DNA of 64,000 nucleotides from Spirochaetota bacterium (GTDB lineage Bacteria > Spirochaetota > UBA4802 > UBA5368), in assembly GCA_035477215.1 (NCBI GenBank), contig DATIKU010000016.1, positions 1-64,000 of the forward strand. Direction: 5' to 3'. The notes below the pieces were generated by a model. The model saw nothing but the letters and a program-made list of their open reading frames with translations, had not been told where the DNA came from and did no database searches. Below are positions 1 to 64,000 of the stretch, in pieces. Every line of letters starts with the position of its first letter. The stretch's first letter is position 1. The translations under genes and the position numbers were made by a program.

Positions 1-171
1 CGTGACATTGAAAAATTGCGCCTTCACCAGATCGTGGGCCGATGAGTCGCTTCCCACGCAGTCACCGTGATGGAACTCGGTGACCCGGTGCGACGAGAGG
101 TATTCCGCCAGGGCTTCCTTCTGGTCGAAGGAGAGCACCGACCTGCGGGTGCCGGTAAATCCGATTTTCAT
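1..171 (-). CDS. SLOG-like Rossmann-fold protein, partial (N-terminal 57 residues)
   Basis: The gene runs off the left edge; only its N-terminus is visible on the minus strand, starting with ATG at 171. It opens with MKIGFTGTR and then has the string HHGDCVGSDSSAH. The GxTGTR strand-loop followed by HHGDC(V/I)GxD is typical of the stand-alone SLOG (YspA/DUF2493-like) nucleotide-binding proteins. Function in those small proteins is mostly unknown; nucleotide or nucleotide-sugar binding is predicted from the fold. The rest of the protein lies outside the window, so length, partners and operon cannot be judged. Confidence 0.55.
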   Translation of the reverse strand, partial: MKIGFTGTRRSVLSFDQKEALAEYLSSHRVTEFHHGDCVGSDSSAHDLVKAQFFNVT

Positions 172-491
172 TGCGTACCCCGGTGTGTGATGCGATGTAT
201 ATGTTCAATATAGGGCCATCGGATGAGGAAAGGTAGCCCTTCAGGGTTTACCTTGGGCGGGTGAGAGGAAGGGAGGGTTGAAGCTAAACAAATTCCCGGG
301 ATACTCTGGCGCAACAGCCGCTCGAGCATAAGACTCGTAAAATCACAAGAACACGCCGGAAGGTTCAGGATAAGCATTATTGTCGCGGCACCTTGTTGGC
401 ATGCCGGACATCAATACCCCCACTCCTCATGCCGCACCGGCAGCCTGTTCAGCTGGTCCCGGAGGTACTTCCACTTCGGCTTATTCTAAAT
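172..491. other. Intergenic stretch, no gene recognised
   Basis: About 320 bases between the partial SLOG-like gene and the GIY-YIG remnant. Open frames here are short and without recognisable motifs. Base composition changes abruptly near 484 from GC-rich to AT-rich, which looks like a junction of acquired DNA. Confidence 0.5.
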
Positions 492-790
492 TTGAATGAT
501 GCCACTATAAATTCTTGTGATTGGTCATCATGGTCAAAAAAATTTGGAATTTATGTTATATATAAAGAAACAGAAGTATTTTATATTGGACGTGCATTAA
601 AAGATAAATCATTCGGAGAAAGAATTGCATCTCATATGGGGAAAAAAATGAATGGATGTCTGTTTTTAAAGATAATTATTCATGGCTCATTCTATATCCA
701 TTTGATGAACAAGATGATTATTGGTCGGCAAGTTTAGAAATATTTTTATATGATAAGTTCGAACCCACTTTAAATATTAAGAGAGGATAA
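492..790 (+). pseudogene. GIY-YIG nuclease-domain protein, frameshifted
   Basis: One frame reads FGIYVIYKETEVFYIGRAL then FGERIASHM, the GIY...YIG core of the GIY-YIG endonuclease fold. After the seven-A run at 642-648 this frame degenerates. The frame one base back continues as EWMSVFKDNYSW, SLEIFLYDKFEPTLNIKRG and stops at 788-790, which reads as the natural C-terminus. One extra A would restore the protein. No good ATG start is present; TTG at 492 is the nearest in-frame option, so the 5' end may be lost. The region is strikingly AT-rich compared with its neighbours, which suggests transfer. Alternatives are a sequencing indel or transcriptional slippage on the A-run. Small GIY-YIG proteins are single-strand or structure-specific nucleases, often mobile; the role here is unknown. 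Confidence 0.65.
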
Positions 791-794
791 TTTT

Positions 795-869
795 ATGAAT
801 AGTTTAAAAACGAATATGTGTTTCTTTTTCATTTTTTGCTTTGTTTATGTTTATTCGCTAAATCATTAA
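795..869 (+). CDS. Possible 24-residue hydrophobic peptide
   Basis: A short frame reads MNSLKTNMCFFFIFCF and ends after 24 residues. A purine-rich stretch (GAGAGGA, 781-787) sits 7 bases upstream of the ATG and overlaps the end of the GIY-YIG frame, so it could be translationally coupled. It would be a single membrane-spanning peptide. In AT-rich DNA such frames arise by chance, so this is weak. Confidence 0.2.
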   Translation: MNSLKTNMCFFFIFCFVYVYSLNH

Positions 870-879
870 ATTTAAGTAT

Positions 880-1833
880 CTATTCAGCACACGCAGGCAT
901 AAAAGGCCTGTTTTCGAAGAGACCCTGCAATGCATCGAGGACATTTTCGTTATGTTTCTTCGCTGTTGATATATAGCCTCGTATCCGGGCGAAAAACATA
1001 CCGCCCTCAATGCTTCTGAAGCAACCTGATATTTTCTGTTACACCTTCACCATTCTCAGATCCCTCTCGGCCTGGTTGTTATCGAACGGTATTGAAAAGT
1101 CTCGAACGAATCCAAGAATGCCGACTTTATAATCCCTCAGGCGCTCAAGAAGATTTCGCGGTTTTGATTTTTTCTTCCTGCCCCGCCGGGGAGGACCTTC
1201 GCTTTTCTGTGGATTACATCGGAATCCTTTCAATAGTATCCGGTCGTATTCATCCTCAATCATATTGGTCGTGACTTCGTTCAACCGCACCGACCGCGTA
1301 TCGACTTTTTTCTTGGCCCGCACCAGTAAATTAATCATTTCCAGCGGCCATTTTTGTCCGAAATCCTCATGAATGGCCGTCAATTCCCGTAAAATATGGG
1401 CGTTGCAAAATACATGATCGCATTCATATGAAAGATAAGAACTCCAGAAATCATGCATCAGAAGACCGTGATAGGTGGGGATAATCCCCATCTCCTCTAT
1501 CGCTTCTTTCCCGCGTTTCGCATGGAAACCGAAATAGGTGAACCTCTCATTCGACAACACATGCAGCCAATTCAACGAACCGCTTCGAAATGCACCCGTT
1601 TCATCGGCATGCAGGAGAGGTTGTTTTTTCAAGAGGGCTTTAATCGCCTCCTCCGGCTTCTCTCCCGCTTCATACGCCTGGCGATTGGTGTTATATATTG
1701 TACCGGTGCTGATCCTAATGCCGAAAAGGTCCTTCACCAACTCGGCAGTCCGCTCATAGGGGATAAGCTGATACTGGCTCAAATAGGCGATGAATCCCTT
1801 TATCCTGCTCCCGTACCGTGCCGGCAGGCCGGT
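880..1833 (-). pseudogene. tnpC: IS66-family transposase (TnpC) relic
   Basis: Minus-strand frame with the DDE_Tnp_IS66 signature: YLSQYQLIPYERTAEL (start of catalytic domain), LLHADETG (first Asp), LLMHDFWSSY (second Asp), FDNNQAERDLRM (catalytic Glu). After MVKV a TAA stop lies at 1039-1041. The same frame then resumes as QKISGCFRS, FARIRGYISTAKKH and ends at 880-882. IS66 proteins normally read MVKVKQKISGCFR here, so a single AAA-to-TAA change has truncated the protein 53 residues early. Upstream the frame is closed by TGA at 1834-1836 and the N-terminal half is missing. No TnpA/TnpB accessory genes and no terminal inverted repeats were recognised. It is a dead fragment of an insertion sequence next to an AT-rich island. 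Confidence 0.85.
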
Positions 1834-2287
1834 TCATGATACTGAGTCTTGCCGCGGACATAAAGGGAGCGGGCTTCATCAGCTCGATCTCGTTCAAGTT
1901 CAATGGATACCATGCCTCAACATTCAGGGAAAAGCTCCGTGTTCTGCATACGCCGATGAGACTGAATGGACTTTATATGCAGTACGTATGGCACAGCGGG
2001 AGGGCCATGTAAAGCAAAAACTGGTGGACAGGGGCCTTTCATTGCGAGGGACTTGTTTCATGTGTGAACTTCCGAGAATATGCCGTATGTCGGTAGGAAT
2101 CGTGCCCTGGGGAGAGAGTATTTTCCTTGATATTAAACGGTTTCCGGTATTGGGCTTTTTGACCGGGAAGCAGTGACTTTTCCGTGAAGGACGCTTCCGA
2201 TATCAGCCGTTGTGTCCCGGAATTTTTTAATGGAAGGCGACGAAGCTTGCTTTATATTTAAGAAAATACTATAATTGATGAATTTCA
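1834..2287. other. Intergenic/decayed region upstream of the secreted protein
   Basis: About 450 bases with only short overlapping frames on both strands and no protein family I can name. The left part is probably debris of the IS66 insertion. The right part (2152-2266) is copy A of a diverged repeat that recurs at 5752-5869. Confidence 0.5.
2152..2266. repeat. Dispersed intergenic repeat, copy A
   Basis: This stretch aligns by eye with 5752-5869. Both begin GGGCTTTTT, then contain a CCGGAAG-like block and ACTTTTC. The conserved core starts TGTCCCGGAA, continues with a T-run, and ends in ATATTTAAG followed by an A-run (core 2213-2266 here, 5814-5869 in the other copy). Identity over the core is roughly three quarters, too high for chance. 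Both copies lie in intergenic DNA of decay zones. No transposase or clear terminal repeats are visible. It could be a MITE-like relic, a duplicated regulatory segment or an old duplicated gene edge. Confidence 0.55.
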
Positions 2288-3022
2288 TTGATAAAAGTAA
2301 CAAATAGAATAAACGCACTATCCCTTATGATTTCATTGGTTTTTTTGTTTTCGGCGAATACCTTAAGGGCGGATGACCTCTTTACCGGCGATATCTATCT
2401 CGCCGGGACCAACAAGGGCCAGCTGATTTTTATTCAGAAAAACAGCGTCCTGAAAAACGGCGATCAGGTGATACTGAGACATACCTACACCAGGCCGAAC
2501 GGGGACCTGGCGGTCCAGGAGGATGTAATCTTTGAAAAGGACAGCTTCGTAAAGTATCTGGTCGAATTCGATCAATCAGACTGCGGTTGTTTCCTCGACA
2601 GGAAGGGGAACAAACTTCTCTTCGGCTTCACCAGGGGTGATACAAGTAAAAAGGGCGAGGCAAACTACACATCCAATCTTGTTATGGGGCCAACGCTTAC
2701 CCGTTTTGTACACGGAAACTGGAAGGGCCTGGTGCAGGGAGAAACGGTTTTCTTTTACCTGCCGGCCATGTCGCTGCAGCGTATTGCCCGTTTCAGGATT
2801 TCTAACAACACCGAATCCCCCTGGAACCGTGCCGGTGTCATTGTACTCAAAATGGACCTGGCGAATGTCTTCCTGCGTGGTTTTCTGGACCCGGTGGACC
2901 TTGTTTATGACCTGCGCACTAAACGACTGGTGGAGATACATGGCAAGAGCCTTCTGCAGAGAAGGGTAAATGGAAAAATCGAGAATCCCGTGGTGGATAT
3001 CTACTACCGCTACAGCAACTGA
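2288..3022 (+). CDS. Secreted protein of unknown function (244 aa)
   Basis: The protein starts at TTG 2288 with a basic n-region and hydrophobic core followed by ANTLRADD, a plausible Sec signal peptide with cleavage after about residue 28. ATG at 2327 is an alternative start that would shorten the n-region. The mature part is beta-rich in appearance, with DLFTGDIYLAG near its N-terminus, a CGC motif near residue 100, and DIYYRYSN at the C-terminus. I recognise no family. It could be periplasmic or outer-membrane associated. It precedes a small membrane protein by 40 bases and may be co-transcribed with it. Confidence 0.7.
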   Translation: MIKVTNRINALSLMISLVFLFSANTLRADDLFTGDIYLAGTNKGQLIFIQKNSVLKNGDQVILRHTYTRPNGDLAVQEDVIFEKDSFVKYLVEFDQSDCGCFLDRKGNKLLFGFTRGDTSKKGEANYTSNLVMGPTLTRFVHGNWKGLVQGETVFFYLPAMSLQRIARFRISNNTESPWNRAGVIVLKMDLANVFLRGFLDPVDLVYDLRTKRLVEIHGKSLLQRRVNGKIENPVVDIYYRYSN

Positions 3023-3062
3023 GGTGACAGGGGCCGAGTCCCCATATCAATAAAAGGAATAA

Positions 3063-3344
3063 ATGATGGAATCAGTGTGGAATTTCATTAAGGAAAATGT
3101 CTGGTTTATTCTTTTTTTTGTCTGGGGCCTGCCCCTGGGAATATACCGGAGCAAATTCAGGAAGATTGTATATCAGACCGACAGCTGGACTATCAATATC
3201 CTCCCTTATTTCTGGAAGGAAACGAAGGCCCTGGTGGGCACCATGTATCCCGAGAACCGGGAGTATATAAAGTTCAGGAATTTCTACAGGCTATACCTGG
3301 GTATATACGCGGTGCTCTTCGCCTTATGGTGCTTTTTGTATTAA
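3063..3344 (+). CDS. Small two-helix membrane protein (93 aa)
   Basis: Starts with ATG ATG at 3063 behind AAAGGAA. It has two hydrophobic segments, one near residues 13-27 (VWFILFFVWGLPLGIY) and one at the C-terminus (YLGIYAVLFALWCFL), separated by a charged, aromatic loop. This gives an inner-membrane hairpin with both ends on the same side. No family is recognised. Spacing of 40 bases after the secreted protein suggests a shared transcript. Confidence 0.6.
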   Translation: MMESVWNFIKENVWFILFFVWGLPLGIYRSKFRKIVYQTDSWTINILPYFWKETKALVGTMYPENREYIKFRNFYRLYLGIYAVLFALWCFLY

Positions 3345-3462
3345 GCCGAGCACCACGGGATGAATGATGTGTATTGGTGTACAAGATTGCCCAATGAACA
3401 TTGACCTGACGGCACCGGCAGAACCGCTTCCGGTTGATGACAGATGAAAAAGGAGAAACATA

Positions 3463-4341
3463 ATGAAAAAGTATGATATACAGTCATATGCCGGAACTGT
3501 CATCGCGGTACTTGTCGCTGTCGGCATTGCACTTGCCGGCAGTCAGGATAGCGTGGCGGTATTCGGAGGTCTCCCTCTCTTTGCCCTCTGCATCGCAATT
3601 GCCTTCGCCATTCAGTGGGTCGTCTATGTCCCGTCCTATATCGCAAGAACCGAGAAATTCTATGACCTGACCGGCTCTTTCACCTATACGGCCGTTATTC
3701 TCATCGCGCTCCTTATGACGGGTCGCTTTGATATTCGGTCCCTGGTTCTCACGGGGCTGGTGCTTGTATGGACATTCCGCCTTGGATTTTTCCTTTTCAG
3801 GCGTATCATAAGGGCCGGTGAAGACACCCGTTTCAGGGAGATCAAGGGCTCGGCAAGCCGCTTTCTCATGACCTGGACGATACAGGGATTATGGGTGAGT
3901 TTTACCGCGGCGGCGGCCCTGGCGGCGATTACCGCACCGCACGACGTGGAGTTCGGGATCGTTGGAATTATCGGTTTGAGTGTGTGGATTGTGGGCTTCG
4001 CCTTCGAGTCGATCGCGGACTACCAGAAAAGCAGGTTTACCGCGGCTCCGGGGAACAGTGGGAAATTCATCAATAAAGGGCTCTGGTCCATATCCAGACA
4101 TCCTAACTATTTTGGAGAAATAGTGATATGGATCGGCATCGCCATAATCGCCTTTCCGACCCTCGAGGGCTGGAGACTGGTCACCCTGATTTCTCCCGTC
4201 TTTGTAGCCATACTGATTACCCAGATCAGCGGGGTTCCCTTGCTTGAAAAATATGCCGATAAGCAATGGGGCGGACAGGATGATTACCAGGAATACAAGA
4301 GGACCACTCCCGTACTGATTCCGAAACTGCCGTTTATGTAG
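3463..4341 (+). CDS. DUF1295 family membrane protein (steroid 5-alpha-reductase/ICMT-like fold)
   Basis: A 292-residue polytopic membrane protein with about seven hydrophobic segments. The C-terminal half holds the family hallmark KGLWSISRHPNYFGEI (around residues 204-219) and a late YQEYKRTTPVLIP. This RHPNYxGE signature is shared by DUF1295, steroid 5-alpha-reductase and isoprenylcysteine methyltransferase relatives. They bind NADPH or SAM at the membrane face and modify lipids or isoprenoids. The substrate is unknown. ATG at 3463 has a strong AAAGGAGAAA ribosome site. Thirteen bases separate it from blc, so the two are likely one operon with an envelope-lipid theme. Confidence 0.85.
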   Translation: MKKYDIQSYAGTVIAVLVAVGIALAGSQDSVAVFGGLPLFALCIAIAFAIQWVVYVPSYIARTEKFYDLTGSFTYTAVILIALLMTGRFDIRSLVLTGLVLVWTFRLGFFLFRRIIRAGEDTRFREIKGSASRFLMTWTIQGLWVSFTAAAALAAITAPHDVEFGIVGIIGLSVWIVGFAFESIADYQKSRFTAAPGNSGKFINKGLWSISRHPNYFGEIVIWIGIAIIAFPTLEGWRLVTLISPVFVAILITQISGVPLLEKYADKQWGGQDDYQEYKRTTPVLIPKLPFM

Positions 4342-4354
4342 GAGGGATGATGCG

Positions 4355-4879
4355 ATGAAAAAAATTATGGTTATTCTGGCGGGCTCCGTCCTTTTCTTGT
4401 CATGCTCTTCGGCTCCGACTATTGAAACCGTTGAGAAGGTTGATATTAATAGGTTCATGGGCAAGTGGTATGTTTTCAGCAACATCCCGACCTTTATTGA
4501 AAAGGGTGCCCATAATGCCGTTGAGTCGTATCGGCTTGAGAAAGATGGCTCGATTGCCACGACCTTCACCTTCCATAAGGGAGGATTCGACGGGCCCATG
4601 AAGACCTATAAACCGCGTGGTTTCATCCGTGATCCACAAAGCAACGCCATCTGGGGAATGCAGTTTATCTGGCCCGTTAAAGCCGAATATCTCATTATTT
4701 ATCTCAACAATGATTATACTCGCACCGTCATCGGCAGAAGCAAGAGGGATTACGTGTGGATAATGTCACGAACACCGACGATCCCCGAAGATGAGTACGA
4801 CTCAATTCTGGAATACCTGAGAAAGGTGGGATATGACGTTTCCAGGATACAGAAGGTGCCCCAACGATGGGATGAGTGA
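4355..4879 (+). CDS. blc: Outer-membrane lipocalin lipoprotein Blc
   Basis: A 174-residue lipocalin. The signal peptide ends in LFLSC, so Cys17 is the likely lipidated residue. The lipocalin GxW motif appears as FMGKWYVFSNIP, and later strands include NAVESYRL and SKRDYVWIMSRTP, which matches bacterial lipocalins. Blc-type proteins bind fatty acids or lysophospholipids at the outer membrane and are linked to envelope stress. Co-directional with the DUF1295 gene and convergent with plsC, another lipid gene. The length is normal and the protein looks intact. Confidence 0.88.
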   Translation: MKKIMVILAGSVLFLSCSSAPTIETVEKVDINRFMGKWYVFSNIPTFIEKGAHNAVESYRLEKDGSIATTFTFHKGGFDGPMKTYKPRGFIRDPQSNAIWGMQFIWPVKAEYLIIYLNNDYTRTVIGRSKRDYVWIMSRTPTIPEDEYDSILEYLRKVGYDVSRIQKVPQRWDE

Positions 4880-4896
4880 CGAAAAAGCCATTCCTA

Positions 4897-5649
4897 TTAT
4901 TTTGAATCCTCCAGTCCCTTCTTGATGACGGACCTCACATGTTCTATAAGCGGTCCCATGTCGTCTCCGGGGAATTTGCTGATATCGACCGGTTCGTGAA
5001 TCTTCATGGTGATGCGTCCCGGATAGAGATCCAGGGTTCCGGGAGGCAGTATTTCGCGGGAATTACATATCGTAATGGGGAGTATGGGCAGATCGAGTTC
5101 CCTGGAAATTACGAAGGCCCCTCTCTTGAACATGCCGATTTCTCCGTTCCGGCTCCTGGTGCCTTCGGGGAGCATTACTATTGAGGTCCCCTTCACGAGT
5201 TTCCTCTTTGTCGTTTCGAGGGTATCCTTCAGCGCTTCAGGGCTGGAACGGTCGATATAGATATTGCCTCCCACCTCGCCGGCGAAGCCGAACACGGGAA
5301 CCTTGCGCAGCTCCATCTTCATGACCCACTTGATGTCGATTCCCAGCCAGCCGTAGAGAACGAGAATATCATAGTTGCTCTGATGATTGGCCACAACCAT
5401 ATAAGAACGGTTCCGGTCAATATTCTCTTTACCGGTGACATCGACAGCGATGGGCGTGAAAATGGCGGAGAAACGGGACCACCAGACACCGGTGGTCTTG
5501 TGGGCGATACGGTCGTTGGTCAGGAAGGCTATGATGACCCCGAGGAAGACAAAGACACAGGTCCCTATCAGAAAGAGGGGCATGAAGAAGAGCCATTTAT
5601 ATGGCTGGTACAATATATAGAGGAACCGGTTTCTCGTCTTTGCTCCCAT
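4897..5649 (-). CDS. plsC: 1-acyl-sn-glycerol-3-phosphate acyltransferase (PlsC family)
   Basis: A 250-residue member of the PlsC/LPLAT family. It has an N-terminal membrane segment (around residues 14-42), the catalytic HX4D motif in VANHQSNYDIL, IYIDRS for substrate binding and MLPEGTRSRNGE as motif III. It would transfer an acyl chain to lysophosphatidic acid on the cytoplasmic face in phospholipid synthesis. Such paralogues can also act on other lyso-lipids, so the gene symbol is by family. ATG at 5649; convergent with blc with an 18-base gap. Confidence 0.9.
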   Translation of the reverse strand: MGAKTRNRFLYILYQPYKWLFFMPLFLIGTCVFVFLGVIIAFLTNDRIAHKTTGVWWSRFSAIFTPIAVDVTGKENIDRNRSYMVVANHQSNYDILVLYGWLGIDIKWVMKMELRKVPVFGFAGEVGGNIYIDRSSPEALKDTLETTKRKLVKGTSIVMLPEGTRSRNGEIGMFKRGAFVISRELDLPILPITICNSREILPPGTLDLYPGRITMKIHEPVDISKFPGDDMGPLIEHVRSVIKKGLEDSK

Positions 5650-6123
5650 TCTTTACACACCAGTACGAAAGGTTTCTTGTGTCTTGATAAATATAGTATA
5701 AAAAACAGCCGGGTAAAATAAAAAAGCGAAAATATCAAGGCCCTTGTAAAGGGGCTTTTTCCCGGAAGGAGAATACTTTTCTCAAGGGGAGGACTTCAGT
5801 TCAATCCCCGACATGTCCCGGAACTTTTTACTGCAGGGGGGACGCACATTCCTTGATATTTAAGCAAAACGCACAGCGCCCTGCCGGGGGCGAAGACCGG
5901 GAACGAGCTTCCCATACCTCGATTCCTCCGCGTCATGCATGCAGGTCCGGCGGGAGCGCCGGACTCCAGCTGACGATGGCACGCCGGTACCGGAATTTCA
6001 AGCGCTGTTAGGGTTATCTTCGCCCGGGACTCGAACGGCGGACCCGCGGGAAACGGCGGCGCCCCGAGGAGCCGTCAGACGCACACGGCTATAGACCGAC
6101 CCCGGAGCGCTGTCTCACGTAAT
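5650..6123. other. Intergenic region with repeat copy B
   Basis: About 475 bases without a gene. It contains repeat copy B (5752-5869). An imperfect hairpin of 9 bp with a 3-base loop lies near 5739-5759 (AAGGCCCTT...AAGGGGCTT, one mismatch). Read on the minus strand this hairpin is followed by a T-rich stretch and could be a weak terminator for the amidohydrolase relic. Confidence 0.45.
5752..5869. repeat. Dispersed intergenic repeat, copy B
   Basis: Second copy of the repeat at 2152-2266, in the same orientation. The shared core (TGTCCCGGAA ... ATATTTAAG, 5814-5869) is the best conserved part. Small indels separate the copies, so the duplication is old. Confidence 0.55.
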
Positions 6124-7690
6124 TTATCGCTCGAACACCTTAATCCCGCCGACCATGGTCATTAAAACCTTCATGTCACGCAGCCTGGCGGGATCGCGCA
6201 GCGGGTCATCCGACAGAATGATCATATCGGCGTATTTACCGGGCTCGATGGAGCCGAGGTCTTTTTCCAGGAAGTTCTGCCAGGCCGCGTCGATGGTGAT
6301 GGCGCGAAGCGCGGTCAGCGTGTCGATGCGCTCTTCCGGGCCAAGGCTTTTCCCTCCTGCCGTCAGGCCGTTTACGGCGCTCCAGGCAAGCAGCCAGGGG
6401 TCCATCGGAACGACCGGGGTGTCGAGATGGATGGTAAAACGTACTCCCTTTTTTAAAGCTGTCCGCGCCGGGCTGATGCGGGCCGCGCGTTCCGGGCCCA
6501 GGAAAATTTCTCGATGGCGGTCGCCCCAGTAATAGACGTGGGCCGGGAAAAACGAGGGGGCATGCCCAGTTTCCCGGCGCGGTCGAGCTGATCGGCCCGC
6601 ACCGTCTGAGCGTGTACAAAAATCGCGCGCGGGTCAGCCGCCCGATGGGCTTTCTGGGCGGCGGCGAAGGCATCGATGAAAACATCCATGGCGGCGTCGC
6701 CGTTGGTGTGGACCGCTATCTGCTGCCGGCCGCATGGTAGCGCATGACCGCCTCACGGAAATGCTTCTCATCGAGCGCGAGGTAGCCCCGAAATCCTTCC
6801 ACGGACGGGCGATAATAGGGTTTGGACAGGCAGGCGGTGAAGGCCTGGATCGAGCCGTCCAGCACCAGCTTGAACGCTCCCCAGTAGAGGCGCGGTGTGT
6901 TCCCGGCTTCGATTTTAGCATCCAGTATATCCTGCGCCACGTCTTCCGCGGGCCAGACAACCAGACGCACCGGAAGGAGGTTCCTCCGGGCAAGAGGAAC
7001 GATCGACTTGCGGTATTTATCGGTAAGCAGGCCGACCTGGGCCGTGGTCACGCCGACCGAGACATACTGGTGACCGGCTGCCTGCAGCAGGCGAAATGCC
7101 TCATGCAGGGGAAACTGCGTCGCCATGGCGGTCAGCTGCTTGGCGGCGGATTCGGCCACATACCCGGTTAAATCCCCGCCAACGGGATCCCGGCCGATTT
7201 TCCCTCCCGCGGGGTCGGGCGTCTCTCTGGTGATGCCGGCCAGCGCAAGGGCCATCGAGTTGCCCACCCCCGTGTTAGCGGAGATGTGAAGGACGAAAAT
7301 CGGATGTTCCATGGAAATCGCATCCAGTTCCGCCCGCGTGGGATATTGTTTTTCGGCGATCATGGTGTCGTCGAAACCGAAGGCCAGGATCCACCGGCCC
7401 CGGGGAGTGGCGGCGGCTTTTTCGCGCAGGAGGGCATACCGTTCATCGAGCTTTTTAACGGCCCCGATGGGCGGACTGTTGAAGTCGACGGCCAGAAGAC
7501 TCAGGCCTGAACCGGGGAAATGACTGTGGGGGTCGATGATGCCCGGCATCATGGTTTTGCCCTTCAGATCGACCACCCTGGTGCCGCTTTCTATGAATTT
7601 CCGCGCTTCCGAAACGCTGCCGACCATCAGGATGCGATCCCGCTCCACGACCACCGCCCCGGCGACGGCGCCCCGCGCATCCGTGGTCAT
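6124..7690 (-). pseudogene. YtcJ-type metal-dependent amidohydrolase with two frameshifts
   Basis: The protein resembles the Amidohydro_3 (YtcJ) family: KTMMPGIIDPHSHFPG with the HxH metal motif near the N-terminus, then LVLDGSIQAF, and near the C-terminus IEPGKYADMIIL. The first frame ends at 6716 in RYHAAGSR. One base lost at the GGCAGCAG stretch would have led into QIAVHTNGDAAMDVFID in the next frame. That frame runs to KLGMPP, where a second one-base loss in a C-run breaks FFPAHVYYWGDRHREIFLGP; the last frame then ends at 6124. Family proteins are about 540 residues, as this would be if repaired. The start is uncertain (ATG 7690, although FINGRI upstream looks coding). Either a pseudogene or two assembly indels; the adjacent MFS relic favours real decay. 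Confidence 0.85.
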
Positions 7691-7808
7691 GATCCGGCCG
7701 TTGATGAATGCCTGCCGGCAGGGCCGATAAACGTAGCGCTACAGAGGGCTTTAGTTCCCCGGTATTGCTTCGCTCATCGGACCCGCACGCGCTTTGGGAA
7801 CCGGCCAG

Positions 7809-7985
7809 TTACTTCTCCGCCTCCAGCACCGCGTTCTTCACCCGGTCCATATCAGCCGGATAATGCCTCGACCCGAGCCACAGGAAGAAAGCCGCGAGGA
7901 TACCGGAGAACGCCACGATGATGAGCGCCGTCTTCAGGCCGTCCGCGCCTCCTCCCAGCGCGTCGGAGAGGGCGCCCGCCCGGTT
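7809..7985 (-). pseudogene. C-terminal fragment of an MFS-type transporter
   Basis: An open minus-strand frame ends at TAA 7809-7811 and reads GALSDALGG, GLKTALIIVAFSGI, AAFFLWLGSRHYPADM, then a charged tail VLEAEK. This has the look of the last transmembrane helix and cytoplasmic tail of a major facilitator transporter. The frame closes upstream at 7986 with no continuation, so only about 58 residues survive. It sits just upstream of the broken amidohydrolase, consistent with decay of a transporter-hydrolase catabolic unit. Confidence 0.55.
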
Positions 7986-8353
7986 TTATCCTTTTCGACT
8001 CGTGCGAAAACGGACGACCGGCAGGCGCAAATGAATGGCGGCCGATAAATGCAACGAAGCGGCCGCGTGGGAAATGGAGTGCGATGAGTGTTTCTATATA
8101 CGTCCCCAGTCAAATGGCGGACGGACATATTTACCAATCTGTCAACCAATTTTCCGCCGGATAACGCGGGCACCCGAATAGTCCGGGGTGAACCACAACC
8201 ACCCCCATGCGCATTACCTTGACATCTCCGGACGGACCGGATACCGTATCCCCGTTTCGAGCCCTTACTTTCCGGCTTCCATTAAGGCCGATCGGGCGGA
8301 TACATTCCGGTCTCGGACCCGGAAACACACTACCATTAGGCAGGAAGCCTATA
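7986..8353. other. Intergenic region upstream of the aldo/keto reductase
   Basis: About 370 bases with no recognisable gene. It probably contains further debris of the MFS gene at its left end. A promoter-like pair at 8219-8247 points toward the reductase. Confidence 0.45.
8219..8247 (+). promoter_or_regulatory. Candidate sigma-70 promoter of the aldo/keto reductase
   Basis: A perfect TTGACA (8219-8224) is followed after 17 bases by TACCGT (8242-8247), a weak -10. The reductase start is about 107 bases downstream, with no other gene between. Confidence 0.35.
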
Positions 8354-9295
8354 ATGCTCTACACCAAACTGGACCACGCGGATCTCAGCATTTCCAAACT
8401 CATACTCGGAACCTGGGCAATCGGCGGCACGCACTGGGGCCCCTACGACGAAGCGCGGGCGGTCGAGGCCATCGAGACCGCAATCGACCTCGGCATCACC
8501 ACCATCGACACCGCCCCCGCTTACGGCACCGGCCACGCGGAAGAACTGATCGGCCGCGTTATTAGGGGAAAGCGCGAACGGGTCATCATAGCCACAAAGT
8601 GCGGTCTCGACATGGAGAACGGATTCAGACGCGACCTCACGCCCCCATTTATGGAAAAGGAGCTTGAAGACTCGCTCCGGCGCCTCGGCACCGACTACAT
8701 CGACCTGTACCAGCCTCACTGGCCCGATCCCGACACGCCGGTGGAATATACCATCGAGGCGCTCGAGCGTTTCCAGGCCCGGGGGAAGATCCGCGCCTTC
8801 GGCGTATCGAACTTCAATGCCGCCGAGCTTACCGAGGCCCTGGCCTATGGACGGATTGCAAGCCTGCAGCCCCCGTACTCACTGCTGGAACGCGATATCG
8901 AGAAGGATATCCAGCCGCTCTGCGTTACCGCCGGTATCGCCATGATCCCCTATGGCTCCCTCGGCGCGGGCTTGCTTACCGGCAAGTACACCGAAGTGCC
9001 GAAGTTTAAAAAGGATGATGCCCGTTCGTTCTTTTATCGATTTTTCAATAAACGATACTGGCCCGGCGTTTCCGCCCTCGTGGATCTCTTGAGCAATACG
9101 GCCCAGGCCCATGGGGCCAGGCCCGGGCATGTGGCCATAGCATGGCTTTTAGGCCGCGACGGAGTGGCGGGAACGATCGTGGGTGCGCGCAACGCCGAAC
9201 AGGTGCGGGACAACATGGGAGGAACGGAGATCGGGCTTTCCGCCGGAGAGGTGAGCGAGCTGGACCGGGTCTCGGCAGCGGTATACGATATCTGA
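8354..9295 (+). CDS. Aldo/keto reductase
   Basis: A 313-residue aldo/keto reductase. I place the start at ATG 8354 behind AGGAAGCC rather than further upstream, because LDHADLSISKLILGTW is the normal N-terminus. Visible motifs are ITTIDTAPAYGTGHAE (catalytic Asp and Tyr), VIIATKCG (catalytic Lys), DYIDLYQPHWPD (catalytic His) and AIAWLLGRDGVAGTIVGARN (NADPH-binding region). It reduces aldehydes or ketones with NADPH in the cytosol; the substrate is not predictable. It closely resembles the YdhF/general stress group in layout. It stands alone, downstream of the decay zone. Confidence 0.92.
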   Translation: MLYTKLDHADLSISKLILGTWAIGGTHWGPYDEARAVEAIETAIDLGITTIDTAPAYGTGHAEELIGRVIRGKRERVIIATKCGLDMENGFRRDLTPPFMEKELEDSLRRLGTDYIDLYQPHWPDPDTPVEYTIEALERFQARGKIRAFGVSNFNAAELTEALAYGRIASLQPPYSLLERDIEKDIQPLCVTAGIAMIPYGSLGAGLLTGKYTEVPKFKKDDARSFFYRFFNKRYWPGVSALVDLLSNTAQAHGARPGHVAIAWLLGRDGVAGTIVGARNAEQVRDNMGGTEIGLSAGEVSELDRVSAAVYDI

Positions 9296-9381
9296 TCGAG
9301 GCGGGCTGCTCCATCGAAGCGCCGGGCGACCCCGTATATCCGGCAGGGCGGCGCCGACCCGGATGAACCCGCCCGTCCGGA

Positions 9382-9888
9382 TTACCCGGCCGAAGCGACG
9401 GCCCGGCGCACCACCACCTCGCAGACACCGTCTCCGCGGTTGAGGTTTTTCGTATGGCGTACGTCGACGGCCGCGCCACTGCCGAAAAGCCCCCTGGCCA
9501 GCCCCTCGTAGGTCTGCACGGTGACGATGCCGCAATCCGCCACGCCCGCCTTCGCGATGGCCTTCTGCGTCTGGCAGTCGGTTACGCGCACGACGATCAC
9601 GCCGTCGTTTACCTCCACGCTCCGACCCGCGATCCCCAGCACCTCGCCCAGGATATCGAGCGCGCCGAGAAAACCCTCCGGCCATACGGGTTCGGGGATG
9701 ACGTTCTTCCGTAAATATTTGCCGAACACGTACGAGAACTGCGACCACGCCTCGACGTCCATCTCCCACGCCTCCTGAATGCCGTGCTTTTTAGCCAGCG
9801 AGAGAAACCACGCGCCGTCCATGCGCACGAAGGCGTACCGCGCTATTTTAAGGAGCTCTTCCGGCGGAAGCTTTAAGATTTCCATCAC
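9382..9888 (-). CDS. DUF6125-like protein (168 aa)
   Basis: A soluble 168-residue protein. The N-terminus reads LPPEELLKIARYAFVRMDGAWFLSL and continues with HGIQEAWEMDVEAWSQF. Tryptophan/aspartate helices of this sort (DGAWFL...E.A.E.D...W) occur in the uncharacterised DUF6125 / L-2-amino-thiazoline-4-carboxylate hydrolase-like family. Two cysteines (DCQTQK, VADCGI) lie in the C-terminal half. The start overlaps the stop of the upstream SDR gene by four bases (ATGA), so the two are translationally coupled. Function is unknown; pairing with an oxidoreductase hints at small-molecule metabolism. Confidence 0.65.
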   Translation of the reverse strand: MMEILKLPPEELLKIARYAFVRMDGAWFLSLAKKHGIQEAWEMDVEAWSQFSYVFGKYLRKNVIPEPVWPEGFLGALDILGEVLGIAGRSVEVNDGVIVVRVTDCQTQKAIAKAGVADCGIVTVQTYEGLARGLFGSGAAVDVRHTKNLNRGDGVCEVVVRRAVASAG

Positions 9889-10643
9889 GCGAGCATCCCG
9901 CCGTCAACCACGATGGTCGCGCCGGTGGTGTAGCTTGCGAGGTCCGAGACGAGATAGAGCACCGCTCCCGCCATCTCGTCGGGCTTTGCCACGCGGCCCA
10001 TCGGAATGGATGGCAGCACAAGTTTCAGGATGTCGTCGTTCGAAGTAATCGCCGCGGCGAATTTGGTGTCGGTGAGCCCCGGAAGGAGCGCGTTCACGCG
10101 GATGTTATATGGAGCGAGCTCCTTGGCGAACGACTTTGTGAGCGCGATCACCCCGGCCTTGGTTATGGAATAGATCCCCTGGAAGGGCGCGGGCCTGATG
10201 CCGTTCACCGAGGCCACGTTCACGATCGCGCCGCCGCCCGAATCCTTCATCATCTTCGCCGCGTGCTGGCTCATGAAGAACATCCCTTTCAGATTCACCG
10301 CAAAGGTCTTGTCCCACACGCTCTCATCCGCGCCCAGAACGTCGCCGAAGTAGGGGTTGGTCGCCGCGTTGTTGACGAGTATGTCGAGTTTCTTGTTGCG
10401 CTTTTTCACCTCGTCGAAAAGCGCGTTCACCTGCGCCATCTCGCCGGTATGGCAGGCTATGGCTTCGGCCGTGCCGCCGGCCTTCTTGATCGCTTCACCC
10501 ACCTTTTTCAAATCGTCGATCTTGCGGCTCGCCAGAATGACCTCGGCACCGTACGCGGCAAGCGTCCTGGCGATCGATTCGCCGATACCGCGGCTCGCGC
10601 CGGTCACCAGCGCCGTCTTCCCCTTCAGGCTGAGTTCCATCAT
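9885..10643 (-). CDS. Short-chain dehydrogenase/reductase (FabG-like)
   Basis: A complete 252-residue classical SDR. The NAD(P)-binding TGASRGIGESIA is near residue 14, NNAATNP around residue 92, catalytic Ser in VNVASVNG, and the YSITK active-site Tyr/Lys pair. The C-terminus ATIVVDGGMLA is typical of FabG-like enzymes. It reduces or oxidises a hydroxy/keto substrate; which one cannot be told. Coupled by a 4-base overlap to the DUF6125-like gene downstream. Confidence 0.92.
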   Translation of the reverse strand: MMELSLKGKTALVTGASRGIGESIARTLAAYGAEVILASRKIDDLKKVGEAIKKAGGTAEAIACHTGEMAQVNALFDEVKKRNKKLDILVNNAATNPYFGDVLGADESVWDKTFAVNLKGMFFMSQHAAKMMKDSGGGAIVNVASVNGIRPAPFQGIYSITKAGVIALTKSFAKELAPYNIRVNALLPGLTDTKFAAAITSNDDILKLVLPSIPMGRVAKPDEMAGAVLYLVSDLASYTTGATIVVDGGMLA

Positions 10644-10685
10644 GCTCGTCGCACCTCCGTGGTTTTATCCTTTATGCGGCGCGGA

Positions 10686-12089
10686 TCATTCCCGCCGCCT
10701 GAACCGCTCGTCGTCTTTAGCCTGTTCGTATATCTCGCGCGCCTTCGCGAGGAGCGTCTCCCGCGTGTTCATCTCCGGGCTGTCCAGCACCATCTCCAGA
10801 AGCTCGTTCAGGATATGGCCGATGATCGGACCCGGCTTCACGCCGAACTCGTCCATAACCGCATAGCCGTCGATGTCGAGGTCGCGCACGGTGATGGCGT
10901 TCTCGGCCTCTATGATCCGCTCGATCCTCAGGAGCAGCTCGCGGATGGGCTGCGGCAGGCCGTCCCGCATGCCGTTTCCCCGCCGGTCGGCCATTCGGAT
11001 CTCAAGGATGTCTTTGAGGTTTTCCACGCCGACCTTCCGCATGAATCGCCGTACCGCGCCGTCGGTCCACTCGCCGGTGTAGTGGAACATGTGGTTGACC
11101 ACCAGGTTCGTTACGCGCTCGATCTCCTCGTTTGAAAACTTCATCCTCTTCATGACGCGCCGCGCGATGCGCGCTCCGATCACCTCGTGGTTGTAGAAGG
11201 TGTACTCGCCTTCATCGGCCGCCCTCCGCGTCGGCACCTTGCCCAGGTCGTGTAGCAGCGACGCCAGTCGAAGCACCGGGTCGTTTTGGGGCGCGGCGTC
11301 GCAGGAATAGATGCTGTGATAATAGATATCGTGGAGGTGATACTTGTTCTGCATCAGGCCGTGGCTTGCGGCAAGCTCCGGGAGGAAAAGTCCCATGAGC
11401 CCCGATTCGCGCATCCGCTCGAAGCCTATGGAGGGAAGTTCCGTCTCGAGGAGCTTCACGAGCTCGTCGCGAACCCGCTCCATCGACACCATCGAAGCGA
11501 CCTCCAGCGTCTTCGATATCGCGGCGAAGGTCTCCTCCTCGATGTCGAAATTAAGCTTGGCGGCGAAGCGGCAGGCGCGGAAGGTGCGCAGACCATCCTC
11601 CCCGAAACGCTCCATGGGATCCCCGATGGTACGGATGAGCCTGCGCTCTATGTCCGCGAGCCCGCCCACGTAATCGATGAGCTCCTCGGTCCGGACGTCG
11701 CAGGCGATGCCGTTGATGGTGAAGTCCCTGCGCCGCACGTCCTCCTCGAGAGTTTTCGAGAAGCTCACCTCCTCGGGGTGGCGACCGTCCATGTACTTCC
11801 CATCGGAACGATAAGTGGTCACCTCGTAGGCCTTCCCTCCCGAAAGCACCGAAACAGTCCCATGCCTGATGCCGGTCGGTATGACTTTTTTGAAGAGCCT
11901 GCGCACCTGCTCGGGGCGCGCGTTGGTGGCGAAGTCGAAGTCGTCGACGTCGAAGCCCAGGATGATGTCGCGCACCGATCCCCCGACCAGGTAGCACTCG
12001 AAACCGGCCTCGAAGAAGTTATCGGCGATACGGCGTATCTCCCTGTGCTTTTCCTTTGGAAGCTGTATCTTCATCAGTGGTGATTTCAT
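10686..12089 (-). CDS. CCA-adding tRNA nucleotidyltransferase / poly(A) polymerase family
   Basis: A 467-residue class II nucleotidyltransferase. It shows YLVGGSVRDIILG, the catalytic DxD in DVDDFDFATNA, RRDFTINGIA, and an HD-type domain with LASLLHDLGKVP. The HD domain and the overall length fit bacterial CCA-adding enzymes (Cca/PcnB family), which repair or build the tRNA 3' CCA end. Family members limited to A or CC addition look alike, so specificity is open. Two ATG starts are possible (12089 or 12074). Either way the 5' end overlaps the 3' end of the upstream gene by about 56-71 bases in another frame. Confidence 0.9.
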   Translation of the reverse strand: MKSPLMKIQLPKEKHREIRRIADNFFEAGFECYLVGGSVRDIILGFDVDDFDFATNARPEQVRRLFKKVIPTGIRHGTVSVLSGGKAYEVTTYRSDGKYMDGRHPEEVSFSKTLEEDVRRRDFTINGIACDVRTEELIDYVGGLADIERRLIRTIGDPMERFGEDGLRTFRACRFAAKLNFDIEEETFAAISKTLEVASMVSMERVRDELVKLLETELPSIGFERMRESGLMGLFLPELAASHGLMQNKYHLHDIYYHSIYSCDAAPQNDPVLRLASLLHDLGKVPTRRAADEGEYTFYNHEVIGARIARRVMKRMKFSNEEIERVTNLVVNHMFHYTGEWTDGAVRRFMRKVGVENLKDILEIRMADRRGNGMRDGLPQPIRELLLRIERIIEAENAITVRDLDIDGYAVMDEFGVKPGPIIGHILNELLEMVLDSPEMNTRETLLAKAREIYEQAKDDERFRRRE

Positions 12090-12606
12090 GCATGGCGCTC
12101 TTCAGCTTTTCAAGCTCTTTGCCGGCCCGGGGCATCAGCGCCGTGGCGTATTCGGTGTACGGCCACCTGCTCGGGATGGCGAAAAAAACCCTGCCGCCGT
12201 TTCCAGCCTCCCGGCAGCGCCGCCCGACAGCGTCACAGGAGTTCTCCATATTGTTTAATTCCTCGACGATGAGGCCGCAGGAAATACCGTCAACAAGAAT
12301 ATCCGGCGCGAATTCTTTCTCGCAGCCCTTGTCGCTCACCCACGCGGGCCGCCCGTACTCGAAAAAGCGCTCCGGCGTGGTGAAAGGCTCGCAGAGGCAT
12401 TTCTCGCGCGGCTTGCACAAATCGATGAAACCGAAATACCTGTCGCTTGTGTAATAATACCGTGCGGGCCCGGACAGCGCCTCACCGGGCACGTCCGAGA
12501 AGGAGTCGATCGTACGAAGCACCGCAGAGGGCGGGACATCCCGGAAAAGCGGAATATGGCCCAGGCTTCGGGCCGGTTCGACCACTGTAAGATAATTCAG
12601 GCCCAT
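12019..12606 (-). CDS. Cysteine-containing protein of unknown function (195 aa)
   Basis: No family recognised. It is soluble and carries seven cysteines, including the cluster LCKPREKCLCEPF, then GCEKEF, ISCGL, NSCDA and RRCREA, which suggests metal or Fe-S binding. The C-terminal third has IPSRWPYTEYATALMPRAG and a charged tail. It lies between a LamG membrane protein (12-base gap) and the CCA enzyme (overlap), all leftward, so it is likely part of one transcript. Confidence 0.65.
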   Translation of the reverse strand: MGLNYLTVVEPARSLGHIPLFRDVPPSAVLRTIDSFSDVPGEALSGPARYYYTSDRYFGFIDLCKPREKCLCEPFTTPERFFEYGRPAWVSDKGCEKEFAPDILVDGISCGLIVEELNNMENSCDAVGRRCREAGNGGRVFFAIPSRWPYTEYATALMPRAGKELEKLKSAMHEITTDEDTASKGKAQGDTPYRR

Positions 12607-12618
12607 GAAGGGAACCCA

Positions 12619-14355
12619 TCAATTGGTAATCTCGGAACCCGCCGACGGGCGCGCCGATATCTCCTTCGACGGCTCCGATTCGTGTCTGTGCGGAGTGTCG
12701 GGTCGATACGAATCGTAGGCGCTTACCGCGAAAAAGTACAGCACGTTATTCTTTAGAATGGGAAACGCAAGAAGCTTCCTTGGGTCAAGGGCCATGTTCT
12801 CCTGTATGAGTTCGTTGGTGACGTCGATCTCGATGTGGTTTCTTCCGGCCGCAAGGGCGTTGTCGATGCGCCTTCCGCCCGCCATGGCGATGATCCCGTC
12901 GTATTTCCCGGGCGAGGTACCGTAGTAAATCCGGTAACCCAGAATATCGTGCTCAACGTTTTTTCTCCATCTCAGGCGCACAACCGCGTCGCCGGTCTTC
13001 ACCACCCCCACCATGATCGGCGGGCGCGGCGCGGGATCCAGCTGGTACTGGATCTCGGCGCCGTACAGGCGGGGCGAGTGGGCGCCGTCTGGAGAGGCGA
13101 GCAGGTGGGCCCGCCACTGATAGTATCTGCCGCGCAGGTAAAGCCCGTCCGTCTTTTTAAGAGAGATGTTGCGCTGGTTGTTCCCTATGCGGTACCACCG
13201 GGGCGCCTCTCCATTGCGGTCGAAGAGGTCGTCGCTTGTACGGAACTCCATCCAAATGTGCGTGTTGTTTTTAACCAGTTCCTCCCACTTGAACAGGAGC
13301 ACCCTGGTCCCGGTGCCCGGGAAATTGTAAACGGGACTGGTCACCACTCCCTCGCGGTTTACCGGCGTCCTTCCGATGGCGCCTATGGCGCCGTAGCTTT
13401 TGATCGCCAGTTCCGTTACCTTTTTGAGATCGTCGATATGGCGATACGAGACGCGGAGTTCGTCGATTGCGCCAAAGTAGTTTTTACCGACAACGACCAC
13501 CGGCAGGTCCTCACAGGCGAACGACGGCTCGTATACGTTGACGAAGGGCTCCCCGTTATCCGACAGGTAGACGACTTCCTGCTCCTCGCCGTCCACAAGC
13601 GAAGCGAGCTTGCCCGAGACGCGGTCGAAGCTGAGGGCGTAGTGGCGCCACTCCCCTTCGCTGAACGGACGCGCGCGGTTCAGGAACACGTCGACGCGCC
13701 GGCCGGCCGCGTCGCGGAAGAAGCGGTGGAGGCGGGCCACGACGCGCTTCCCCTTTAATACGATCTCGACGCCCTGCTTCAGCCCCGAGGCGTATCCCAC
13801 GGAAGAAAACAGCACCGCGCCGTCCGAAAGCGACGCCGGCTGCAGCCGCATCTCGATCGTGAACGACCCCGCGTCGGCGCAGCCGCCCAGCCAGAGGTTT
13901 CGCTCGGGCCTAATCTCGACGCGGTGGCCGGTCTTGAAAAAATAGGCGCCCGCCCCGCCGAGCGTCCCGGCGCCGAGCATGGTCTCGAACCCGGCACGAC
14001 GAATGATGTATTGCCCGCTGTCGTCCTTTACCATCTCCGGGGCGGGACGGTTGAATGACAGCACGAGGTCGGTCGTAGAGGGAATGCCGGCGTGGCGGTA
14101 GCTGAGATCTGCGACGGCGAAAAATCGCCGCTTGTTGGAGTCCGTGTCCTCCCGCACGTTATAAAGGTCCAGCCCCTCGCGGCCGAACTTTACCGTGTCG
14201 AACAGCTCCTTCGCCGCCGTTGCCAGAATGACAGCAACGATGACGAAAAGCGCGTATCTTAACATTTTTCCGGACATCAATTTCCAGGGCCAGGCCTTGT
14301 ATTTCGGCGCGGTGCCGGACGGTCCGCCGGTGGCGCCGCTTTCTACCCGCCGCAT
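12619..14355 (-). CDS. Membrane-anchored LamG/fibronectin-type-III-like protein (578 aa)
   Basis: After a short cytoplasmic N-terminus a single hydrophobic segment (around residues 31-47, MLRYALFVIVAVILATAA) anchors the protein. The extracytoplasmic part has a LamG/concanavalin-A-like region (about residues 110-320) with SFTIEMRLQP, WRHYALSFDRVSG and GAIDELRVSYR, the classic end of such domains. A later region with PPIMVGVV...VRLRWRKNVEHDILGYRIYYG resembles an FN3 domain. A role in carbohydrate binding or envelope structure is inference. Its start overlaps rpiB by 13 bases. Confidence 0.75.
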   Translation of the reverse strand: MRRVESGATGGPSGTAPKYKAWPWKLMSGKMLRYALFVIVAVILATAAKELFDTVKFGREGLDLYNVREDTDSNKRRFFAVADLSYRHAGIPSTTDLVLSFNRPAPEMVKDDSGQYIIRRAGFETMLGAGTLGGAGAYFFKTGHRVEIRPERNLWLGGCADAGSFTIEMRLQPASLSDGAVLFSSVGYASGLKQGVEIVLKGKRVVARLHRFFRDAAGRRVDVFLNRARPFSEGEWRHYALSFDRVSGKLASLVDGEEQEVVYLSDNGEPFVNVYEPSFACEDLPVVVVGKNYFGAIDELRVSYRHIDDLKKVTELAIKSYGAIGAIGRTPVNREGVVTSPVYNFPGTGTRVLLFKWEELVKNNTHIWMEFRTSDDLFDRNGEAPRWYRIGNNQRNISLKKTDGLYLRGRYYQWRAHLLASPDGAHSPRLYGAEIQYQLDPAPRPPIMVGVVKTGDAVVRLRWRKNVEHDILGYRIYYGTSPGKYDGIIAMAGGRRIDNALAAGRNHIEIDVTNELIQENMALDPRKLLAFPILKNNVLYFFAVSAYDSYRPDTPHRHESEPSKEISARPSAGSEITN

Positions 14356-14780
14356 TCTATCGCTTTGATCTTGTCCAGCCTTCGCTGGTGCCTCCCCCCC
14401 TCAAAGGGGGTCTCGATCCAGGTGCGCGTTATCGTTACCGCCTCGGCGTCTTCGGTGACGCGCGCGCCGAGGATGAGAATGTTGGAGTCGTTGTGCCGCC
14501 GGGACATTTCGGCCATGAAGGCATTTGTACACAGGGCGGCGCGAATGCCGCCGAACTTGTTGGCCGTTATAGACGCGCCGACGCCCGTGCCGCAGATGCC
14601 GATACCGCGGTCCGCCTCCCCCCGCTGCACCAGGCGCGAGAGGGCCCCGATGTGATCGGGATAGTCGGTCGACTCCTCGGAGAAGGCGCCTACGTCGATG
14701 AACTCGACGCCGGCGATGGAATTCTTGATTGTTTCTTTAAGCTTGAAGCCCGCGTGATCGGACCCTACGGCGATTTTCAT
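14343..14780 (-). CDS. rpiB: Ribose-5-phosphate isomerase B
   Basis: A 145-residue RpiB/LacAB-family protein. It starts MKIAVGSDHAGFKLKE, has ESTDYPDH, the catalytic-cysteine motif GICGTGVGASITANK, and RHNDSNILILGAR. It interconverts ribose 5-phosphate and ribulose 5-phosphate in the pentose phosphate pathway, or a related aldose/ketose phosphate pair. Length is standard. It overlaps the downstream LamG gene by 13 bases and lies 87 bases from asnS. Confidence 0.93.
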   Translation of the reverse strand: MKIAVGSDHAGFKLKETIKNSIAGVEFIDVGAFSEESTDYPDHIGALSRLVQRGEADRGIGICGTGVGASITANKFGGIRAALCTNAFMAEMSRRHNDSNILILGARVTEDAEAVTITRTWIETPFEGGRHQRRLDKIKAIECGG

Positions 14781-14867
14781 GGCAACCCCGCATCATACTT
14801 ATGCGCCGCCCGGCCGGACAAGGCGCGGACGCGCATCATGCGCGCCTGCGCCCTTCGACTTCATCCG

Positions 14868-16253
14868 TTAAAACTCCGCGTTCCTGGGCGTGCGCGGGAA
14901 CGGGATCACGTCGCGTATATTCTGCATACCGGTGACGAACTGGACGGTTCGCTCGAAACCCAGGCCGAAGCCCGCGTGGGGAACGGTGCCGAATCGCCGG
15001 ATGTCCAGATACCACGAGTAGTCATCCGGATTTAAACCGACCTCCCGCATCCTGTCAATCAAAACATCATACCGGCCCTCGCGCTCGCTCCCGCCGATGA
15101 TCTCGCCGATGCGGGGAACGAGCACGTCCATGGCGCGCACGGTTTTTTCATCCTCGTTCAGCCGCATATAGAAGGCCTTGATCTTCCGGGGATAATCCAC
15201 GATCACCACGGGGCTTTTAAATTTATTTTCGGTGATGTAGCGCTCGTGCTCGGACTGAAGGTCGTCTCCCCATACGACCGGGAATTCGAACTGCCCGGTC
15301 GATTTCCCGAGTATATCCACGGCTTCGGTGTAGGTGATCACCTCGAAGCGGGCGCCCGCCACGCCCTCCAGCATGTCGATGAGGCCCTTCTGTACGCGGT
15401 CGTTGAAAAAGGCCATATCCTCGGGGCAGCGCTCCAGGCAGCGGCGGATAATATGCTTCAAAAAGTCCTCGGCCAGTGCGATGTCGTCGGGAAGTTCCGC
15501 GAAGGCCATCTCGGGCTCTATCATCCAGAACTCGGAGAGATGGCGGCTGGTGTTCGAGTTCTCCGCGCGGAAGGTCGGCCCGAATGTGTATATTTTATCA
15601 AGGGCCGCGGCGAGGAGCTCGCCCTCCAGCTGACCGCTCACGGTGAGGCCGGTCTTTCGGCCGAAAAAATCCTTCGAATAATCCACCGATCCGCCTTCGA
15701 CCGGAATGTTTAGCAGATCGAGCGTCGTCACGGCGAAGAGCTCGCCCGCGCCCTCGCAGTCGCTTGCGGTGATGATGGGCGTCTGTACGTAGAGGAAGCC
15801 GCGCTCCTGGAAAAACTCGTGAACGGCCGCCGCCAGGGCGTTTCTCACCCTGAAGACGGCGCCGAAGGTGTTGGTCCGCGGCCGCAGGTGCGCGATCTCC
15901 CGGAGAAATTCGAAGGAGTGCTGCTTCTTCTGGAGAGGGTATTCAAGCGGATCGGCCCAGCCATACACGGTGATGAAGTCCGCCCTTATCTCGAAGCGCT
16001 GTCCCTTCGCCGGGGACTCAACCAGCTCGCCTTCCACCGCGACGCTGCACCCCGTCGAGAGCCTCGACGCCTCGGCATAGCCCGGCATGGACTCCCCGGC
16101 CACCACCTGGATGCTCGTAATAACGGAGCCGTCGTTTACTTCGATGAAGCAGAACCCGCGCGCCTCCCGGCGCGTCCTCACCCAGCCCTTGATAAGCACC
16201 CGCGCACCGGGTGTTCCGTTGCGCAAAAGGTCCCTGATGATGGAGCGTTGCAT
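14868..16253 (-). CDS. asnS: Asparaginyl-tRNA synthetase
   Basis: A class IIb synthetase of 461 residues. The N-terminal OB-fold anticodon domain has [16 protein letters not shown]. Motif 2 is [21 protein letters not shown], shortened here to its diagnostic centre [10 protein letters not shown]; motif 3 is [12 protein letters not shown] followed by [12 protein letters not shown]. The [10 protein letters not shown] end and SEFWMIEPE distinguish AsnRS from AspRS. I prefer ATG 16253 with GAGG seven bases upstream; a GTG twelve bases earlier is possible. A minus-strand promoter lies at 16309-16336. Confidence 0.95.
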
Positions 16254-16308
16254 GCGGCGCCTCACAGTGATTTCGTCACGCTCACGCCATACCGGCGGAG
16301 CCGCGATT

Positions 16309-16336
16309 ACTATGCCGGTCGGAGCGTATCTGTCAA
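16309..16336 (-). promoter_or_regulatory. Sigma-70-type promoter of asnS
   Basis: On the minus strand TTGACA (16336-16331) is followed after 16 bases by CATAGT (16314-16309). It is 55 bases upstream of the asnS start. A divergent TTGACA on the plus strand at 16373-16378 may serve the Cache-domain gene at 16521, although its -10 is poor. Confidence 0.5.
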
Positions 16337-16520
16337 TAAAATATCACCGGCGCGGCCCATCCAATAAAATCATTGACAGTACGATGGCGGACGTATTGCA
16401 TAAGCATGCCGTTTAATGGTTCCCCGTCCCCGTCGCTTCGGGGAGAAGCCCGGCATTATGCTTATCACGGCAGACCAGTTTTTCAAGGAACCTGACAAGG
16501 CTTGCTTCGAGGTTAAAATC

Positions 16521-17270
16521 ATGAACCTGAAATACCGAATAATGATCGTGCTGGGCCTCTGCTTCGTCCTCTGCATCAGCTCATACGTCCTGATCGCCCG
16601 CATGTTCAGCAATATGGAAAACCAGCTGTTCGAGAAATGCCGCGTCGACGCCCGCATCGGCGCGCACGTGGTCGGTGAAACGATCGCCCTCATGGTCAAC
16701 GTCGGTGTCCTGAGCGAAAAGGCCGTCTTCGAGGTCTCCTATGTGCCGCTTGAGGGGACGAACCCCCGCAAGTACACCACTGGCCACGACGACATCTTTG
16801 ACCGCCACATTCAGCCGATAATCGACGCGTTCCTTCTGGATCCGGACCTCAGCTATGCCATTCCCGTCGACCGCAACGGTTATGCCCCGACGCACAATTC
16901 GAAATTCGCAAAACCGTTGTCCGCCGACCCGACCCTGGCGCTGCGCAACAGCAGGGCGAAGCGCATTTATGATGATCCGGCCGGAATAAAGGCGGCCCGT
17001 TACGACGGCGATGGGACGATTCAGCATCTCTTCGTGCAGGACACCGGCGAAACGATGTGGGACTTCGCCGCACCGATTCGCGTCGGGGGGAAACACTGGG
17101 GCGCGTTCAGAATCGGCCTGCCCATGGAGCGGGTGGATGAGATCAACAACCAGATGATCATCCTTGTGACGATGTCCCTTCTGGTGATACTGAGCGTCAC
17201 GATGCTAATCCTGTTTCTTGTGATACCCCGCAAGCTCTACGACACCGACATGGATATTCCCCGCTACTGA
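16521..17270 (+). CDS. Cache-type sensor domain protein without an output domain (249 aa)
   Basis: Two membrane segments (about residues 7-28 and 212-236) flank an extracytoplasmic domain. That domain carries motifs of chemoreceptor Cache domains: NRNGYAPTHNSKFAKPLS, NSRAKRIYDDPAGIKAA, VQDTGETMWDFAAPI and GKHWGAFRIGLP. Chemoreceptors with these motifs continue into HAMP and MCP signalling domains; here the protein stops 13 residues after the second helix. ATG 16521 with GAGGTT upstream is preferred over a longer frame. It may be a stand-alone ligand-binding partner or a truncated receptor. No MCP domain was found in the following DNA, where folE2 lies on the other strand. Confidence 0.8.
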   Translation: MNLKYRIMIVLGLCFVLCISSYVLIARMFSNMENQLFEKCRVDARIGAHVVGETIALMVNVGVLSEKAVFEVSYVPLEGTNPRKYTTGHDDIFDRHIQPIIDAFLLDPDLSYAIPVDRNGYAPTHNSKFAKPLSADPTLALRNSRAKRIYDDPAGIKAARYDGDGTIQHLFVQDTGETMWDFAAPIRVGGKHWGAFRIGLPMERVDEINNQMIILVTMSLLVILSVTMLILFLVIPRKLYDTDMDIPRY

Positions 17271-17319
17271 GGTCAGCACCGTACGGTTCGGGGAGAACCG
17301 TAAAGAACGGGGCACTTGT

Positions 17320-18108
17320 CTATTCCCGGTTAAGGTCCATCTCTATCTGCGCGTACGCGGAGTGGTTGTGGATCGACTCCATGTTCTCGGACTCCACCGA
17401 GAACCATAAAATCCTCTTGTCCTTCATGAGACTCTCGGCCGCGCCTCGAACCATGTCCTCCACAAACATGGGATTGCCGTAGGATTTCTCGGTGATGTAT
17501 TTCTCGTCCTCGCGCTTCAGGATCGAGTAGATGTCCGATGACGCGGCCGACTCGGCGATTGCGATGACGTCCTCGATCCAGATGCGCTCCCGCGCCTTGA
17601 TGGTGATCGTGATGATGGAGCGCTGGTTGTGCGCCCCGAACTCGCTTATTTCCCTGGAGCAGGGGCAAAGCGAGAGCACCGGCACGCTCACCTCGAGAAC
17701 GTAATAATCGTCGAATGAGCCTGCCGAAAGCTTGCAGCGATATTCCATCTTGGCCTTTTCGCGCGAGACAGGGGCCTCCTTGGTGATGAAATAGGGAAAG
17801 TCGATCTCGAAATGGGCGTTGCGGGCGGAGAGGGCCGTCTTCATCTCGTCCAGGATTTCGCGGATATTCAGCGTGCTGATGCCGTCCTGGTAGCGGTTGA
17901 GTATCTCGATGAAGCGGCTCATGTGCGTTCCGCGGAAGTTGTGCGGCAGATCGACGTACATTTTAACGCGCGCCACCGTGTGCTGCCTGCCCTCGGCCCT
18001 GTCCAGCACCACCACGGGGTAGGATATGTCCTTGACCCCGACCTTGTTGATTGGCAGGTTTCGGGGATCGGACTCCGACTGGATGTCTTTCATATCTTTG
18101 TGCGGCAT
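17320..18108 (-). CDS. folE2: GTP cyclohydrolase FolE2 (type IB)
   Basis: A 262-residue FolE2/YciA-type GTP cyclohydrolase. The active-site motif is LCPCSREISEFGAHNQRS, and SAYGNP-like KSYGNPMFVEDMVR and the final HNHSAYAQIE also match. It converts GTP to 7,8-dihydroneopterin triphosphate for folate or queuosine, using metals other than zinc in many species. ATG 18108 gives the usual N-terminus; the open frame continues upstream without family similarity. Confidence 0.93.
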   Translation of the reverse strand: MPHKDMKDIQSESDPRNLPINKVGVKDISYPVVVLDRAEGRQHTVARVKMYVDLPHNFRGTHMSRFIEILNRYQDGISTLNIREILDEMKTALSARNAHFEIDFPYFITKEAPVSREKAKMEYRCKLSAGSFDDYYVLEVSVPVLSLCPCSREISEFGAHNQRSIITITIKARERIWIEDVIAIAESAASSDIYSILKREDEKYITEKSYGNPMFVEDMVRGAAESLMKDKRILWFSVESENMESIHNHSAYAQIEMDLNRE

Positions 18109-18197
18109 TATCGTCCTTCCATGGATTTCATAATCTCGTAATTTTCGCAGTCGCTCAGACAGCGCCGCGCCCGATTGTCGCAATCGTCAACGCACAC

Positions 18198-18431
18198 TCA
18201 CGCCGTCTTGTGCCATTCCCGCTCCAGCCGCGCCTCCGGGCCGCCAAACCCGACGTTCGGGCTCATGCCGGTGCCGTTCTCAACGCACTGCCGGTTCAGC
18301 GAACAGCAGTTCGCCCTGCACTTCCGCATTCCGGAATATCCGGTCGAGGCGCAGGATCCGATTATCAGACCGGCACCCAGAAGGGCCCCCGCGAGAGATA
18401 TGCCGGGCGGTATACCCTTTTCCTTTTCCAT
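18198..18431 (-). CDS. Small cysteine-rich lipoprotein (77 aa)
   Basis: An N-terminal basic stretch (MEKEKG) and a hydrophobic core end in LIIGSC, a lipobox with Cys at about residue 27. The short mature part has four more cysteines (KCRANCC, QCVENG), probably forming disulfides. No family recognised. It lies between folE2 and map on the same strand. Confidence 0.55.
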   Translation of the reverse strand: MEKEKGIPPGISLAGALLGAGLIIGSCASTGYSGMRKCRANCCSLNRQCVENGTGMSPNVGFGGPEARLEREWHKTA

Positions 18432-18505
18432 AAAAATACAAAATACACAAGCCCAACGACCGATTCCTGATTTTCTCCGCAGCGATCGTTCTCCGGGCCC
18501 GGCCG

Positions 18506-19258
18506 TCAGGCCGTCAATACGACCGGCCCCTTCGAGGTAACCGCTACCGTGTGCTCAAACTGCGCCGAAAGCCTCCCATCGGCTGTCACCACGGTCCAGC
18601 CGTCCCGAAGCGAAAGCACATCGGGAGCACCCTCGTTGAGAATGGGCTCGATGGCAAGCACCATACCCTCCTCTATGACCCTTCCCGTCCCCTTCCTGCC
18701 GAAGTGCGGAACGATCGGCTGTTCGTGCACCGCGAAGCCCACGCCGTGGCCGGTAAAGTCCCGCACCACTCTGAAACCGCGGCTCTCGGCAAGCGACTGT
18801 ATGGCCGCGCCCACATCGCCCAGGCGGTTCCCGGCGCACAGCAGCGGTATCGCCCTCGCCAGCGCCTCTTCGGCGGTCCTCGCCAGGAGCGCCGCTCGCT
18901 CCGCGACGGGTTCCACCAGGAAGGTTACACACCTGTCGGCGAAATAGCCGTTTTTAACCACGCCTATGTCGATTTTAACCAGATCCCCGGCGCGCACAAT
19001 CTTATTTTTTGATGGGATGCCGTGGACGATCTCATTGTTGAGCGAGATACAGCTTGAGTAATCGTACTTGCGTATCGTCTTGAACGAAGGCCGCGCCTTG
19101 TAGCGGTGGATCCGCTCCTCGATGAAACGGTCGACCTCAAGCGTCGACCGGTCTACAAGCGTCTCGCCGGAAATCTCCGCGAAGATTCCGGCTATAATCC
19201 CGCCCGCCTCCCTGATGCGCTCGATATCGTCCGCGGATTTAAGGCGTACATCCCTCAT
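18506..19258 (-). CDS. map: Methionine aminopeptidase type I
   Basis: A 250-residue type I enzyme removing initiator methionine. Metal ligands are visible: KIDIGVVKNGYFADRCVTF (two Asp), FTGHGVGFAVHE (His), GMVLAIEP (Glu) and SAQFEHTVAVT (Glu). No N-terminal zinc-finger extension is present. It follows recA by 15 bases on the same strand, so they are probably co-transcribed. Confidence 0.94.
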   Translation of the reverse strand: MRDVRLKSADDIERIREAGGIIAGIFAEISGETLVDRSTLEVDRFIEERIHRYKARPSFKTIRKYDYSSCISLNNEIVHGIPSKNKIVRAGDLVKIDIGVVKNGYFADRCVTFLVEPVAERAALLARTAEEALARAIPLLCAGNRLGDVGAAIQSLAESRGFRVVRDFTGHGVGFAVHEQPIVPHFGRKGTGRVIEEGMVLAIEPILNEGAPDVLSLRDGWTVVTADGRLSAQFEHTVAVTSKGPVVLTA

Positions 19259-19273
19259 GGGGCTCAGCCCCCC

Positions 19274-20317
19274 CTACGATTTCACCGCTTCCTCGGCGGG
19301 CCTCTCTTCGACGATGATGCCGGTGGCGAGCTTGATTTTATGCTCTATCTCGCGCGCGATCTCCGGATGCTCCTTCAAAAACGCCTTCGCATTCTCCCTG
19401 CCCTGCCCCACACGCTCCTCGCCGTAGGAATACCATGTACCCGCTTTTTTTACGATGCTCAGACTGGTGCCCATGTCGAGGATACCGCCCTCGCGCGATA
19501 TCCCGGAATCGTACATCACGTCGAATTCCGCCTGCCGGAACGGCGGCGCCACCTTGTTCTTTACCACCTTGACCCGGACCCGGTTACCGATCGCCTCGTC
19601 CCCGTTTTTAAGCGTCTCGATGCGCCGTATGTCCAGTCGCACCGAGGCGTAAAACTTGAGCGCGTTTCCCCCGGTCGTGGTTTCGGGCGAGCCGAACATC
19701 ACGCCGATCTTGTGCCGTATCTGGTTGATGAAAATGACCGATGTCCTGGACTTGGCGATCACCCCGGTGAGTTTTCGAAGCGCCTGGCTCATCAGCCGAG
19801 CCTGCAGGCCCATGTGCGAATCGCCCATCTCGCCTTCGATCTCGGCCTTGGGCACGAGCGCCGCGACGGAGTCGATTACCACCACGTCCAGCGCTCCGGA
19901 GCGCACCAGCGCCTCGGTGATCTCCAGAGCCTCCTCCCCGGTGTCGGGCTGGGATACGAGGAGGTCGTCGGTTAGAACGCCGAGCTTCGCCGCGTAGGCC
20001 GGATCGAGCGCGTGCTCCGCGTCGACGAACGCGGCGATCCCGCCGAGCTTCTGCGCCTCGGCGACCATATGCAGTGTCAACGTGGTCTTGCCCGATGATT
20101 CCGGCCCGAATATCTCGGTGATCTTGCCCCGCGGGATCCCGCCTATGCCGAGTCCCACATCGAGCTCGATCGAGCCCGTCGAGATGGCCGCCACCTTTAT
20201 TTTGGCGGACTCGTCCCCGAGCCGCATGATTGAGCCCTTGCCGAACTGTTTTTCTATCTGTGCCATGGCCGATTCGAGCGCCTGCGTCTTCTGGTTCAGT
20301 TCCTTTTGTTCTGCCAT
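19274..20317 (-). CDS. recA: Recombinase A
   Basis: A 347-residue RecA. Walker A is [14 protein letters not shown], Walker [13 protein letters not shown], loop L2 region [22 protein letters not shown] (only NQIRxKIGVMFG is diagnostic). It forms filaments on single-stranded DNA for homologous recombination and SOS induction. It starts at 20317 behind a GAGGAGATCG ribosome site. Upstream, a palindrome at 20404-20422 is a possible LexA-type operator. Downstream is map. Confidence 0.97.
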
Positions 20318-20403
20318 TTCGATCTCCTCGAGGTTTTGAATTGCCGTTCCGTGCTACTATTAAAACGAATTAACGCAAGAAAATATGAAAACGAAACGGT
20401 GCC

Positions 20404-20422
20404 TTCCGTAAAAATTTCGGAA
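20404..20422. promoter_or_regulatory. Palindrome upstream of recA, possible SOS operator
   Basis: TTCCGTAAAAATTTCGGAA is a 19-base inverted repeat with five perfect outer pairs and two inner pairs, 87 bases upstream of the recA start. Position and symmetry fit a repressor site. It does not match the LexA boxes I know, so the link is inference. Confidence 0.35.
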
Positions 20423-20512
20423 AACACGGGCCGCCCGCCCTGGTCCGTGTCGCATTCGTTGTTTTTGTCGTCGATTTCCCGGAAAAAGTCAAGGAAAATA
20501 CTACATTTTTGT

Positions 20513-22174
20513 TTAGCTGTTTCCCTTTTTGTGAAAAATGCCGTGCTGGCCCCTGCGCTCCTGGTCCCCGCGCGCAACGAATATCTTTTCGCCGGTGAGC
20601 GGATCGACGCCCGTGAGGTATATCGCCGACGAAAGGGTGAGCGGAAGGGGGAAAAACGCCTGCACCTGCTCGGGCATGAAAGCGAAGGCCGAGAGCACGC
20701 GTTCGCGCATGGTTTTCATATCGGCCATGCGGCAGCCCGGATGGCAGGACATGAGATAGGGAACAAGGTATTGCCGTTTGCCGGCCTTTCGCGACGCCGC
20801 GAAAAACGCCTCGGCAAACTCCTCCAGGCCGAAGAGGTGTTTTTTACGCATAACGTCGAGGACGCCCGCCGAGGTGTGCTCGGGGGCGATTTTTAGCTGG
20901 CCGCTTACATGGTCGCGCGCAAGATCCCCGAGCAGCGACGGGGCGTCGCGCATGAAGAGGTCGTAGCGTATTCCCGAGCCCACCGTCGCGTGCCGCACGC
21001 CCGGCGCGCCCAGCGCCCCGGAGAGAAGCTTCATCCATGAGGCGGTGTTCACCTTCAGATTGGCACAGAGGTCCGGATAGAGGCAACTCTGCCGCGCGCA
21101 CCGCCAGTCGGCCGCGCAGACGGTCCCGTACATGTTCGCCGACGGCCCGCCGATATCGGTTATGTGTCCGCCGAAGCCTTCCGCGGTCGAAAGCCGGGCG
21201 ACCTCCTCCATGATTGAGCCGGCGCTCCGCGGCACGATCCGCCTGCCCTGGTGGAGCCCCAGCGAACAGAATGCACAGCCCGACACGCAGCCGCGGTGCG
21301 AGTTGATCGAATTGCGTATGACCGAAAAACCGGGCACCTCCTCCCGGTACGATGGGTGGGGCCGCCGCGCGAAGGGCAGATCGTATATGGCGTCGAGATG
21401 TTCGCCCTCCATCCGCGGCGATGGGTGCTGAACGATGTAGCGCTTCCCGGACTCCTGGGCCAGCACACGGTGCTGGTTCAGATAGAATTCCCGGTAGAAG
21501 CGCGCGTAGGCGTCCCTGTCCCTGACGGTCTCCGCCTCCGGAGGAAGTAAATGCGCCCCGGAGGGCGGGGCCCGGCGCACCTCGACGGTGCCGGGAATGT
21601 CCGAAAGCGGTTCGCCGGCGTTCAGCCTGCGCGCGATCTCGACTATCTGTATTTCGCCCATGCCGTGGACCAGAATGTCGGCCCTGGAGTCGAGAAGGAT
21701 CGAGCGGCGCACACGGTCGTCCCGGAAGTCGTAGTGGGCAAAGCGCCGCATTGACGCCTCGATGCCGCCGAGAACGATCGGCACGTCCCTGTAGGCCGCG
21801 CGGATCATGTTGGCGTAGACGATCACCGCCCGCTCGGGCCTTCCGCCGGCGGCGCCCCCCGGCGCGTAGGGATCGTCGTTTCGTACTTTCCTGAACGCGG
21901 TAAAGCGAGCGAGCATGGAATCGACATTACCCGAAGTGACGCCGAAGAAGAGGCGCGGTCTCCCGAAAACGGTCACCGCTTCGGGGATTCGCCAGGCGGG
22001 CATGGGAAGGAGCGCGATACGATAGCCCTCGGCCTCCAGGACTCGACCGATCACCGCCGCGCCGAATGATGGATGATCAACGTACGCGTCACCCGTGATG
22101 ATGACCGCATCCACGGTACGCCATCCGAGGCGGTCCACCTCGTCGCGCGATATGGGGAGAAACTGAAGAGACAT
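20513..22174 (-). CDS. YgiQ-family radical SAM protein
   Basis: A 553-residue protein of the UPF0313/YgiQ family. The N-terminal DAVIITGDAYVDHPSFGAA resembles a cobalamin-type domain. The radical SAM cluster is GCVSGCAFCSLGLHQGR (CxxxCxxC), followed by MYGTVCAADW and the family end LTGVDPLTGEKIFV. Cells use radical SAM chemistry here on an unknown substrate. ATG at 22174 (MSLQFLPIS) matches the usual start. It is upstream of recA on the same strand with about 195 bases between, so it likely has its own terminator. Confidence 0.9.
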   Translation of the reverse strand: MSLQFLPISRDEVDRLGWRTVDAVIITGDAYVDHPSFGAAVIGRVLEAEGYRIALLPMPAWRIPEAVTVFGRPRLFFGVTSGNVDSMLARFTAFRKVRNDDPYAPGGAAGGRPERAVIVYANMIRAAYRDVPIVLGGIEASMRRFAHYDFRDDRVRRSILLDSRADILVHGMGEIQIVEIARRLNAGEPLSDIPGTVEVRRAPPSGAHLLPPEAETVRDRDAYARFYREFYLNQHRVLAQESGKRYIVQHPSPRMEGEHLDAIYDLPFARRPHPSYREEVPGFSVIRNSINSHRGCVSGCAFCSLGLHQGRRIVPRSAGSIMEEVARLSTAEGFGGHITDIGGPSANMYGTVCAADWRCARQSCLYPDLCANLKVNTASWMKLLSGALGAPGVRHATVGSGIRYDLFMRDAPSLLGDLARDHVSGQLKIAPEHTSAGVLDVMRKKHLFGLEEFAEAFFAASRKAGKRQYLVPYLMSCHPGCRMADMKTMRERVLSAFAFMPEQVQAFFPLPLTLSSAIYLTGVDPLTGEKIFVARGDQERRGQHGIFHKKGNS

Positions 22175-22507
22175 CTGTACTTGCACCCGTACCCTGTCGC
22201 CGCCACCGCATCCGCATTCGGTAATCCGACGGTTCCGTTACCGGACAGTATCGCCTGCGCCGGAAATAAAAGCAAATATATGGCGAAAAAACGTCTCCGA
22301 TCAGAAAAAATCGTTCCCGTTCCAGGTCCGACCATTTGCGGGGCTGCGGCCCCGAAAATGGTCGATTGCCGGATCGATTTGATAAGTAGAGTTGTTGCGA
22401 AACTCGAGGATAATCCCTTTCCCCCGGATACGCAACAGGTCTATTATATCTTTGACAGCACGACGGCCTGATGATGACATCGCACCATCGTCCGACTGGG
22501 ATTTCCC
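22175..22507. other. Intergenic region with a strong hairpin
   Basis: About 330 bases between the divergent YgiQ and helix-turn-helix genes. Only shadow frames are seen. It contains the hairpin at 22330-22363. Confidence 0.45.
22330..22363. repeat. Strong 15-bp stem-loop in a divergent intergenic region
   Basis: Arms GACCATTTGCGGGGC and GCCCCGAAAATGGTC pair with a single mismatch around a TGCG loop. There is no T-run on either side, so it is not a typical intrinsic terminator. It lies upstream of both flanking genes and could be a leader structure or a protein-binding palindrome. Confidence 0.5.
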
Positions 22508-22729
22508 ATGGGAAACACAAAACTCGACATACTCCATGATATTTTCATCCGCACGCGTGACGGCGGATTCGCTTCCCTGCACGAGATCGAGGTAAACACG
22601 GCACTTTCGGGTTCACGGCTTCGTCCCATTCTCGAAGATATCAAGGAAGAAGGGCTCGTGATCGAGCATCCCGAGGGATTTTCCATCGCCCCCGGCGGGA
22701 TTCACTTCTGCCGCAGCCGCTGGGGTTAA
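22508..22729 (+). CDS. Small winged-helix-like DNA-binding protein (73 aa)
   Basis: The sequence FASLHEIEVNTALSGSRLRPILEDIKEEGLVIEHPEGFSIAPGGI has the helix-turn-helix plus wing layout of small winged-helix regulators. It ends with HFCRSRWG. The start ATG at 22508 has a poor ribosome site. The gene ends before a stem-loop at 22779-22828 that separates it from the ccm operon. It might regulate a neighbour, but nothing in the sequence shows the target. Confidence 0.55.
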   Translation: MGNTKLDILHDIFIRTRDGGFASLHEIEVNTALSGSRLRPILEDIKEEGLVIEHPEGFSIAPGGIHFCRSRWG

Positions 22730-22778
22730 GCGGAGCGTTCGTCGTGCTCGCGCGGTCTGCGGAGTTTAAGATTGCCTC

Positions 22779-22828
22779 AATTATTTTAACCGCCGCGGAT
22801 ACACCGATCCCCGGCGGTTAAAACAATT
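22779..22828. terminator. 17-bp stem-loop between the HTH gene and the ccm operon
   Basis: Arms AATTATTTTAACCGCCG and CGGCGGTTAAAACAATT pair with one mismatch around a 16-base loop. The A/T outer stem makes it plausible as a bidirectional terminator. TTGACA at 22827-22832 overlaps its right edge and could be the -35 of the ccm promoter, with only a weak -10 (ATTCAT). Confidence 0.5.
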
Positions 22829-22964
22829 GACAATTCAACGAACGGACGCGATTCATTATGGATTGGGCTTGTTGCAAATCTCGGGAATATCGGCTTTCCC
22901 CCCGCCGCAGGCGCGAGAAAACCGCCATATCGCCCGGTTATGCAGCAACTCTATCGAGCATCCA

Positions 22965-23585
22965 ATGGAAAATCCAGCAATAACCGTAACGGCACAATCC
23001 ATATCGAAATCCTTCGGCCCCGCAAAGGTTTTTGAAGGCATTTCGTTTTCACTTGGCACGGGCGAGTCGATTGCCGTAACCGGACCCAACGGTTCGGGGA
23101 AATCGACACTGTGTGAGATCGGCGCCGGCATCCGCCGTCCAACGGGCGGATCCATCGAGTATTCTCTTAACGGCCAACCACTTTCCGGGGACGGGCTTTT
23201 AAGCGTCATCGGAATAGCGAGCCCGAGAATCAATCCCTACGAAGCGCTGTCGGGCATGGAGAACGTCGAGTTCGCCGCACGCTCGCGCGGCATCGACCCG
23301 TCGTCGGCCCTGCCATTATTTGAATCGTTTGGGCTTAACCGTCATCACGGCAAGGCACTCCGCCATTACTCATCGGGTATGCGGCAGCGCCTTAAATTCA
23401 TTCTCGCGGTGCTGCACCGCCCCTCCCTGCTCATACTTGACGAACCCGGATCCAACCTCGATTCCGAGGGCAGGAGGCAGCTCGCCGCGTATCTCGACTC
23501 GCTGCGTGCGCGCACCGCCATCATCATCGCAACCAACGACGCGGAAGAGGCCCGCCTCTGCACCGGGGCGGTGCGCCTTGCTTAA
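22965..23585 (+). CDS. ccmA: Cytochrome c maturation ABC transporter ATPase CcmA
   Basis: A 206-residue ABC ATPase with Walker A GPNGSGKST, signature YSSGMRQRLKF and Walker B LLILDEP. Its place just before ccmB identifies it as CcmA, which with CcmB uses ATP to release holo-CcmE from CcmC. The start is set at ATG 22965; the frame is open further upstream but without similarity. The stop overlaps the TTG start of ccmB. Confidence 0.88.
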   Translation: MENPAITVTAQSISKSFGPAKVFEGISFSLGTGESIAVTGPNGSGKSTLCEIGAGIRRPTGGSIEYSLNGQPLSGDGLLSVIGIASPRINPYEALSGMENVEFAARSRGIDPSSALPLFESFGLNRHHGKALRHYSSGMRQRLKFILAVLHRPSLLILDEPGSNLDSEGRRQLAAYLDSLRARTAIIIATNDAEEARLCTGAVRLA

Positions 23586-24234
23586 CGCGATAATCGGCAA
23601 CATCGTCAAGGACTTCCGCATCGAGTTCAGGCGGCGCTTCGCGGTGAACATCGCCCTTTCGTTCGCTGCCATAACGACGCTCGCGGTCAGCCTCACCGCG
23701 GGGGGCGTGCTGTTGGGCGCGCAGACACAGGCCATGCTCTTCTGGATCATCCTGTTTTTCAGCGCCATGAACGGCCTGGCGCACGTCTTCACGCGCGAAG
23801 AGGAGGAAGGCACCGCGCTCTTTCTGCGGGTCACCTCCCCGGCCGCCGCGGTATACACGGCGAAACTCGTTTTCAACACCGCCGTCATTTTCATCATCGC
23901 CGCCGTTATAAGCCCGCTCTACGTGTTTTTCCTGAACGTCGACATCGCCGCCCCGGCCGCTTTCGCGGCCGCGACCTGCGCCGGCTCTCTCGCCATCGCG
24001 TCTTCGACCACGGTGCTCGCCGCCATCGTCGCCAGGGCGGGCGGGCGTGGCTCGCTCTTTACGATCATCTCGTTTCCCGTTGTGCTTCCCCCGCTGTGGG
24101 TCGCCGTCGGGGCCACCCGGACCTCGATCGCCGGAAGCGCCTCGGCCGAGGGCGTGGTTTTTTTACTTGCATTTTCGGGTGCGCTCGTCGCTGTATCGTA
24201 TATGCTTTTCGGACACATCTGGATCGAAGAATAA
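23578..24234 (+). CDS. ccmB: Heme exporter subunit CcmB
   Basis: A 218-residue membrane protein with six hydrophobic segments. It opens with IVKDFRIEFRRRFAVN, the usual CcmB beginning, and has FTREEEEGTALFLRVTS. The start is TTG at 23578, inside the end of ccmA (TTGCTTAA overlap), so translation is coupled. It pairs with CcmA in the inner membrane. Confidence 0.88.
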   Translation: MLNAIIGNIVKDFRIEFRRRFAVNIALSFAAITTLAVSLTAGGVLLGAQTQAMLFWIILFFSAMNGLAHVFTREEEEGTALFLRVTSPAAAVYTAKLVFNTAVIFIIAAVISPLYVFFLNVDIAAPAAFAAATCAGSLAIASSTTVLAAIVARAGGRGSLFTIISFPVVLPPLWVAVGATRTSIAGSASAEGVVFLLAFSGALVAVSYMLFGHIWIEE

Positions 24235-24254
24235 TCCCTGGCGGCGCAACCGAA

Positions 24255-24920
24255 ATGTTAATCACACGACTTGTTTACATTTTCATGCCCGCAGCAGTCA
24301 TAATGGCGTTCTGCTACGCGCCGGCCGCCGCGGTCCTGGGCGAAACGAGCAGGCTGCTCTACTTCCACGTGCCGCTCGCATGGATTTCGGTCATGGCCTT
24401 TACCGTATCGGGCGCGGCTGCGGTTCTGTTTCTGGCCGATAAAAAAGGCCGCTTCCCGCGCCTGGAAGATTCCTTCCACAATTCCGCTTCGCTCGGCATG
24501 CTTGCCGCGGTGCTTGCCACGGCAAGCGGATCGGTCTGGGCGAAGCTCATGTGGGGAAGCTACTGGAACTGGGACCCGCGCCAGACCTCGATCGTCATCC
24601 TGCTCCTGATCTACTCGGCCTATTTCAGCCTGCGCTCTACGCTTGCCGGAAAGCACGCGCGGGGACGGCTCTCGGCGGCCTACCTCATCATCGCGATGAC
24701 CGTCATGCCGTTTTTCGTTTTCGTCGTGCCGCGCGTCTTCCCGTCGCTGCACCCCGACCCCGTCATCAATCCCGATATGAAAATACATCTCGAGGCCGAA
24801 ATGAAACTTACGCTGATCGTCTCGGTCGTCGCCTTTTCCCTGCTTTATTTTTACCTCCTTGAAATCCTGAACAGGCCGTCGAGAATTCGTAATGCCGTGG
24901 AGGTCTCCCACGATGAATAA
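24255..24920 (+). CDS. ccmC: Heme-handling protein CcmC
   Basis: A 221-residue member of the heme-handling family with six membrane segments. The tryptophan-rich WWD-type loop reads AKLMWGSYWNWDPRQTS, and the external histidines are in LLYFHVPLAW and FPSLHPDP. CcmC loads heme onto CcmE at the periplasmic face. Starts at ATG 24255, 20 bases after ccmB. No CcmD follows: the short frame at 24913 codes for only 13 residues and has no helix. Confidence 0.9.
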   Translation: MLITRLVYIFMPAAVIMAFCYAPAAAVLGETSRLLYFHVPLAWISVMAFTVSGAAAVLFLADKKGRFPRLEDSFHNSASLGMLAAVLATASGSVWAKLMWGSYWNWDPRQTSIVILLLIYSAYFSLRSTLAGKHARGRLSAAYLIIAMTVMPFFVFVVPRVFPSLHPDPVINPDMKIHLEAEMKLTLIVSVVAFSLLYFYLLEILNRPSRIRNAVEVSHDE

Positions 24921-24950
24921 AGGACCATGCCCGGCCCGGGAGGAAGATCG

Positions 24951-25325
24951 ATGAACGCTAAACGAATCGTCGGCGTCCTCATTGTCGCCGCCTGCGTCAC
25001 CATCGCCGCCTTTTCTATGAGCGGCATGCTTACGCCCTATGTATCGTTCGCCGACGCGATGAAGTCCGGCGAATACGTTCAGATCATCGGCGCGCGTCCG
25101 AAGTCGGCCCCGGTCGAATATTCCGGGGGCTCCTTCGCCTTCACGCTGCGCGACGAGGATGGAGCGTCGCTGCGGGTGGTCCACCGAGGCGTCAAGGCGC
25201 AGAACTTCGAGCATGCCGACAAGATCGTCGCGCTCGGCACCTATGATGCACCGAGCGGTATCTTCGTCGCGGACAGGCTGCTGGTCAAATGTCCATCAAA
25301 ATACACTGGAGAAAAACAGCAATGA
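24951..25325 (+). CDS. ccmE: Heme chaperone CcmE, CxxxY variant
   Basis: A 124-residue CcmE with an N-terminal membrane anchor and an OB-fold (YVSFADAMKSGEYVQIIG, FTLRDEDGASLRV). The heme-binding motif, HxxxY in standard CcmE, here reads RLLVKCPSKY, giving Cys114 and Tyr118. The Cys variant is known from archaea and Desulfovibrio and marks the so-called System I* pathway. ATG 24951 has a strong GGAGGAAGATCG site. The stop overlaps the ccmF start (ATGA). Confidence 0.93.
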   Translation: MNAKRIVGVLIVAACVTIAAFSMSGMLTPYVSFADAMKSGEYVQIIGARPKSAPVEYSGGSFAFTLRDEDGASLRVVHRGVKAQNFEHADKIVALGTYDAPSGIFVADRLLVKCPSKYTGEKQQ

Positions 25326-27511
25326 ATACAGGCACAGTCCTTATCATGGTCTCGCTTGTCCTTTCGCTGGTATCGCTCTATTTTCTGGCACGGGGCGCCG
25401 CGGGAAACGTTATGGCGAAGATCACCGCGCGTCGCATATTCTATCTTTCCGGCATTTCAATCACCTTCGCCGTAATTTTACTTTTCTTCGCCTTCATCAG
25501 CCAAAGCTTTCAGTTCAACTACGTTTACAGCTATTCCTCGCGGGAACTGCCACTGGCCTACATCATCGCGGGATTCTGGGCCGGACAGGAGGGAACGTTT
25601 CTGCTGTGGGTATTCATCCTGTACATCCTCGGCTTTTTCGTGATACGTTCCAATGACCGGGACGAGTGCCTGGTGATGTCGATCGTTACCATCAGCCAGG
25701 TTTTTCTCCTGCTCGTACTCGTCATCTACAGCCCCTTCCGCTATCTCTGGCAGGCGCATCCGGAACGGTTCGCCGTGGGCGTGATACCGCCGGACGGCGC
25801 GGGGCTCAATCCCCTTCTGCAAGACCCGTGGATGATGGCGCACCCGCCGGTGCTTTTCATCGGCTACGCCGCGGCGACCATTATATTCGCCTACGCGATC
25901 GCCGCGCTTTTACGAAACGATTTTTCCACCTGGGTCGCCCGGAGCTACCGGTGGACGCTGTTCACCATGACCTCGCTGGGCATCGGCATATTCCTGGGCG
26001 GATACTGGGCCTACAAGGTCCTTGGATGGGGCGGGTACTGGGGCTGGGACCCGGTCGAAAACTCATCGCTGATCCCCTGGCTGGTGCTGGTCGCGCTCAT
26101 GCACGGGATGATCGTGCAGCGGCGAAGTGGCGCGCTCGTGCGCACGAACATCGCGCTGGCGCTCCTCTCGTTCATCCTGGTGTTCTACAGCACCTTCCTC
26201 ACCCGAAGCGGCGTGCTCTCGGATTTCTCGGTGCACTCCTTCTCCGACCTCGGCCTTTCGCGGCACCTTTTATTTTTCATGTTGTTCTATGTAGTTATCG
26301 CGGCATTTCTCTTTGCGAAGCGCTTCAGGGATATGCGTTCGGCGAAGCTCGGCGAGTCCGCGGTCGCCTGGGATACGCTTGTGGCCTACGGCATCATCAC
26401 GCTCTGCCTCTACGCCTTTCTGATCCTGGTCGGGACATCGATGCCGATAGTCTCATCGATCTTCTCGGCCCCCTTCTCCCTGCAGCCCGGCTACTATAAC
26501 GGCATCTCGGTCCCCTTGGGCCTGCTCATCCTGGGAACCATCGGGCTCGTGGGGATATTCCAATTCCAGAAAAAGCCGTCCAAATGGAAGCTTGCGGCGA
26601 CCGGCGTTGCCGCGGTGGTTCTTGCCCTGCTTTTCAACATAAACCACACCGCGAAAGCGGCCGCCTATGCCTTCTCAGCGGCCGCTTTCTTCGTGGCGAT
26701 CCTGGGCGTCGTGGACCTTTTAAGGCTCAAACCCGCGGCCGTCCTCTCGTCGCGGCTTGCGCATATCGGCGTCGCGGTGATGGTGCTCGGAATCATCGCA
26801 TCCTCGCTGCATTCGACCACCGAGCACCGGGAGCTGCCGCTGGGAAAATACACGGTCATCGAGTCGACCGCGCTCACCTTCAGGGGCCTTACCGACGCCG
26901 AAAAATCCGCCCTCGCCTTTACCTTCGCACGAGGACGTTCGGTAAGCGAGATCGAAACACCGTATTACATGGATGGGCGGACGCACTCGCTTTACCGCGA
27001 GCCGTACATCAGTTATGGATTCGCTCACGACGTCTACATTTCGCCGGTGGAATACCGCTCGGGGCTGGATTCACTGACAAGGTTCGTCATTGAAAAGGGC
27101 TCGACCGTCGAGTCGCAGGGAATGAAGATCACTTTTACGGGCTTCGATATCGACCGGCAGCACATGATGGCGGGCGGCGATATGAAGCTCTTCGCGAAAC
27201 TCGCGTTCGAGCGCGGCCCCCACTCGGCATCGATCCGGCCGGGCCTTGAGCTCCGGGGCGGGGACGGCCGCAAGTCCATAGCGGCAAGGATTCCCTTTAC
27301 GGGGCAGGAGGTGCGCCTACTCGATTTCAACGTGAGCGACGGAACGGTCCATATTTTCGTGGAGGCGCCGAAAGGCGCAGCGGTTCCGCCGGATTCGGCC
27401 ATCGTCGAGGTTTCGTTCAAGCGACTCATCTGGTTCGTGTGGCTGGGTACGATCTTCATCGCTCTCGGGGGGGCCTTTGCCATTCGCCGGGCCGGGGGAA
27501 AGGGCCTGTAA
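25322..27511 (+). CDS. ccmF: Cytochrome c heme lyase subunit CcmF
   Basis: A 729-residue polytopic membrane protein. The WWD domain is VLGWGGYWGWDPVENSSLIPWL, followed by LTRSGVLSDFSVHSF with a conserved external His. A large periplasmic region near the C-terminus precedes the last helix (LIWFVWLGTIFIALGGAFAIRR). CcmF attaches heme to apocytochrome CxxCH motifs. In standard systems it works with CcmH and CcmI; neither is encoded nearby. It is coupled to ccmE by a 4-base overlap and ends the operon. Confidence 0.94.
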   Translation: MNTGTVLIMVSLVLSLVSLYFLARGAAGNVMAKITARRIFYLSGISITFAVILLFFAFISQSFQFNYVYSYSSRELPLAYIIAGFWAGQEGTFLLWVFILYILGFFVIRSNDRDECLVMSIVTISQVFLLLVLVIYSPFRYLWQAHPERFAVGVIPPDGAGLNPLLQDPWMMAHPPVLFIGYAAATIIFAYAIAALLRNDFSTWVARSYRWTLFTMTSLGIGIFLGGYWAYKVLGWGGYWGWDPVENSSLIPWLVLVALMHGMIVQRRSGALVRTNIALALLSFILVFYSTFLTRSGVLSDFSVHSFSDLGLSRHLLFFMLFYVVIAAFLFAKRFRDMRSAKLGESAVAWDTLVAYGIITLCLYAFLILVGTSMPIVSSIFSAPFSLQPGYYNGISVPLGLLILGTIGLVGIFQFQKKPSKWKLAATGVAAVVLALLFNINHTAKAAAYAFSAAAFFVAILGVVDLLRLKPAAVLSSRLAHIGVAVMVLGIIASSLHSTTEHRELPLGKYTVIESTALTFRGLTDAEKSALAFTFARGRSVSEIETPYYMDGRTHSLYREPYISYGFAHDVYISPVEYRSGLDSLTRFVIEKGSTVESQGMKITFTGFDIDRQHMMAGGDMKLFAKLAFERGPHSASIRPGLELRGGDGRKSIAARIPFTGQEVRLLDFNVSDGTVHIFVEAPKGAAVPPDSAIVEVSFKRLIWFVWLGTIFIALGGAFAIRRAGGKGL

Positions 27512-27530
27512 GACGACCGGCCGCTTCCCC

Positions 27531-28520
27531 CTATGAGGGTATGTGCCCGGCCGGTCGCGCTTCGTAAAGCGTAATGGCCCCGGCCGGACAGGCCGCGGCG
27601 CACAGGCCGCAGCCGATGCATCCCTCGCCCAACCGCGCCGCGTCATCGTCGCACTCGATCGCGCGTACCGGACAGATATCCACGCATTCGCCGCACGCCG
27701 TGCACGCGGTCTCGTCAACGCGCGCGATAAAGCGGCTGGGGGCGAGTACCCCGGCTGTTTTCGCGTTCGAGGCATAACGCAGCATCTCGCAGCAGCAGGG
27801 GCAGCAGTTGCATATGGCGTTACCCATCCCCGCCCTGTTCTCGACCATGTGGACAAGTCCGGCCTCCTCGGCCTTTTTTAAAAGATCCAGCGCCCCGGCC
27901 CGGTCGATCTGTCGGCCGGTCCCACGCTTCAGCGTGTACTCGGCCCCGCGGTTGAGCTGGATGCACACCTCGACCGGCCTCTCGCACAGCTTCTGCGACT
28001 TGCGGCACACGCAGGGAACCACGGCGATCGAGCGCGCCTCCTCGATAAGGCGCGCGGCGTCTTCGTAAACGAGAACGCCGCTCTGCGCGTCCACCGTACG
28101 GTTAATGGGAATCACCCTCATAAAGGAGGGCATGTTCACCTGGGTTACGAGTTCCAGAAGCTCCACATACTCGGTGTCCATAAATCTGACCCACAGCCCG
28201 TTCATCTCCTCCGGAGCGCCGTCCCAGAGCAGGGTGGCGTCGTGGAACTGCACGACGTGCCGCGGCATGCGGTACACGGTCGCGCCGTCGCGGACCGATT
28301 CGAAAACGGCGCCCTTTCTAAAAAGGGAATCGAGCATCTTCTCCATTTCCGCCGGTGGCATTCCCGCCCTGCCGGCAAGCTCGGAAGACGTGCCGGGGAG
28401 CATCGCCACAACCCGGGCCTCGGCCTCGCTGCATACGGCCTGCCATATCCTCGGAAGGAGCTTTGAATTTTCCATCATGAGCTTTCGCGAGAGCTCGTGG
28501 TAAATGTCGCCTGTTCCCAT
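27531..28520 (-). CDS. Iron-sulfur protein with winged-helix-like N-terminus and 2x[4Fe-4S] domain (329 aa)
   Basis: The N-terminal third looks helical and HTH-like (TSSELAGRAGMPPAEMEKMLDSLFRKGAVFE). The middle contains VPCVCRKSQKLCERPVEVC and ICNCCPCCCEML, cysteine sets seen in a family of 4Fe-4S proteins linked to anaerobic metabolism. The C-terminus is a bacterial ferredoxin domain with CTACGECVDICPVRAI and CIGCGLCAAACPAGAI, binding two [4Fe-4S] clusters. It may be an electron carrier or redox sensor. It converges with ccmF and is the last gene of the leftward signalling block. Confidence 0.8.
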   Translation of the reverse strand: MGTGDIYHELSRKLMMENSKLLPRIWQAVCSEAEARVVAMLPGTSSELAGRAGMPPAEMEKMLDSLFRKGAVFESVRDGATVYRMPRHVVQFHDATLLWDGAPEEMNGLWVRFMDTEYVELLELVTQVNMPSFMRVIPINRTVDAQSGVLVYEDAARLIEEARSIAVVPCVCRKSQKLCERPVEVCIQLNRGAEYTLKRGTGRQIDRAGALDLLKKAEEAGLVHMVENRAGMGNAICNCCPCCCEMLRYASNAKTAGVLAPSRFIARVDETACTACGECVDICPVRAIECDDDAARLGEGCIGCGLCAAACPAGAITLYEARPAGHIPS

Positions 28521-28540
28521 GGATTACCTCCGACGCGTGA

Positions 28541-29809
28541 TCATTGTTTCTCTTCAACGAGTACGGGCAGGAGCACCTCCGCGAGCACGCAGCTTCGGGG
28601 ATCCCTGCCGGTGTGGTCCTTGACATCGTGTATCAGGAAGACGCCGTTGTGTTTGCGTACGATATTGTCGACCACCGCAAGGCCAAGCCCGAAGCCGAAC
28701 TTTTCTATGCGCGCAGCCGACTCGTCGGGAGGCAGGAGCCGGAAGAACGGCTCCACTACCAGCTTTTCGTACTCCGCCCGGATGCCCCCGTACGGCTTCT
28801 CCGGGACGTCGTTTTTCACCGAAAGCCAGAAGTATCCCTCGCTGATGTGCCCGAAGACGTTTATCGTGCTTCCCCTGACCGAGTACTTGTACGCGTTGAC
28901 GATGAGCTCTTCAATCATGAGTCCGAGCTTTTCAAAATTGAGGTCCAGCACGCAATTCAAATTGAGCTCCGGATAGGTTATGCGGAGGTTCTTGCTCTCC
29001 AGATAGGGCGCGATCTCGTTTATCATTCCGGGGAGGGCCTCTATCAGTTCGGACGCGCTGGAGCGCGAGAGCGGGAATTTTTCATCCATGATCTCGGTCG
29101 TCGCCTGAAGGCCGTCAAGCTGGTTGCGGCAATAGACGTTGTTCTCGACCAGCAGGTTGATAATGTCCCTGCCGATCACATAGCTGTCGCCCTGGGACGT
29201 CATGGTCGCGGACATGACGTCGATAAGCGACACGAGCGTCCCGAAACCGGCCCCCTGCGAAAGGGACGTTTTCAGATTGTACACCGATTTCGTCTCGGTG
29301 TAATCCTTGTCGGCCACGCGCCTGCTCTCCTTGTAATTGAGCCACTCGATCTGGCTGCGTATCTTGAGGCCCGCGCTCATGCTCATGTTCCGCTCGTGAT
29401 CGCGCAGTGCCTTGTACTCCAGGCCCCGGGCTACGCTGTTCTGGAAGAGCTCGGGATCGATGGGCTTGATGATATAATCGAAGGCGCCCATCTTCATTAT
29501 GTCGATGATGGTATTCGGCGAATCGAGCGCGGTCTCGACAAGTACCACCGACTCGGGCAGGCGTTTTTTCAGGTGGGATATGAAGGTCTTTCCGTCCATG
29601 ACGGGCATCATGAGGTCCACGATAAAGAGCGAAAATTCCCGTTCATCGAGCATCTTGAGCGCCGCCTCTCCGTTCGAAGCGACGACAGCGGGAACATCCA
29701 TGTTCTTGCATATGCTCTGCAGCAGGGACTGCGTCTGTTTTGTGTCTTCGACGATCAGTATCGGCTGCTTCGGCCGGTAGACCGCCGTTTTCCTGATTGC
29801 TTCATTCAT
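28541..29809 (-). CDS. Receiver-ATPase signalling protein lacking an evident phospho-acceptor histidine (422 aa)
   Basis: Residues about 17-130 form a response-regulator receiver domain (PILIVEDTKQT, phospho-Asp in FIVDLMMPVMDG, KPID). A linker of about 130 residues has no H-box of the HELRTP or LHDG type. The C-terminus is a GHKL ATPase with EELIVNAYKYS (N box) and KFGFGLGLAVVDNI (G box). The combination is receiver plus ATPase without dimerisation histidine. It may be a kinase with a divergent H-box, a phosphatase or an inactive partner. It is 33 bases from the hybrid kinase upstream, so co-transcribed. Confidence 0.8.
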   Translation of the reverse strand: MNEAIRKTAVYRPKQPILIVEDTKQTQSLLQSICKNMDVPAVVASNGEAALKMLDEREFSLFIVDLMMPVMDGKTFISHLKKRLPESVVLVETALDSPNTIIDIMKMGAFDYIIKPIDPELFQNSVARGLEYKALRDHERNMSMSAGLKIRSQIEWLNYKESRRVADKDYTETKSVYNLKTSLSQGAGFGTLVSLIDVMSATMTSQGDSYVIGRDIINLLVENNVYCRNQLDGLQATTEIMDEKFPLSRSSASELIEALPGMINEIAPYLESKNLRITYPELNLNCVLDLNFEKLGLMIEELIVNAYKYSVRGSTINVFGHISEGYFWLSVKNDVPEKPYGGIRAEYEKLVVEPFFRLLPPDESAARIEKFGFGLGLAVVDNIVRKHNGVFLIHDVKDHTGRDPRSCVLAEVLLPVLVEEKQ

Positions 29810-29842
29810 GGGCGTCCTCTTGATGAATGTTTCCCGGAGCGC

Positions 29843-31480
29843 TCAACCCTCGCGATCCGAACAGCTTGCTTCCCGGCAAAGCGGCAGGCTCACGGTAAAG
29901 GTGCTCCCCATGCCCGGGACGCTCCTCACGCCGATCCTTCCGCCATGCGCCTCCACGATCATGCGTGAAATCGTCAGCCCCAGGCCCGTCCCCTGGGTGT
30001 CGCGGTCGAGCTCCGAATTCACCTGGCTGAACTTCTCGAAAATGAAGGACAGGTGTTCCTTTCCGATCCCCTTTCCGGTATCCGTAACATCGATCACGAG
30101 CATCGTCCCGTCGGTCCCGGATTCAATTTTGACCGTACCGCCCGGTTTGTTGAACTTTATCGCGTTTGAAATCAGGTTGATGAACACCTGCTGCAAACGT
30201 TTGGCATCGCCGCATACCACGAGGTCATCCCGCAGACTCCAGTGGTTTTCGAGGGACACGCCCTTCTCTGCGGCCTGCACCGTCATCATCGCCACGCACG
30301 CGCCCATGATATCGCCGGGCCGCTGGGGCGCCCGCTCAAAATCAAATTTGCCCGATTCGATCTTTGAGACGTCGAGGATATCGTTGATGATCTGAAGCAG
30401 GTGCAGTCCGGACGAAAGGATATTTTCGAGATACCCGGCGAAATCGCCCTTTTCCACCTGCATCTTCATGAGTTTGGAAAACCCGATGATCGAGTTGAGC
30501 GGCGTACGCAGCTCGTGACTCATGTTGGCGAGAAACTCGCTCTTGGCACGGTTGGCCGATTCGGCCAGTTCCATCGCCTTTTTAAGCTCCTTCTCCGCCT
30601 TTTCCCGCTCGGCGACCTCGTTACGGAGCTTATCGTTGGCGGCGCTGATCTCCGCGGTGCGCTCCATCACCATCTCCTCGAGATGGTCGCGGTGCCGGCG
30701 CAGCTCTTCCTCCGCCTTCCTGCGCTCGCTGATATCGCGGAAGCTCAGCACTCCCCCGGCGACGGCCTCTTTTTCGTCGAGGATAACGGACATGCCGAAC
30801 TCGATATTTTTATTAACCCCATGCCGGTCGATCAGGATAAAATCGTCGTTCAAAGAAGAGTCCGGCATTCCGGCATCGGCCAGCTTCATTATATTTACGG
30901 TGCCGGTCACGCCCGGGGCCGGCGCGACCCTGAAGACCTCCTCCAACGGCTTTCCCTTCGCTTCCTCTGCGGACCAGCCGGTGAGGTGTTCGCCGTACGG
31001 ATTGAGAAAAACCAGCCGGCCTTCCGTGTCGACGGCGGCGACGCCTTCCCCTATGTTTTTCAGTGTCGCGGACAACCGTCGCTCGCTTTCACGCACCCTG
31101 TTTTCCATGCGATGGCGGTAGAGCGCCATTTCTATTGAAATGGAGAGGTCCCTCTCGTCAAAGGGCTTGCGAATGTAGCCGTGGGGTTCGGTAATCTTGG
31201 CCCGCTGCAGCGTGGTATCGTCGTCATAGGCGGTGAGATAGACGACCGGCACATCGAAATAGGCGCTGACCTTTTCGGCCGCGTCGATGCCGTCCATCTC
31301 GCCCTGGAGCATGATGTCCATCAGCACGATGTCGGGGCGAAGCTCCGGGATCCTGCCGACCGCCTCTTCCCCCGAAGTGGCGACCCCGGCGATCCCGTAT
31401 CCCATCGACTCCAGAACATTCTGGAGGTCCCGCGAGACGATCTTTTCGTCCTCTACTATGAATATTCGCGCACCCAACAT
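29843..31480 (-). CDS. REC-PAS-histidine kinase (545 aa)
   Basis: An N-terminal receiver (IFIVEDEKIVS, DIVLMDIMLQGEMDG, YIRKPFDERDL) is followed by a PAS domain (about 130-265, GRLVFLNPYGEHLTGW), a coiled linker, HisKA with FLANMSHELRTPLNSI (phospho-His) and HATPase_c with NLISNAIKFN, DTGKGI and GTGLGLTIS. A cytoplasmic kinase with no membrane segments, controlled by phosphorylation of its own receiver and a PAS ligand. A promoter candidate lies at 31514-31541. Confidence 0.92.
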   Translation of the reverse strand: MLGARIFIVEDEKIVSRDLQNVLESMGYGIAGVATSGEEAVGRIPELRPDIVLMDIMLQGEMDGIDAAEKVSAYFDVPVVYLTAYDDDTTLQRAKITEPHGYIRKPFDERDLSISIEMALYRHRMENRVRESERRLSATLKNIGEGVAAVDTEGRLVFLNPYGEHLTGWSAEEAKGKPLEEVFRVAPAPGVTGTVNIMKLADAGMPDSSLNDDFILIDRHGVNKNIEFGMSVILDEKEAVAGGVLSFRDISERRKAEEELRRHRDHLEEMVMERTAEISAANDKLRNEVAEREKAEKELKKAMELAESANRAKSEFLANMSHELRTPLNSIIGFSKLMKMQVEKGDFAGYLENILSSGLHLLQIINDILDVSKIESGKFDFERAPQRPGDIMGACVAMMTVQAAEKGVSLENHWSLRDDLVVCGDAKRLQQVFINLISNAIKFNKPGGTVKIESGTDGTMLVIDVTDTGKGIGKEHLSFIFEKFSQVNSELDRDTQGTGLGLTISRMIVEAHGGRIGVRSVPGMGSTFTVSLPLCREASCSDREG

Positions 31481-31513
31481 TGTGTTGTTCCTGCCCGGAT
31501 GACCCCGATAAAA

Positions 31514-31541
31514 ACTGTAGGTGAAAACAGGGACAAGTCAA
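31514..31541 (-). promoter_or_regulatory. Sigma-70-type promoter of the REC-PAS kinase
   Basis: On the minus strand TTGACT (31541-31536), 16 bases, TACAGT (31519-31514), then 34 bases to the kinase start. It separates the hybrid kinase from the upstream regulator gene. Confidence 0.45.
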
Positions 31542-31560
31542 GAGAATAAAAAAACGGCGC

Positions 31561-32247
31561 TCACGGCCGGCCATGCGTCCATTCGATCGCGAACTTTACC
31601 AGCCGTACGCTGTTCTTCAAATGAAGTTTTTCGCGTATGCGCAGACGATGAGTCTCAATGGTCTTTATGCTGACGTTGAGCTTTCTGGCGATATCCGAAC
31701 TCGTATTGCCGCTTCCGACAAGCCGCAGGACCTCGAGTTCGCGGTCCGAAAGGCGCTCAACGGGGTCCATGGCCTTATTAGAACGGCGATACGTCAGACC
31801 GCCGAGAAGGCGGGAGGACATCGCGCCGCCAAGGTACACCTTGCCGGCGAGCACCGCGCGAGCGGCATCCACAAGCTTGGCGGTAAGCTCGTTCTTCATC
31901 ATGTATCCCCGTGCGCCCGAGCGGATTACGCGCTCGGCGTACAGGGATTCTTCGTGCATCGAAAGCACCAGGACCGGAAGCTTCGGATAACGACGCCGCA
32001 ATACCTTGATGAGCTCGAGGCCGCTTACGCCCTCCTCGAGCGAAATGTCCACTATCACGAGATCGGGCCTGATCTTCTCGACGGCGCGGATGGCCCCGTC
32101 CGAATCCTCCGCGTACCCGGCTATGCGCAGATCCTTTTCGCGGCTGAACAGCTTTTCGAGCCCCTCGTAGACGATAGGGTGATCGTCAACCACCAGAATT
32201 TTTGCCGCCTTGGGCTCTTTTATTTTTTCCGCCGCCTTTTCGTTCAT
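31561..32247 (-). CDS. NarL/LuxR-family response regulator
   Basis: A 228-residue regulator: receiver domain with KILVVDDHPIVYEGLE and phospho-Asp in LVIVDISLEEG, then a GerE helix-turn-helix with LSDRELEVLRLVGSGNTSSDIARKL and VSIKTIETHRLRIREKL (read as two pieces). Its 5' end overlaps the upstream HisKA_3 kinase by 62 bases. NarL-type regulators are the normal partners of HisKA_3 kinases, so the two are a cognate pair. Confidence 0.93.
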   Translation of the reverse strand: MNEKAAEKIKEPKAAKILVVDDHPIVYEGLEKLFSREKDLRIAGYAEDSDGAIRAVEKIRPDLVIVDISLEEGVSGLELIKVLRRRYPKLPVLVLSMHEESLYAERVIRSGARGYMMKNELTAKLVDAARAVLAGKVYLGGAMSSRLLGGLTYRRSNKAMDPVERLSDRELEVLRLVGSGNTSSDIARKLNVSIKTIETHRLRIREKLHLKNSVRLVKFAIEWTHGRP

Positions 32248-34363
32248 ATCCGCCCCGTCCTTTTATCCTGAATTTGCATACGACCTCCGTGCCTCCCCCC
32301 CGTCCCCTTTGCACCGACAGAGTCCCACCGATAAGCCGCGCCCGGTGCTTCATGAGAGAGAGCCCCAGCCCGGCCATGTGCCGCGTTTCATCACTTATAC
32401 CAACACCGTCATCACGGACTTCAACGGCAAGGAGGTCCCCGCTCTGATGGAATGCTATCACTACACGATGGGCCCCGGAATGCTTTACGACATTGGCCAG
32501 CGCTTCGTTGATGATATAATACAGCTGGGTCGAAACCGTGGCGTCATCTACCTGGAAAGAGCGCGGCGCCTCTATAAGGCAGTCGATCGAGTACCGCCCC
32601 TTCATCTCCCGGACCATCTCACCGAGGAGGGCACGAAAATTTTCGTTCTCTCCGACCAGCGGCAGCAAACCCCTGGCCAGGGTGCGCACGTCCTCGATGG
32701 CCCGGTTTATCCCGTTTTCCACGGCAAGCGCCTCCTCTTCTTCGCCGATCGCGCGTTCTTTCAGGCGCTCGTACAGAAGGCGGCATCGAATGGCGACTCC
32801 CAGAAGATGGTGACTCACCCCGTCGTGCAGATCCATGCCGATGCGCTGCCGTTCCCGCTGGGTGGCGGCCAGTACGTTACCCTCGACCTTGAGCCGCTCG
32901 GTGATATCCCTCAGGTTGATGATGACCCCCTCGACCTCGTCCCCGCGGGAGCCCCTGAATGGATACATGGAGATTTCCATATAGCGCAATCCCGGAACCG
33001 GATATTCGCAGAGCTGTTCGAAAAAAATCTCCCTGCCCGAGAGACATGACTGAAACGAGCGTCCGAAAATCTCGTCGGACCGACCCGATCCGAAAAGCTC
33101 CGCGAGCGGCCGCCCGACAGCCTCGTCTTTCCCCAGGTTGAAGGCACGGGTAAATTCCTCGTTGGCCGCGCGCACCAGCATTGACGCGTCCGCGAACACC
33201 ATCTGGTCTTTTGTATGCGACACGATGCGGCGATAGAGCGAAAGCTCCTGATCGGCCTTCCGGCGTTCCAGAAGGTTAACGAAAATCTCGCCGACTATCC
33301 TGAGCAGCGCGATGATGTCATCGGACCACGATTTATATACCCGCACCGAGTCGAAGCCGAGAAACCCGATGAGTTCACCGCATAGCACCAGGGGCACCGA
33401 CACCAGCGATTTCACGCCCATCCCGCAGGCGATGCCTCGAAGGCCTCCCGCCTGCGCAGGCAGCTCGTCCATGCGCGGGACGTGTACCGTCTCGAACCTT
33501 GCATGACGCTCGACGAGCCAGCGCAGCGGGCGCGCGGGCGCTCCCTCAAGCGCACCGATTCCGGGACCGACACCCCGCGCCCGCCATTCGTACGCGCCGG
33601 TGATGGAGCTCCTGTCGCCGGCGAGAAGCGCTATATGGCACCGGTCCACGCGCGCGAAGTCGCCGATCATCTTGAGTGCGTGCTTGATTCCTCCATCGAT
33701 TTCATCGGACGGAATGTTTATGAAACGAGTCGCGATGGTGGCAACCAGGTTCTCGAATTCGCAGCGCTCCCGAAGGGCCTCCTCCATGCGCTTTCTCTCG
33801 GTGATGTCGCGCGTAACACCGAGGATCGCGATTGGTCCCCCCGAGTCGTCCCTGACGAACGAGGCATTCGTTTCCGTCCATACCCTGCGCCCGTGTCTCT
33901 TCTCACTCTCCATTTCGACGAAGGGGAGGGATCTATCGGGATCGCGCCGGTGGTCGTTCGCCAGTTCGTCGGCTATTATGCGTCTGGCCTCCCTTCGGTT
34001 TTTTCTGTCCATGTTGGCGCCGAGCGGCGATCCAATGCACCGCTCGGGCGCAATGCCAAATATCTCCTCGGAATAAGAGTTCGCGTAGATATAGCGCAGG
34101 GTGTGCACATCGAGCGCCCAGATGGCGTCCCGCACGTTGTCGGCGATTAGGCGCAAAAAATCCTCGCGCCCGGGGAGAGTGCGTATAACCTCGTTCTTTC
34201 CCGGCCGCACCCGTGAAGATTCGGATGTCACGGAAGGAGATGCCCCGCGGGAAGCGGGCCGCCGTTGGGCCTTCATGTTCTTCACATTCTTCCTCATGTC
34301 CATTCGCCGGTTGAATCGAAATGCCCTGCCGACAAAAAGGCCGCCATCCGCTCTCATCTCCAA
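32186..34363 (-). CDS. PAS-GAF-PAS-HisKA_3 histidine kinase
   Basis: A soluble kinase of up to 725 residues. Domains in order: PAS (about 65-190, RYIYANSYSEEIFG), GAF (about 205-355), a second PAS (about 375-490), HisKA_3 with RQRIGMDLHDGVSHHLLG (His in LHDG), and HATPase_c with INEALANVVKHS, RDDGVGIS and GLGLSLMKHRA. The start is uncertain: ATG 34363, 34303 or 34276. It forms a NarL-type two-component pair with the overlapping regulator. No membrane segments, so it senses an internal or diffusible signal. Confidence 0.92.
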   Translation of the reverse strand: MEMRADGGLFVGRAFRFNRRMDMRKNVKNMKAQRRPASRGASPSVTSESSRVRPGKNEVIRTLPGREDFLRLIADNVRDAIWALDVHTLRYIYANSYSEEIFGIAPERCIGSPLGANMDRKNRREARRIIADELANDHRRDPDRSLPFVEMESEKRHGRRVWTETNASFVRDDSGGPIAILGVTRDITERKRMEEALRERCEFENLVATIATRFINIPSDEIDGGIKHALKMIGDFARVDRCHIALLAGDRSSITGAYEWRARGVGPGIGALEGAPARPLRWLVERHARFETVHVPRMDELPAQAGGLRGIACGMGVKSLVSVPLVLCGELIGFLGFDSVRVYKSWSDDIIALLRIVGEIFVNLLERRKADQELSLYRRIVSHTKDQMVFADASMLVRAANEEFTRAFNLGKDEAVGRPLAELFGSGRSDEIFGRSFQSCLSGREIFFEQLCEYPVPGLRYMEISMYPFRGSRGDEVEGVIINLRDITERLKVEGNVLAATQRERQRIGMDLHDGVSHHLLGVAIRCRLLYERLKERAIGEEEEALAVENGINRAIEDVRTLARGLLPLVGENENFRALLGEMVREMKGRYSIDCLIEAPRSFQVDDATVSTQLYYIINEALANVVKHSGAHRVVIAFHQSGDLLAVEVRDDGVGISDETRHMAGLGLSLMKHRARLIGGTLSVQRGRGGGTEVVCKFRIKGRGGYERKGGGKNKRAQGGKNSGG

Positions 34364-34405
34364 AGCAAACAGCCGGGCGGCACGGAATTTCTCTCTTCCG
34401 GCCGC

Positions 34406-34434
34406 AGAATACGCGCCGCACGGGGTCGAGTCAA
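34406..34434 (-). promoter_or_regulatory. Sigma-70-type promoter of the HisKA_3 kinase gene
   Basis: Minus-strand TTGACT (34434-34429), 17 bases, TATTCT (34411-34406), about 43 bases before the longest kinase start. Confidence 0.45.
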
Positions 34435-34460
34435 ATAATATTATCCGCCGTTAAAAAGAT

Positions 34461-34491
34461 TTGACCTCGCCAGACACCCCGTGCGTAGTAT
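34461..34491 (+). promoter_or_regulatory. Candidate promoter of smpB
   Basis: TTGACC (34461-34466) and TAGTAT (34486-34491) with a 19-base spacer, 39 bases upstream of the smpB start. Divergent from the kinase promoter. Confidence 0.35.
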
Positions 34492-34530
34492 TAAGCCGGC
34501 GGCGGAACAATTACCATCGAGGGATTTGCA

Positions 34531-34989
34531 GTGGAAGACAAGTTCTCAGACATCGCCAGGAACAAAAAAGCCAGGTTCGAGTACGAGATACTCGAGACAC
34601 TCGAGGCCGGCATCGTCCTGGTCGGTACCGAGGTGAAATCGGTCAGGCAGAAAAAGGTGAGTATCAACGAATCGTTTGCCAGGGTTAAAAACGGCGAGCC
34701 CTTCATCTTGGGGCTCAATATCGCCGTTTACGAGATGGGAAACCGGTTCAACCACGAGCCCACCAGGGAACGCAAGCTTCTGCTGCACAAGCACGAGATC
34801 AAACGCCTTATCGGCAAGCTCAAAGAGAAGGGACTGACGCTGGTGCCGCTCAAGATGTATTTTAAAAACGGGAAGGTAAAGGTCCTGCTTGGCCTCGCCA
34901 AAGGAAAAGCCCAGTACGACAAACGTAAATCGATCCAGAAGCGCGAGGGCGATCGCGAGATCCGGCGGGCATTAAAAAATTATCGTTGA
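34531..34989 (+). CDS. smpB: SsrA-binding protein SmpB
   Basis: A 152-residue SmpB with GTG start at 34531. Family motifs are ARNKKARFEYEILETLEAGI, VGTEVKSVRQKKVSI, RKLLLHKHEI and the C-terminal KGKAQYDKRKSIQKREGDREI (given here only by its KAQYDKR centre). It delivers tmRNA to stalled ribosomes. No tmRNA gene is seen next to it. Confidence 0.95.
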   Translation: MEDKFSDIARNKKARFEYEILETLEAGIVLVGTEVKSVRQKKVSINESFARVKNGEPFILGLNIAVYEMGNRFNHEPTRERKLLLHKHEIKRLIGKLKEKGLTLVPLKMYFKNGKVKVLLGLAKGKAQYDKRKSIQKREGDREIRRALKNYR

Positions 34990-35095
34990 GCTTTGCATTG
35001 ACTTTGTCGCGGGAGGTGGACTAACCAAAGAAGTCACACTACATGGAAACGGAGGGCATCTTCACCATGGAAAGGAGCGCTTTCACCGTTCCCGG

Positions 35096-36661
35096 CTATT
35101 CCCACTCGATCGTTGAAGGCGGCTTCGAGGAGATGTCGAACACTACGCGATTTATCCCGCGCACCTCGTTGATAATCCTGCTGGAAATCTTTCGCATCAC
35201 ATCCTCCGGAAGGTAGGCCCAGTCGGCCGTCATGGCGTCGACCGAGGTGACGCCGCGCAAGGCGATGACGTTTTCATAGGTGCGCTTGTCGCCCATTACG
35301 CCGACCGATTTGACCGGCAGAAATACCGCGAACATCTGCCAGAGCTTACGGTAAAGCCCCGCCGCGCGGATCTCATCAATCAAAATGGCGTCCGCCTCCT
35401 GGAGTGTCGCCACGCGTTCCCTTGTGACCTCACCGACAATGCGGATGGCGAGTCCCGGACCGGGGAACGGATGGCGATGGACCAGTTCGTCCGCGAGCCC
35501 CAGTTCCCTCCCGAGAACCCGCACCTCGTCCTTGAAAAGCTCCTTGAGGGGCTCTATGACCCTGCCCGATTTGATGAGCTTCAGCACCTCGGGTACGCGA
35601 TTGTGATGACTCTTGATGGTATCGGACGGCCCCTTGGTGGAGACCGACTCGATTACGTCGGGATAGAGCGTTCCCTGGGCCAAAAAATCGAATCGCCCGA
35701 TCTTCCGGGCCTCCTCCATAAATACTTTAATGAATTCCCGGCCGATGATCTGGCGCTTTTTTTCCGGGTTCTCGACCCCTTTGAGCTTCCGTAAAAATCG
35801 GTCCGAGGCGTCGACATGGATAAGATTGAGCTTCAGGTGGCGGTTGAACCGCTCGATCACCTGCTCGGCCTCGTTCTTTCTTAATACGCCGTTATTGACG
35901 AAAACGCAGTACAGCCGTTTATCGATGGCCCGGTCAAGGAGCACTGCGGTCACCGTGGAATCCACGCCGCCGGAGAGTCCCAGAAGAACCGTTCCGTCCC
36001 CGACCTCGGCGCGGATGGCTTCGACCGAGGAGGCGATGAACGATTTCATGTTCCAGGACGGCCTGAGCGCGCAGATATCGAACAAAAAGTTCCTCAAGAT
36101 TGTATTGCCGTGAACCGTATGATACACCTCGGGATGGAACTGTACGCCGTATATCCTCTTTTCGCTGTTCTCTATCGCGGCGGTCTCCGCGTTGACCGAA
36201 CTCGCGACCACCCTGAAGCCCGGCGGCGGCGCGGTGACCTTGTCCCCGTGGCTCATCCAGACGGTTTCGTTCTTTTTCAAGCCCTTGAAGAGTTTCGACT
36301 TTTCGCGTATCGTTATCACCGCGCGCCCGTACTCTTTGCGGCTGGACCCCTTTATTTTACCCTTGAAGGCGTCGACCACCACGTACAGTCCGTAACAGAT
36401 TCCAAGCACCGGAACGCCCAGCCCGAAGATTTCCGCGCTTATGCGCGGGGCGTCCTTTTCGTACAGCGACGACGGCCCGCCCGAGAGGACGATCGCCGAC
36501 GGCTTCTCCCTTCTTATTTCCTCGAACGATATATGGTAGGGCACGATTTCCGCGTAGACGTTTTGCTCGCGGATTCGGCGCGCGATGAGCTGCGTGTACT
36601 GGGACCCGAAATCCAGCACCATCACCTTTTCCGTGGGAACCCCCTGAGAATAATCAACCAC
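35096..36661 (-). CDS. guaA: GMP synthase (glutamine-hydrolysing)
   Basis: A 521-residue two-domain enzyme. Class I amidotransferase: VLSGGPSSLY, nucleophile in GICYGLY, and QFHPEVYHT. ATP-pyrophosphatase: LLGLSGGVDSTVTA, HRHPFPGPGLAIR, and the C-terminal dimerisation part ending KPPSTIEWE. It converts XMP to GMP. The start is GTG at 36661, overlapping the last base of the purE stop (TAGTGG), so purE-guaA form one operon. Confidence 0.96.
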   Translation of the reverse strand: MVDYSQGVPTEKVMVLDFGSQYTQLIARRIREQNVYAEIVPYHISFEEIRREKPSAIVLSGGPSSLYEKDAPRISAEIFGLGVPVLGICYGLYVVVDAFKGKIKGSSRKEYGRAVITIREKSKLFKGLKKNETVWMSHGDKVTAPPPGFRVVASSVNAETAAIENSEKRIYGVQFHPEVYHTVHGNTILRNFLFDICALRPSWNMKSFIASSVEAIRAEVGDGTVLLGLSGGVDSTVTAVLLDRAIDKRLYCVFVNNGVLRKNEAEQVIERFNRHLKLNLIHVDASDRFLRKLKGVENPEKKRQIIGREFIKVFMEEARKIGRFDFLAQGTLYPDVIESVSTKGPSDTIKSHHNRVPEVLKLIKSGRVIEPLKELFKDEVRVLGRELGLADELVHRHPFPGPGLAIRIVGEVTRERVATLQEADAILIDEIRAAGLYRKLWQMFAVFLPVKSVGVMGDKRTYENVIALRGVTSVDAMTADWAYLPEDVMRKISSRIINEVRGINRVVFDISSKPPSTIEWE

Positions 36662-37188
36662 TACTTTGTCTCTAAGCCCTTTATATATTCCCTGTACCCT
36701 ATCTTCTGCAGTTTCTCGCTTTTCTCGATGATCCCTTCCGCCATTTTTTTCCGGTAGGAATCCAGTTTCGTCTCCAGCGACGAGTCGGTTGTCGCGAGCA
36801 ACGCTATCGCGAATAGGGCCGCGTTAGCCCCGCCCGACCTGCCGGCGGGCATGGTGGCCACGGGGATACCCGCGGGCATCTGTAAAATGGATAATATCGA
36901 ATCAAGCCCGCCCCCGATGGCGGTCTCGATGGGAACCCCGATTACGGGAAGTGTGGTAACCGCGGCAACCACCCCGGGGAGATGCGCGGCGCCGCCCGCG
37001 ACGGCGATAACGGCCTTAACCCCGCGGGCACGCAGCGTCGCGGCCCACTCCCTGGTTTTCTCCGGAGTGCGATGCGCGGAGGAAATGACCACCTCAAACG
37101 AAACGCCGAATTCTTCAAGCAGATCGAAGCAACTCCTCACTTTGGGGAGATCGAAATCGCTTCCCAGAACCACTGATATCAGCGGCAT
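36661..37188 (-). CDS. purE: N5-carboxyaminoimidazole ribonucleotide mutase PurE
   Basis: A 175-residue class I PurE. It has VVLGSDFDLPKV, SAHRTPEKTREW and IAVAGGAAHLPGVVAA, with GVPIETAIGGGLDSILS. It converts N5-CAIR to CAIR in purine synthesis. Overlap with guaA by one base links two purine steps. Confidence 0.94.
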   Translation of the reverse strand: MPLISVVLGSDFDLPKVRSCFDLLEEFGVSFEVVISSAHRTPEKTREWAATLRARGVKAVIAVAGGAAHLPGVVAAVTTLPVIGVPIETAIGGGLDSILSILQMPAGIPVATMPAGRSGGANAALFAIALLATTDSSLETKLDSYRKKMAEGIIEKSEKLQKIGYREYIKGLETK

Positions 37189-37496
37189 GTAAACCTCTTC
37201 TCTTCAATGGTGGACAAACCAGCGTTGGTACACACTGACATGGCGTACTTCATTTTGTAAAGAATTTTATGCCCGACGGCACGTGAACGGTATTATTCTT
37301 GACGCTATCGGTCCGGTGTCCTCTTTTATTAAAGGGTCGGACCCCATTAAGTTGGTCGCCCCATATATATTCGTTATACCGCCCCACTGGTCTTTGCGGT
37401 GAACGGAAATCGGGCGTGTGTAAAACCGGGATGAGCAAGGCACGCATCACGCCGGAGAGTGCCTGCTCCGACAATCGCCGAGCGGATGAATACACG
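37189..37496. other. Intergenic region upstream of the TPR cluster
   Basis: About 308 bases between divergent purE and the TPR gene. AT-rich blocks (CATATATATTCGTTATACC near 37361-37379, with TTGGTC 17 bases before TATACC) could include the promoter for the rightward cluster. No gene recognised. Confidence 0.35.
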
Positions 37497-38864
37497 ATGA
37501 CAACTATTAAAATACTCGCTGCTGTCTTCACGCTCTGCCTGGCCCTCATCGCAGTCTTCGTCGCCCGCAAGACCCATCTGCCCGGCCGAATCAAGAAGGC
37601 GGAAGAGTTCCTCGACAACGATGATATCCAGAAGGCCGGCGAAATAGTCAAAACAATACTCAACAGGAAGCCGGATTATGCCCCCGCCCGTTATCTGCGC
37701 GCGCTGATTTTAATAAAGCAAAAACAATATCTCCTCGCGATATCCGAACTGAACGGCGTACTGGGAATTACCGGATTTGCCGATTTCGTGAGCGAGGTCG
37801 ATGTGCATTACCATCTCGCCGACCTATATTACCACACCCAGCAGTGGCAGAAGGAGGTCGAGGAATACAGGGCCATATTGAAATTCAACCCCGACGACAT
37901 CCGGGCGAACCACCGGATAGGGCACGTGCTTTACCGCCAGAAAAACTACGGCAACGCCCGCGAGCACCTGCTCAAGGCCTACACCCAGGACCCGTCCCTC
38001 GGTGACTGCCTGCTCCCCCTGGGCGTCTCGTGCTTCCACTCGGCCGACCACACGAACGCCGAGCAATACCTTTTAAAGTCCCTCGAAACGGCTTCGGACC
38101 CCTCGGAGGCCCAATACCATCTGGGGGCCATATACAAATCGAGAAAGGATTACGAGACCGCCATGAGAATGTATAATGCCGTCTGCAAGGACCGGCGCTT
38201 CCTGGTCGGCAGCATGCGCGCACTCGGGGAGATCTACGCCGAGCAGGAGATGTACGACGAAGCGATCGAGAGGCTCGAGGAGGGGCTGGGCGGCCTTTCC
38301 GGGAAAGACGAGGAGTCCTTCTCTTACCGTTACCTTCTGGCCGAGTGTTACGAACGGGCCAACAAGATCACCGAGGCGGTATACCACTGGCAGAAGATTT
38401 CAGAAACAAACTCGTCGTATCGCAACACCAAAACGAAACTCGAGGACTACCGCGGCATACTTGACAACGATACCCAGAGGGTGCTTTTCACCGCCTCGCT
38501 CGAGGAACTGCAGCCGCTCATCACCGAGGTCATCGCCAGGCTCAACTACAATATAATCTCAAAAAACCAGGTCAATGTTAACGAGTATTTTTACAAGGCC
38601 TTCAACATCAAGCGCATCAACGAGCCCCCGCTGGCCATTTATTTCAACAGGACCACAAGGGATATCACCGAATCCCAGATCAACGATTTCTATCATCGAA
38701 TGAACGCCGAGAACTGCAAGAGCGGCATCTATCTGACCACGGCGAAATTCAGCATACGCGCGAAGAACGCCGCCGCGTCCATGATGGTCGAGCTCATGGA
38801 TTCCACGTTCCTCAACAAAGCGGTGGAGCGGGTGATGACGAAACGCTCCAAACCGGGAGGTTGA
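37497..38864 (+). CDS. Membrane-anchored TPR protein with degenerate Mrr-like C-terminal domain (455 aa)
   Basis: One N-terminal membrane segment (about residues 5-23) precedes a run of tetratricopeptide repeats (about 30-320). Clear units include KAGEIVKTILNRKPDYAPARYL, broken as PDYAPARYLRAL, and DETAMRMYNAV-like helices. The last 110 residues look like the Mrr_cat restriction fold: EVIARLNYNIISKNQ, ITESQINDFYHRMN, KSGIYLTTAKFSIRAKNAA and VELMDSTFL. The QxK catalytic strand of Mrr is replaced by AIYFNRTT, so nuclease activity is unlikely. ATG 37497 is chosen because it directly precedes the membrane segment. Probably an inner-membrane protein with the repeats in the cytosol or periplasm. 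The GTG of the next gene is 6 bases after its stop. Confidence 0.75.
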   Translation: MTTIKILAAVFTLCLALIAVFVARKTHLPGRIKKAEEFLDNDDIQKAGEIVKTILNRKPDYAPARYLRALILIKQKQYLLAISELNGVLGITGFADFVSEVDVHYHLADLYYHTQQWQKEVEEYRAILKFNPDDIRANHRIGHVLYRQKNYGNAREHLLKAYTQDPSLGDCLLPLGVSCFHSADHTNAEQYLLKSLETASDPSEAQYHLGAIYKSRKDYETAMRMYNAVCKDRRFLVGSMRALGEIYAEQEMYDEAIERLEEGLGGLSGKDEESFSYRYLLAECYERANKITEAVYHWQKISETNSSYRNTKTKLEDYRGILDNDTQRVLFTASLEELQPLITEVIARLNYNIISKNQVNVNEYFYKAFNIKRINEPPLAIYFNRTTRDITESQINDFYHRMNAENCKSGIYLTTAKFSIRAKNAAASMMVELMDSTFLNKAVERVMTKRSKPGG

Positions 38865-38869
38865 TACCC

Positions 38870-39907
38870 GTGAAAAGGCCGGCACTCCACTTGCTGATCG
38901 CATCCATTCTCTTCGGCATGGTCGCGGTTTCCTGCTCCGACGGCGGGGAACAATCGCTCAGGAGGGCCGTAGCGTTATACCAAAAAGGCCCGTCGTCGTC
39001 CGCGATCGTCGGCATCGGCAATGCGGTACTCGCGATGTCGGAGGCCGGGTCGTTCAAACGTCCTTTCCCTGCCGAGTCGGGTGACGCCCTGATCCTTCGC
39101 GACAAAAGCAGTATCTCGATCGTTTTTCCTTTTAACCGAACGATAGACGGCGGGGAGGATACCGTCATACTCATGGCTTCCCTTCCGGATCGTACGGTAG
39201 CGGCGGCGCATGAGGATGGGCTGGTGCTGTATACCGGGCGAAACGGCAAGAGGACTGTTCATTCTCCGAAAAACCCCGCCCGGGCCGCCGGCAGGCTCGA
39301 TGGCGACGCCATATTGTTTCTGACCGGCAACGGATTGTTTCGCTATTCGCACTCGAAAGACCTCGCCACGCCCTTTCTGGCGGGGGAAAAGTTTCCGCCG
39401 CCGTTCCAGGGAGGATTCTACCGCGCTTCGCTCGTGCCACACCGGGAGCTCGTTCTCATTATCACCGGGATCGCCGGCCGCTATAATATGAGCCTTGTCT
39501 CCACGACCGTTCCCTCCGTTATCTTCAAGAATCGGCAGGTCGCCTCGCCGAGGCTCGCCTTTTGGGAAAGCTGCATTATTTATGTAACCGGCGCACCCGG
39601 AGCATGGACGGTGGCTGAGACCTCCCTCGATGGAAGATCGACGCGCACCCTCCTGAGGCTGTCACGCCTCTCCGACATCGCCCTGTTCCCGGGGGGCGTA
39701 CTGTACAAGGAAGACGAGACCCTCCAAGCACTTCCCCGCGGTACGAACACGCCGCGCTCGCTTCCTTTCGGCTGGAGGCTTGCCGGACAGGCGGGCCCCG
39801 CGGCGCTGGTCGAACATGACGGAAGTCTTTACGCGCTGGATGCGGCAAAGCTTTTCACCGCCCTGCGGCTTATTGAACACCAATCCCCGGAGGTGTTAAA
39901 ACACTGA
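38870..39907 (+). CDS. Lipoprotein of unknown function (345 aa)
   Basis: GTG start at 38870 with GGGAGG nine bases upstream. The signal peptide ends in GMVAVSC, giving a lipidated Cys22. The mature part repeats short strands with motifs such as DGLVLYTGRNGKRT, GDAILFLTGNGLFRYS and GGVLYKEDETLQAL, which suggests a beta-propeller, though no named repeat is recognised. Middle gene of a tight three-gene unit. Confidence 0.7.
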   Translation: MKRPALHLLIASILFGMVAVSCSDGGEQSLRRAVALYQKGPSSSAIVGIGNAVLAMSEAGSFKRPFPAESGDALILRDKSSISIVFPFNRTIDGGEDTVILMASLPDRTVAAAHEDGLVLYTGRNGKRTVHSPKNPARAAGRLDGDAILFLTGNGLFRYSHSKDLATPFLAGEKFPPPFQGGFYRASLVPHRELVLIITGIAGRYNMSLVSTTVPSVIFKNRQVASPRLAFWESCIIYVTGAPGAWTVAETSLDGRSTRTLLRLSRLSDIALFPGGVLYKEDETLQALPRGTNTPRSLPFGWRLAGQAGPAALVEHDGSLYALDAAKLFTALRLIEHQSPEVLKH

Positions 39908-39927
39908 TACGCACCGCTGCGCTTCTC

Positions 39928-40692
39928 TTGCTGGTATCGCTTTTCCCGGTCGCCTCCATAGCGGCCGAAAAGGTCGATTTCTCGAAACAACTCATACACT
40001 TTGAAAAACGCTACGGCCTGAGCGTGCGGTATGAAATCGGCGAGGGCTTCTTCCCCCCGGAGTGGCTGGAAGCTCCCATATCGGCCCAGGCCACGGCCAT
40101 CCCTGAAAACGAGATAAAGCGCACGTTATCCCTGGCAACAGGGGCCCTGCGCATCTATCCCGACACCGTCGTAAAAAAACACCTGAGAGCGATCCATCTC
40201 GCCGGCGGTTTTACATTCTATGGCCTCAATTTCGGGGCCACAAGCGCCGACGATTGCATATACCTGTGTAACGCCGGCACCGCGGACGGATATACCGACC
40301 GGTATATACTGCGCGCCTTTCATCATGAGTTCGCCCATATTCTGTACGCGAAGCACGTGTTTCCTTTGGATGAATGGAGCGCATGCAATCCTCCTGGATT
40401 TGCCTATTTGGGCGGCAACGACGGCGGTGTCGAGGCGATCAGGAAAGGCGCGGATTCCCTCGTCGGAGACGAACGACTCTACGGGATGGGATTCCTCGCC
40501 GAGTACGCGATGTCCTCGCCCGAGGAAGATTTGTGCGTTTATTCCGAAATGATCCTCGGCGCGGGCGAAGAGTTTGCCGGGATTATGAACAGGCACAACG
40601 CGGTTAAAAGAAAATACGCGATATGGCGCAAGTATTATCTTTCGATCGATCCCGCTTTTATGCGCACGGTTAACCCTAAAAAACCACGATGA
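39928..40692 (+). CDS. Secreted putative zinc metallopeptidase (HExxH)
   Basis: The N-terminus is a signal peptide ending VASIAAEK. The catalytic-like motif ILRAFHHEFAHILYAKH carries HEFAH (HExxH), with a possible third ligand further on (YAMSSPEEDLCVYSEM, Glu). Similar proteins are annotated as putative zinc-binding metallopeptidases. The listed TTG start (39928) lacks a ribosome site. A CTG at 39904, ten bases after GGAGG, would give a fuller signal peptide (LIRTAALLLLVSLF) and overlaps the stop of the lipoprotein gene. Third gene of the cluster; its 3' end overlaps the convergent methyltransferase by 17 bases. Confidence 0.75.
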   Translation: MLVSLFPVASIAAEKVDFSKQLIHFEKRYGLSVRYEIGEGFFPPEWLEAPISAQATAIPENEIKRTLSLATGALRIYPDTVVKKHLRAIHLAGGFTFYGLNFGATSADDCIYLCNAGTADGYTDRYILRAFHHEFAHILYAKHVFPLDEWSACNPPGFAYLGGNDGGVEAIRKGADSLVGDERLYGMGFLAEYAMSSPEEDLCVYSEMILGAGEEFAGIMNRHNAVKRKYAIWRKYYLSIDPAFMRTVNPKKPR

Positions 40693-41395
40693 TATCGCGG
40701 TATAACCCCTCGAATTCGCGAACATCCCCGCGGCGTACGGTATGCTCATCGATTATTCGCCGAACATCTTCGATTTTATCATCTGCAAGCCCGAGGTGCC
40801 GGCAAAAGTAGGCGGCCTCGTCGTCGAGATTTCCGAATGAAGTTATGCGGCGCTGTTCAACCGGCCTCGCATTGTATTCCACTCCGAGTACGCATAACAT
40901 ACGCTCTATTTTTTCAAATAAGTCCACGGGATTGCGCGTCTTTCCGGTTTTTTCCCGCAATATTCCTGAGAGGTTTCGCGATCCCTCATCGCTGCGCACC
41001 AGCAGTATGCGCCGGTCGGCATATAGGAGCATTTTCTCGATCGCGGCGCCGGGATCGGGCATGGGGTAGATTGAATGCAGGCAGATAAGCGCGTCACCTC
41101 TTTCACCCGACCAGTCTTCCCAGGTCGATTGGTGGATTCGGACGCGCGATGCCGTTTCATCATCAAGCTTGCTTGTGAGGATATCGAGCATATGCAGTGA
41201 AGGCTCTATCGCCTCCATATAACGCCCCCGCGCAGCCAGCGGGATCGTAAAGAAACCGGTCCCTGCCCCTACATCAATTACGCGCCGCGCATTGCCAAGT
41301 TCGCGTTCGACGTGATCAAGCAGGATGCCGGGATATCCCTCGGCGCCCAGCCTCCGGTCGTATTCGGCGGCGAATATCTTATCGTAAAATTTCAT
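40676..41395 (-). CDS. SAM-dependent methyltransferase (239 aa)
   Basis: Class I methyltransferase fold: VIDVGAGTGFFTIPLAARG (motif I), YMEAIEPSLHMLDIL (motif II), then RGDALICLHSIYPMPD as the post-motif region. The C-terminal half is helical. Substrate unknown; relatives act on small molecules. Convergent with the metallopeptidase gene. Confidence 0.85.
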   Translation of the reverse strand: MKFYDKIFAAEYDRRLGAEGYPGILLDHVERELGNARRVIDVGAGTGFFTIPLAARGRYMEAIEPSLHMLDILTSKLDDETASRVRIHQSTWEDWSGERGDALICLHSIYPMPDPGAAIEKMLLYADRRILLVRSDEGSRNLSGILREKTGKTRNPVDLFEKIERMLCVLGVEYNARPVEQRRITSFGNLDDEAAYFCRHLGLADDKIEDVRRIIDEHTVRRGDVREFEGLYRDIIVVF

Positions 41396-41487
41396 TCAGT
41401 TCTTCCGCGCCTCCATGCAAAGACGTTTCCATTGGCGGGATCACCCACGAGACCGCGGGAAACATCGTACCACAATATTAAAATAAT

Positions 41488-41526
41488 AAAAAAAGGGACA
41501 CCCGCATCAGCGGATACCCCTTTTTT
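41488..41526. terminator. Intrinsic terminator, likely bidirectional
   Basis: AAAAAAGGG... CCCGC-ATCA-GCGG ...CCCCTTTTTT forms a GC stem flanked by an A-run and a T-run, so it can work on both strands. It lies just downstream of the tiny lipoprotein (minus strand). Confidence 0.75.
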
Positions 41527-41548
41527 CAGCGTGAGGAAAGGAAGAAAT

Positions 41549-41713
41549 TTACTTCTTCAGCACGTCCGCGCCCTTCTCGGCATCAACGGCATCCGCCTTC
41601 TTTTCCTCGCTTATTGCCGCGGCCGGATCAACAGCCTCTTCCTTCTTCGCGCAGCTGGTGAAAACCAGTCCAAGCGCCAAAACAAGAACTATAAGACTTG
41701 CAAACTTCTTCAT
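41549..41713 (-). CDS. Tiny lipoprotein (54 aa)
   Basis: Starts at 41713 behind AAGGAGATTC. It reads MKKFASLIVLVLALGLVFTSC, a signal peptide with lipobox FTSC (Cys21), then a charged tail rich in Lys, Glu and Ala ending DVLKK. The tail composition resembles the Lys/Ala-rich exported protein next to it (41878-42180), and both start MKKF followed by a similar hydrophobic core, so they may be paralogues. It has a terminator right after it. Confidence 0.75.
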   Translation of the reverse strand: MKKFASLIVLVLALGLVFTSCAKKEEAVDPAAAISEEKKADAVDAEKGADVLKK

Positions 41714-41787
41714 GTGAATCTCCTTATTTTTATTGTTTTATAAGACCTTCGTTAAAGCTACTGCACAACCGAAAAATAGTGCGGTTT

Positions 41788-41813
41788 TTTCCCCCCGCCT
41801 GCGCGGGGGGAAA
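41788..41813. repeat. GC-rich 11-bp hairpin after the Lys/Ala-rich gene
   Basis: TTTCCCCCCGC and GCGGGGGGAAA pair perfectly around CTGC. It follows the 3' end of the minus-strand gene at 41878, but the T-run is on the wrong side for that strand. It may stabilise or end the transcript. Confidence 0.55.
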
Positions 41814-41877
41814 GCCACTATCTTCAAGGCCTGCAGCGGGTCTAATAACTGCAAATTAATCGCAATAATTATTTATC

Positions 41878-42180
41878 TTACTTGGTCGTCTTCTCGTCTT
41901 TCTTCGCGGCCTTGTCGTCCGCCTTCACGGCCTTGTCGTCCTTCTTCGCATCAGCCTTCTTCTCGTCGGCTTTCTTCGGCGCGGCTTCAGGCTTCGGGGC
42001 TGCTTTCTTCTCGTCTTTCTTCGCGGCCTTGTCGTCAGCCTTCACGGCCTTGTCGTCAGCCTTTTTCTCCTCTACTTTCACCGCTTTACCGGCGGCGTCT
42101 TTCTTCGGAGCATCGGCCGCAAACGCCGTGGTCGATACGACGAAAACAAAAGCAACTATAAGGCTAAGAAACTTTTTCAT
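41878..42180 (-). CDS. Exported Lys/Ala/Asp-rich repeat protein (100 aa)
   Basis: The start is ATG 42180 with AAAGGAG at good spacing; the longer open frame upstream is ignored. The signal peptide MKKFLSLIVAFVFVV ends at AFAAD. The mature part is almost entirely Lys, Ala, Asp, Glu and Pro, with the unit KAVKADDKAAKKDEK present twice and degenerate copies between. It is likely disordered or a long charged helix in the periplasm. Such proteins bind polyanions or cell wall, but that is inference. Divergent from the sigma factor gene, 100 bases apart. Confidence 0.75.
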   Translation of the reverse strand: MKKFLSLIVAFVFVVSTTAFAADAPKKDAAGKAVKVEEKKADDKAVKADDKAAKKDEKKAAPKPEAAPKKADEKKADAKKDDKAVKADDKAAKKDEKTTK

Positions 42181-42280
42181 ATACGACTCCTTTTTTTGAT
42201 TGTTAAAATCATAGAACCTGCGGTTCCATACATAGTACAACAATCGAGACTGAACTTTCGGACATAATTTCCCCAAAAAT

Positions 42281-42790
42281 ATGCTGACTGAAGCACGGCT
42301 GCGCGAGGTTTACGCACTATACAAAAAGGAATTATTCGTCTATATCTACAGGTTTACCCATTCATTCGAAGTCTCCGAGGACATTCTGCACGACTGTTTC
42401 GAAAATCTGATCAAATACTCCCTTAAATACGACCTGGTCGATGTCAATATCCGGTCATTTCTTTACCGAACCGCCCATAATCTCGTTATAAACCAGGTCA
42501 AGAGAGACCGAAGAATAACACAGGTACCGCTGGAGGAAAACAGCAGTGTGAGCGGCAAAGACTATCTGGAACGGGCGAGCGAGTTCGACGAGTTGAACCG
42601 GGAGATATATCATCATATTCAATCCGCGGACGCGGTCGCCAGATCGATCTTTATTATGAGCAAGGAATCCGGCATGAGCATCGCCCTTATCGCCTCGAGC
42701 CTGGGGATATCGGAGAGAACGGCAAGGAGAAAACTCGCCGGCATTATAGAAGAGCTCGGAGATCACCTGAAAAAAAGACGTTTTTTATGA
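42281..42790 (+). CDS. ECF-like sigma-70 family RNA polymerase sigma factor
   Basis: A 169-residue sigma factor. Region 2: LYKKELFVYIYRFTHSFE, SEDILHDCFENLIKY, RSFLYRTAHNLVIN. Region 4: SIALIASSLGISERTARRKL. Only regions 2 and 4 are present, typical of the ECF group. It is followed by a ZAS-FecR protein and lies divergent from two small exported proteins, the likely regulon members. Confidence 0.9.
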   Translation: MLTEARLREVYALYKKELFVYIYRFTHSFEVSEDILHDCFENLIKYSLKYDLVDVNIRSFLYRTAHNLVINQVKRDRRITQVPLEENSSVSGKDYLERASEFDELNREIYHHIQSADAVARSIFIMSKESGMSIALIASSLGISERTARRKLAGIIEELGDHLKKRRFL

Positions 42791-42934
42791 AATTATTTTA
42801 TAAAACATGGCGGTTTTCCTCTTTACAATTGTTTTATTCATTAGAGGCGTTAAAAAGGATAAAGAAAGTAGTTTTTACAGCCGGCAGGCTACGCGGCATC
42901 CCGTGAGTAGAGGAAGTCAGGCCGACAGGAATTT

Positions 42935-43882
42935 ATGGTGAATAAGGACGCGCACATCGAAGAAAAGACCATGCGCTCCCTCCTGACGACAGGAAGGCAG
43001 GGCGGTGCCCTGCGCGACCATATCGGCCGCTGCGCCCGGTGCCGGGAGCGATATGAGAAATTATTGCATGTTCTCGCGCCATCCCACCACGATGCCATCG
43101 CGCCTTCAAACGGGATTGAAAAGCGGATACTGGCATCCTACCGGATCATACAGCGAAACGAAACCGGCGGCGCTACGGGATTGAATCTATTCACCATACC
43201 TGCGACATGGAACAGAAAAGCGCTTGCGGGCGCTTGCGCCGCGTTGATTCTCGTAGCGGGCGCCGTCATCACCGCGTATCGAATGCATACACCGCAGACT
43301 CTGCCCCTCTATGTTTACTTCACGAAAGGGTCGGCATTGATCGATGGTGAGCCCGTCAGCTATCAAAGCACGATCAGAGAGGGCAGCCTCCTCGAGGTTC
43401 CCCGGAACTCCATCGTGGTGCTTTCGTACAAGGATCGTTTTCTCCTTAAAGTCTACGAAAAAAGCGAACTGCGGCTTGGAAAGGCGATGATAAAAGGTAA
43501 TCGCGGGCAGAAGGAGTTCGTCTTCAATTTGATTAAAGGAACGCTTTTTACGCGCATAAACAACGAGTTGGACGAGCCGGACTATTTTTACATGACCCCG
43601 AACGCGCGCATTAAATCCTCAAGGACTGAATTCATACTGAAAGTCGCCGGGAATAAAACGATTCTCATCCCCAGGAGCGGAACCATCAACATCACCTCAC
43701 TGGAAACCAAGGAAGAGGTGCTGACGTTGCCCGACAAGGAATACGTCATCACCTCCTCCATCGAAACGAGCGAGACCGGGGAATACGAGGACGTGCGCGA
43801 ACAGCTGACCGATGACGCCGAAAACCCCTTCTATAAGGACGAACATCAGGAGATAAGGAATCTCCTCGCGCCGACGGGTTGA
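42935..43882 (+). CDS. ZAS-type anti-sigma / FecR-domain membrane protein (315 aa)
   Basis: The cytoplasmic N-terminus has HIGRCARC (H29, C33, C36), the HX3CX2C zinc anti-sigma (ZAS) motif. One membrane segment follows (about 94-114, LAGACAALILVAGAVITAYR). The periplasmic part is a FecR domain (YVYFTKGSALIDG, REGSLLEVPRNSIVVLSY, LIKGTLFTRIN, TEFILKVAGN). It probably sequesters the sigma factor encoded 145 bases upstream and releases it on an envelope signal. Confidence 0.88.
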   Translation: MVNKDAHIEEKTMRSLLTTGRQGGALRDHIGRCARCRERYEKLLHVLAPSHHDAIAPSNGIEKRILASYRIIQRNETGGATGLNLFTIPATWNRKALAGACAALILVAGAVITAYRMHTPQTLPLYVYFTKGSALIDGEPVSYQSTIREGSLLEVPRNSIVVLSYKDRFLLKVYEKSELRLGKAMIKGNRGQKEFVFNLIKGTLFTRINNELDEPDYFYMTPNARIKSSRTEFILKVAGNKTILIPRSGTINITSLETKEEVLTLPDKEYVITSSIETSETGEYEDVREQLTDDAENPFYKDEHQEIRNLLAPTG

Positions 43883-44033
43883 AAGCCCGCAAAATTACAA
43901 TTTTTCTTCGGGCCATGCAGAGTTCCCTGAAGTCATTGACAGGTGGAAGCCGGTGCGCTCTTTTCCCCCCGGCCATACAACCGGGCGGCGCAACGAATGT
44001 GCGCCCATGTTGATCCAACGTGCATGCGTATGC

Positions 44034-44681
44034 TCATTCCAGTTCCTTCAATCGAGCTCCCTCCGACGGCACGAGCCTTCTGATCTCCGCGTTTGCGATC
44101 GGGGCGATCTCGCGGTGCCGGTCGGGCGGGAGGCCCAGAAACGCTGCGAAAAGAATCTGTAAAATGTCACCGTGCGACACCAGCAGGATTGTCTTTCCGG
44201 AACAATCATTTTCGCACCAGCGCACCGCGGCAAGCGCCCTCTTCCGGACCGCGGCGGGAGATTCCACGCCGGCGGCCTCGTTATCCGGATTGCCGCTGTC
44301 GGCCTTCCAGACCTCGGAATATCGTGTATCATCACCCCTGTCGTATTTCCCGAAAAAACGCTCCCTTAACAGCGGCGTAAAAATTATCCTCTCAGCCTTT
44401 ACGCATTCGGCGACCGTTTCCGCCGTCTGCCGGGCGCGCAGAAAATCTGAAGAATACACGACAACATCCTTCACCCCCGAAAAATCCCGCAACGCCGCCT
44501 CTCTCGCCTGCCTCACTCCCTCGGGAGTGAGGCCGCACGATTCGAGGCCATCCCCCGGAGAGCTGCAGATGAAGCGTCCGATATTGGCTTCGCTCTGGCC
44601 ATGACGCATGATGTAGTATTCGTTGACCAGGAGAAGACCACTGTGTCGGCGCTGATGGTTATCTCTCTTCCCGGTCTTCAT
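44034..44681 (-). CDS. Histidine phosphatase / phosphoglycerate mutase family protein
   Basis: A protein of about 215 residues with the RHG motif EYYIMRHGQSEANIG (phospho-His), SSDFLRARQTAE and the later LLVSHGDILQILFA (second His). Family members hydrolyse phosphomonoesters; the substrate is open. ATG 44681 is preferred. Its start overlaps the upstream gene by 23 bases; last gene of a three-gene unit. Confidence 0.85.
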   Translation of the reverse strand: MKTGKRDNHQRRHSGLLLVNEYYIMRHGQSEANIGRFICSSPGDGLESCGLTPEGVRQAREAALRDFSGVKDVVVYSSDFLRARQTAETVAECVKAERIIFTPLLRERFFGKYDRGDDTRYSEVWKADSGNPDNEAAGVESPAAVRKRALAAVRWCENDCSGKTILLVSHGDILQILFAAFLGLPPDRHREIAPIANAEIRRLVPSEGARLKELE

Positions 44682-45222
44682 ATTGTATGGTAAAGGAGGA
44701 TTCTTTCGATACGGAATACCCGCCCTTCTCATCAGTCAGCGTCACACGCACCTCGAAGGGAACGGGCGTACTGCTGAAATGGTTTTTTTGCACCGGCTCG
44801 TCGCTCCTGTCCCTGTGGAAGTCGCCGAGCAGGCTTCCCGCCAGCGAAAAACCCGATACGCGTTTCTTCCCGACATCGAGCCGTTCCACCGCAAAGCGCC
44901 GGAGCGTAACCGGATCGATGAACCAGGCCTTTACCATTCCTTTTGTTACGGGGCGCGACAGAAGCAGGCTGAAACAGACCGTATCGCCCTGGAAATAGAT
45001 ATGATTGAAGAGGTCCCTGTTGGTGCCTTTTTTCCTGAACGGCCTCAGCGTATAGACAAGCGACTCATCATCGATCGCGCCACCCGGCTCCAGGCGCGAA
45101 CCGAGCGAGAATTCGCGCACGACCAGGCCGTCCGGCGAGCAGAAGAGCACCGCCATCGAAACGAATACAATCGCGACCACGCCCGCGCGGGCTATACGGC
45201 GGATGACGACGGCATTACTCAT
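44659..45222 (-). CDS. Membrane-anchored protein of unknown function (187 aa)
   Basis: An N-terminal hydrophobic segment (AGVVAIVFVSMAVLFC) anchors or exports the protein; the Cys following is not a clean lipobox. The rest shows strands such as DTVCFSLLLSRPV, FEVRVTLTDEKGGYSVS and SSFTIQYED, resembling an immunoglobulin-like fold, but no family is recognised. ATG 45222 overlaps the stop of the upstream gene by 8 bases. Confidence 0.65.
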   Translation of the reverse strand: MSNAVVIRRIARAGVVAIVFVSMAVLFCSPDGLVVREFSLGSRLEPGGAIDDESLVYTLRPFRKKGTNRDLFNHIYFQGDTVCFSLLLSRPVTKGMVKAWFIDPVTLRRFAVERLDVGKKRVSGFSLAGSLLGDFHRDRSDEPVQKNHFSSTPVPFEVRVTLTDEKGGYSVSKESSFTIQYEDREER

Positions 45223-46147
45223 TGATATCGATTCTCCACCATCCCTTGAGCGCAAGCTCGTCGTCGCGAAAAAACGAGTACCTGCCGAAATAGCCGGCAA
45301 TCCGCGCCCGGGCATCGTCCCCCAGTTCTACGCCTTCCGTGTATAGAACGATTTCCGGAAAAACCGCCTCGAATTCCTCCCGGGGAAACCGTTCATTCAG
45401 TGGCCGGTATTTGGCGAAAATATAAAGGAACAATGGCTCAAATATTTTTACCGCCGCGGCAATCTCCGCCGGTGTCGGATTCGGCACGTTGAGGCAGGCG
45501 GTGAAGTGATCGAATTCGACGAACGGATAGAGGGCCGGCGACACCGGGAACACATCCGCCAGGCCCATCCGGCGGTGAATCTCCATCGTCGCCTCGCGGT
45601 AACCGGTGTCGTCGAAGGTCGCATAGGTGTGAAAATACTGATCGGAATCGGTATAGGTGGAATCCACCAGCCGCACCGGAAGGAAATCGGTTTCGGAAGA
45701 CGCGCTCTTCTCGACGGGCACGAGCCGGGACTTGAAATAAATACGGTCGGTGTAATACGCCGGATAAAAATCGGTCCCCCCCTTCTCGATGATTTCGTCC
45801 GCACCGCCGCCGTAACGCAGATCAATGCGGAAAAGGTGAACAAAATCCAGAAGGGCGCCTTCGATCCGACGCGCGAACTGCAGGCTATGCTGGTGTGCCG
45901 CCGAGACGGGACCGGTAATTAACCGGCGTCCGCCAAGATACGTCGGAACAAACCGGGCGATCTCGGAGAGAATATCGGCGGCAAGTCCCTGATCGATCTC
46001 CTTGACCGGAAGTCGGGGAATCCCTATCCTGCCATTAAGGAGTATGAACTCGTTCTTGATGACATTGATATGAATGGCCCGGGTGTCGTTTGCCACTGCC
46101 CCGCCTATACCATCAAGGATTCCCTGTATTTTTTTAACCGGATCCAT
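45215..46147 (-). CDS. Protein of unknown function (310 aa), first gene of a leftward operon
   Basis: Not recognised. A soluble protein with an amphipathic N-terminus (VKKIQGILDGIGGAVAND), IPRLPVKEIDQGL, then DFYPAYYTDRIYFKS, SDQYFHTYATFDDTGYREA and a helical C-terminus ending GWWRIDINE. No signal peptide or membrane segment. It has a near-consensus promoter 24 bases upstream and is coupled to the next two genes by overlaps, so the three products probably act together. Confidence 0.7.
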   Translation of the reverse strand: MDPVKKIQGILDGIGGAVANDTRAIHINVIKNEFILLNGRIGIPRLPVKEIDQGLAADILSEIARFVPTYLGGRRLITGPVSAAHQHSLQFARRIEGALLDFVHLFRIDLRYGGGADEIIEKGGTDFYPAYYTDRIYFKSRLVPVEKSASSETDFLPVRLVDSTYTDSDQYFHTYATFDDTGYREATMEIHRRMGLADVFPVSPALYPFVEFDHFTACLNVPNPTPAEIAAAVKIFEPLFLYIFAKYRPLNERFPREEFEAVFPEIVLYTEGVELGDDARARIAGYFGRYSFFRDDELALKGWWRIDINE

Positions 46148-46170
46148 TGTATTCGCCGTTTCAATCGGAA

Positions 46171-46199
46171 ATTATAACGCCCGTGTATGCCCCGGGCAA
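46171..46199 (-). promoter_or_regulatory. Near-consensus sigma-70 promoter, leftward
   Basis: Minus-strand TTGCCC (46199-46194), 17-base spacer, perfect TATAAT (46176-46171). It drives the three-gene unit 45215-46147, 44659-45222, 44034-44681. Confidence 0.65.
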
Positions 46200-46242
46200 G
46201 ACTAAAAAGCAAATAAAAAACCCGCCCACGGCCCTAATTCCC

Positions 46243-46271
46243 TTGACAAACGACTTTTCCGGCTTTTAAAT
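46243..46271 (+). promoter_or_regulatory. Sigma-70 promoter, rightward, for the cheD operon
   Basis: TTGACA (46243-46248), 17-base spacer, TTAAAT (46266-46271). cheD starts at 46487, so the transcript would have a leader of about 210 bases, which holds no gene I recognise. Back to back with the leftward promoter at 46171-46199. Confidence 0.55.
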
Positions 46272-46486
46272 ACTCGGGCCTGTCGCGCTAATCCTGACCA
46301 TCGGCCTTCGACGGCGAAAACGATGGAATGGAGTTCCGGGAAAACGCCGGATTCGAGGCAGGTTCGATGATCGCAATTTCGGGCGAAAAGCCGCAGCGTT
46401 TCGCCCGGGCCTCGCCCGCGGGCCTTCACCGTAAATTTGTACCGCGGGCGCCGGATCGAAAAACAAGGGATCCAAGAGTTACAGGT

Positions 46487-46966
46487 ATGAACACATTAAT
46501 AAACGTCGGAGTCTCCCAGGTGGGGGCATCCTCCAGTCCGAGTATATTGAGAACGATACTTGGGAGCTGCGTCGGGATCTGCATATACGACAGAATGAAA
46601 AAAGTCGGCGGGATGGCGCACATACTGCTGCCCAATAACCCCGGAGGCGGAAACCCCGAAAAATACGCCGATAGCGCCATTCCCCTGCTCATCGCCCGCC
46701 TTGTCAGAGACGGGGCGAAAAAAGAATTTCTTTCGGCGAAGCTGGCGGGAGGCGCCTCGATGTTCAAATTCACCGCGAACGTAACTCTGGGGCAGATCGG
46801 CGAGCGTAACGTTGAGGAAAGTAAAAAGATGCTCCAAAAGAACGGCATTCCCGTTCTCGAGCAAGACACCGGGGGCAACACGGGAAGGGTCATCGACTTC
46901 TTTCTCGATGACGGCCGAATGAAGGTCAAGGCCGGGGGCCAGGAAAAACTCTATTACAAAGTATAA
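46487..46966 (+). CDS. cheD: Chemoreceptor glutamine deamidase CheD
   Basis: A 159-residue CheD. The catalytic region TILGSCVGICIYD (Cys), GGMAHILLPN (His) and KLAGGASMF are present, with DTGGNTGRVIDFFLDDG near the end. CheD deamidates glutamines of chemoreceptors and modulates the CheC phosphatase. I chose ATG 46487 with AGG upstream because it gives the family N-terminus. No other che genes are in the window. First gene of a rightward operon. Confidence 0.93.
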   Translation: MNTLINVGVSQVGASSSPSILRTILGSCVGICIYDRMKKVGGMAHILLPNNPGGGNPEKYADSAIPLLIARLVRDGAKKEFLSAKLAGGASMFKFTANVTLGQIGERNVEESKKMLQKNGIPVLEQDTGGNTGRVIDFFLDDGRMKVKAGGQEKLYYKV

Positions 46967-46986
46967 CCATTTCGCGGAGTAAACTC

Positions 46987-47847
46987 ATGCATGCGCATAT
47001 ACAGCAAAGAATCCAGGGAATTATCAACAACCTCGACCAGCTTCCCTCCATTCCGGATGTGGCGAGCAAGGTCCTCACCATGGTCAACGACCCTGATGTC
47101 GCATTCAAGGCCATTGCCGACGAGATTTCGAAGGACCAGGCCATCACCACCAATATCCTGAAACTCTGCAATTCCGCGTACTTCAGCAAGGGCAAGGAAA
47201 TTTCCTCAATAGACCGGGCGATCGTAACGCTTGGCATCAAAGAGGTAAAGGACATCGTCGTTGTGGCGGCGACGCGCGAAGTTCTGAACAAGATAATCGT
47301 TGGATACGACCTCGCGCGCGGCGAGCTGTGGAAACACGGAATCGCCGTGGCTGTCCTGTCGAAAAGAATAGCCGTCTTAAAGAATAAAAAGAGCATCGCC
47401 GACATAGCCTTCACCGGCGGAATAATCCACGATGTAGGAAAAACGGTCCTCGCCCTGTTCGTGCAGAACACATTCAGGGAGATTCTCGAACTGGTCCAGA
47501 CCAGGCAGATACAGTTCTCAGAGGCCGAAAAGGAAACAATGGGCTTCGATCATCAGGAGATCGGGGAGAACATACTCAACAAATGGAAATTTCCCGAGGT
47601 CCTCAAGTCCATCGTCCGCCACCACCACCAGCCCGACAGGGCGCCTGCGGAGTTTCTGCCCATCGTCTCCATCGTCCATATCGCCAACACGCTTTGCCTC
47701 ATGGCGGGCATCGGCATCGGAGCGGACGGGCTGTATCATGAACTGAGCGATACGGCCATTAAGGCGCTGGGTCTCACCAACCGCGAGATGGAAGAGCTTT
47801 ACGGCGACATGCCGCAGGTTCTTGACCAGGCCTCCGGCATACTCTGA
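46987..47847 (+). CDS. HDOD domain protein (286 aa)
   Basis: A full HDOD domain: INNLDQLPSIPDVASKVL, ISKDQAITTNILKLCNSAYF, FTGGIIHDVGKTVLALF and FDHQEIGENILNKWKFP, with HHHQPD. HDOD proteins are non-catalytic HD relatives used as signalling scaffolds, often near chemotaxis or c-di-GMP genes. It is 20 bases after cheD, so co-transcribed. Confidence 0.92.
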   Translation: MHAHIQQRIQGIINNLDQLPSIPDVASKVLTMVNDPDVAFKAIADEISKDQAITTNILKLCNSAYFSKGKEISSIDRAIVTLGIKEVKDIVVVAATREVLNKIIVGYDLARGELWKHGIAVAVLSKRIAVLKNKKSIADIAFTGGIIHDVGKTVLALFVQNTFREILELVQTRQIQFSEAEKETMGFDHQEIGENILNKWKFPEVLKSIVRHHHQPDRAPAEFLPIVSIVHIANTLCLMAGIGIGADGLYHELSDTAIKALGLTNREMEELYGDMPQVLDQASGIL

Positions 47848-47860
47848 GGCGTTCGATACC

Positions 47861-48274
47861 ATGTTTCTCATAAAGACATGCCCTTCCTGCGGGAAGAGAT
47901 TGCGCTTCCCCATTGACAAGGGTACGATACGCGTACGCTGCGCCTGCGGTCACGGTTTTATCGCCGATCCCGACAACCCGGCCCTGTACACGAACGCCCG
48001 GTTCGACGTTAAACACGGAAAAAGGGGAAAGGGGGCCGCCTCCAGCCGTTTCAGGGATTTTTTCGGACGGATGTACATCGGGAAAATCCGGGAAGCGATC
48101 ATCATCGGCCTGCTCTCCATTAAGTATAAGCTCCAGAACTTCCGCCTCCTCCCCGTGGTGGAACAGCGCCGGATAACGGCAATCGTCGTCATCATCCTCC
48201 TTGCGATTGTTCTCCTCGGATATCTGCTCTGCGGCAGGGGCGCCGTCCCGAAAGGCAGTGACATTTTCATATGA
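47861..48274 (+). CDS. Zinc-ribbon membrane protein (137 aa)
   Basis: The N-terminus CPSCGKRLRFP...RVRCACG is a zinc ribbon of the MJ0042/ FYDLN-like type with two CxxC-like pairs. A single membrane segment follows (TAIVVIILLAIVLLGYLLC), with a short external tail. ATG 47861; the last four bases overlap the next start (ATGA). Function unknown. Confidence 0.7.
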   Translation: MFLIKTCPSCGKRLRFPIDKGTIRVRCACGHGFIADPDNPALYTNARFDVKHGKRGKGAASSRFRDFFGRMYIGKIREAIIIGLLSIKYKLQNFRLLPVVEQRRITAIVVIILLAIVLLGYLLCGRGAVPKGSDIFI

Positions 48275-49200
48275 ATCCGTATCTCAATTCCACGGCCGAC
48301 TACCACCGCCGTCACATGGAATCCCTCGGCTGGGAGCTCACCGTGTGCAATATGCTGCAGCAGCCTTCGAGCCCGTGCAGGCGGATTCTTGCGGGAAACA
48401 GGACCTATGGATCGCACCTTGAGGAATTTTTGTCGCGGCACATCGACTGGAACCGTGTCCACCGGGTACTCGAGGTCGGCGGAGGATATGGATACCTTAT
48501 GCGGGACCTGGTCGAGGCGCACCCGCACCTGGACGCGGTAATGCTGGACATCTCGCCTTTCCTGCTCGAGCGACAGCGCGAGACACTTGGAGAAAACCGG
48601 GCCGAGTTCCTGCTCCAGGACTTCCTGGAATTCGATGCCGGACTGCTCAACGGGCTCGACCTGGCCATCCTCAACGAAAACATCGGCGATTTCCCGGCGC
48701 TCTGCAACCTCACGGCGAAGGCCCTCGGCGGCACCGGGGGCTCTTCTGAGCTCGAGACGGCCCGCCGCCTTATCCGCGACTACGGTCTCGACCATCCTGA
48801 CGGGCCGTTTGTCTTCAACCTCGGTGCCGCGCTTGCGGTCGAGAAACTGTGCGGTGAGCGCGTACGGACGCTGTACTTAAGTGAACACAGCTGCGAAGCC
48901 GTCGTGCCACCGCAATACCGGCCCCTGATCCCAATGCCATCTCCGGGAACCCCCGAGAGAATACGGTTAAAAGGCCACGACGAGTACACCGTTAAGTTTG
49001 CCCATCTCGAAAGGATTGCCCGCGCCATGGGATACGAATGCCTGCGCGGGCCGTTCGCGGACTTTTTGCATGTGGAATGGACGAACGAGGTGCGCTTCAT
49101 AATGACGTCACGCTCGGGGCGGGACGACCACGAGGCCATCCGCCAGTTCATCGAGGATCTTTACCGGTACGAGTACCTGCTCTTACTGAGGAGTGAATGA
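48271..49200 (+). CDS. SAM-dependent methyltransferase-like protein (309 aa)
   Basis: Motif I is VHRVLEVGGGYGYLMRDL, followed by DAVMLDISPFLLERQRE and later NGLDLAILNENIGDF. This is the class I methyltransferase core. The C-terminus has RFIMTSRSGRDDHEAI. Relatives occur as putative sugar O-methyltransferases, but the substrate is not evident. Coupled to the zinc-ribbon gene; last gene of the cheD operon. Confidence 0.8.
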   Translation: MNPYLNSTADYHRRHMESLGWELTVCNMLQQPSSPCRRILAGNRTYGSHLEEFLSRHIDWNRVHRVLEVGGGYGYLMRDLVEAHPHLDAVMLDISPFLLERQRETLGENRAEFLLQDFLEFDAGLLNGLDLAILNENIGDFPALCNLTAKALGGTGGSSELETARRLIRDYGLDHPDGPFVFNLGAALAVEKLCGERVRTLYLSEHSCEAVVPPQYRPLIPMPSPGTPERIRLKGHDEYTVKFAHLERIARAMGYECLRGPFADFLHVEWTNEVRFIMTSRSGRDDHEAIRQFIEDLYRYEYLLLLRSE

Positions 49201-49210
49201 GGCCCGGGCG

Positions 49211-49372
49211 CTACCCGAGCTCGGTCGAGCGCATAGTAAGGTGACGATAATACCTGGACTTTACATGGTTGGCCTTTTCGATCTCATCAATCTTCTTTTT
49301 AAGCTCGTCCTTTTTCAGCCTGTTTATCTTTTTATTTTTAGCCGCCATACTCGCCTTGTTTTCTTCCGCCAT
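49211..49372 (-). CDS. Small basic coiled-coil protein (53 aa)
   Basis: Minus-strand frame MAEENKASMAAKNKKINRL, then KKDELKKKIDEIEKANH with heptad-like spacing, ending RSTELG. A strong GGAGGAAAG ribosome site lies directly before the ATG at 49372, which argues that it is real. Very lysine-rich; perhaps a nucleic-acid or ribosome-associated protein. Convergent with the methyltransferase gene and 44 bases downstream of the aminotransferase gene. Confidence 0.65.
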   Translation of the reverse strand: MAEENKASMAAKNKKINRLKKDELKKKIDEIEKANHVKSRYYRHLTMRSTELG

Positions 49373-49416
49373 TCTTTCCTCCAGGAAATTTAATTATGCT
49401 TCTTCTATGCCCCGCC

Positions 49417-50601
49417 TCAGGACCCGAGCCCCTCCAGCGCTTCCTTGAACTTCGGCACGGCGCGCTGGATAACGTTTTCTGAAACGCAGTACGCAATACG
49501 GAAATATCCCGCGCCGCCGAAACCCGATCCGGGGACCGTAAGGACGTTGAACTTCTGCAAATGGCCGACGAAGGCAACGTCGTCGGGGATGGGCGATTTA
49601 CAGAAGATATAGAACGCGCCCTCCGGTTTGACAAAATCGTATCCGGCGAATTTGAGGCCTTCCATGAGAAGGTCGCGGCGCTTTTTATAAATGTTCACGT
49701 TGACCGACACGCCGGTAAGCCGCGCCACCGCGCGCTGCATGAGCGCCGGAGCGTTCACAAAGCCGAGTATGCGCGTCGAGAGAATGAGCCCCGACAGCAG
49801 CACGTCGGTCTCGACGCACCCGGGGTGCACGGCCATGTACCCGATCCGTTCGCCCGCCACCGAAAGAGTCTTGGAGTATGAGGTCACCACGATCGCCTGG
49901 GTGCAGTGTTTGAGTATGCTTGAAACTTGAAGGCCTTCGTAGACGATCTCGCGGTAGGGCTCGTCGGACACCAGGTAAATGATACGACCGGTCGACTCCA
50001 TGTGCTCCTTTATCAGCGCACCGAGGGCCTTTATGTCCTCCTCGGGGTAGACCCGCCCGGTGGGGTTGTTCGGCGAATTGATGAGCACCGCCCTGGTCTT
50101 CTCAGTGAGCACGGAGCGGATGTTGCCGATGTTGAGCGAAAAATCAGGGTTCGTGTCGGCCAGGACGATCTGCCCCCGGTAGTTGTCGATATAGGCGCCG
50201 TACTCGACGAAGTAAGGCCGCGGAACGATCACCTCATCTCCCGGATTGAGTATCGTCTTGAAGATGACGTTGAGGGCGCCAGCGGCGCCGCAACTCATGA
50301 CTATGTGTTTCCCCTGGAGGTCGAATCCCTGCTCCTTCGATACACGCGACGCGATCGCCTCGCGCACGTCCCCGAACCCGGCGTTTGGCATGTAGCCGTG
50401 CACCCACCGTTCGTTCTTGTCGATAAGGGCCTTCAGTGTGTCGCCAAACTCGACCGGCGGGCTGATGTCGGGGTTTCCAAGGCTGAAATCGAAGACATTC
50501 TCCTCGCCGAACTGCGCCTTGAGCCGGAGCCCCTCCTCGAACATCTTCCGGATCCATGACGATTTGCTCACCGAATCGCTGATCTTCGCTGCTACGGGCA
50601 T
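49417..50601 (-). CDS. Class I/II PLP-dependent aminotransferase
   Basis: A 394-residue fold-type I aminotransferase. It shows FDFSLGNPDISPP, NAGFGDVREAIA, the PLP site VVTSYSKTLSVAGERIGYM (Lys in SYSKTLS), and INSPNNPTGRVYPEED. Relatives transfer amino groups among aspartate, tyrosine or branched substrates; specificity cannot be read. Start ATG at 50601. Confidence 0.92.
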   Translation of the reverse strand: MPVAAKISDSVSKSSWIRKMFEEGLRLKAQFGEENVFDFSLGNPDISPPVEFGDTLKALIDKNERWVHGYMPNAGFGDVREAIASRVSKEQGFDLQGKHIVMSCGAAGALNVIFKTILNPGDEVIVPRPYFVEYGAYIDNYRGQIVLADTNPDFSLNIGNIRSVLTEKTRAVLINSPNNPTGRVYPEEDIKALGALIKEHMESTGRIIYLVSDEPYREIVYEGLQVSSILKHCTQAIVVTSYSKTLSVAGERIGYMAVHPGCVETDVLLSGLILSTRILGFVNAPALMQRAVARLTGVSVNVNIYKKRRDLLMEGLKFAGYDFVKPEGAFYIFCKSPIPDDVAFVGHLQKFNVLTVPGSGFGGAGYFRIAYCVSENVIQRAVPKFKEALEGLGS

Positions 50602-50732
50602 GGCGCACCTCTCGATCGATAGTATGGTACGCTCAGCAAACCCGTTTTCCAGGCTTTAATCAAGCACTTTTCTTCTTGTAAATAATCAGCGCCGCCGCAT
50701 ACTGCGCAAAAAGAAAGTCCCGAGGCTCTTCC

Positions 50733-51257
50733 ATGAGTATCGACAGTGCTACATCACGATTCGGCCTACCGCCGGCTTCACGGTTCGTTTTCGGCCTTGT
50801 CGGAATAATCGCGGGTTTTATCGTCTGCAGGCTGGTCTTTACCGGATTCAGGGTGTCGGACGCATCTATGAATCCGAATTACAGAAACGGCGACAGGGTG
50901 TACGCCCTCAGAATCGGGACGCCGCGTACCGGAGACGTCGTACTGGTCGAAAGCCCGGTCGAACCCGGGAAATATCTGCTGAAAAGGGTCGCGGCCGTCG
51001 AGGGCGACGTCGTGGAGCTTCGAAACAGGGTGATTTATATTAATAATGAGCGTGCGCAATTCAAATGGAAGACAATTACAACCGATAATAGAGTATTCCC
51101 GATGAGCTTCTCGGGGCGCGATAACATGACCGCGGTGAAGATCGAGCGGCACGCCCTTTTTCTTCTGGGCGACAATCTCGATTACAGCCTGGACAGCCGC
51201 GAGTTCGGGCCGGTTGCAAGCGGAAGCATAATCGGAAGGGTGATATATCGTTATTGA
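50733..51257 (+). CDS. lepB: Signal peptidase I
   Basis: A 174-residue type I signal peptidase. One N-terminal membrane helix (about 17-37), the catalytic serine in VSDASMNPNYRNGD, the catalytic lysine in KYLLKRVAAVEGD, and the box E motif LLGDNLDYSLDSREFGPV. It cleaves Sec and Tat signal peptides in the periplasm. Starts ATG 50733. Confidence 0.92.
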   Translation: MSIDSATSRFGLPPASRFVFGLVGIIAGFIVCRLVFTGFRVSDASMNPNYRNGDRVYALRIGTPRTGDVVLVESPVEPGKYLLKRVAAVEGDVVELRNRVIYINNERAQFKWKTITTDNRVFPMSFSGRDNMTAVKIERHALFLLGDNLDYSLDSREFGPVASGSIIGRVIYRY

Positions 51258-51322
51258 ATTGGGGAACTGTCACATAATCGGGGAAGCCCGGTATTCCCGG
51301 GATTTGAAATATAAAACTGAGA

Positions 51323-52531
51323 ATGAAGACCCTGTTTAGAGAAACATTCCGCCGCTTTATCGATGCCGCAGGTATACTCAGAAAAGAGAAGGTGTCCCGC
51401 CTTTTCTTGGTTTTCCTCATTACGGTAAGCCTGTTCGGGACCGCAGTCTATTACTTTGAACATCTCGAGCCGGGCGCGCTCATCAAAACGATAGGCGACG
51501 GGATCTGGTGGGGCTTCATCACCATCACCACGGTCGGTTATGGAGATAAATTCCCCGTAACCTGGCCCGGCAAGGTTCTCGCCATTTTAATGATCGGAAC
51601 GGGTATGATCCTGACCATCGTCATCTCCGGCACCATCGCGTCGATCCTTGTAGAGCGAAAAATGAAGGAGGGCAAGGGATTGCAGAAAATAAACCTGAGC
51701 GACCACCTTATCATCTGCGGATGGAACCAGAACGCCGTGAGGATACTCCACGGCCTTCAGGCGATCTGCGATAAAAACCGGAAGAAGCTCGACGCGGTAC
51801 TGGTCAACGACCTCGATATCGACACTCTCAACGAACTGCAGTTCACGTACGCATCCAAGTTTCTTTCGATCGAATTCGTCCGGGGCAACTTTACTCACGA
51901 GCAGACCCTTGAAAACGCGAATATCCGCCAGGCTCGCTCCATACTACTCCTTGCCGACGAGTCGGGGGAAAACTCCCTCGGTAACGCCGACGAGAGGGTC
52001 GTGCTCGCGGCGTACGCCGTCAACAATATCAATCCGGGGGCGCGCATAAGCGCCGAGATCATCAATCCTCAAAACGAGCAGTACCTCAAGCGCACGAGCG
52101 TGGAGAGCGTCGTGGTCAACGGCGAGTTCAACAGCTTTCTGCTTATCAATTCGGCCATGCATCCAGGCGTCCCGCAGGCGCTCAGGGAGCTGATGTCTTT
52201 CAATCTCGGGCGCGGAGTTACGTCTGTACCGGTTCCGTCGCACTACGTGGGAAAAAGCTTCCAGGATCTTTTCGGCTTCATCAGGGACCGCGACGGAAGC
52301 CTGCTGATAGGTGTCATTTCCGAATCCAGGAAACTCTCAATCGACGACTTCCTCTCCGAGGACCCATCGTCGATTGACGATTTCATAAAAAGAAAATTCG
52401 CCGAATCACAGCTCGACTACTTCGCCGACACGGGCGGCAAGCTCAATGTACTGGTAAATCCGGGATGGCACTATGTGATCCAGGGAAACGACCGCGCGCT
52501 GGTGATCGACGGGACGAAGGTGAAGGAATGA
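51323..52531 (+). CDS. MthK-like potassium channel with RCK domain (402 aa)
   Basis: Two membrane helices (about 29-47 and 85-107) flank the pore with selectivity filter TITTVGYGDKFP. After them comes an RCK/TrkA_N domain starting LSDHLIICGWNQNAVRIL, close to the ICGWSE form of MthK, and a TrkA_C-like end. It would be a ligand-gated K+ channel assembled as a tetramer. Its stop overlaps the next start by four bases, coupling it to a cyclic-nucleotide-binding protein, possibly its regulator. Confidence 0.9.
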   Translation: MKTLFRETFRRFIDAAGILRKEKVSRLFLVFLITVSLFGTAVYYFEHLEPGALIKTIGDGIWWGFITITTVGYGDKFPVTWPGKVLAILMIGTGMILTIVISGTIASILVERKMKEGKGLQKINLSDHLIICGWNQNAVRILHGLQAICDKNRKKLDAVLVNDLDIDTLNELQFTYASKFLSIEFVRGNFTHEQTLENANIRQARSILLLADESGENSLGNADERVVLAAYAVNNINPGARISAEIINPQNEQYLKRTSVESVVVNGEFNSFLLINSAMHPGVPQALRELMSFNLGRGVTSVPVPSHYVGKSFQDLFGFIRDRDGSLLIGVISESRKLSIDDFLSEDPSSIDDFIKRKFAESQLDYFADTGGKLNVLVNPGWHYVIQGNDRALVIDGTKVKE

Positions 52532-53034
52532 CCGAATTCGAAAAATTCAGGGATACGGTAATCCTCAGGGGCATTTCCGAGATGGAGGCGCGCACCCTGT
52601 TCGACTACTGCAAGCGAGCGGTGTTCGAGAAGGGCGACCTCATCATGGAGGAGGGCGAGGAACGCAACAGCATGTTCTTTTTCATCGAGGGGGAGGCGGT
52701 TGTTTCCAATGTCATCACCATGAAGGTTTCGAACGAGCGCGGGTACAGCGATGTCGAGAAGTCCCTGGTGCGCCTTCGGGCCGAACAGGTCGGCCTCCTG
52801 GGCGAGATGTCGGTGTTCGAGGAACAGCCTCGCTCGGCCACCGTCAAAGCCTTCGAGACCTGCGTGCTTTACGAGATAGACAAAGACGATTTCAATGAGT
52901 TTCTGAAAGTGCATCCCGATATCGGCGCAAGGATACTTGCCAATATCGCCGGCATATTGTGTGCGCGCATTCGCGGAGGAAACCGCGATATTCTGAAGCT
53001 CACCACCGCGCTCAGCATCGCGCTCTCCCGATAG
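52528..53034 (+). CDS. Cyclic-nucleotide-binding domain protein (168 aa)
   Basis: A single cNMP-binding fold: FEKGDLIMEEGEERNSMFFFIEGEA, GLLGEMSVFEEQPRSATVKA (phosphate-binding cassette with Glu and Arg) and VLYEIDKDDFNEFL. No DNA-binding helix-turn-helix follows; the C-terminus is a helix only. ATG 52528 overlaps the channel stop. Either a soluble ligand-sensing subunit of the channel or an independent sensor. Confidence 0.85.
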   Translation: MTEFEKFRDTVILRGISEMEARTLFDYCKRAVFEKGDLIMEEGEERNSMFFFIEGEAVVSNVITMKVSNERGYSDVEKSLVRLRAEQVGLLGEMSVFEEQPRSATVKAFETCVLYEIDKDDFNEFLKVHPDIGARILANIAGILCARIRGGNRDILKLTTALSIALSR

Positions 53035-53062
53035 AACGTCCACCATTTCCCCGTGGACGTCG

Positions 53063-53941
53063 CTACTTCGCCTCGCCCCTGTCCGGACGGTTTGTTCCGG
53101 ATTCACCCTGTTGCCTGCCGGCCATGATGCGGTCCAGTCTCTCGTCCTCCTCCCTCTCTCGCTGCCGCTTCCGCATTGTCGCAAGTCGGGCCGCGGCGAT
53201 GTCGATCTCCCGCTTCACCCAGTCCATGTTTTCAATCTCGCGCGCCTTCGCGAGGTTTTCGAGCGAGCCGGCGCGGCCGACCTCTCCAAGGTAAACGGCC
53301 GCCCGGAACCTAACTTCGGGATCGCGGCTCTTCAGGCCTTCCTCCAGGAGCGTCGTGTTTTTTTCAACGTCATCGCCCAGCGCCACGAGCGCATAAACGC
53401 CGGCAAGCCGAACGCGCTCCACTGGGGATCCGGCCGCAATATCGCGCAATCGTGGTGCGTGTGATGCATTCTCTGAAAGCGCCGCGGTCCGGATCGCCTC
53501 GAACAGAACACCTTCGTCGCCGGAGGACAGGCCGTCATTGACAACACCCTCTGCCGCGGCCGACTTGAAGAAACTGAGCGCAAACAGAATGGATCTCTTC
53601 ACCTCGGGGCTTTCTTCGCCACCATAGCGCATAACGAGATGGGGCACGGCGCGATCGTCACGAAGCCTTCCAAGCGCTTCCGCCGCGACGGAACGGGTCC
53701 GCACGTGGCGCCGGGCTGCAGACTCCTTATCGCGCCCGCTGTTCAGGTTCTCAACAAGGTAAAAAAACGCCGCCTTGTTGCCGGCAAAGCCGAGTTGCAG
53801 CATGGCGTCTATTCGCCGCTCGTGCGACCCCGAGCGCAGCGACTCAATGTACCGGTTTTCAGCAGTCGGGGCGCCGGACGGAATCGCGAAGACCATGACA
53901 AACGCTGTGGCGCATAACATATGCTCGCGGACTCTCATCAA
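53063..53941 (-). CDS. Exported HEAT-repeat protein (292 aa)
   Basis: Signal peptide at residues 1-27 (MLCATAFVMVFAIPSGAPTA). The rest consists of HEAT/PBS-lyase-type repeats: RRIDAMLQLGFAGN, AAEALGRLRDDRAVPHLV, RLAGVYALVALGDD and FRAAVYLGEVGRAGSLENL. The C-terminus is highly charged (KRQREREEDERLDRI). Likely a periplasmic scaffold. Divergent from the sugar nucleotidyltransferase gene. Confidence 0.8.
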   Translation of the reverse strand: MMRVREHMLCATAFVMVFAIPSGAPTAENRYIESLRSGSHERRIDAMLQLGFAGNKAAFFYLVENLNSGRDKESAARRHVRTRSVAAEALGRLRDDRAVPHLVMRYGGEESPEVKRSILFALSFFKSAAAEGVVNDGLSSGDEGVLFEAIRTAALSENASHAPRLRDIAAGSPVERVRLAGVYALVALGDDVEKNTTLLEEGLKSRDPEVRFRAAVYLGEVGRAGSLENLAKAREIENMDWVKREIDIAAARLATMRKRQREREEDERLDRIMAGRQQGESGTNRPDRGEAK

Positions 53942-53990
53942 CAGTCTCCTTGGTGGGAGAATGGCCCGAGTCTATATCCAAAGATTATAA

Positions 53991-54018
53991 TTGACAAGCC
54001 ATTTTCGTCTGTTAGATT
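53991..54018 (+). promoter_or_regulatory. Sigma-70 promoter of the nucleotidyltransferase fusion gene
   Basis: TTGACA (53991-53996), 16-base spacer, TAGATT (54013-54018). The coding start is at 54179, so the leader is about 155 bases and contains the palindrome at 54039. Confidence 0.5.
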
Positions 54019-54038
54019 TTCATTCGCAGCGGCATTAT

Positions 54039-54054
54039 CGTGATTTTTATCACA
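54039..54054. promoter_or_regulatory. CRP/FNR-type palindrome
   Basis: CGTGATTTTTATCACA matches the CRP half-sites TGTGA-N6-TCACA except for one base. It lies about 20 bases after the -10 (54013-54018), a position suited to repression or to a divergent gene. No CRP-family regulator with an HTH is in the window. Confidence 0.4.
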
Positions 54055-54178
54055 ATCCGGGAATATTGAAGCTTTCCCCGCGCATGCCCGGCGAAGGGAT
54101 CGCATTCCCGGGTTTCGCGAAAACTCGAATATTTTCGCGCCCCGAGCCGTGAGAGGGACGCCGGAGGACGGTGATCAA

Positions 54179-56668
54179 ATGAAAGCGATCATTATGGCCG
54201 GCGGAGAGGGGACGCGGCTACGGCCGCTCACCAGCAACCGCCCCAAGCCGATGATTCCCATCATCAACAAACCGGTAATCGAGCACACCGTCAACCTTCT
54301 CAGAAAAAAGGGTATCACCGATATCGTAGTAAGCCTCTTCTACAGGCCGGAAAACGTTCAGAACTACTTCGGGGACGGCTCCGAGTGGGACGTCAATATC
54401 ACCTACTCCATAGAGGAGTCCCCCCTGGGGACCGCGGGCGGGGTCAAACAGGCCGCGGGCAATACCCGCAATACCGTGATCGTTCTCAGCGGGGACGGCA
54501 TCATCGATTTCGATATCGACAAGATTCTCAAGTTCCACCGCGAAAAGCGGTCGCCGTTTACAGTCGTACTCACACGGGTGGCCGAACCGGTCGACTACGG
54601 AATTGTAATAACAAAAGACGACGGCCGTATCGACAAATTCCTCGAAAAGCCCGCGTGGAGCGAAGTTTTCAGCGACACCGTAAACACCGGAATGTATGTC
54701 ATCGAACCCCAAATACTCAACCGCTTCATACCCGAAGACACCAAATATGATTTTTCCACGGACCTGTTTCCCATTTTACAGGAAAGGGGAGTCCCGCTGT
54801 ACGGATTCATCGCCGACGGATACTGGTGCGACGTGGGCACCCTCAACTCGTACCGCGAAGTACACCGCGCGATTCTCGACGGCCTCGTCAATATCGAATT
54901 CCCCGGAAAAAAAATCGGGGAGAACGTCTGGGTCGGGCGCAACGTCGAAATTTCACCCGAGGCGGTCATCCATGGCCCGGTCGTACTCGGTAATTTTGTA
55001 AGGGTCAAGTCCGGGGCCGAGATATCGGAGTTCAGCGTTATCGGCGACGGCTGCGTAATCGACGAGGGAGCCTCGGTCAAGAGGAGCATCATCCTTCCTA
55101 ACACGATCGTCGGACCGAAGAGCGAGCTTCGCGGTGCGGTCATTGGAAAACGCTGCGTCATTGAAAGCGGCGTCACCATCTACGAGGGAGCGGTGGTCAG
55201 CGACGACTGCGAGATCGGCAGCGGTTCGGAAATCCCCCCGGGCATCCGGGTGTGGCCCGAAAAGATCGTCGAACAGGGCACCCGCCTCACCACCGACCTC
55301 ATATGGGGACGGACCGAAAAAAAGGTGCTCTTCGGGACCGACGGCATCCTCGGCTCATTCAACACCAAGATCACGCCGGAATTCAGCGCCAGGCTCGGTT
55401 CGGCCCTGGGCGCCTTCCTGGGAAAAAACACCATCGTGATAATAAGCCGCGACACGACCGCGGCGGCGCGCCTCATCAAGCGCGCGCTTACGGCCGGCCT
55501 CCTCTCCATGGGGGTCGAGGTGTATGACATGGAGATTGAATCCATTCCCATCAACCGCTATTCGACGCGCTTTATCAGCGCCGATCTGGGCATCTACGTG
55601 CAGGTATCGCCCATGACCGGCCTCCAGTTCGTCCAGATCAAGGTATTCAACAAACTCGGTTTCCAGATATCGGTAGCCGAGGAAAAGAAGATCGAAAGCA
55701 TCTTTTACCGCGGAGACTATCCGCGCAAGGACGCTTTCGAGGTCGGAAAACTCGTATACCCGATACACCATCTCGAGTCGTACCTGTCGAACGTAAAAAG
55801 GTACGTCAATCACGAGATACTCTCGAAAAAACGTTTTAACATCATCGTCGACTGTTTCAACGGAGCGACGTCCTATGTCTTCCCCGACCTGCTCGTAAGC
55901 CTGGGCTGCAGCGTGTCGGTGCTCCGGGGACAGATCAAGGAAACGCTGAGCGAGAATGAGTTAAGGCTCGAGACACGAAAGGCGCTGGAGGAAATAGTCG
56001 ACATGGCGCGGGCGAACCGCGAGATCGGCGTCATAATCGGTCCGCATGGAGAATACCTGACCATCATTGACGAAAGGGGGAATGTGCTCTCATCCGACGA
56101 GACGGGCGCCCTTTTGGCCCTGTATTATATGAAATACCGCGGCGAGAAGACGATCAACATTCCGATAGTGTCGCCATCGGTAATCGAGAAGGTCGGCCAT
56201 GCGTACGGAGCGACGATACTGCGCACCAGCTCCAATATACGCGCCCCGCAGGAAGCACCCGATATCTTCCAGTCCGGACCATCCGGGCGGTATCCCTATC
56301 TCGAGATGGCCTACGATCCCATGATCGTCGCCCTCATTATTCTCGAGCTCATCGCCACCGAAGACCGGCCCCTGCACGAACTGCGGGAGCGCCTGCCCCG
56401 CGGCAACATCCACAGCACCTCGCTCCCCTGCAGCATGGAAGAGAAGGCGTCGGTCATGCGGATGCTCTCCTCGCTGTCGCCGCCAGAGGGGACCAGAATC
56501 GAGATGATCGACGGCGTGCGGATTGTACGGGACAACGCCTGGACGCTCATTCTCCCGGACGCGACACTCCCCCTAATGCATTTCTATGCCGACGGCGATT
56601 CCATTGACGCCCGTGACGCGATACTCGAGGAGTTTATCCTCATGGTTAAAAAATTCAAGAAAGGATAA
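54179..56668 (+). CDS. Sugar-1-phosphate nucleotidyltransferase fused to a degenerate phosphohexomutase domain (829 aa)
   Basis: Residues 1-235 are a nucleotidyltransferase (MKAIIMAGGEGTRLRPLTSNRPKP, LGTAGGVKQA, WCDVGTLNSY). About 250-375 form a left-handed beta-helix of hexapeptide repeats (NVWVGRNVEISPEAVIHGPV). About 385-829 match phosphomannomutase/phosphoglucosamine mutases (FGTDGILGSFNTKITPEF, IVDCFNGATSYVFPDLL). Key mutase sites are changed: the phosphoserine loop TASHNP is VQVSPMTG and the metal loop DGDxDR is IIGPHGEY. The nucleotidyltransferase should make a GDP-, UDP- or dTDP-sugar (mannose-1-phosphate guanylyltransferase is the nearest annotation); the mutase part is probably inactive. 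ATG 54179 with GGAGGACGG is chosen. Confidence 0.88.
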   Translation: MKAIIMAGGEGTRLRPLTSNRPKPMIPIINKPVIEHTVNLLRKKGITDIVVSLFYRPENVQNYFGDGSEWDVNITYSIEESPLGTAGGVKQAAGNTRNTVIVLSGDGIIDFDIDKILKFHREKRSPFTVVLTRVAEPVDYGIVITKDDGRIDKFLEKPAWSEVFSDTVNTGMYVIEPQILNRFIPEDTKYDFSTDLFPILQERGVPLYGFIADGYWCDVGTLNSYREVHRAILDGLVNIEFPGKKIGENVWVGRNVEISPEAVIHGPVVLGNFVRVKSGAEISEFSVIGDGCVIDEGASVKRSIILPNTIVGPKSELRGAVIGKRCVIESGVTIYEGAVVSDDCEIGSGSEIPPGIRVWPEKIVEQGTRLTTDLIWGRTEKKVLFGTDGILGSFNTKITPEFSARLGSALGAFLGKNTIVIISRDTTAAARLIKRALTAGLLSMGVEVYDMEIESIPINRYSTRFISADLGIYVQVSPMTGLQFVQIKVFNKLGFQISVAEEKKIESIFYRGDYPRKDAFEVGKLVYPIHHLESYLSNVKRYVNHEILSKKRFNIIVDCFNGATSYVFPDLLVSLGCSVSVLRGQIKETLSENELRLETRKALEEIVDMARANREIGVIIGPHGEYLTIIDERGNVLSSDETGALLALYYMKYRGEKTINIPIVSPSVIEKVGHAYGATILRTSSNIRAPQEAPDIFQSGPSGRYPYLEMAYDPMIVALIILELIATEDRPLHELRERLPRGNIHSTSLPCSMEEKASVMRMLSSLSPPEGTRIEMIDGVRIVRDNAWTLILPDATLPLMHFYADGDSIDARDAILEEFILMVKKFKKG

Positions 56669-56674
56669 GATACC

Positions 56675-57784
56675 ATGGCACCGATGTACGAAATAAACAT
56701 GGAGCGCCTGCAAAATACGTTTATCGACCTGGTAAAAAGACCGTCGCCGTCGTGGAAGGAAAAGCCGGTAATCGAATACCTTGCGCCCATATTCAACGAG
56801 CTGGGCGTCTCCTGGTCGCTCCATCCATGCGGCCAGTCGCACAACCTGCTGGCCCGGATAGACGGAGATCCCGGCCGCAAGACCCTTTTGTTTTCATGCC
56901 ACCTGGACACCGTGGTCCCCTGCGAAAACGTTGTTCCGGTTATCAGGAGCGGTAAAATAACCAGCGACGGGAAAACGGTCCTCGGGGGAGATGACAAGGC
57001 GGCGATCGCCGCTTTTATCGAGGCCATGCGCATCCTCAAGGAAACCGACATGCGGCACGGCCCGCTCGAATTTCTCTTCTCATGCGCGGAGGAGATCGGG
57101 CTTTACGGCATCAAGGGCTTCGATCTTTCGCTCATTCGCGCGGACTTCGCTTTCGTTTTCGACAGCGGCGGCGATATCGGCGGCATCGTACTCGAAGCCC
57201 CGACACAGCTTACCATGGAACTCTTCGTCAAGGGTAAGGCCGCCCATGCGGGCATGGAGCCCGAGAAGGGCGTAAGCGCCATCCGTGTCCTCTCGGAAAT
57301 CATCACCCGCATGCCGCACGGACGAATCGACAAGGAAACGACCTCGAACGCGGGGATCATAAGCGGTGGCAAGGCCACCAATATCGTTGCGGAAAACGCC
57401 TACTGCAAACTGGAGGTCCGCTCGATCAAACCGGCGAAGCTGCGCTCGGTCGAGGCGCGGATTAAGAAAACGGCGACGGAAACGGCAGCCCGCCATGGAG
57501 CGAAAATCAGGATAACGCGCAATCTCGAGTACTCCGGTTTTTCCCTCAGGGAGGACAGCCCCGTGGTGCGAATGGCGGCCTCCGCCGTTCGGAAGATCGG
57601 CAAGACACCGCGCTACGAAAGCTCCGGCGGGGGCAGCGACACCAACATTATAAACCGCGCGGGGATAAGGGCGGTGAACCTCGCCATAGGCATGAGGGCT
57701 GTCCACACCACGAAGGAATTCATCTACATGCGCGACATCGCATCGGGCACCCGTCTGGTGCTCGCCCTCATCGACTCCGCCTGA
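56675..57784 (+). CDS. M20-family metallopeptidase (PepT-like, 369 aa)
   Basis: The zinc ligands are visible: LFSCHLDTVVP (HxD), VLGGDDKAAIAAFIEAM (bridging Asp), SCAEEIGLYGIKGF (Glu pair) and FVFDSGGDIGG. A lid-domain GKAAHAGMEPEKGVSAI follows, and the C-terminal SSGGGSDTNI with a late His (AVHTTKEFI). This fits tripeptidase T-like aminopeptidases. Starts 6 bases after the preceding stop, so they are in one transcript. Confidence 0.9.
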   Translation: MAPMYEINMERLQNTFIDLVKRPSPSWKEKPVIEYLAPIFNELGVSWSLHPCGQSHNLLARIDGDPGRKTLLFSCHLDTVVPCENVVPVIRSGKITSDGKTVLGGDDKAAIAAFIEAMRILKETDMRHGPLEFLFSCAEEIGLYGIKGFDLSLIRADFAFVFDSGGDIGGIVLEAPTQLTMELFVKGKAAHAGMEPEKGVSAIRVLSEIITRMPHGRIDKETTSNAGIISGGKATNIVAENAYCKLEVRSIKPAKLRSVEARIKKTATETAARHGAKIRITRNLEYSGFSLREDSPVVRMAASAVRKIGKTPRYESSGGGSDTNIINRAGIRAVNLAIGMRAVHTTKEFIYMRDIASGTRLVLALIDSA

Positions 57785-57788
57785 GGCC

Positions 57789-58232
57789 TCAGCTGGCGCA
57801 CCCCAGCTTTACCACGAAATACGCCCCGCAGATAAGCGTGAGCGGCAGCGTGAGAAAATAGGTGAGCAGGTCGCGCGAGGTGACGGCACTTGCGTGGATG
57901 ACCTTCTTGCCGAAATACGAGTAATGGTAGTGCCGCGGGTCCTGGGACCGTCGGTAGATCCTCATCGAAACGCGCCCCTTTATGAAAAGCGAAAGCAAAA
58001 AAACCAGCCCGGATTCGATGAAGAGCATGCGGTCGAGGTTGAGCGCCTTGACCTCGGCGGGGCTTATGAGGACCAGCACGGCGAGAAAAATTCCTATGAA
58101 GATGTTGGTTATCGCGGTGGTAAGGAATCCCCTGAAATACCTGTCCTGCTTTTTCGAAATGTAGCTTATCAGGAAAAAGATGTGCGTCAGGAAGGATATC
58201 TGCAGTATGGTGATAAAAAAAAGCGCTATCAT
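57789..58232 (-). CDS. Four-helix membrane protein of unknown function (147 aa)
   Basis: Hydrophobic segments lie at about 2-24, 37-60, 68-84 and 120-143. A soluble loop has SMRIYRRSQDPRHYHYSYFGKKVIHA. The final CysAlaSer end carries no motif. Not recognised. Convergent with the peptidase gene, separated by four bases. Confidence 0.6.
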   Translation of the reverse strand: MIALFFITILQISFLTHIFFLISYISKKQDRYFRGFLTTAITNIFIGIFLAVLVLISPAEVKALNLDRMLFIESGLVFLLSLFIKGRVSMRIYRRSQDPRHYHYSYFGKKVIHASAVTSRDLLTYFLTLPLTLICGAYFVVKLGCAS

Positions 58233-58268
58233 TCGTTGAACGGTTATTCATCCGGGATCCGTTATATC

Positions 58269-58297
58269 TTGACATCCGGGTTGAGTATGGGCATAGT
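58269..58297 (+). promoter_or_regulatory. Sigma-70-type promoter of the ligase-like gene
   Basis: TTGACA (58269-58274), 17-base spacer, CATAGT (58292-58297), 54 bases before the GTG start. The -10 is identical to that of the asnS promoter. Confidence 0.55.
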
Positions 58298-58351
58298 ACC
58301 TGGAAAGTCAAGCAAAAGGGACCGTAGTCCCCCTTATTCAATCGAACCAGC

Positions 58352-59806
58352 GTGAGCGCGACAAACCTTTTTAACCTTTTACGCGCAGCAGCGGACGCGA
58401 AGCCGGATTCGCCATTCTTTTATCACAACGGACAGACGGTAAGCTACGTGCGCGCCCTGTCGGCGGCGGAAAGCCTGTCCGCCGCATTCGAAACACGCGG
58501 AATCGGGCGCGGAGAGCGCGTGATCATCCAGTTAAGTAACTCCCCTGAATTCATTTACGGCTTTCTCGCCCTCAACCGGATCGGGGCCGTCGCGGTACCG
58601 GTAAACCCGGCCGCGCGCCGCCACGAGATGCGACGCTACGTCGAGCAATGCGAGCCGAAAGCTCTTATCACCACATCCGACAGGCTCGACGACCTTCGCC
58701 ACGGAAGCTCGTATATACTTCCGCGCGATGCGATTATTCCGACCGATGTCGCCGGTGAATTCGTTTCGCTTTCGGAACCGGCCGGGAAGGCGCGCTCATC
58801 CGGTGGTGCAGTCTCCGTGGCGGACGACGAGCCCGCCGCCATCATTTACACGTCGGCCATGGACGGCTGTGCGCTCGGGGCGCTCATCACTCACCGGGGC
58901 ATTTACGAGACGGCGCGCGCCTCGGCCGATATCTTCGCCCGCCGGGACGATGTTTTCATCACTGTTCTACCGCTCTTCCATGCATTCGGCCTTACTTCAT
59001 CGCTCTTCGTCCCCCTGTACAATATGGCTCCTCTGCACCTGCTCGGACACTTCTCCCCGAAGGCGGTGATGGCGGCGCTGAACGCAGGCTCTACGGTTTT
59101 CGCGGGGGTTCCGGCCATGTATAGCATACTGGCCTCCGTAATCCCCTCGGGTGCCCGGTTCCCCGGAATGCGCACATGGATATCCGGGGGGGAAGCCATA
59201 TCGACTCGGACACAGGCCATCATGATGGAGCATTTCGGTATCGACATTCGACAGGGATACGGGCTCACCGAGGCATCCCCGATCGTTACCTGGAACAGGC
59301 CCGGAATGCCGAACCGCCACGGGTCGATCGGAACCCCGATGCCGTACAATCAGGCGAGAATTGCGCTGGATGGAAACGACCACCCTTCATGCAACACGGG
59401 CGAGATCCTGGTGAAAGGCGTAAACGTGGTGCCGGGTTATTACCGGCGCCCGGATGCCACGGCCCTCCACATCGTCGACGGCTGGCTTCGCACCGGTGAC
59501 ACGGGATATATCGATACCGACGGCTACTTTTATTTAACCGGACGCTCAAAAAACATGATCATCCGAAAGGGATTCAACGTCTATCCGCGCGAGGTCGAAA
59601 CGCTAATACTGAACCACCCCTCTATCGAAAGCGTCCTGGTTTCAGGACACTTTACGATGAATAACGACAGCACGTTCAAAGAATCACTCGAGGCCGAGAT
59701 TACCGTAAAAAGGGGGCATGACCTGAGCGCTGACGCCATTCGCCTTTGGTGCCGCGAGAATTTTTCACTCTACAAGATTCCGGACACATTTATTGTACAT
59801 TCTTAG
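58352..59806 (+). CDS. AMP-dependent synthetase/ligase-like protein with altered P-loop and missing C-terminal lysine (484 aa)
   Basis: ANL-superfamily fold: FIYGFLALNRIGAVAVPVNP, ISGGEAISTRTQ, RQGYGLTEASPIVTWNRPG (A5) and LRTGDTGYIDTDGYFYLTGR (A7), then NMIIRKGFNVYPREVE. The A3 phosphate loop, YTSGTTGxPKG in active enzymes, reads YTSAMDGCALGA. The protein ends in YKIPDTFIVHS, before the catalytic A10 lysine. The reading frame after the TAG stop (59804-59806) continues AFNYSAAAGVAIKRLR, vaguely like the lost end. It may have lost adenylation activity. GTG 58352 is the start; no partner acyl-carrier gene is adjacent. Confidence 0.85.
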   Translation: MSATNLFNLLRAAADAKPDSPFFYHNGQTVSYVRALSAAESLSAAFETRGIGRGERVIIQLSNSPEFIYGFLALNRIGAVAVPVNPAARRHEMRRYVEQCEPKALITTSDRLDDLRHGSSYILPRDAIIPTDVAGEFVSLSEPAGKARSSGGAVSVADDEPAAIIYTSAMDGCALGALITHRGIYETARASADIFARRDDVFITVLPLFHAFGLTSSLFVPLYNMAPLHLLGHFSPKAVMAALNAGSTVFAGVPAMYSILASVIPSGARFPGMRTWISGGEAISTRTQAIMMEHFGIDIRQGYGLTEASPIVTWNRPGMPNRHGSIGTPMPYNQARIALDGNDHPSCNTGEILVKGVNVVPGYYRRPDATALHIVDGWLRTGDTGYIDTDGYFYLTGRSKNMIIRKGFNVYPREVETLILNHPSIESVLVSGHFTMNNDSTFKESLEAEITVKRGHDLSADAIRLWCRENFSLYKIPDTFIVHS

Positions 59807-60190
59807 GCGTTCAACTATTCGGCTGCGGCTGGGGTAGCGATAAAAAGGCTCCGTTGAAAAAAAGAGAGGTATCCGTGGAGAATACCTCGCGCAAATTTAG
59901 CGGAATATTTGGAAGGAAATTAAAGTGTACCAGGAATATCCCAGCTCACTATATATTATAGAGCATATATCATGCCAGTAGTTAATAATACCCGAATATT
60001 AAGCCCAATAATTTTTCTCAAACCGATTTTACTCGATTTTACTATTCAATCACCGTGTAATGTTTAAATGGTTGCATGGTTATCGCAGTCAAGGCCCGGC
60101 AGAATCGCCTGTTTTTCACAGAGATGTATTAATGCGAGGGGATTATCGTCCTGTATTTAGTACACATGTACTGAATACAGGACATCTTTC
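59807..60190. other. AT-rich intergenic region with a long inverted repeat
   Basis: About 380 bases without a recognised gene. AT-rich stretches near 59941-60060. It ends with the 36-base palindrome at 60148-60183 next to the stop codon of the leftward exported protein. Confidence 0.45.
60148..60183. repeat. 36-base near-perfect inverted repeat
   Basis: GTCCTGTATTTAGTAC and GTACTGAATACAGGAC are reverse complements except for one pair, around ACAT. It lies 8 bases beyond the end of the gene at 60191. There is no T-run after it on the minus strand, so it is an atypical terminator; a protein-binding site or the tip of an excised element are alternatives. Confidence 0.55.
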
Positions 60191-60943
60191 CTATTTTTTA
60201 AAGAACCGCTCTGCCGCCTCCGCATTCAATTTCTTCACGGTCTCAATGACAAAGGGATCAGACGAGTCCTTGCAATAAACCCATACGGTTATAATCGGGA
60301 TTACCCGGATCTGGCCAATGTTGTTGTATTTTACCTCGAAGGCTAGATCCGCCCCATGGACGCCGTTGTCCGAGAAAAAGTAGTTTACCCTTTCGAGCCC
60401 CACCACATCGGGATCGCTCCCGGAAACGCGGAAACCGTTTCTCATTTTGATGATGTTCGACGTCCTTTCGAGAAGAACGCGCATGTAGGCTATTCCCTCC
60501 GGATTGGGACTTACCAGTCCGCTCTTACCGTTCACGATCTCGTCTTTCATCTGCCGGAACTGAGCCTCGCCATACACCGTTTCAGGCTTCGGCGTGATGT
60601 CGACTGCGCCGCCGTCCACGTTCCAGACGCAGGCGAAATCGACCTTGCCATCGGCGTCGTTGTCCGTGATGAGCACCACCTGGCGCGCTCCCTTCTTAAA
60701 CCTTCCGATTATGACATTGCTCACCTTGCCGATGGACTGGAATATTGCGTAATCATCGTTGGTGGCCGGAACCGGCAGCTGCTTCACATTGAACATGGTG
60801 ACCAGGTCGTTATGGATATACTTTCCGCTGGCGATGTTGTTCTGCAACGGCTTTCTGCCCGACTGAGCTCCCGCGTCGATGAATGCGCCGAATGTCATTG
60901 GGACAGCAATCAGTATGATAATTGATATTCTCCTTGCTTTCAA
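60191..60943 (-). CDS. Exported protein of unknown function (250 aa)
   Basis: Start TTG 60943 is chosen because GGAGGAAG lies just upstream and it gives a signal peptide (LKARRISIIILIAVPMTFGAF, cut near AGAQS). The mature part includes IGRFKKGARQVVLITDNDADGKVDFACVWN, where NDADGKVD resembles a calcium-binding dockerin/EF-type loop, then VNYFFSDNGVHGADLAFEVKYN. Family not recognised. It lies leftward downstream of the FecR lipoprotein but after a terminator, so it has its own promoter. Confidence 0.7.
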   Translation of the reverse strand: MKARRISIIILIAVPMTFGAFIDAGAQSGRKPLQNNIASGKYIHNDLVTMFNVKQLPVPATNDDYAIFQSIGKVSNVIIGRFKKGARQVVLITDNDADGKVDFACVWNVDGGAVDITPKPETVYGEAQFRQMKDEIVNGKSGLVSPNPEGIAYMRVLLERTSNIIKMRNGFRVSGSDPDVVGLERVNYFFSDNGVHGADLAFEVKYNNIGQIRVIPIITVWVYCKDSSDPFVIETVKKLNAEAAERFFKK

Positions 60944-61155
60944 AACTTCCTCCCTAATTATCTTATCCGCAATTCCCGAGCATGGCCCGCGGCCCGGCGA
61001 ACAGCCAGTCTGTGGACTGCCAGAAATCACACGGCCATTATTAAAAAACTGGATTGTCCCGAATTAACGCCCAAGTAAGCTACAAAACACCGGGGGAATT
61101 GGCAACAATAATATCGCATTGCGGCGGTAAATTTCAAACAGGCGCCGCACCAGCC

Positions 61156-61188
61156 AAAAAGGGCGCGGCCGTCCGGCCCGCGCCCTTT
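61156..61188 (-). terminator. Intrinsic terminator of the FecR lipoprotein gene
   Basis: A GC stem (AAAGGGCGCGG...CCGCGCCCTTT) followed on the minus strand by TTTTTGG, 24 bases after the stop of the gene at 61212. Confidence 0.75.
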
Positions 61189-61211
61189 GCCTCCACGATT
61201 CGAACGGCGGG

Positions 61212-62294
61212 TTATTCCTGGCCGGTATCGAGATCGAGCGACTTCTGCCCTCCCCTGGCATGGACAATCAGCCTGTCGCCCCTAATCTCAAGCCTTCCGT
61301 CGTTGTTTAGGTTTTTCCGCCAGAGCACCGGCCCATCTGCCGATGCGCAGTAGACGTAATCGCCGGAGGCGATATAAATTCTGTCATCCCTGCGCACTGG
61401 AGGATTTATCACCTTCCCTTCCCAGAGCACGCTGCCGTTTTTGATAAAATAGATCTCGTATCTGGTGATCAGGAGTCGTCCATCGGGCTTCGGCTTCTCC
61501 TTCTCCATCTTGACGACCGCCGCGATCTGCCGGATGACCTCCCTGGGCCGCTCTTCTACCGCAATCAGTTCGCTCTTTTCGTCCTTGAAGTCCTCAACCT
61601 TGAACGCCTGGACCTCCTTTCGAGATACGACAACGTCGCCGCCCGCCTCCTCTATTACCTTTACCACGGCGACCTCGAATCCTTCACCCGATTCCCTGGC
61701 GAGGATTTCATCCACCCGCTTCGTGGCCTTTTTTACGTCATTCTCGGTTACGACGACCTTCTCCTTTTCCTCGACCGCCGGCGCCCCTTCCATTATTTTC
61801 TCAATTGAACCTTCCAGCTTCTCGACCCGCTTTATGACCTTCACGCTTCCCTCGTAAACCTTTATCCGCGTGGTCTTCATGATGTCGGCCTCGACGGTGA
61901 ATTTGGTGCCCCGCACGCCGGCCACCGCCGTCGGTGTCTTCACCAGAAAGCTCTCCTTCTTCATGAGCTTTTTGGGCTTGCACAGCATCCTGCCGACCTC
62001 AAGGCCAAGCGCCGTGTTCTCGACCGCGCCCTTTCTCATAAGCTGCGAGATGAGCACCTTCGAGTTTTCCTTGATCCTGATTATCGAATCGCCGATCTTC
62101 AGATCGCACGAGGACCGGCCCGCGGTGACGAGCCGGTCGTTTTCCTTTATCATCGCGCCTATCTCGGTCGCGGCATCATTTATCTTAACGTCCCCGATAA
62201 AAAACATCACCGTCGCGTACTCGTCGACGGCCTTCGCGCATCCCATCCATAACGAAGCCACGACGATCAGGCATACCAGCGTCAATCTTTTCAT
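61212..62294 (-). CDS. FecR-domain lipoprotein (360 aa)
   Basis: Start ATG 62294. The lipobox SLWMGC gives lipidated Cys19. A FecR domain covers about residues 25-150: ATVMFFIGDVKIND, MIKENDRLVTAGRSSCDLKIG, VKTPTAVAGVRGTKFTVEA. The middle is charged and probably extended. The end has PVLWRKNLNNDGRLEIRGDRLIV, like one PQQ-type strand repeat. Free-standing FecR proteins without a sigma partner are common in spirochaetes; role unknown. Confidence 0.82.
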   Translation of the reverse strand: MKRLTLVCLIVVASLWMGCAKAVDEYATVMFFIGDVKINDAATEIGAMIKENDRLVTAGRSSCDLKIGDSIIRIKENSKVLISQLMRKGAVENTALGLEVGRMLCKPKKLMKKESFLVKTPTAVAGVRGTKFTVEADIMKTTRIKVYEGSVKVIKRVEKLEGSIEKIMEGAPAVEEKEKVVVTENDVKKATKRVDEILARESGEGFEVAVVKVIEEAGGDVVVSRKEVQAFKVEDFKDEKSELIAVEERPREVIRQIAAVVKMEKEKPKPDGRLLITRYEIYFIKNGSVLWEGKVINPPVRRDDRIYIASGDYVYCASADGPVLWRKNLNNDGRLEIRGDRLIVHARGGQKSLDLDTGQE

Positions 62295-62471
62295 AACACC
62301 CCCCTGTAAAACCATTACGGGGCGATGATTGCCCCTGGATATATGATGTAGTACTGCGCCTTTTTCTTAAAAATGCAAGTAATTCGTCTTTTTTTAAAAC
62401 CAGGCCGCAATGCAGACCTATAAATCTTTGACAATACGGCCCGGATAGGCAAGCATATCGGGCGGTAAAAA

Positions 62472-63746
62472 ATGAGCGAAAACCAGAAAAATACGGGTAT
62501 CATGCTTGGCGCCGTTATCGGCGACGCGCTATGCACGCCGCTGGAGGGATTGAGCGCCGGACACATACGTTCCGTATTCGGCCATATCAGGGACTATGCG
62601 GATCCGGAGCCCGCGCTCAGGGGGAAGATGCACCGCTGGCGAAAACCTGCGCTTTATTCCTCCCTCTCTCAGATGACCCTGCTTCTCCTTATGACCGACC
62701 GGACGCCGCGGGGGGCGGACATGGGACGGTTCATGGAAATAATCTCGAACGCCCCCTCCGTGGAAGGAAGCGCGTTCGGCGTATTCCGCCATCCGGGGCC
62801 GGCGGAGCGCGCATTACTTGAACGGCTCACCCGTAAGACCGGCGCCGTCCCCCCGGTCACCTGCGCCCGGACTGCCGCCATTACGGCTCCCTTCGCCGCG
62901 ATAACGGAAGTCCGCGAGGGCGGCGCTCCCCGCGGCCTCGAGGCGGCGCTTGTGTTCAACCGGGACCCGGTCTCCATCGCCGCCGCGCTTGTATTCGGCG
63001 GGGTCCTCCGCTCCCTGAGGACCGAGACCGCCATACCCGCGCCAGAACCGCTTTTCGAGATTGCCGCGGCCTCCGCCGAACTGCTCGCCACGGAGATCGA
63101 CGGGCGGTCTGATCTGGTGTTCCGGGCCGGGCTCAACCCCGAGACCCTGCTCCGGGCGACGACGGATTTCCGCGACCTCTTTCGCGAACTCGGCCGCAGA
63201 AGCGGAATCGACGCGGCCGTGCCGCTCATCTGTTCCGCCGTTAATCGTCACGTAAAAAGTCCCATCACCCGGGCGACGGTAAACCATCCACTTGCCCTGC
63301 CACCCTTCGCGCTTGTGCTGTGCGGCGCCCATCATGACGCACCGGAATCGGCCCTCTTCGCCGCCGCGGACGGAGGCGGCGCCTGCGGGATACTGGCTTC
63401 TCTCTGCGGGTCGCTCGCGGGTGCGGCCGCCGGAAAGGCCTGGATCTCAGATGGACTGCTCGACGGACTTGTCAACCGCCGCAGGCTGCTCGACATCGTG
63501 GAGACTGCCGCTCGAAACAGGGCCGCAGAGGGACACGCGCGCGAATTCCTGGCCGCGGAGGCGCCCCTTACGCGCAAGGAAATCGAGGAATATACCGCGC
63601 GAAACCGCCGCCGGCCGACCGCTACAAAAAAACCGGGCGCGCGAAAGGACGCCGAGCGCGAACTGTCGCGGCATGTGGTCGAGAGCTGGACAAAGGTCGA
63701 CAAGGCCCGGTGGAAGAAGGAGAAGCGACACGGGGACGACGACTGA
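62472..63746 (+). CDS. ADP-ribosylglycohydrolase-fold protein lacking catalytic metal ligands (424 aa)
   Basis: The N-terminus MLGAVIGDALCTPLEGL matches the start of the ADP_ribosyl_GH family. Two metal-binding sites are missing: the TDDT segment is YSSLSQMT (about 62-69), and the C-terminal GGDTDT segment is DGGGACGILASLCGSLAGA (about 298-316). The rest follows the all-helical pattern, with a Lys/Arg-rich tail of about 50 residues (ARNRRRPTATKKPGARKDAE). It is likely a binding protein rather than a hydrolase, or a divergent enzyme. ATG 62472; TTGACA at 62428 is a possible -35. Confidence 0.75.
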   Translation: MSENQKNTGIMLGAVIGDALCTPLEGLSAGHIRSVFGHIRDYADPEPALRGKMHRWRKPALYSSLSQMTLLLLMTDRTPRGADMGRFMEIISNAPSVEGSAFGVFRHPGPAERALLERLTRKTGAVPPVTCARTAAITAPFAAITEVREGGAPRGLEAALVFNRDPVSIAAALVFGGVLRSLRTETAIPAPEPLFEIAAASAELLATEIDGRSDLVFRAGLNPETLLRATTDFRDLFRELGRRSGIDAAVPLICSAVNRHVKSPITRATVNHPLALPPFALVLCGAHHDAPESALFAAADGGGACGILASLCGSLAGAAAGKAWISDGLLDGLVNRRRLLDIVETAARNRAAEGHAREFLAAEAPLTRKEIEEYTARNRRRPTATKKPGARKDAERELSRHVVESWTKVDKARWKKEKRHGDDD

Positions 63747-63749
63747 CCG

Positions 63750-64000
63750 TCAGGAGTTGAGCTTGCGGTGCACCTCGGCAATGAGCGACAGGGCCTCCGG
63801 CATGATATAGCCGAGCATCTTCTCCTTGTATTCCGGGTCGGTAAGCCAGCGCCCCGTGGCCGTTACGATGGGGACAAACCGGCCGCCGCGCGCCGCGAAG
63901 ATACCGCCACTGCACAGGGCAAGCTTTCTGCGGTGCCGCCCCTTTACGCCCGTACAGAAGCCCACCGAGAATATCCGGTCGTTCAGGAAGACCGGACCCG
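63750..64000 (-). CDS. C-terminal part of an unrecognised protein (partial)
   Basis: An open minus-strand frame ends with TGA at 63750-63752 and runs off the right edge. Visible text includes NDRIFSVGFCTGVKGRHRRKL, ALCSGGIFAARGGRFVPIVTATGRW and a helical end EALSLIAEVHRKLNS. No family recognised. The start lies beyond the window. Confidence 0.6.
   Translation of the reverse strand, partial: GPVFLNDRIFSVGFCTGVKGRHRRKLALCSGGIFAARGGRFVPIVTATGRWLTDPEYKEKMLGYIMPEALSLIAEVHRKLNS

Follow-up and report, generated by a model that had tools for sequence, protein, structure and literature searches.

A compact operon in a draft spirochaete genome encodes the core proteins of cytochrome c maturation and raises the question of which variant of the Ccm system it represents and how few partners this system has. 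The operon occupies positions 22965-27511 (+) of the window, a stretch of 64,000 nucleotides of contig DATIKU010000016.1 (assembly GCA_035477215.1). The initial annotation had read it as a ccmA-B-C-E-F cluster of the System I* type, with a cysteine in place of the histidine of the HxxxY motif of CcmE and without ccmD, ccmG, ccmH or ccmI. System I* was first described in 2006 by Allen and colleagues, as cited in PMC9084895 and PMC3601427. The host is a spirochaete, and the nearest named matches of its CcmF come from MAGs that bear the title 'Spirochaetes bacterium' (92% and 87% identical).

All five genes overlap or stand at most 30 bases from their neighbors. The ATPase of the heme-handling ABC complex is encoded by ccmA (22965..23585, +; ABC_tran, 1.5e-19); its match to the CcmA equivalog model (4e-25) lies under the cut-off of this model, and its identity leans partly on the position in the operon, which is conserved across the order. 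The membrane subunit is encoded by ccmB (23578..24234, +; PF03379, 5.8e-15), for which the sequence suggests TTG 23578, inside the end of ccmA, as the probable start. The heme-handling protein CcmC (24255..24920, +; PF01578, 5.1e-27), likely starting at ATG 24255, carries a WWD motif and the periplasmic histidines H38 and H166; the motif and both histidines are near-invariant in an alignment (n=41). After 30 bases follows ccmE (24951..25325, +; PF03100, 1.5e-11), encoding the membrane-anchored OB-fold heme chaperone, with a likely start at ATG 24951 and a good ribosome site (GGAGGAAG) just 5' of it. The last gene, ccmF (25322..27511, +; PF01578, 1.3e-34; CcmF_C PF16327, 1.1e-15), encodes a lone cytochrome c synthetase subunit and likely starts at ATG 25322 in an ATGA overlap with the ccmE stop; ATG 25289 was rejected as an over-extension. 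The compact operon is thus borne out by Pfam matches to CcmB, CcmC, CcmE, and CcmF and by ABC_tran for CcmA, and no frame for ccmD, ccmG, ccmH, or ccmI was recognized within or beside the cluster when sequence and reading frames were inspected. With CcmABC, CcmE, CcmF, and the WWD heme-handling motifs, the encoded proteins belong to System I (Ccm).

The set shares the CcmABCEF core, the WWD motifs, and the CcmF histidines with System I of E. coli (CcmABCDEFGH), which in contrast has an HxxxY CcmE, CcmD, CcmG, and CcmH. The spirochaete CcmE is of the Cys type, and the CcmH family is unmatched. Counted from ATG 24951, its motif KCPSKY comprises Cys114 and Tyr118, as had been annotated, so that CxxxY replaces HxxxY as in System I*. 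A 2011 review names CPSKY, in its account of motifs, as the commonest bacterial form in Cys-type CcmE (PMC3601427). A CcmE profile had its best PDB match in 2KCT, the Cys-type CcmE of D. vulgaris, and the structure model (pLDDT 88) matches CcmE structures; a PHMMER search of the PDB with the single sequence gave nothing meaningful. The cysteine codon could have arisen by faulty sequencing or assembly from a CcmE gene of the ordinary HxxxY type, and apart from the draft state of the assembly there is no point in favor of this. It is refuted, and its probability is negligible, because the cysteine stands at the same place in all 81 readable CcmE genes from the 82 CcmE-bearing genomes of the phylum, in KCPSKY, KCASKY, or motifs close to these. 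An apparent KHYEGY in the relative L117 was a pattern artefact, the true motif being KCPSRY, and an apparent CcmE-CcmF fusion in the relative G195 was likewise discarded, as it crosses a block of N.

CcmF is similar to the T. thermophilus protein 6ZMQ both by sequence (3.4e-54) and by structure (model pLDDT 90; TM 0.82, normalized to target). The alignment contains a WWD motif and four invariant histidines, H174, H261, H305, and H481. The longer β-rich periplasmic part at residues 497-702 was considered as a substitute for CcmH and dropped, as no CcmH-like or TPR fold was found in it; the idea is further weakened by the fact that CcmF is longer still in other families of the phylum (open frames mostly of 836-873 aa), some genomes of which encode CcmH. 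In a CcmF tree, in which outside phyla are represented by best matches only, the sequences of the order group with those of its named relatives in one clade (46 sequences, support 1.0), and those of the other sampled families of the phylum in a second one (14 sequences, support 1.0); the two join weakly (support 0.705). Genome G180 has another CcmF-like gene of full length on a separate contig (C238 and C300, L062), and CcmF may thus have been duplicated within the order.

Whether the operon encodes all there is of the machine depends on the rest of the genome, for which presence and absence rest on searches with family models. The source genome is a draft of 3.57 Mb in 62 contigs with 95.5% completeness. 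It encodes one CcmE, which is the Cys-type protein described above; neither an HxxxY-type CcmE nor a match to the CcmH family (PF03918) was found in it. Together with the conserved cysteine, this supports the annotation as System I*. For CcmD (PF04995), the picture is less sharp, as the best score was 16.8 bits against a cut-off of 25.6 with a short and weak model; the predicted absence thus held for CcmH, and for CcmD it depends on this weak model. Strictly speaking, either gene could have been lost from an assembly of this completeness. Three proteins match PF01578, namely CcmC, CcmF, and a HemX-like protein that was rejected as part of a second assembly system and whose gene adjoins hemA. 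Accordingly, the PF01578 search revealed no second CcmF and, as far as this family goes, no second cytochrome c assembly system, including the CcsA type.

A machine that is scattered rather than minimal, with further partners such as a diverged CcmH/CcmI or a DsbD-fed thiol reductase encoded elsewhere, is unlikely. In its favor, the genome encodes a DsbD-type protein (C31:47311), the genome-wide searches for Ccm proteins covered CcmD, CcmE, the CcmH family, and PF01578, and other families of the phylum retain CcmH, in some cases at a distance from ccmE. Against this stands the failure of the CcmH model in every genome of the order, 41 of which are CcmE-bearing, while the same model succeeds in sister families. 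In addition, ccmABCEF1F2 is sufficient in Methanosarcina (PMC9084895).

The minimal set is not an isolated case within the phylum, and its relation to CcmH needs a correction. CcmE is encoded in 82 of 393 phylum genomes and CcmH in 26, and 25 of the latter are among the CcmE-bearing ones. The CcmH proteins match PF03918 and have a C-rich motif, CxCGC...CN. Sets from other families such as G048, G068, and G075 share the KC[PA]SKY motif of CcmE with the source order but keep CcmH, for which the order has no match. The initial annotation had treated the absence of CcmH as a mark of the Cys-CcmE set; this is true of the source order, but not of the phylum, in which 25 of the 82 CcmE-bearing genomes have CcmH. 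This fraction agrees with the approximately one third of bacteria with Cys-type CcmE for which CcmH is noted in the 2011 review (PMC3601427). Lack of CcmH was part of the original definition of System I* in 2006 and was later reviewed as not characteristic. Thus, it does not define the Cys-CcmE variant, and the operon is a typical member of an already described variant common to all relatives that have the machine.

Substrates are encoded outside the operon. Clustered CXXCH motifs lead to multiheme cytochromes, namely NrfHA, DsrJ, a QrcA-like protein, and proteins resembling cytochromes c3, c7, and c554. In a 903-aa membrane protein (G000 C37, L091:4548-7259), the C-terminal part holds seven of the eight CXXCH motifs; the N-terminal multi-pass membrane part resembles subunit I of cytochrome bd on visual inspection, with no Pfam match. 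As these cytochromes are encoded and no second system was found, there are substrates for the Ccm machine and no other system is seen to compete for them. Scores above the NCBIfam cut-offs were obtained for dsrA, dsrB, and a dsrMKJOP set (G000 C58:181323-183142, L219:12871-15212; C30, L220:2690-7715), suggesting dissimilatory sulfite or sulfate metabolism; dsrAB has been reported in Spirochaetota before (PMC10591310). CcmABC, CcmE, and CcmF might conceivably serve another heme task such as export or delivery to b-type proteins. No result of this analysis favors that function, and it is very improbable in view of the several multiheme cytochromes and of the PF01578 search, which found no other assembly system for them. 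Furthermore, in four genomes of one family of the order, CcmE, all PF01578 proteins, and NrfA are jointly absent, and this common loss ties the operon to cytochrome c.

Convergent with ccmF lies the gene for a protein of 329 aa (27531-28520, -) that has two 4Fe-4S motifs in its C-terminal part and had been thought to suit an anaerobic respiratory context. The anaerobic context rests instead on the NrfHA and Dsr genes elsewhere. A functional link to ccm was not upheld, because the adjacency is conserved only in close relatives at genus level (L033, L034) and therefore says little about function. The next gene (28541-29809, -) encodes a protein in which a HATPase domain comes after a response-regulator receiver, with no HisKA recognized; it adjoins more histidine kinases (29843-34363), and part of its relatives in the order also have it in the vicinity of ccm.

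Taken together, the operon very probably codes for a pared-down cytochrome c maturation machine of the System I* type. By analogy with Desulfovibrio and Methanosarcina, CcmABC would present heme at the periplasmic side and load it onto CcmE via Cys114, with Tyr118 nearby. CcmE would then hand the heme to CcmF, which would attach it to CXXCH motifs of secreted apocytochromes without CcmH, and probably to CXXCK as well. For the first step, reports on covalent heme binding by Cys-type CcmE differ between D. desulfuricans and D. vulgaris (PMC3884852). That the gene set suffices is likewise suggested by work in these organisms. The Desulfovibrio set, as reported in the 2011 review, requires neither CcmH nor CcmG to function in E. 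coli (PMC3601427), and ccmABCEF1F2 of M. acetivorans matures cytochrome c in another host, with a CcmE that needs its cysteine (PMC9084895). The spirochaete set resembles that of Desulfovibrio in its Cys-type CcmE, for which 2KCT is the best solved match, whereas D. desulfuricans, as mentioned in PMC9084895, encodes and needs CcmD, which is not found above cut-off in the source genome. With Methanosarcina acetivorans, it has in common the CxxxY CcmE and the lack of CcmH; Methanosarcina also lacks CcmD, for which the source genome gave no match above cut-off. In Methanosarcina, however, CcmF is split in two and the genes are not in a single operon, whereas the spirochaete has one operon and a full-length CcmF.

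The predicted activity toward CXXCK concerns NrfA, which is encoded in an nrfH-nrfA pair (G000 C58, L096:5194-7186, -); its heme 1 site is CXXCK and the other four are CXXCH. CXXCK occurs in 25 of the 28 full-length NrfA proteins of the order; three genomes of one family have CXXCH at heme 1 instead. To attach the heme at CXXCK, E. coli depends on NrfEFG and Wolinella on NrfI; Shewanella seems to manage it with CcmF and CcmI (PMC12285233). Neither NrfE nor a lyase of the CcsA type turned up in the PF01578 search of the source genome, and PF03918, which covers CcmH/NrfF, is unmatched throughout the order. Some relatives encode additional PF01578 proteins of about 250-310 aa. It is somewhat more probable than the opposite that in this order a lone System I* CcmF, with no CcmH/NrfF, no NrfE, and no System II lyase beside it, serves both CXXCH and the CXXCK of NrfA.

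These results firmly extend a described minimal maturation variant into a spirochaete order. The occurrence of Cys-CcmE lineages with and without CcmH in one phylum makes the change in CcmE separable from the loss of CcmH. If the assignment for NrfA is true, CcmF would be a synthetase for both motifs within a minimal machine. The order also offers a simple setting in which to study how nitrite reductase acquires its CXXCK heme when the dedicated factors NrfEFG and NrfI are lacking.
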